Made by a program: the position numbers and the translations under genes. From positions 1 to 14,209 of the forward strand of contig CAMEGY010000005.1 in the NCBI GenBank assembly GCA_945916625.1: 14,209 nucleotides of DNA. The letters are read 5' to 3'. Every line of letters starts with the position of its first letter. Within the stretch, counting starts at the first letter, position 1. The notes beneath the pieces are model-generated. The model was given only the letters and a program-made list of their open reading frames with translations, had not been told where the DNA came from and made no database searches. This DNA is from an uncultured Anaerococcus sp. Lineage in GTDB: Bacteria; Bacillota_A; Clostridia; Tissierellales; Peptoniphilaceae. Positions 1 through 14,209 of the stretch are shown in pieces.

Positions 1-1132
1 TGTCGTTTGCAAGTCTTATCCAGCGGATAACTCCACCTGCAACTCCCTCAAAGCCACGGATATCAGATCCATTTGCCCTTACCTTGCCGAAATACATTCC
101 CATGCCGCCACCGTGCTTAGATACTTCCGCAAAGTTTGTTATTGACCTATAAATTCCCTTAAGTGTATCAGGAACTGTATCTATAAAGCATGATGAAAGC
201 TGGTTAAATGGCTTTCTTGCGTTGGTCATGGTTGGGGTTGCCATAGTTGCTTTTAAGCTTGATAAGATATCATATAGTCTTTTTGCAAATTCCACCTTAT
301 TTTTTTCTGGAATTGCAAGGTGCATGGCAATTCCCATAAACATCTCTTGGACATTTTCTAAGAGTCTACCATCGTAGGTTGTGATTAGGTATCTCTTTCT
401 CAAAAGATCTAGGCCGGAATAGGTGAAGATATCGTCTCTTGAATAGTCTAGATAGGCTTCTAGTTCGTCTATTTCTTTGGATGTATAATTTTCTAGCATA
501 TATTTGCCGTAGAGTTTATTATCTGTTAGGAATTTAATTTTTGTTTTGAAATCATAGATTTCGTAGCGGTCTTCTTCTTCCTTGATTTCTAAGTTTATCT
601 TATAAGATAAAAACCTAGCCGCTATTATTTCCCAATCAGGAGCTTCCTTGCTTGTAAGCTCGCTTGCTGCACGGATTAGGGCATCTAAGATTTCCTTATC
701 GCTCATCTCTGGCTTGATGAAAGATTCAAATTTGAAGTAAAGAGATTCGATTGGGTATCTTTGACTGTCAAATTCTCTTTGGACCTTTGATACGATTTCC
801 ATCAGATCCTTATCTGATACATACTTACTAAAGTCTGTGATTACCTTCCTGTCCATGTTGTGCTTGGCCCTATAGAGGATATAGGATTTGACTTCCCTGT
901 AGTAGTTTTCATCAATTAGGTTAAGCTCAACCAAGTCTTGGACTTCCTCGACTGTAATTGTATGGTCAACCGGGAACTTTTCTTCTATGGTTTTTACAAT
1001 TTTTTGGGCAATATATTCTAATTTTTCATCGCTAATTGTAGAGTCTACCGATTTAAATGCCTTAAAAATTGCCCTCTTTATTTTTTCTAATTCAAAGTCA
1101 ACTTTTGAACCATCTCTTTTAATTATCTTCAT
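1..1132 (-). CDS. nrdA: Ribonucleoside-diphosphate reductase, alpha (large) subunit, class I, N-terminal part
   Basis: Catalytic subunit that reduces ribonucleoside diphosphates to deoxyribonucleotides with a radical-carrying beta subunit. The gene runs off the left edge, so only the first 377 residues and one base are present; the family is usually over 700 residues. I translated it by hand. It opens MKIIKRDG, and residues 1 to about 95 form an ATP-cone, the allosteric activity-control domain. This favours NrdA over the usually cone-less NrdE. The reductase barrel follows, with a QLSSCF motif near residue 315 whose cysteine matches the first catalytic cysteine of class I enzymes. A GGGMGMYFG loop lies near 341, and the visible end reads GGVIRWIRLAND. 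The ATG is preceded by a GGAGAA ribosome site. A promoter with two NrdR-like boxes lies directly upstream. nrdB is not seen and may lie further left. Confidence 0.93.
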   Translation of the reverse strand, partial: MKIIKRDGSKVDFELEKIKRAIFKAFKSVDSTISDEKLEYIAQKIVKTIEEKFPVDHTITVEEVQDLVELNLIDENYYREVKSYILYRAKHNMDRKVITDFSKYVSDKDLMEIVSKVQREFDSQRYPIESLYFKFESFIKPEMSDKEILDALIRAASELTSKEAPDWEIIAARFLSYKINLEIKEEEDRYEIYDFKTKIKFLTDNKLYGKYMLENYTSKEIDELEAYLDYSRDDIFTYSGLDLLRKRYLITTYDGRLLENVQEMFMGIAMHLAIPEKNKVEFAKRLYDILSSLKATMATPTMTNARKPFNQLSSCFIDTVPDTLKGIYRSITNFAEVSKHGGGMGMYFGKVRANGSDIRGFEGVAGGVIRWIRLAND

Positions 1133-1148
1133 TTCTTCTCCAAACTAA

Positions 1149-1164
1149 CTACTAGATGTAGTGG
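1149..1164 (-). promoter_or_regulatory. NrdR-box-like site 2
   Basis: The minus strand reads CCACTACATCTAGTAG, matching the same 16-base box at about 11 positions and containing a perfect 5-base inverted repeat (ACTAC/GTAGT). Its centre is 41 bases from that of site 1, close to four helical turns, so both boxes lie on the same DNA face. NrdR boxes typically occur as such tandem pairs. Confidence 0.5.
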
Positions 1165-1186
1165 TATTTTATCAATTTCTACCCTT

Positions 1187-1215
1187 ATCATACCGTATAT
1201 TGTACCTAGAGTGAA
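1187..1215 (-). promoter_or_regulatory. Probable promoter of nrdA
   Basis: Read on the minus strand, a -35 TTCACT (1210-1215) and a -10 TATGAT (1187-1192) are separated by 17 bases. They match the sigma-A consensus at 4 of 6 and 5 of 6 positions. The -10 overlaps an NrdR-like box. Found by eye, not tested. Confidence 0.55.
1190..1205 (-). promoter_or_regulatory. NrdR-box-like site 1
   Basis: The minus strand reads GTACAATATACGGTAT, matching an idealised symmetric form of the NrdR box (ACACTATATATAGTGT) at about 11 of 16 positions, with one further W-position allowed. It overlaps the -10 and the spacer of the nrdA promoter, where a repressor would block RNA polymerase. NrdR is the zinc/ATP-cone repressor of ribonucleotide reductase genes. 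Confidence 0.5.
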
Positions 1216-1223
1216 ATATAGAC

Positions 1224-1270
1224 AAAAAAAGCACAAAGGCTTTTAAAGCTTATCTTTGTGCTATTTTTTT
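1224..1270 (-). terminator. Rho-independent terminator of the sppA-RDD operon, bidirectional in form
   Basis: A perfect 9-base stem (AGCACAAAG at 1230-1238 with CTTTGTGCT at 1254-1262) is flanked by seven A on the left and seven T on the right, so it can end transcription in either direction. The only gene running into it is the RDD gene on the minus strand, 39 bases upstream. It also isolates nrdA from that operon. Confidence 0.88.
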
Positions 1271-1308
1271 CATCTTTTAAATATATATATTCTAAAAAGT
1301 AAATTTAC

Positions 1309-1809
1309 CTAAAATTCTTTGCCATAAAGATCTCTAATAGCTTCTTCCTTTACCACAGCCGTATCCACAAAAAAATCGATCAGGCCTTGGTTTTTTGGTG
1401 TAAATATTGGCAAAGCGTAAAGTAGGAAAAGTTTATTTTGGATAAACCTGCCACATATTTCCCTAATTATAATCTGGCTTACAGTGAGGTCATCGGAATT
1501 TAGGCTTACTACCCTAAGTCCTGTAATCATTTTGCCAAGGCTTTGCCCCTTTGTAATAAGGCTTGCTATTGTAAAATAAGCTAAGGTCACAAAACCTGAA
1601 ATCATATCTATAAAGGAAATATTATAGATCATGGCCTCTGGATTAACTAGGTTAAAACTTTTTATTATATTGCTAATGGCTCCTACTATTATCATATCTA
1701 TGATAAAGGCTAAGGCTCTTAGGCCAAAGGATGCGTAAGCATGCTTATAGTCTTTTTCCTTATAAATTTCTCTTTGGTCTATATTTTCTATATAATTTCT
1801 ATTTTCCAT
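1309..1809 (-). CDS. RDD-family membrane protein
   Basis: Small integral membrane protein of 166 residues. It has the RDD signature: Arg31 and Asp38 in the first membrane segment (about 31-50), a second segment at about 66-86, a conserved GQSLGKMITGLRVV stretch at 88-101, and a third hydrophobic stretch near 126-137. The molecular role of most RDD proteins is unknown; some relatives take part in ion or solute transport. The N-terminal 25 residues are charged and probably cytoplasmic. The ATG overlaps the end of sppA by 11 bases and follows a strong GGGGGAG ribosome site, so the two are likely co-expressed. The pairing suggests a membrane stress or protein-quality role, but that is only inference. 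Confidence 0.85.
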   Translation of the reverse strand: MENRNYIENIDQREIYKEKDYKHAYASFGLRALAFIIDMIIVGAISNIIKSFNLVNPEAMIYNISFIDMISGFVTLAYFTIASLITKGQSLGKMITGLRVVSLNSDDLTVSQIIIREICGRFIQNKLFLLYALPIFTPKNQGLIDFFVDTAVVKEEAIRDLYGKEF

Positions 1810-2782
1810 AGGCTCCCCCGTACAAATACATTGGACTTAGAGTATTTTTCTCCATAAATTCCTTTATGATAGCAAGGTCTGATGAGCCAGATCTAAAGTC
1901 ATTTGCCTTTTGGAAAAATGACATGAATGATTTTTGGAAATTAGATTCACTTAGGACAACTGGATCATTTAGGCCATTTTCGCTTATCATATCATCTATA
2001 GCCATATCCAAATCGCCAATCTTATCTACAAGTCCATTTGCTAGGGCCTGTTCCCCGTCATATACCCTGCCGTCTGCTATTTTCCTAACCTTATCTTCGC
2101 TCATATTTCTGCCTTCGCTTACTAATTTTACAAATCTCTTATAGGCAGAATTTATAAGGCCTTCAAAATATTTTCTCTCTTCATCTGTTAGGTCACTACC
2201 AGGGCTTCCTGCGTCTTTCATCTTACCTGAGGTAATATTTTGCTCTTTGATTCCATATTTATCAAAAAGTCCCTCAAGAGAGTACATTTGCATAATTACA
2301 CCGATTGAACCGGTAAGGGTTTCATTTGATGCGTAAATCCTATCTGTAGGCGCTGATACATAGTAGCCGCCGCTTGCTGCCATTTCTTCCATGACTGAAT
2401 AAACTTTAATTCCTTTTTCCTTAAGATTTTTAATCTCCTTTGCGATTTGTTCAGACACATATACAGACCCGCCAGGACTGTTTACAGCAAGAATTACACC
2501 CTTTGTAGTAGGATCTTCTCCACAAGATCTTAACTGGTCTATTACAAATTCACTATTAGAATCTGATTGGATAACCCCGTTTAAGTTTACCACTCTTATT
2601 TTTTCCTTGTTGTTTGTCCCCCTTAGGACTTCTGTATCCATAAGGGCTTCCTTACTTAGCTTATTTATGTAGGTCTTGCCTATCTCTTCTTTTGTCTCAT
2701 TTCCTACATTGCTTAGGTTTGAAACCAACAAAATTATTAGGGCAAGACCTACAGCTATCCATTTTTTCTTATTATTTCTCAT
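1799..2782 (-). CDS. sppA: Signal peptide peptidase SppA (S49 serine protease)
   Basis: Membrane-anchored protease that degrades leftover signal peptides and is linked in Bacillus to envelope stress. At 327 residues it is the short, single-domain Gram-positive form. Residues 1-7 are basic and 8-23 form one membrane anchor. The S49 core follows: NSPGGSV at 101-107, MAASGGYYVS at 134-143 with nucleophile Ser137, TGSIGVI at 157-163, and SGKMKDAGSP near 185-194. Lys189 is the expected general base, 52 residues after the serine as in Bacillus subtilis SppA. The ATG follows an AAGGAGAA site. The 3' end overlaps the RDD gene. A TATAAT promoter element lies 36 bases upstream. Confidence 0.93.
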   Translation of the reverse strand: MRNNKKKWIAVGLALIILLVSNLSNVGNETKEEIGKTYINKLSKEALMDTEVLRGTNNKEKIRVVNLNGVIQSDSNSEFVIDQLRSCGEDPTTKGVILAVNSPGGSVYVSEQIAKEIKNLKEKGIKVYSVMEEMAASGGYYVSAPTDRIYASNETLTGSIGVIMQMYSLEGLFDKYGIKEQNITSGKMKDAGSPGSDLTDEERKYFEGLINSAYKRFVKLVSEGRNMSEDKVRKIADGRVYDGEQALANGLVDKIGDLDMAIDDMISENGLNDPVVLSESNFQKSFMSFFQKANDFRSGSSDLAIIKEFMEKNTLSPMYLYGGAYGK

Positions 2783-2817
2783 AAATTCTCCTTAAATTTT
2801 CCCTTGTCTTACTCTTT

Positions 2818-2848
2818 ATTATACCCAAAAAAATCAAGACTTTGTTAA
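2818..2848 (-). promoter_or_regulatory. Probable promoter of the sppA-RDD operon
   Basis: On the minus strand there is a perfect TATAAT at 2818-2823 preceded by GGG. The best -35 match is TTAACA at 2843-2848, with a long 19-base spacer. The -10 is convincing; the -35 is tentative. Confidence 0.5.
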
Positions 2849-2891
2849 TCCGATTGCATTTTATAGATCCAATAAGTACAATGAGAATACA

Positions 2892-2921
2892 TTACAATTA
2901 TCGTTAACACTCGATTATATT
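2892..2921 (+). promoter_or_regulatory. larE: Candidate promoter of the lar operon
   Basis: TATATT at 2916-2921 is a reasonable -10 and TTACAA at 2892-2897 a weak -35 with an 18-base spacer. TTAACA at 2904-2909 is a better -35 but has no good -10 at the right distance. Transcription from here would begin near 2928, at the left edge of the first leader hairpin. The promoter has to lie in this short stretch because sppA is divergent. Confidence 0.35.
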
Positions 2922-2923
2922 GT

Positions 2924-2956
2924 TATGTATAGCTCCTCCTTGGAGCTATTTACATA
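2924..2956 (+). promoter_or_regulatory. Leader hairpin or operator upstream of larE
   Basis: Interrupted inverted repeat: TATGT (2924-2928) pairs with ACATA (2952-2956), and directly inside it ATAGCTCC (2929-2936) pairs with GGAGCTAT (2942-2949) around a 5-base loop, leaving a TT bulge on the right. There is no T-run after it, so it is not a terminator. It could be a protein operator or a regulatory RNA hairpin preceding the terminator that starts at 2962. No known riboswitch class was recognised. Confidence 0.55.
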
Positions 2957-2961
2957 GGAAA

Positions 2962-3000
2962 AATTAAGCTGTATTTAATACGGCTTAATTATTTTTTATT
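2962..3000 (+). terminator. Terminator-like hairpin in the lar leader (candidate attenuator)
   Basis: AATTAAGC (2962-2969) pairs with GCTTAATT (2983-2990). A T-G wobble and GTAT/ATAC extend the stem to 13 pairs with a 3-base loop. ATTTTTTATT follows at 2991-3000, so it reads as an intrinsic terminator on the plus strand. The larE ATG lies only 26 bases beyond. No plus-strand gene lies upstream in need of termination, so conditional attenuation of the lar operon is the simplest explanation. Confidence 0.65.
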
Positions 3001-3025
3001 ATTTTTCAAAAAAGGAGTGTTATCC

Positions 3026-3859
3026 ATGAAAGAAAGAACTAAAAACTTATATAAAATCATAGAAAATCTACTCAAAGATAAGTTTGTCCTAGCCTTTTCT
3101 GGCGGTGTAGATTCTGCATTATTGCTCAAAATCGCATCAGAATTAAGACAAGGTGAAAACGATGTAGTTGCTATGTTTTTTAAAGCTCCATCATCTACTG
3201 AAGAAGATCTTAAAAATGCGAAAAATTTGGCTGATGATATGGGAGTTAAACTATATATAAAAGATGTAGACATCTTTGTAGATGACCATATCATAAATAA
3301 CTCAAAAGACAGGTGCTACCACTGCAAAAGCCACCTTTTCAAACAAGCCATAGAGCTAAAAGATGAGCTTGGCTACGGATATGTGGTAGACGGGACAAAT
3401 ACCGACGACCATAAGGTCTATAGGCCAGGTCTTGTAGCTCTAAGAGATCTGGGAGTAATAAGTCCCCTAAATCAAGCAGGTTTTTCAAAAGAAGATGTAA
3501 GAGAGCTTGCAAGTAATCTTAATATAAGTGTTGCAAAAAGACCTTCTGCCCCATGTCTTTTGACAAGATTTCCTTATGGTACAAAAATCACCCCAGAAAA
3601 ACTAGATAGGCTTGAAAAAGCAGAAAGCTTTGTAAGAAGTCTTGGCTTTGAGAAATTCAGAGTAAGGGACCACTCAAATATAGCTAGAATCGAGCTTGAA
3701 GTAAGTGATTTTAATAAATTTATAGAAAAAAGGGTTAATGTTATAGATGAGTTTAAAAATTTAGGCTTTTCTTATGTGACCCTTGACCTAGAAGGTTTTA
3801 GGTCAGGATCCATGGACGAAGGCCTGAGTGAAGAAGATAAAAGGAAGTGGGTTTTATAA
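3026..3859 (+). CDS. larE: LarE, ATP-dependent sulfur transferase for the nickel-pincer cofactor
   Basis: PP-loop enzyme that adenylates and sulfurates the carboxylates of pyridinium-3,5-biscarboxylic acid mononucleotide, the second step of nickel-pincer nucleotide synthesis. It has 277 residues. The PP-loop is SGGVDS at 25-30. Cys177 sits in SAPCLLTRFPYG and corresponds to the active cysteine of Lactobacillus plantarum LarE (Cys176). Two more cysteines form a CxxC at 97/100 (DRCYHCK), giving a three-cysteine set. I chose the ATG at 3026, preceded by AAAGGAG at 3011-3017 with good spacing. An upstream in-frame GTG at 3017 lies inside that ribosome site. The stop codon overlaps the larB start as TAATG, indicating coupled translation. 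Known homologues without the larB and larC neighbours are harder to assign; here context and motifs agree. Confidence 0.93.
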   Translation: MKERTKNLYKIIENLLKDKFVLAFSGGVDSALLLKIASELRQGENDVVAMFFKAPSSTEEDLKNAKNLADDMGVKLYIKDVDIFVDDHIINNSKDRCYHCKSHLFKQAIELKDELGYGYVVDGTNTDDHKVYRPGLVALRDLGVISPLNQAGFSKEDVRELASNLNISVAKRPSAPCLLTRFPYGTKITPEKLDRLEKAESFVRSLGFEKFRVRDHSNIARIELEVSDFNKFIEKRVNVIDEFKNLGFSYVTLDLEGFRSGSMDEGLSEEDKRKWVL

Positions 3860-4617
3860 TGGATAAAAAAACCTTAATTCTAAAGATAAAAAGTGGCGAA
3901 ATAACTGATGATGCTGCCCTTAAAATCCTAGATGACAAGGGCTATGAAGATATAGGCGAAGTTGCTAAAATCGACTTTGCTAGAAAAGATAGGCGTGGTT
4001 TTCCTGAAGCTATTTATTGCGCATCAAAGGATGATGACAGCCTAGTTAAAATCTTCAAGGCCTTTTACCAAAGACGTGAATCTGTAATCGGAACTAGGGC
4101 AAGTAAAAGGCAATTTCAAGTTGTAAAAGAAGCCATAAAAGACGTAGAGTATTCAGAACTTGGCCAAATCATTTCCCTCGATTATTCAAAAGAATCTCAA
4201 AAAATCGGTGAAATTGCAATAGTATCTGCAGGCACATCAGACCTTCCAGTTAGCCTTGAAGCTGAGATTACTGCAAAATTTCTCGGAGCAAATGTAAAAA
4301 CCTACAGGGATGTGGGAGTTGCTGGAATTCATAGGCTTTTAGATAAGATAGAAGAAATAAGAAAGGCAAATATTATAATTGCTATTGCCGGCATGGAAGC
4401 TGCCCTTGCGACAGTTCTAGCAGGCCTTGTGGATAAGCCAATCATAGCTGTACCTACATCTGTGGGCTACGGGGCAAATCTTGGTGGCATCACCGCTCTC
4501 CTATCAATGATTAACTCCTGCGCAGAAGGAGTAAGTGTAGTAAATATTGACAATGGCTACGGTGCAGCCTACCAAGCTTGTCAGATTAATAAACTAATAG
4601 CGAAAGGAACTAAATAA
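3859..4617 (+). CDS. larB: LarB, nicotinate adenine dinucleotide carboxylase/hydrolase
   Basis: First enzyme of nickel-pincer cofactor synthesis. It carboxylates the pyridine ring of nicotinic acid adenine dinucleotide and releases AMP, giving the biscarboxylated mononucleotide used by LarE. It has 252 residues. The N-terminal ~120 residues are family-specific. The C-terminal half is a PurE-like (AIR carboxylase) fold: SAGTSDLP near 123-130, AGMEAALATVLAGL near 175-188, PTSVGYG near 197-203, and NIDNGYGAAYQA near 230-241. The start is the ATG at 3859, overlapping the larE stop by one base. An in-frame GTG at 3847 lies within the ribosome site AAGGAAG and was not used. The stop overlaps the larC ATG in the same TAATG arrangement. 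Confidence 0.93.
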   Translation: MDKKTLILKIKSGEITDDAALKILDDKGYEDIGEVAKIDFARKDRRGFPEAIYCASKDDDSLVKIFKAFYQRRESVIGTRASKRQFQVVKEAIKDVEYSELGQIISLDYSKESQKIGEIAIVSAGTSDLPVSLEAEITAKFLGANVKTYRDVGVAGIHRLLDKIEEIRKANIIIAIAGMEAALATVLAGLVDKPIIAVPTSVGYGANLGGITALLSMINSCAEGVSVVNIDNGYGAAYQACQINKLIAKGTK

Positions 4618-5504
4618 TGGATTTATATTTTGAAATGTATTCAGGTATAGCTGGAGATATGACAATTGCGGCCCTACTTGATCTTGGGGCAAGCAAGGAT
4701 AAACTTATTGAGGGAATCAATTCTCTAGGCCTTTCTGGTTTTGACCTAGTCTTTGATAGGACAAAGAAAAATGGTATTGATGCCTATAATTTTGATGTAA
4801 TCCTAGAAGGCCACGACCATGATCACCATAAACATGAATATGAACATCATCACGACCATTCTCACAGCCATGACCACTCTCACAATCACGAAGACGGATG
4901 TGGTCATCACCACCATAATCACAAAGATGGTCACGACCACCACCACAATCATTCTCATGACCATTCCCATAACCACGTTCACAGAAACCTAGAAGCAATC
5001 GAAAAAATAATAAATTCTACAGATCTAAATGATAATATAAAGAAAAATTCCCTAGGTATTTTCGATATAATTGGCGATGCAGAGGCCAAGGCCCATGGGA
5101 TTGCAAAATCTGAAGTACACTTCCATGAAGTTGGTGCTATAGATTCTATTATAGATATTGTAGGTACATGCATTCTACTAGATGATTTGGGAGTAGAAAA
5201 TATCTACTTCTCAGACCTTTTCGAGGGTCACGGCTATCAAATGTGTGCCCACGGCCCAATGCCAATCCCTGTGCCAGCTGTAGCAAATATCCTAGCAGAT
5301 TCTGATATTAGCCTTAATTTTATAGGAGAAGAAGGCGAGCACATCACTCCAACTGGAGCTGCTATTGTAAAATACTTCTACAGAAAAGCGCCAGAAAGTT
5401 TCAAAATCAAAAAAATCGGCCTAGGTGCAGGCAACAAGGACTTTGAAAAAACTACCAATATCTTAAGAGTAATGGAAATCGAAAGAGATAAAAAAAAACA
5501 ATAA
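4617..5504 (+). CDS. larC: LarC N-terminal part (LarC1) of the nickel-insertion enzyme
   Basis: LarC is the cyclometallase that inserts nickel into the sulfurated pincer nucleotide using CTP. This reading frame encodes the first 295 residues. It starts MDLYFEMYSGIAGDM, a family signature. Residues 66-122 are extraordinarily histidine-rich, with 29 histidines in 57 residues mixed with Asp, Ser and Asn, and probably bind or store nickel. Conserved LarC stretches follow, including HFHEVGAIDSIIDIVG and GPMPIPVPA. The frame ends at TAA 5502-5504, two codons after a run of nine A, while the rest of the family sequence continues in the -1 frame. The full protein would have 437 residues, close to other LarC proteins. 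In Lactobacillus plantarum larC is likewise split and joined by programmed frameshifting. Ribosome site AAAGGA at 4603-4608. Confidence 0.93.
   Translation: MDLYFEMYSGIAGDMTIAALLDLGASKDKLIEGINSLGLSGFDLVFDRTKKNGIDAYNFDVILEGHDHDHHKHEYEHHHDHSHSHDHSHNHEDGCGHHHHNHKDGHDHHHNHSHDHSHNHVHRNLEAIEKIINSTDLNDNIKKNSLGIFDIIGDAEAKAHGIAKSEVHFHEVGAIDSIIDIVGTCILLDDLGVENIYFSDLFEGHGYQMCAHGPMPIPVPAVANILADSDISLNFIGEEGEHITPTGAAIVKYFYRKAPESFKIKKIGLGAGNKDFEKTTNILRVMEIERDKKKQ
5490..5504 (+). other. larC: Programmed -1 frameshift site joining larC1 and larC2
   Basis: Nine A (5490-5498) contain the slippery heptamer A AAA AAA in the right register (zero-frame codons AAA at 5493 and 5496), followed by CAA and the zero-frame stop TAA at 5502-5504. 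In the -1 frame a TAA occupies 5489-5491, so that frame opens exactly at the A-run. Any shift must therefore happen within about ten bases. Slippage by polymerase adding one A would give the same product. A 6-base stem (AAAGCG 5532-5537 with CGCTTT 5554-5559) lies downstream but is rather far to act as a stimulator. Confidence 0.85.
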
Positions 5505-5929
5505 AACTTCTTGAAACAAATATAGATGACCAAAGCGGGGAACTTCTAGGATTCGCTTTAGAAAAAATCATGGAAATAGCCCTAGATTGCTACTATAGCC
5601 CAATTTTTATGAAAAAAAATCGCCCAGCCTATAAATTGTCGGTTATTTATAAGGCTTGTGATGAAGAAAAAATCGAAGATATAATATTCACAGAGACCAC
5701 ATCTATAGGAGTAAGAAAATTTGACCTCGAAAGGACAATCCTAGATAGGAAAATAATAGAAATATCTTATAAAGATAAAACCTACCTTGCAAAACAAGTT
5801 AGATATAAGGATAAGATTTATACCTATCCAGAATACGAATCTGCAAAAATCTTAGCAGCAAATGAGGGAATATCCTTAAAAGAAGCCTATGATTTGATGA
5901 GGATTTTAGTTAATAAAATAGAAAAATAA
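5492..5929 (+). CDS. larC: LarC C-terminal part (LarC2), expressed by -1 frameshift
   Basis: C-terminal domain of LarC, in the -1 frame relative to larC1. Read through the slip it continues TIKLLETNIDDQSGELLG, then ALEKIMEIALDCYYSPIFMKK and NRPAYKLSV, the conserved LETNIDD and MKKNRP motifs of this family's C-terminal domain. Conserved sequence begins right after the A-run, well before the first ATG at 5570, so that ATG is an internal methionine and not the start of a separate gene. About 143 residues are added after the slip. The segment carries the nucleotide-handling and nickel-insertion part of the enzyme by analogy with L. plantarum LarC2. A strong terminator follows six bases after the stop. 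Confidence 0.9.
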   Translation, partial: KKTIKLLETNIDDQSGELLGFALEKIMEIALDCYYSPIFMKKNRPAYKLSVIYKACDEEKIEDIIFTETTSIGVRKFDLERTILDRKIIEISYKDKTYLAKQVRYKDKIYTYPEYESAKILAANEGISLKEAYDLMRILVNKIEK

Positions 5930-5935
5930 ATTATT

Positions 5936-5963
5936 CCAGGACTAAAAATCGTCCTGGTTTTTT
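5936..5963 (+). terminator. Rho-independent terminator of the lar operon
   Basis: A perfect 7-base GC-rich stem, CCAGGAC (5936-5942) with GTCCTGG (5951-5957), has an 8-base loop and six T (5958-5963). It lies immediately after the larC2 stop. Confidence 0.92.
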
Positions 5964-6173
5964 GTCGATATTTTATGAATAATTAATAATTTCTTCGGTC
6001 ATTCAATCTCCGACTTTATAAGATTCATACTAATAAATCTGCGATTTTTTCCATAGAATTATATTTATAGGCATACCGAGTAAGTAAACTTAGCGAAAGA
6101 TGAAGGTTCTAATAAATTTAGGACTAAGTAATTCAAAAATTTTTTAAAAATACAAGCTTAGGCCAAAACTAGG
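5964..6173 (+). other. Intergenic stretch with no gene; possible degenerate or repeat unit
   Basis: No supportable reading frame on either strand. It contains a short dyad TAAGT-AA-ACTTA (6081-6092), a distant complementary pair TCGGT (5995-5999)/ACCGA (6075-6079), a repeated CTAATAAAT (near 6030 and 6109), and an A/T homopolymer block near 6135-6150. Roughly 5991-6131 is less AT-extreme than its flanks and might be an intergenic repeat or a gene relic; one genome region cannot show which. Confidence 0.3.
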
Positions 6174-6198
6174 TATGTTATTATTAGAATAATACATA
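6174..6198 (+). repeat. Inverted repeat before the DUF4177-like pseudogene
   Basis: TATTATT (6179-6185) and AATAATA (6188-6194) form a perfect dyad with a 2-base centre. It is extended by TATG (6174-6177) and CATA (6195-6198) after one bulged T. It lies two bases before the GGAGG ribosome site and contains a TAGAAT -10-like sequence (6185-6190), so it may have been an operator-promoter for the small gene downstream. Confidence 0.45.
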
Positions 6199-6209
6199 TG
6201 GAGGCATCT

Positions 6210-6425
6210 ATGTTTAAATACGAATTTATCGATGTCATTCCAGAAGGAAGTCTTAAAGCAGGAAAGACCGACACTTTTGAAAAGTGCAAGTAAATCATCA
6301 ATGAAAAAGCCAAAGAAGGCTGGGAACTTGTGCAAATAATCCCTGTTACAAATGAAAAATGGTCAGCATATTCCTTTATAAAATATACTTTGGTTTTTAA
6401 GGTAAATGATTTCTTGTATATATGA
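6210..6425 (+). pseudogene. DUF4177-like small protein, interrupted by an in-frame stop
   Basis: Starting at ATG 6210, which follows a good GGAGG site (6200-6204) by five bases, the frame reads MFKYEFIDVIPEG and continues to codon 27. A TAA (6291-6293) interrupts it. After the stop the same frame continues IINEKAKEGWELVQIIP and then YTLVFK to a TGA at 6423-6425. The whole 71-codon unit matches the DUF4177 layout: an N-terminal YEFIDV-type strand, a helix ending EGWELVQ, and a final strand. One C-to-T change (CAA to TAA) explains the break, so the loss looks recent. DUF4177 proteins have no established function. Readthrough is possible but TAA makes it unlikely. Confidence 0.7.
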
Positions 6426-6628
6426 TAATAACCCTTTACTCTAGGTTAAAGTTAAATTATTTTTTATCAATACTTTAAATACCATTTCCCTATATTTAGG
6501 GATATTTTATAGGAATTTCCTATATTTATTGGTCTAATTTACTAATATATTTTTTTCTCTAATTTACCTTAGGTTAATGTTTTGCCTTGTTTAGACATAA
6601 TTTTATATCTCTAGCTTACTTTCCTGGG
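6426..6628. other. Intergenic region between converging transcription units, AT-rich palindromes
   Basis: No gene is seen on either strand. It contains CCCTA-TATT-TAGGG (6488-6501) and a perfect 17-base palindrome (6508-6524). Two similar blocks also occur, TAGGTTAAAGTTAA near 6442 and TAGGTTAATGTT near 6570. No T-run follows the palindromes, so they do not look like terminators. Confidence 0.5.
6508..6524. repeat. Perfect 17-base palindrome, operator-like
   Basis: TATAGGAA-T-TTCCTATA is fully symmetric, with 8-base arms and one central base. A partial copy of one side, TTTCCCTATATTTA (6485-6498), lies just upstream and repeats as TTTCCTATATTTA (6516-6528). The element is far from any start codon, so its role is unclear. 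Confidence 0.5.
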
Positions 6629-6657
6629 AAAAAGAAAAAGCCGGCACTTGGCCGGCT
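6629..6657 (-). terminator. Rho-independent terminator of ftsH
   Basis: On the minus strand, AGCCGGC pairs with GCCGGCT (6651-6657 with 6639-6645) around a 5-base loop. TTTTTCTTTTT follows. It starts 6 bases after the ftsH stop. The stem is unusually GC-rich for this DNA. Confidence 0.93.
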
Positions 6658-6663
6658 GTATTT

Positions 6664-8721
6664 TTACTCATCGTCTTCTGATAAGTCTATAAATCTTTTA
6701 TTTTCATCTTCTTTTTCAGAATCATTTTCAGTTTCATTTTCTTTTTCAACTGACTTCTCGGATTCTTCTGAAATTTTAGCTCCATCATCTGGAGATTTTT
6801 GTTTAGCTTCTTTATTTTCTAAATCCTTTAGGTCCACATCTGTATTTTCGTCGATTTTTTCTTCACTTACTTCCTTATTTTTCTTACCTTCAAGAATTTC
6901 CATAAACTCTTCTCCGGTTATGGTTTCTTCTTTTAGTAGGAAGGCTGAGATTTCATGGAGTTTGTCGATGTTGTCCTTCAAAATTTCAACAGCTCTAAAG
7001 TGGGCGTCTGCGATTATCTTAGCAACCTTTTCGTCTATCCTATTGCCTGTACCATCTGATACTATCATGGCTCTTTGGCCACCTAGGTATCGTCCTTGGA
7101 TTTGTTCTAGCTGCATGAAGTCAAATTCGTCGTCCATACCGTAGATTGTTACCATATTTCTTGCAATAGCTGTCGCTCTTTCTATATCGTTTGATGCGCC
7201 TGTAGTTTTGGTGTTGAGGATTAACTCTTCTGCCGCCCTACCACCTGCAAAGGTCACAATTTCGTCGATTAGCTCTTGCTTGGTCATGATGTATTTCTCA
7301 TCCTTGTCGACTGTCATTGTGTATCCTAGGGCACCGCCAGTTCTTGGTACGATGGTAATCTTTGTAACCGGTGTCTTGTGGGTTTGGATGGCTGCTACTA
7401 GGGCATGGCCTACTTCGTGGTAGGCTATGATTTTCTTCTGGTCATCTGAGATTACTGCGTTTTTCTTTTGCATACCTGCTATTACTGTTTCGATTGATTC
7501 TTCAAGGTCTTCTTGGCTTAGCTTGTTTCTGCCTTCTCTTACTGCCCTTAAAGCCCCTTCGTTTACAATATTTGCAAGATCTGCTCCGGATGTACCTGCA
7601 GTTCTCTTTGCTATTTCTTCATAGTCTATGTCAGAATCTTTTTTGATTCTCTTTGCATGGACTTTTAGGATATCTTCACGGCCCTTTAGGTCTGGTAGTT
7701 CTACCTGAACTTGCCTGTCAAACCTACCTGGTCTGGTTAGGGCTGGGTCTAAGATTTCTGGTCTATTTGTTGCTGCAAGGAGTACTACTCCTTCTGCCGC
7801 ATCAAAACCGTCCATTTCATTTAGTAATTGGTTTAATGTTTGTTCACGTTCGTCGTTTCCAGAATAGCCTGATACGTCACGTTTTTTACCTATAGCATCG
7901 ATTTCGTCTATAAAGACAATACATGGAGCCTTTTCTTTAGCTTGTTTGAAAAGATCTCTTACCTTAGAAGCACCCATACCTACGAACATTTCCACAAATT
8001 CAGATCCTGAAATGGTGAAAAATGGTACTTTGGCTTCGCCTGCTACGGCTTTAGCAAGTAGGGTCTTACCTGTTCCTGGAGGCCCTACAAGTAGGATTCC
8101 TTTTGGAACTCTTGCTCCAATTTCCTTATATTTTTTTGGATAGTGTAGGAAGTCTACAATCTCTGTCAAGCTTTCCTTGGCTTCTTCTTGGCCGGCTACG
8201 TCTTTAAAAGTCTTTCCTGTTTCATTTTCCATGTAGACTTTGGCATTTGACTTGCCAAAATTCATAAAGTCAGATCCGCCTCTACCGCCCATGGTCTTAG
8301 ATAGGGACCTTGATGCGAAATAGAAGATTCCTATTAGGAAAACAAATGGAAGTACACTTGTTAGGAATAAAGAAAGATAAGGGTTCATCCTTGTTTCTAT
8401 TTCCTTGCCGAAAATTAGCTTATCATTTCGCTTTTGAGCGGCAAGCAATCTTTCAGTTAGGTCTGTATCTTCCCAAAGTCCTGTTTCAAATACTTTTTCT
8501 TCGCCTTCAACTTTTGCTTTGAAGGTGTATTTTAGATTGTCTTTGTTGACTTCTGTTATCTGATCATTTTCGATCATTTCTACAAATTGGCTGTAGGATA
8601 CTTCCTTGGCCCCGTCCTTTTGGGATATGGGACTAAAAATAAAGGAAAATATAAAATATACTACTATAGCTCCTATCCAATAATAGAGTAGGGGCTTATT
8701 TTTTCTTGGTTTTTGATTCAT
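6664..8721 (-). CDS. ftsH: ATP-dependent zinc metalloprotease FtsH
   Basis: Membrane-bound hexameric protease that pulls out and degrades misassembled membrane proteins and short-lived regulators. It has 685 residues. Membrane segments lie at about 11-30 and 115-136, enclosing an extracytoplasmic domain. The AAA+ module follows: Walker A GPPGTGKT at 213-220, Walker B IVFIDE at 268-273, and the second region of homology at 317-336 with arginine fingers Arg330 and Arg333. The protease motif is HEVGH at 435-439; most homologues have HEAGH, but both histidines and the glutamate are kept. Asp512 is the likely third zinc ligand. Residues from about 612 form a long, low-complexity Glu/Asp/Lys tail. 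The ATG overlaps the stop of the marR-type gene as ATGA, with an AAGGAGAG site inside that gene, so its translation is coupled to the regulator. Confidence 0.97.
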
Positions 8722-9188
8722 ATAGCTCTCCTTGATATATATTTATCAAGTAAAATGTCAAGTTCCTTTAACTCTTCTACAATTGTTTCTAGGTTTACAT
8801 CTACGCCGTCATCTGGGAATTCTTCTCTAATCTTATAGAAGTATTCTCCCAGTTCCTTGCTTGCTTGTATTCCTGTTTCTGTTAATCTAACGTTGACAAC
8901 TCTCTCGTCTTCTTCACTTCTAATTCTATTTACAAAACCCTTTTTCTCAAGTTTTTTGCAAATGTTTGATATGTTTCCACCAGTTACACCTATGGTTTTT
9001 CCCAGGTTGCCTATAGATACGTCCTCATCAGATGAATAAAGGGCAATGATTATCTTAAGCTGGAGTGGGGTTAGGTCTAATTTGTTGGCTGTTTCTTGGA
9101 GTAATAAGTCTATTTTATGCGAAATTTCCCTAATCATAGAGAATATTGTGTTGTTGAATTCAAAAAAATTTATATGCTTATTTGGCAT
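8718..9188 (-). CDS. MarR-family transcriptional regulator
   Basis: Winged-helix DNA-binding protein of 156 residues, the usual MarR length. N- and C-terminal helices (about 8-38 and 132-152) should form the dimer interface. The winged helix spans about 40-105: LTPLQLKIIIALY, then the recognition-helix region VTGGNISNICKKLEKKG, and a wing containing SEEDERVVNVRLT with the typical Asp-Glu-Arg. The only cysteine, Cys77, lies in the predicted recognition helix. No ligand can be deduced. The ATG follows an AGGAGG site. The stop overlaps the ftsH start, so regulator and protease form one unit. Paired repeats at its promoter suggest autoregulation, which would place ftsH under the same control. Confidence 0.92.
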   Translation of the reverse strand: MPNKHINFFEFNNTIFSMIREISHKIDLLLQETANKLDLTPLQLKIIIALYSSDEDVSIGNLGKTIGVTGGNISNICKKLEKKGFVNRIRSEEDERVVNVRLTETGIQASKELGEYFYKIREEFPDDGVDVNLETIVEELKELDILLDKYISRRAI

Positions 9189-9204
9189 AATAACCTCCTA
9201 ATAT

Positions 9205-9275
9205 ATATCTTAATATTACTTTACATATCTTAAATATTATGTCAATGTAAAAATATATATTTTACACCTATTATA
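9205..9275 (-). promoter_or_regulatory. Promoter and operator-like repeats of the marR-ftsH unit
   Basis: On the minus strand a perfect -35 TTGACA (9240-9245) stands 16 bases before TAAAGT (9218-9223). A second, upstream -10 TATAAT lies at 9270-9275. Two near-identical direct repeats, TAATATTTAAGATAT (9225-9239) and TAATATTAAGATAT (9205-9218), are spaced 21 bases apart, two helical turns, on either side of the -10. A further inverted repeat, TGTAAAA (9246-9252) with TTTTACA (9260-9266), overlaps the space between the two candidate promoters. The layout fits repression by the downstream MarR protein, but the binding site is not proven. Confidence 0.5.
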
Positions 9276-9282
9276 CAAAATT

Positions 9283-10146
9283 TTATTCAACTGTTTTTGA
9301 TAAAAAGCTTGCTGCAGTAAGGGCAGCTATTTGACCTTCACCAACAGCCTTCATTATCTGATAAGGCTTGCCTGTTATATCACCTGCAGCAAATAGTCCC
9401 TTTATAGATGAAGCCATATTCTTATCTACAAGTATATGGCCGTCTTCCATCTTTATAGAAGGAACTAGCCTGTCTGCCTTTGATGAATCTTTTATTATAA
9501 AAAATCCATCAGCTTCGATTTCTTTGCCTGACTTAAATATCAGTTTTTCTGCCTTTAAACCTCCATCAAATCCTTGAGGGATTTCTCCTTGGATTAGGTC
9601 AATATTTTCATTAAGCTTCACATCTCTTCCTGTCATATTGACAAAAGTAACCTTGCCTACAATCTCGCTTGTGAAATTGGCTTCTTCTACGGCCTCCTCA
9701 TTGTATCCTATTACTACAACATTCTTTCCCCTATAGAGGGCTGCGTCACAGGTTGCACAATAGTTTACTCCCTTGGCGAAAAACTTTTCTTCGTTTTCTA
9801 GGTCTTTTTTAAGGTCAATGCCTGTTGTCATTATGACAGTTTTTGCTTCTATCATTTCATCTTGGTTTTCAACTTCGATTGCAAAGAAACTTCCCATGGC
9901 ATAAACTGTTCTAACTCTCTTTTCAGATCTTTCTATGTCATAGCCTTCTAAGGTTTTTTTAAAGTTATTATTTAATTCTTCCCCACTTATGTCTAAAAAG
10001 CCCAAGTAATTTTTTATAGACTTGGTTTTTGCTACTTTTTCACTATCCTTACCAAATAAAATTACTGACTTATTTCTAATCTTAGAATTTAAAGCGGCGC
10101 TAAGTCCTGCAGGACCTGCGCCGATTATTGCTATATCATAAGCCAT
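9283..10146 (-). CDS. trxB: Thioredoxin reductase-like flavoprotein lacking NADPH-binding motifs
   Basis: Flavoprotein expected to reduce the adjacent thioredoxin. It has 287 residues. The FAD site is IIGAGPAGLSAA with Gly9, Gly11 and Gly14, and the second FAD motif is AAGDITG around 253-259. The redox pair is CATC at 130-133. In the insert that normally binds NADPH, the usual GGGxSAxEEA appears as GYNEEAVEEA (147-156), and the HRRxxxR phosphate-binding motif that should follow is missing (VNMTGRDVK instead). This resembles the ferredoxin-linked, pyridine-nucleotide-independent thioredoxin reductases described in clostridia more than classical TrxB; that match is inferred from missing motifs alone. 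The ATG overlaps the trxA stop by one base (TAATG), so the two are coupled. A downstream terminator was not seen. Confidence 0.88.
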   Translation of the reverse strand: MAYDIAIIGAGPAGLSAALNSKIRNKSVILFGKDSEKVAKTKSIKNYLGFLDISGEELNNNFKKTLEGYDIERSEKRVRTVYAMGSFFAIEVENQDEMIEAKTVIMTTGIDLKKDLENEEKFFAKGVNYCATCDAALYRGKNVVVIGYNEEAVEEANFTSEIVGKVTFVNMTGRDVKLNENIDLIQGEIPQGFDGGLKAEKLIFKSGKEIEADGFFIIKDSSKADRLVPSIKMEDGHILVDKNMASSIKGLFAAGDITGKPYQIMKAVGEGQIAALTAASFLSKTVE

Positions 10147-10454
10147 TACTGATATTTATCCATTTCTTCTATGATAGCATCCTTGGTGTGGAAACCTATT
10201 AGGTTGCCTTTGAGGACTCCATCCTTAAATATCAATAAAGATGGGACTGCATTTATATTATATTGGCTGGCAATTTCGTTTGACTCATCTACATCTACAT
10301 TATAGATTTTATAGTCACTTTCATCTGCTAATTCTTCTAGAATTGGTGTTTGCATCTTGCATGGACCACACCAAGTTGCAGAAAAATCAACAAGACAAAG
10401 GCCTGTGCCACTTTCTACTTTTTCTCTAAACTCAAATGTATCTAGTTTTTTCAT
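10146..10454 (-). CDS. trxA: Thioredoxin
   Basis: Small cytoplasmic dithiol protein that reduces disulfides in target enzymes. It has 102 residues, full length for the family. The active site is WCGPC with Cys29 and Cys32, followed by KMQTP. The cis-proline is Pro71 in NAVPSLLIF. One additional cysteine, Cys20, lies in the strand before the active site. The ATG follows an AAGGAGAAG site, and the gene lies 9 bases after the PII-like gene. Its stop overlaps the start of the reductase gene. The spacing suggests one transcript running from the DUF1538 gene through trxB. Confidence 0.96.
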   Translation of the reverse strand: MKKLDTFEFREKVESGTGLCLVDFSATWCGPCKMQTPILEELADESDYKIYNVDVDESNEIASQYNINAVPSLLIFKDGVLKGNLIGFHTKDAIIEEMDKYQ

Positions 10455-10463
10455 ATCTTCTCC

Positions 10464-11060
10464 TTAATCATTTTGCTCTACTAATCCAGCTACATGATTA
10501 ACTGGTAGTGAATATATTATACCCTTTCCTTCGCTTCCTAAATCCATTTGTTCATAAATTTCTTTTTGGATTTTTTCTACAAGGTCTTTTTTGATTAGCA
10601 TTATAACCAAATCTTTTTCAGGTTCTATATTCATTGATAAAAACACCCTACTTTTGACTTCTTCGCCAGATCCTCTACCGTGGATGACTGTCGCACCGCG
10701 GGCCCCATGTTCTTGGGCAATGTGGATGGCTTTTTGTCCTAGGTGTCTGTCAACAATTACATACAAACAAACATAATCCATTTTATTTTCTCCCTCTAAT
10801 GATGTCGAAAAGGCCACAGCTGTGTTGACAGCCTTTAGCTTTTCAGATACTTTTTCTATTACTTTTCTTGCAGTCTCTTCTTCAATCAAAGCTGTCACTA
10901 TTTCTTTTTTTGTCTTATCTATGGCAAGGCTACATAAAATCTCGCTTGGTGCAGATCCTTCTCCATAGAAGCATCCTATAGCTGTTGCGCCGTGATCTTT
11001 TAAAATATTCATAAACTTAGATCCCTTGCCCCTAGGTAAAATTATTCTTAATAATTGCAT
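10464..11060 (-). CDS. Two-domain PII-like regulatory protein
   Basis: Cytoplasmic protein of 198 residues built from two related PII-like (ferredoxin-like fold) halves. The first is about 1-90, with GSKFMNILKDHGATAIGC and GEGSA at 13-37. The second is about 95-198, with GQKAIHIAQEHGARGATV and GRGSG at 108-132. These aligned stretches show an internal duplication. Single PII proteins are about 110 residues and form trimers that bind ATP, ADP or other small molecules and control transporters or enzymes. The tyrosine-bearing T-loop typical of GlnB/GlnK is not recognisable, so this is not a standard nitrogen regulator. Its start overlaps the DUF1538 stop by one base, so the membrane protein is the natural partner. 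Ligand unknown. Ribosome site AAGGGAG. Confidence 0.8.
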   Translation of the reverse strand: MQLLRIILPRGKGSKFMNILKDHGATAIGCFYGEGSAPSEILCSLAIDKTKKEIVTALIEEETARKVIEKVSEKLKAVNTAVAFSTSLEGENKMDYVCLYVIVDRHLGQKAIHIAQEHGARGATVIHGRGSGEEVKSRVFLSMNIEPEKDLVIMLIKKDLVEKIQKEIYEQMDLGSEGKGIIYSLPVNHVAGLVEQND

Positions 11061-12451
11061 TATTTGGCTCCCTTATACAAATTACCCATTATCATAATGG
11101 TTAGTACTGGCATCATGGCTACAAAGGATATAACCCCAAAGCCATCGGCAATATTTCCAGCAACTCCTTGGCAAAATGCAAGGATAAAGGTGGCTGTCAT
11201 TGGCCCTGATGCAACTCCACCTGAGTCAAAGGCAATACCAACAAAGATTTGATCTACCCTTCTAGATAAGATTAGGGATATCAAAAATCCTGGCACAATT
11301 AGCATCCATAGGGAAAAACCATCAATCCTTATCCTAAAGATTGCAAGCATTACCGCAAAAGCTACTCCAATTGATAGGGCAGTTAGGATATTCTTCCTAG
11401 GTATAGAACCCCCTGTTACGTCTTCTACCTGCTCGGCAAGGACGGCTACCGCTGGTTCGGCAAGAACAACTAAAAGTCCTAATACAAAGCCTATAAGTGG
11501 TAAGAACTTACTAGAAGAAAGGCCCTCGCCCATGACTCTTGCAAGGTCCATAAAACCACCTTCTACACTTGTCAAAAATAAAAGCAGACCAAGATAGGTA
11601 TAAATCATTCCTAGTGTAATTGACTTTAGTTCATCTTTTTCGATCTTAAAGTATAAAAAATTCATCACATAAAATACAAGGGCTATTGGCACAATTGCAA
11701 AGGTTGAATTTATAAAGCCTGACATAAGTGGTGAGTGGCTTGCTCCCTCAACAATTGCTATCTCTCCTCCCTTTGAAAATAAATTCATGATAAGGCCGGC
11801 AAGTATTGGTCCTGCTGAGGCAAGACCTACAAGGCCGAAGGAATCATCTTCGCTTCTATCACCCTTTAGGCTTGCAACACCTAGGCCCAGGGCAATTATA
11901 AATGGAGTTGTCATAGCTCCAGTAGTTGCTCCTGATGCGTCAAAGGCAATGGCGTGGCCTATTTCATCTGTAAAAATCATTAGGATGAAAACTATACCGT
12001 AGATTATGCACATCAAGGTCGAAAGTCTTATATCCTTAAATATCCTAAAAAGTCCTATGGATATCATTATCCCAACCCCTAGGGAAATTATCATTACAAT
12101 TAATTGGGATTTCATCCCAATGGCTCCGGAAACTTCGTTGGCTAAGATTAAAAGGTCTGGCTCTGCAATTGATATGGTAAAACCTATAAAAATCCCGAAT
12201 ATTAATACCTTTATTATACTAGAAAATCTTGCCAAGAATTCCCCCATTATTGTTCCTATTTGAGATATGGATATCTCTACACCTGTTAAAAACAAGCCGA
12301 GTCCCAAGATAACACCAGCGCATCCTAGAAAGAAATTGATTAAAAGTCTTGATTCTACTCCTACAAAAAAGTTTAGAATCACAACTAGGATTGCTATTGG
12401 AATTACGGACTTGGAAGTGTTTTTGATTTCATCTATAAATATAAAATCCAC
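11060..12451 (-). CDS. DUF1538 family membrane protein with internal duplication
   Basis: Polytopic membrane protein, probably a transporter or channel, of unknown substrate. It has about 463 residues with many hydrophobic segments and two homologous halves. Matching pairs (numbered from GTG 12451) are GLGLFLTGVEI with LGLLLFLTSVE (about 50 and 287), AEPDLLILANEV with AEPAVAVLAEQV (96 and 331), and AFDASGATTGAMT with AFDSGGVASGPMT (169 and 407). The acidic Glu/Asp in these repeats sit in or near membrane segments and could form a substrate or ion site. The start is uncertain. GTG 12451 has a purine-rich site almost touching it. A TTG at 12481 would extend the frame by ten residues but lies in the pta terminator hairpin. 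The stop overlaps the PII-like gene (TAATG), pointing to a transporter-regulator pair. Confidence 0.82.
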   Translation of the reverse strand: MDFIFIDEIKNTSKSVIPIAILVVILNFFVGVESRLLINFFLGCAGVILGLGLFLTGVEISISQIGTIMGEFLARFSSIIKVLIFGIFIGFTISIAEPDLLILANEVSGAIGMKSQLIVMIISLGVGIMISIGLFRIFKDIRLSTLMCIIYGIVFILMIFTDEIGHAIAFDASGATTGAMTTPFIIALGLGVASLKGDRSEDDSFGLVGLASAGPILAGLIMNLFSKGGEIAIVEGASHSPLMSGFINSTFAIVPIALVFYVMNFLYFKIEKDELKSITLGMIYTYLGLLLFLTSVEGGFMDLARVMGEGLSSSKFLPLIGFVLGLLVVLAEPAVAVLAEQVEDVTGGSIPRKNILTALSIGVAFAVMLAIFRIRIDGFSLWMLIVPGFLISLILSRRVDQIFVGIAFDSGGVASGPMTATFILAFCQGVAGNIADGFGVISFVAMMPVLTIMIMGNLYKGAK

Positions 12452-12465
12452 CCTCTTTCTTTTAT

Positions 12466-12493
12466 AAAAAAGAGCAATCAAAATTGATTGCCC
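12466..12493 (-). terminator. Rho-independent terminator of pta
   Basis: On the minus strand, GGGCAATCA (12485-12493) pairs with TGATTGCTC (12472-12480), nine pairs including one G-U, around a 4-base loop. Six T follow. It lies 27 bases after the pta stop and only 15 bases before the GTG of the DUF1538 gene, so read-through or a promoter hidden at the end of pta must feed that operon. Confidence 0.85.
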
Positions 12494-12519
12494 TTTAATA
12501 TCTATTAGTCTTCTTTTTC

Positions 12520-13509
12520 TTATCTATCTGCTGCTTGCATAGCGGTGATAATAGCTATTTCATATACATCTTGAGCTGAACAACCTCTTGAAAGGTCATT
12601 AACTGGTGCATTTAGTCCTTGGAGAATTGGTCCTAGGGCTTTGTAACCGCCAAGTCTTTGTGCTATTTTATAACCGATGTTGCCAGCTTGTAGGTCTGGG
12701 AAGATAAATACATTACACTTACCTGCTACTTCGTTGCCTGGAAGCTTGTTTGCTGCTGTCACTGGATCTAGTGCTGCGTCAAATTGAACTTCACCTACGA
12801 TTTTTAGGTCTGGGTCGTACTCTTCTGCAAGGTATGTTGCCCTAGCTACCTTAGTTGCAAGGTCGTGGTGGGCTGAGCCATGTGTTGAGAATGATAACAT
12901 TGCGACATATGGATCTAGACCAAATGTTTTGGCTGTATTAGCTGTTTCTACTGCCACTTCTGCAAGTTCGTCAGCTTCTAGGGTTATATTTACTGCTGTA
13001 TCCGCAAATACTAATTGTTCGCCGTCTGGTCCTAACATTACCATTACACCAGATACTCTTTTTCTTCCTGGAATCGTTCTTATGATTTGTAGAGCTGGTC
13101 TAATTGTGTCTGCTGTAGTATGGATTGCACCTGATACAAGACCGTCTGCATATCCTAATTTAACAAGCATTACACCAAAATAATTTAGATCTCTTCTAAG
13201 TATAAATTCTGCTTCTTCTCTGTCGATTTTGCCTTTACGAATTTCAGCAAAAGCGTCAACCATTTCTTCAAATTTTTCAAAAGTCTCTGGATTTAATATT
13301 TTAATTTCAGAAATACTTTTTTCTAATTTGTCAGCTGTTTTTTGGATTTCTCCTTGGTCACCTAGTATGATTGGCTTTATAAGCCCTTCTTCTTGGTGTC
13401 TTATAGCTGCTTCTAGTATTCTTTCGTCCTTACCTTCTGGTAAAACTATAGTAAGATTTTTTCCTTTAATAGTTTTAATAGCTTGATCTAAAATCCCGTT
13501 TGTTGCCAT
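12520..13509 (-). CDS. pta: Phosphate acetyltransferase
   Basis: Converts acetyl-CoA and phosphate to acetyl phosphate and CoA. With acetate kinase (not in the window) it yields ATP from fermentation. At 329 residues it is the short form made of the catalytic domain alone. Family motifs are PEGKDERIL at 24-32, ADGLVSGAIHTTADTIRPAL at 121-140, LSFSTHGSA at 205-213 and the C-terminal GPILQGLNAPVNDLSRGCS at 293-311. The ATG follows a strong TAGGAGG site. It lies 73 bases after the DUF4446 gene without an obvious terminator between them, so part of its transcription could come from upstream. Phosphate butyryltransferase is the main alternative, but length and motifs favour Pta. Confidence 0.96.
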   Translation of the reverse strand: MATNGILDQAIKTIKGKNLTIVLPEGKDERILEAAIRHQEEGLIKPIILGDQGEIQKTADKLEKSISEIKILNPETFEKFEEMVDAFAEIRKGKIDREEAEFILRRDLNYFGVMLVKLGYADGLVSGAIHTTADTIRPALQIIRTIPGRKRVSGVMVMLGPDGEQLVFADTAVNITLEADELAEVAVETANTAKTFGLDPYVAMLSFSTHGSAHHDLATKVARATYLAEEYDPDLKIVGEVQFDAALDPVTAANKLPGNEVAGKCNVFIFPDLQAGNIGYKIAQRLGGYKALGPILQGLNAPVNDLSRGCSAQDVYEIAIITAMQAADR

Positions 13510-13582
13510 TAAATCCTCCTAAATTTTTCTATATATTTACTATATGGTTAGACAGCTAAAAATCTAGTTTTTTTGCAAGTTT

Positions 13583-14056
13583 TTATCTTTTTGCTTTATT
13601 AAGTGCAGAATCTTCTGCCTCAGATAATTCTTCTCTAGCTTTTCCAGATACTACTTCCTTAAGATAGACGTTTGAACCATCGTTACCATAAATACTAGTA
13701 AGGATTATCCCGTTGTGGAAATTATCTAGCATACAAAGAGCAAATGATAGTTCTCTACTTTGACCATCAAAGGCATCAAAGTGAACTACTGCCATATTTG
13801 ATACAGCTCCCATGGTTGTATCTTTGGCATCTGCTGCTGTCCTATTTATATTTCTAAGCTCCTTATGGGATGATTCGATTTGGTCATTTAGGTTGTTTAA
13901 TAATTCTTCGATATTAAGATCCGGATCATTTCCTCTAAGTAGGTGGTCATATCTTTGCTTTTGCCTGCGTGTTCTATCAGTAAGGCTTTTTATCATGGCA
14001 AATTGTAAGATTACTATTAGGGCTAAAAGGCCCATTCCTATATATATTCCTGTCAC
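13583..14056 (-). CDS. DUF4446 family membrane-anchored protein
   Basis: Protein of 157 residues with a single N-terminal membrane segment (about 3-22), a charged, probably coiled region at about 25-78, and a soluble C-terminal domain containing VVHFDAFDGQSRELSFALCMLD and GIILTSIYG, the DUF4446 signature (a strand with FDAFD, then LSF and LTSIYG). Function is unknown; in many Firmicutes the family is encoded next to chromosome-partitioning genes. The start is GTG 14056, preceded by GAAGGAAAG, and it overlaps the upstream stop as GTGA, so translation is probably coupled. The C-terminus ends in an acidic then basic stretch. Confidence 0.87.
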   Translation of the reverse strand: MTGIYIGMGLLALIVILQFAMIKSLTDRTRRQKQRYDHLLRGNDPDLNIEELLNNLNDQIESSHKELRNINRTAADAKDTTMGAVSNMAVVHFDAFDGQSRELSFALCMLDNFHNGIILTSIYGNDGSNVYLKEVVSGKAREELSEAEDSALNKAKR

Positions 14057-14209
14057 GCTTTCCTTCTTTCTATAATATTTCTATTATTATGATATAGTTT
14101 CTCAGCTTCTTTCAAAGCTTCCCCAATATTATACTTATAATTAGTATCTTTTAAATTCATTTCTAGGATAGGAACCGATGATTTTATGGCTCCATATATA
14201 AGCTCATTT
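14053..14209 (-). CDS. Unidentified protein, C-terminal fragment
   Basis: Open reading frame entering from the right edge and ending at TGA 14053-14055. The 51 visible residues include NELIYGAIKSSVPILEMN, then NYKYNIGEALKEAEKLY, and end in RNIIERRKA. Codon use matches the neighbours, and the stop overlaps the DUF4446 start, so it is a real upstream gene of the same operon. I do not recognise the family. The neighbourhood would suggest a ParA/ParB-type gene, but the visible residues do not show a clear ParB or Soj C-terminus. Confidence 0.65.
   Translation of the reverse strand, partial: NELIYGAIKSSVPILEMNLKDTNYKYNIGEALKEAEKLYHNNRNIIERRKA

Follow-up and report, generated by a model that had tools for sequence, protein, structure and literature searches.

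The four genes between positions 9283 and 12451 of the window (the whole 14,209-nucleotide stretch of DNA analysed here) probably form two independent two-gene units, a PII-gated monovalent-cation/proton antiporter and a general ferredoxin-fed thioredoxin couple. In the first unit, a DUF1538 membrane protein, in effect a covalently joined UmpA-UmpB-like pair, would exchange monovalent cations for protons, and a tandem PII-like protein with a bound small ligand would gate it at the cytoplasmic face, a mode of action modelled on that of SbtB on SbtA and of GlnK on AmtB. In the second, TrxA and a reductase of the ferredoxin-dependent flavin thioredoxin reductase (FFTR) type would serve as a general thiol-reducing couple drawing electrons from ferredoxin, one that shares the chromosomal block pta-...-marR-ftsH with the antiporter and would have no specific role in its activity. 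The tight gene spacing seen in a single genome had suggested a redox switch, a suggestion that broader comparison fails to uphold. The features concerned are as follows:

12520..13509, minus strand: pta (phosphate acetyltransferase; PF01515), a syntenic neighbour outside the unit
12466..12491, minus strand: terminator-like hairpin with a T-run in the gap separating pta from DUF1538, 14 bases upstream of the GTG start
11060..12451, minus strand: DUF1538 membrane protein, UmpA-UmpB-like fusion, 463 aa, GTG start (ORF, Pfam, NCBIfam, model)
10464..11060, minus strand: tandem PII-like protein, 198 aa (Pfam PF00543, structure model)
10146..10454, minus strand: TrxA, 102 aa, WCGPC active site (PF00085, 87.8 bits; TIGR01068, 97.9 bits with a cut-off of 96.8)
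9283..10146, minus strand: thioredoxin reductase, putatively of FFTR type, 287 aa (PDB matches, motif comparison, TIGR01292)

The ORF list places all four genes on the minus strand and bears out the order given in the preliminary description (a duplicated DUF1538, a two-domain PII-like protein, TrxA and a TrxB-like protein) as well as its spacing: DUF1538 ends at 11060, where the PII-like ORF starts (a 1-base overlap), the latter runs to 10464 and is separated by a 9-base gap from TrxA, whose first base is 10454, and TrxA ends at 10146, the first base of the reductase gene (a second 1-base overlap). The span of 10146 to 12451 that had been assigned to the array holds for three of the genes but reaches the reductase gene (9283-10146) only at its first base. 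The GTG start of DUF1538 at 12451 lies near the chain starts of its relatives, and a TTG at 12481 is likewise open. The hairpin was computed as an inverted repeat on the plus strand, with the minus-strand T-run read by eye; a promoter scan of the window returned 16 hits with a shuffle mean of 16.9 (no excess), and an Rfam search of the window gave no match at the gathering score. We use the label "Anaerococcus-type block" for this gene order, and across the block loci the position of pta upstream of DUF1538 is unchanged. The four genes are close enough that one transcript could cover them all in the block. The array is not a product of chance, and the conservation of its two halves differs greatly.

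The membrane protein belongs to the DUF1538 family (PF07556, 365 bits against a gathering score of 22.6, in two stretches), and systems of this kind are common: of 249 genomes sampled from the phylum, 84 have a DUF1538 match. The family had been put down as having no described function, which is wrong: PMC5484666 describes UmpAB of Halomonas zhaodongensis, a DUF1538 pair, as a Na+(Li+,K+)/H+ antiporter, and NCBIfam holds models for UmpA and UmpB. In the same study, umpA and umpB suffice to rescue the salt-sensitive laboratory E. coli strain KNabc, which lacks nhaA, nhaB and chaA. PII would accordingly be expected to regulate transport, not to take part in its catalysis. UmpAB and the window protein share a Pfam family, and the former needs two homologous DUF1538 units together; the window protein differs in having both units in one chain, in scoring far below the equivalog cut-offs (134.4 bits against 490 for UmpA and 114 against 500 for UmpB), so that an UmpAB-like substrate is not assured, and in having a PII gene beside it, whereas the main text of PMC5484666 contains neither "PII" nor "P-II". 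The predicted structure is all-helical (pLDDT 84), a sequence search of the PDB found no solved relative, and Foldseek and VIA-align returned only weak rows for the model, including EAAT-type carriers, NCX_Mj and TTYH, none of them confident. Absence of a confident structural relative is no proof of a novel fold.

By analogy with the published family member, antiport is the activity that we would assign to this protein. We consider it rather unlikely that the DUF1538 proteins of this lineage transport a different solute, such as an inorganic or organic anion along with a coupling ion, whose uptake or export PII gates. The low UmpA and UmpB scores would agree with such a change of substrate, as would the lack of a confident antiporter fold match and the presence of anion and glutamate carriers among the weak rows. 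PII-gated transporters are known to carry ammonium; bicarbonate is another such substrate, carried by SbtA-SbtB. Set against this, the characterised DUF1538 member that we found is a cation/proton antiporter, and PMC13255231 tabulates DUF1538 among features associated with growth pH. If the DUF1538-PII systems are PII-gated antiporters, they would give many anaerobes a link from a nucleotide or metabolic signal to ion and pH balance.

The PII-like protein belongs to the PII superfamily by its Pfam score and by the fold of its model. Its second half matches the Pfam P-II model (PF00543, 39.9 bits, above the cut-off), its first half has an alignment-profile match to a P-II chain in the PDB (positions 1-74, E 9e-6), and the structure model (pLDDT 82) matches PII, SbtB and CPII structures over residues 1-92 and again over 93-198, approximately domains 1 and 2; the two-domain description thus stands, with Pfam covering the second half and the profile match and model the first. 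Confidence falls below 50 at residues 136-142, a flexible T-loop-like stretch in domain 2. Classical GlnB and GlnK proteins are uridylylated on a T-loop tyrosine, and AmtB-GlnK pairs such a PII protein with a channel or transporter for ammonium. The window pair differs from AmtB-GlnK in its transporter and in lacking the T-loop tyrosine, none being present in residues 127-150 as read from the alignment, and by this mark the protein is not of the classical uridylylated type. SbtA-SbtB likewise joins a PII-like partner to a membrane transporter, and the window model matches SbtB over each half, but the window protein has tandem domains rather than one, its only cysteines are at 30, 43 and 98 and the SbtB-type C-terminal cysteine pair is therefore absent, and the window DUF1538, for its part, has no sequence match to any PDB chain. 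Domain 1 matches PDB entry 9p1x, which we weighed as a possible transporter complex; a fragment of it resembles NifI1, and we take the entry as a PII relative only.

The pairing of DUF1538 with PII is strongly conserved. A PII-like match adjoins DUF1538 in 70 of the 73 Peptoniphilaceae genomes in which DUF1538 was matched (a count that includes genes broken in either partner), the misses being G029 (split between contigs), G078 and G105 (match under the Pfam cut-off). In this count the main places were entered by hand, reductases above 200 bits were taken as FFTR, and weak single-domain PII matches elsewhere and some second fragments were excluded. PII lies within 1.5 kb of DUF1538 in 54/55 family loci and 45/46 wider loci, with the misses over both sets being L070, where a PII remnant is present, and L121. 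The family loci were chosen by hand (60 regions plus L001 and L002) and are weighted to the block, 55 of the 62 having a DUF1538 ORF above 60 bits; for the wider set, 38 of the 84 genomes with a match, mostly from the high-scoring rows, contributed 40 regions, to which 6 of 9 plasmid records were added. The flanking sequence generally spanned 4-5 kb, with 6 kb the upper bound, and in some cases stopped at a contig end. The pairing is present in both Bacillota and Pseudomonadota, and two Alphaproteobacteria show the order DUF1538-DUF1538-PII.

Three further observations join the two proteins. A PII domain is fused to the C-terminus of DUF1538 in six studied family loci (E 4e-11 to 2e-22); the five such domains that were scanned went unrecognised by the Pfam P-II model and matched only the two-domain-PII profile. 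One-chain DUF1538 accompanies a two-domain PII in most loci, and split DUF1538 mostly one-domain PIIs. The two genes also decay jointly: PII is broken in 8 of the 11 block loci in which DUF1538 is broken (10, among them L037 and L042, whose breaks are single lesions and possibly sequencing errors) or missing beside a surviving PII remnant (L043), and is full length in 16/16 block loci with an intact DUF1538. L053, whose DUF1538 is split between contigs, falls outside both the intact and the broken counts, and the block genomes G033 and G037 fall outside the locus set.

We infer from these genomic patterns that contact between DUF1538 and PII is direct, and PII precedent suggests gating that depends on a ligand; the original idea of a PII protein gating a membrane transporter was a sound one, DUF1538 and the PII-like protein being a conserved pair. 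It is improbable, in our estimation, that PII acts elsewhere in the cell and that the pairing reflects co-regulation with no contact. The interaction is deduced from genome data alone, and three Peptoniphilaceae genomes (G061, G083 and G085) encode a two-domain PII but gave no match to DUF1538, both of which suit that reading, but it sits poorly with covalent fusions in six loci and with a pairing that spans two phyla. No description of the DUF1538-PII pairing was found in the publications searched. None of those returned for P-II together with DUF1538 or Ump names contained the term P-II, and among the matches listed the sole overlap with DUF1538 was PMC7221264, in which "PII" denotes the letters of a sequence motif. 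The listed publications that match Ump and PII without DUF1538 concern, by title, a virus, taxonomy and other topics.

The partner of TrxA was correctly described as a thioredoxin reductase but is not an ordinary NADPH-dependent TrxB; judging by its sequence, it is of the FFTR type. Its matches to PDB entries 6gna, 6gnc and 6gnd score 260-265 bits, and the highest-scoring TrxB apart from these reaches 119; we take 6gna-6gnd to be FFTR-type reductases (their PDB name is just "Thioredoxin reductase"). It scores 186 bits with TIGR01292, for which the cut-off is 343. GGGxSA and HRRDxFR are the NADPH motifs of thioredoxin reductase, and the window protein and 29 others keep CATC and lack both, whereas both are present in 2/2 NADPH-type controls. 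The clostridial FFTR and thioredoxin systems (Clostridioides difficile TrxB1 and TrxB4, as given in PMC10880999) likewise lack the NADPH motifs and include a trxA-trxB couple; the window couple differs in its location, which is downstream of a transporter-PII pair unrelated to it and within a single block of a single bacterial family.

The preliminary description had further proposed that the four genes make up one functional unit, a transporter whose activity would be set by a small ligand via PII and, in addition, by thiol state via TrxA and the reductase. We rejected this as the leading reading and keep it as a very unlikely rival. The tight spacing of the window genes and the retention of the block in many related genomes speak for it, but the reductase adjoins DUF1538-PII in only 28/73 Peptoniphilaceae genomes, no Trx or reductase gene was seen in the flanks of the 46 wider DUF1538 loci, and adjacency of Trx or FFTR to DUF1538 was seen in one syntenic block only. 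Judged by the refuting condition that the preliminary description had set for itself, the linkage to the redox genes is most likely a coincidence. The thiol pair also outlives its neighbours: in each of the 11 block loci that have a broken or missing DUF1538, TrxA and FFTR are full length, and DUF1538-PII has been lost or broken in ten tree clades (counted together with L073, and with the intact state assumed to be ancestral) in which TrxA-FFTR is retained.

Two cysteines speak more specifically for such an input. PII C30 is found in 19/21 sequences of the trx-adjacent clade and in 0/31 others, and DUF1538 C427 in 15/15 and 0/28, respectively, a distribution that fits a redox role yet is confounded by descent. 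A redox-sensitive loop in SbtB, reported in PMC10991534, would be a precedent. Clade-diagnostic columns number 4 of 198 in PII and 12 of 463 in DUF1538, with one cysteine in each set, and one ancestral change in each protein can explain both residues. Locus L054 has lost FFTR but retains DUF1538-PII intact with both C30 and C427, locus L072 has the trx pair but a valine at PII position 30, and the lack of an SbtB-type C-terminal cysteine pair in the window PII also argues against a thiol switch. A broader proposal, which we regard as extremely unlikely, is that the DUF1538-PII systems make up a widespread but so far unrecognised class of cation/proton antiporters gated by PII, in which the tandem PII matches the fused halves of the membrane protein, and that the Anaerococcus lineage gained a ferredoxin-fed TrxA-FFTR input via C30 and C427.

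Of the clusters formed from 296 ORFs that neighbour DUF1538, the most widespread (26 loci) and one resembling ParB (5 loci) are members of the block; the remaining clusters present in at least 3 loci are an ABC ATPase (in 8), a MATE-like protein (in 4) and two that occur in 3 loci each, with names assigned by eye.

The DUF1538 gene of the window lies in a run of minus-strand genes, which we list in order of transcription.

12520-13509, minus strand, pta
12466-12491, minus strand, terminator-like hairpin with T-run between pta and DUF1538, 14 bases ahead of the GTG start
11060-12451, minus strand, DUF1538
10464-11060, minus strand, PII-like protein
10146-10454, minus strand, trxA
9283-10146, minus strand, reductase
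After the reductase, minus strand, MarR-type regulator
After the MarR-type regulator, minus strand, FtsH-like gene (assigned by eye)

The preliminary description was exact on the spacings from DUF1538 to the reductase (1-base overlap, 9-base gap, 1-base overlap); its span, 10146-12451, does cover DUF1538, PII and trxA, but of the reductase gene it takes in just the first base. Named relatives are Anaerococcus, with DUF1538 identities of 88% over 97% of the protein in A. murdochii (among 120 matches listed) and 86% in A. degeneri and A. lactolyticus. The hairpin leaves hardly any promoter space before DUF1538, whose operon may rely on read-through from pta.

The DUF1538 protein carries two domain copies within a single chain, and its predicted structure (pLDDT 84) is all-helical; in both halves the helices are interrupted at a conserved AEP motif and within or immediately past an FDxxG motif. 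Such breaks occur in many secondary carriers, and a fold search with the model gave no confident match. The preliminary description knew of no function for the family, but excerpts of PMC5484666 report that UmpA and UmpB of Halomonas zhaodongensis jointly make up a Na+(Li+,K+)/H+ antiporter. The window protein scores well under the UmpA/UmpB equivalog cut-offs and is therefore, on these sequence scores, a relative rather than a proven equal.

The partner conserved with DUF1538 is PII. Among 130 Peptoniphilaceae genomes, 73 have a DUF1538 match (72 exceed the Pfam cut-off), and a PII-like match adjoins it in 70 of the 73 (broken genes counted), bearing out the expectation of a conserved PII neighbour. 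PII lies within 1.5 kb of DUF1538 at 54/55 loci of this family and at 45/46 wider loci, comprising 40 Bacillota regions (from 38 of 84 matching genomes) and 6 of 9 plasmid records. Raw counts that ignore kinship pair one-chain DUF1538 with a two-domain PII at 37/38 family loci and 27/29 wider loci so classed, and split DUF1538 in the wider set with one-domain PIIs (11/16), a two-domain PII (4/16) or none recognised by the classifying script (1/16); the last, L097, has a 369-base P-II gene annotated in its record. Two Alphaproteobacterial plasmids show the order DUF1538-DUF1538-PII, and three Bacillota loci (L112, L114, L122) carry the DUF1538-PII cassette twice in tandem. Six family loci encode DUF1538 with a PII domain fused at its C-terminus, matched by a two-domain-PII profile (E 4e-11 to 2e-22) and missed by the Pfam P-II model in the five of six scanned; all six also encode a separate two-domain PII. 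Two loci (L074, L082) lack a DUF1538 match but have a two-domain PII gene; it shares 4 bases with a gene for a 155-aa protein that by eye resembles a methylguanine-DNA methyltransferase-type protein, and this PII may have a different partner.

Pfam recognises only the second domain of the window's PII-like protein, and its predicted structure (pLDDT 82) matches PII-like proteins across both halves; on this model it is a tandem of two domains, the second with a flexible T-loop-like stretch (residues 136-142, pLDDT <50). Rescue of E. coli by UmpAB needed umpA and umpB alone (pETDuet construct; excerpts of PMC5484666), and the PII partner is therefore most likely a regulator. PII-gated transporters are already a known kind. 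By analogy with SbtA-SbtB (PMC8352866) and with AmtB-GlnK, we propose that the tandem PII would bind the cytoplasmic face of the antiporter and that its bound ligand would set the antiporter open or closed. A search of the accessible literature did not find PII paired with the DUF1538 antiporter family, with tandem and fused PII domains, and this pairing may be what is new here.

The window's "TrxB-like" protein is closest to 6gna, 6gnc and 6gnd (260-265 bits, vs 119 for the best other TrxB), which we take to be clostridial structures of ferredoxin-dependent flavin thioredoxin reductase (FFTR). It and 29 other such reductases retain the CATC site and lack both NADPH motifs, GGGxSA and HRRDxFR, which occur together in 2/2 NADPH-type controls from Peptoniphilaceae genomes. 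By this comparison it is an FFTR-type enzyme, and from its type it should take electrons from ferredoxin. Two genomes (G001, locus L141; G019, locus L142) have both reductase types, in contrast to the one TrxB given for Tissierellales in excerpts of PMC10880999.

Adjacency of Trx and FFTR genes to DUF1538-PII emerged in a single gene block. An FFTR-type reductase adjoins DUF1538 in 28/73 genomes (38/73 have one anywhere), and the flanks examined of the 46 wider loci held no Trx or reductase gene. TrxA lies near DUF1538 at 26 family loci, 25 with FFTR, all sharing the block DUF4446-pta-[DUF1538-PII]-trxA-FFTR; one further family locus (L081) has an NADPH-type reductase close by. Within the block pta is equally constant, so the Trx link weighs no more than the pta link. 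With start codons chosen by script, the DUF1538/PII and trxA/FFTR junctions of intact-gene loci share 1 or 4 bases or are separated by 1 base, and the PII-trxA gap is 1 to 77 bases (231 in L054).

The two gene pairs also part in decay. In a phylogeny built from PTA, TrxA and FFTR of 30 loci, 12 block loci have DUF1538-PII broken or missing; assuming an intact ancestor, these fall into 10 separate clades. DUF1538 pieces are left in 10 of the 12; L043 has lost DUF1538 and keeps a PII remnant, and L073 matches neither gene. In the other 11, where DUF1538 is broken or gone (L035, L037, L042, L043, L044, L047, L049, L056, L057, L059, L070), PII is broken in 8 and complete in the remaining three (L035, L037, L042), and 11/11 have full-length TrxA and FFTR; in the block loci where DUF1538 is intact, PII is full length in 16/16. 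DUF1538 and PII thus tend to decay together, with TrxA-FFTR retained without them, and the repeated loss (ten clades including L073) suggests that the antiporter is often dispensable in block genomes. Of the block loci only L054 lacks FFTR, keeping TrxA and intact DUF1538-PII; its genome (G031) holds other reductase-like genes.

With no Trx gene in the flanks examined of the wider loci and TrxA-FFTR kept without DUF1538-PII, the redox-gated transporter proposed in the preliminary description is not upheld. One result speaks for a real thiol input by Trx on DUF1538-PII: in the sets compared, three cysteines are confined to trx-adjacent sequences, namely PII C30 (19/21 vs 0/31 others) and DUF1538 C427 (15/15 vs 0/28) and C44 (9/15 vs 0/28). 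We consider such an input very improbable, however: these residues are clade markers among other such columns (in total 4/198 in PII and 12/463 in DUF1538), L054 keeps C30 and C427 though FFTR is missing, and L072 has FFTR but lacks C30.

Elsewhere in the window, the plus strand carries a LarC-like nickel-insertion gene split into 4617-5504 and 5570-5929 in differing frames (Pfam Ni_insertion was run on the second piece only), adjoined by LarE- and LarB-like genes (by eye); other bacteria are known to have a LarC produced through a frameshift.
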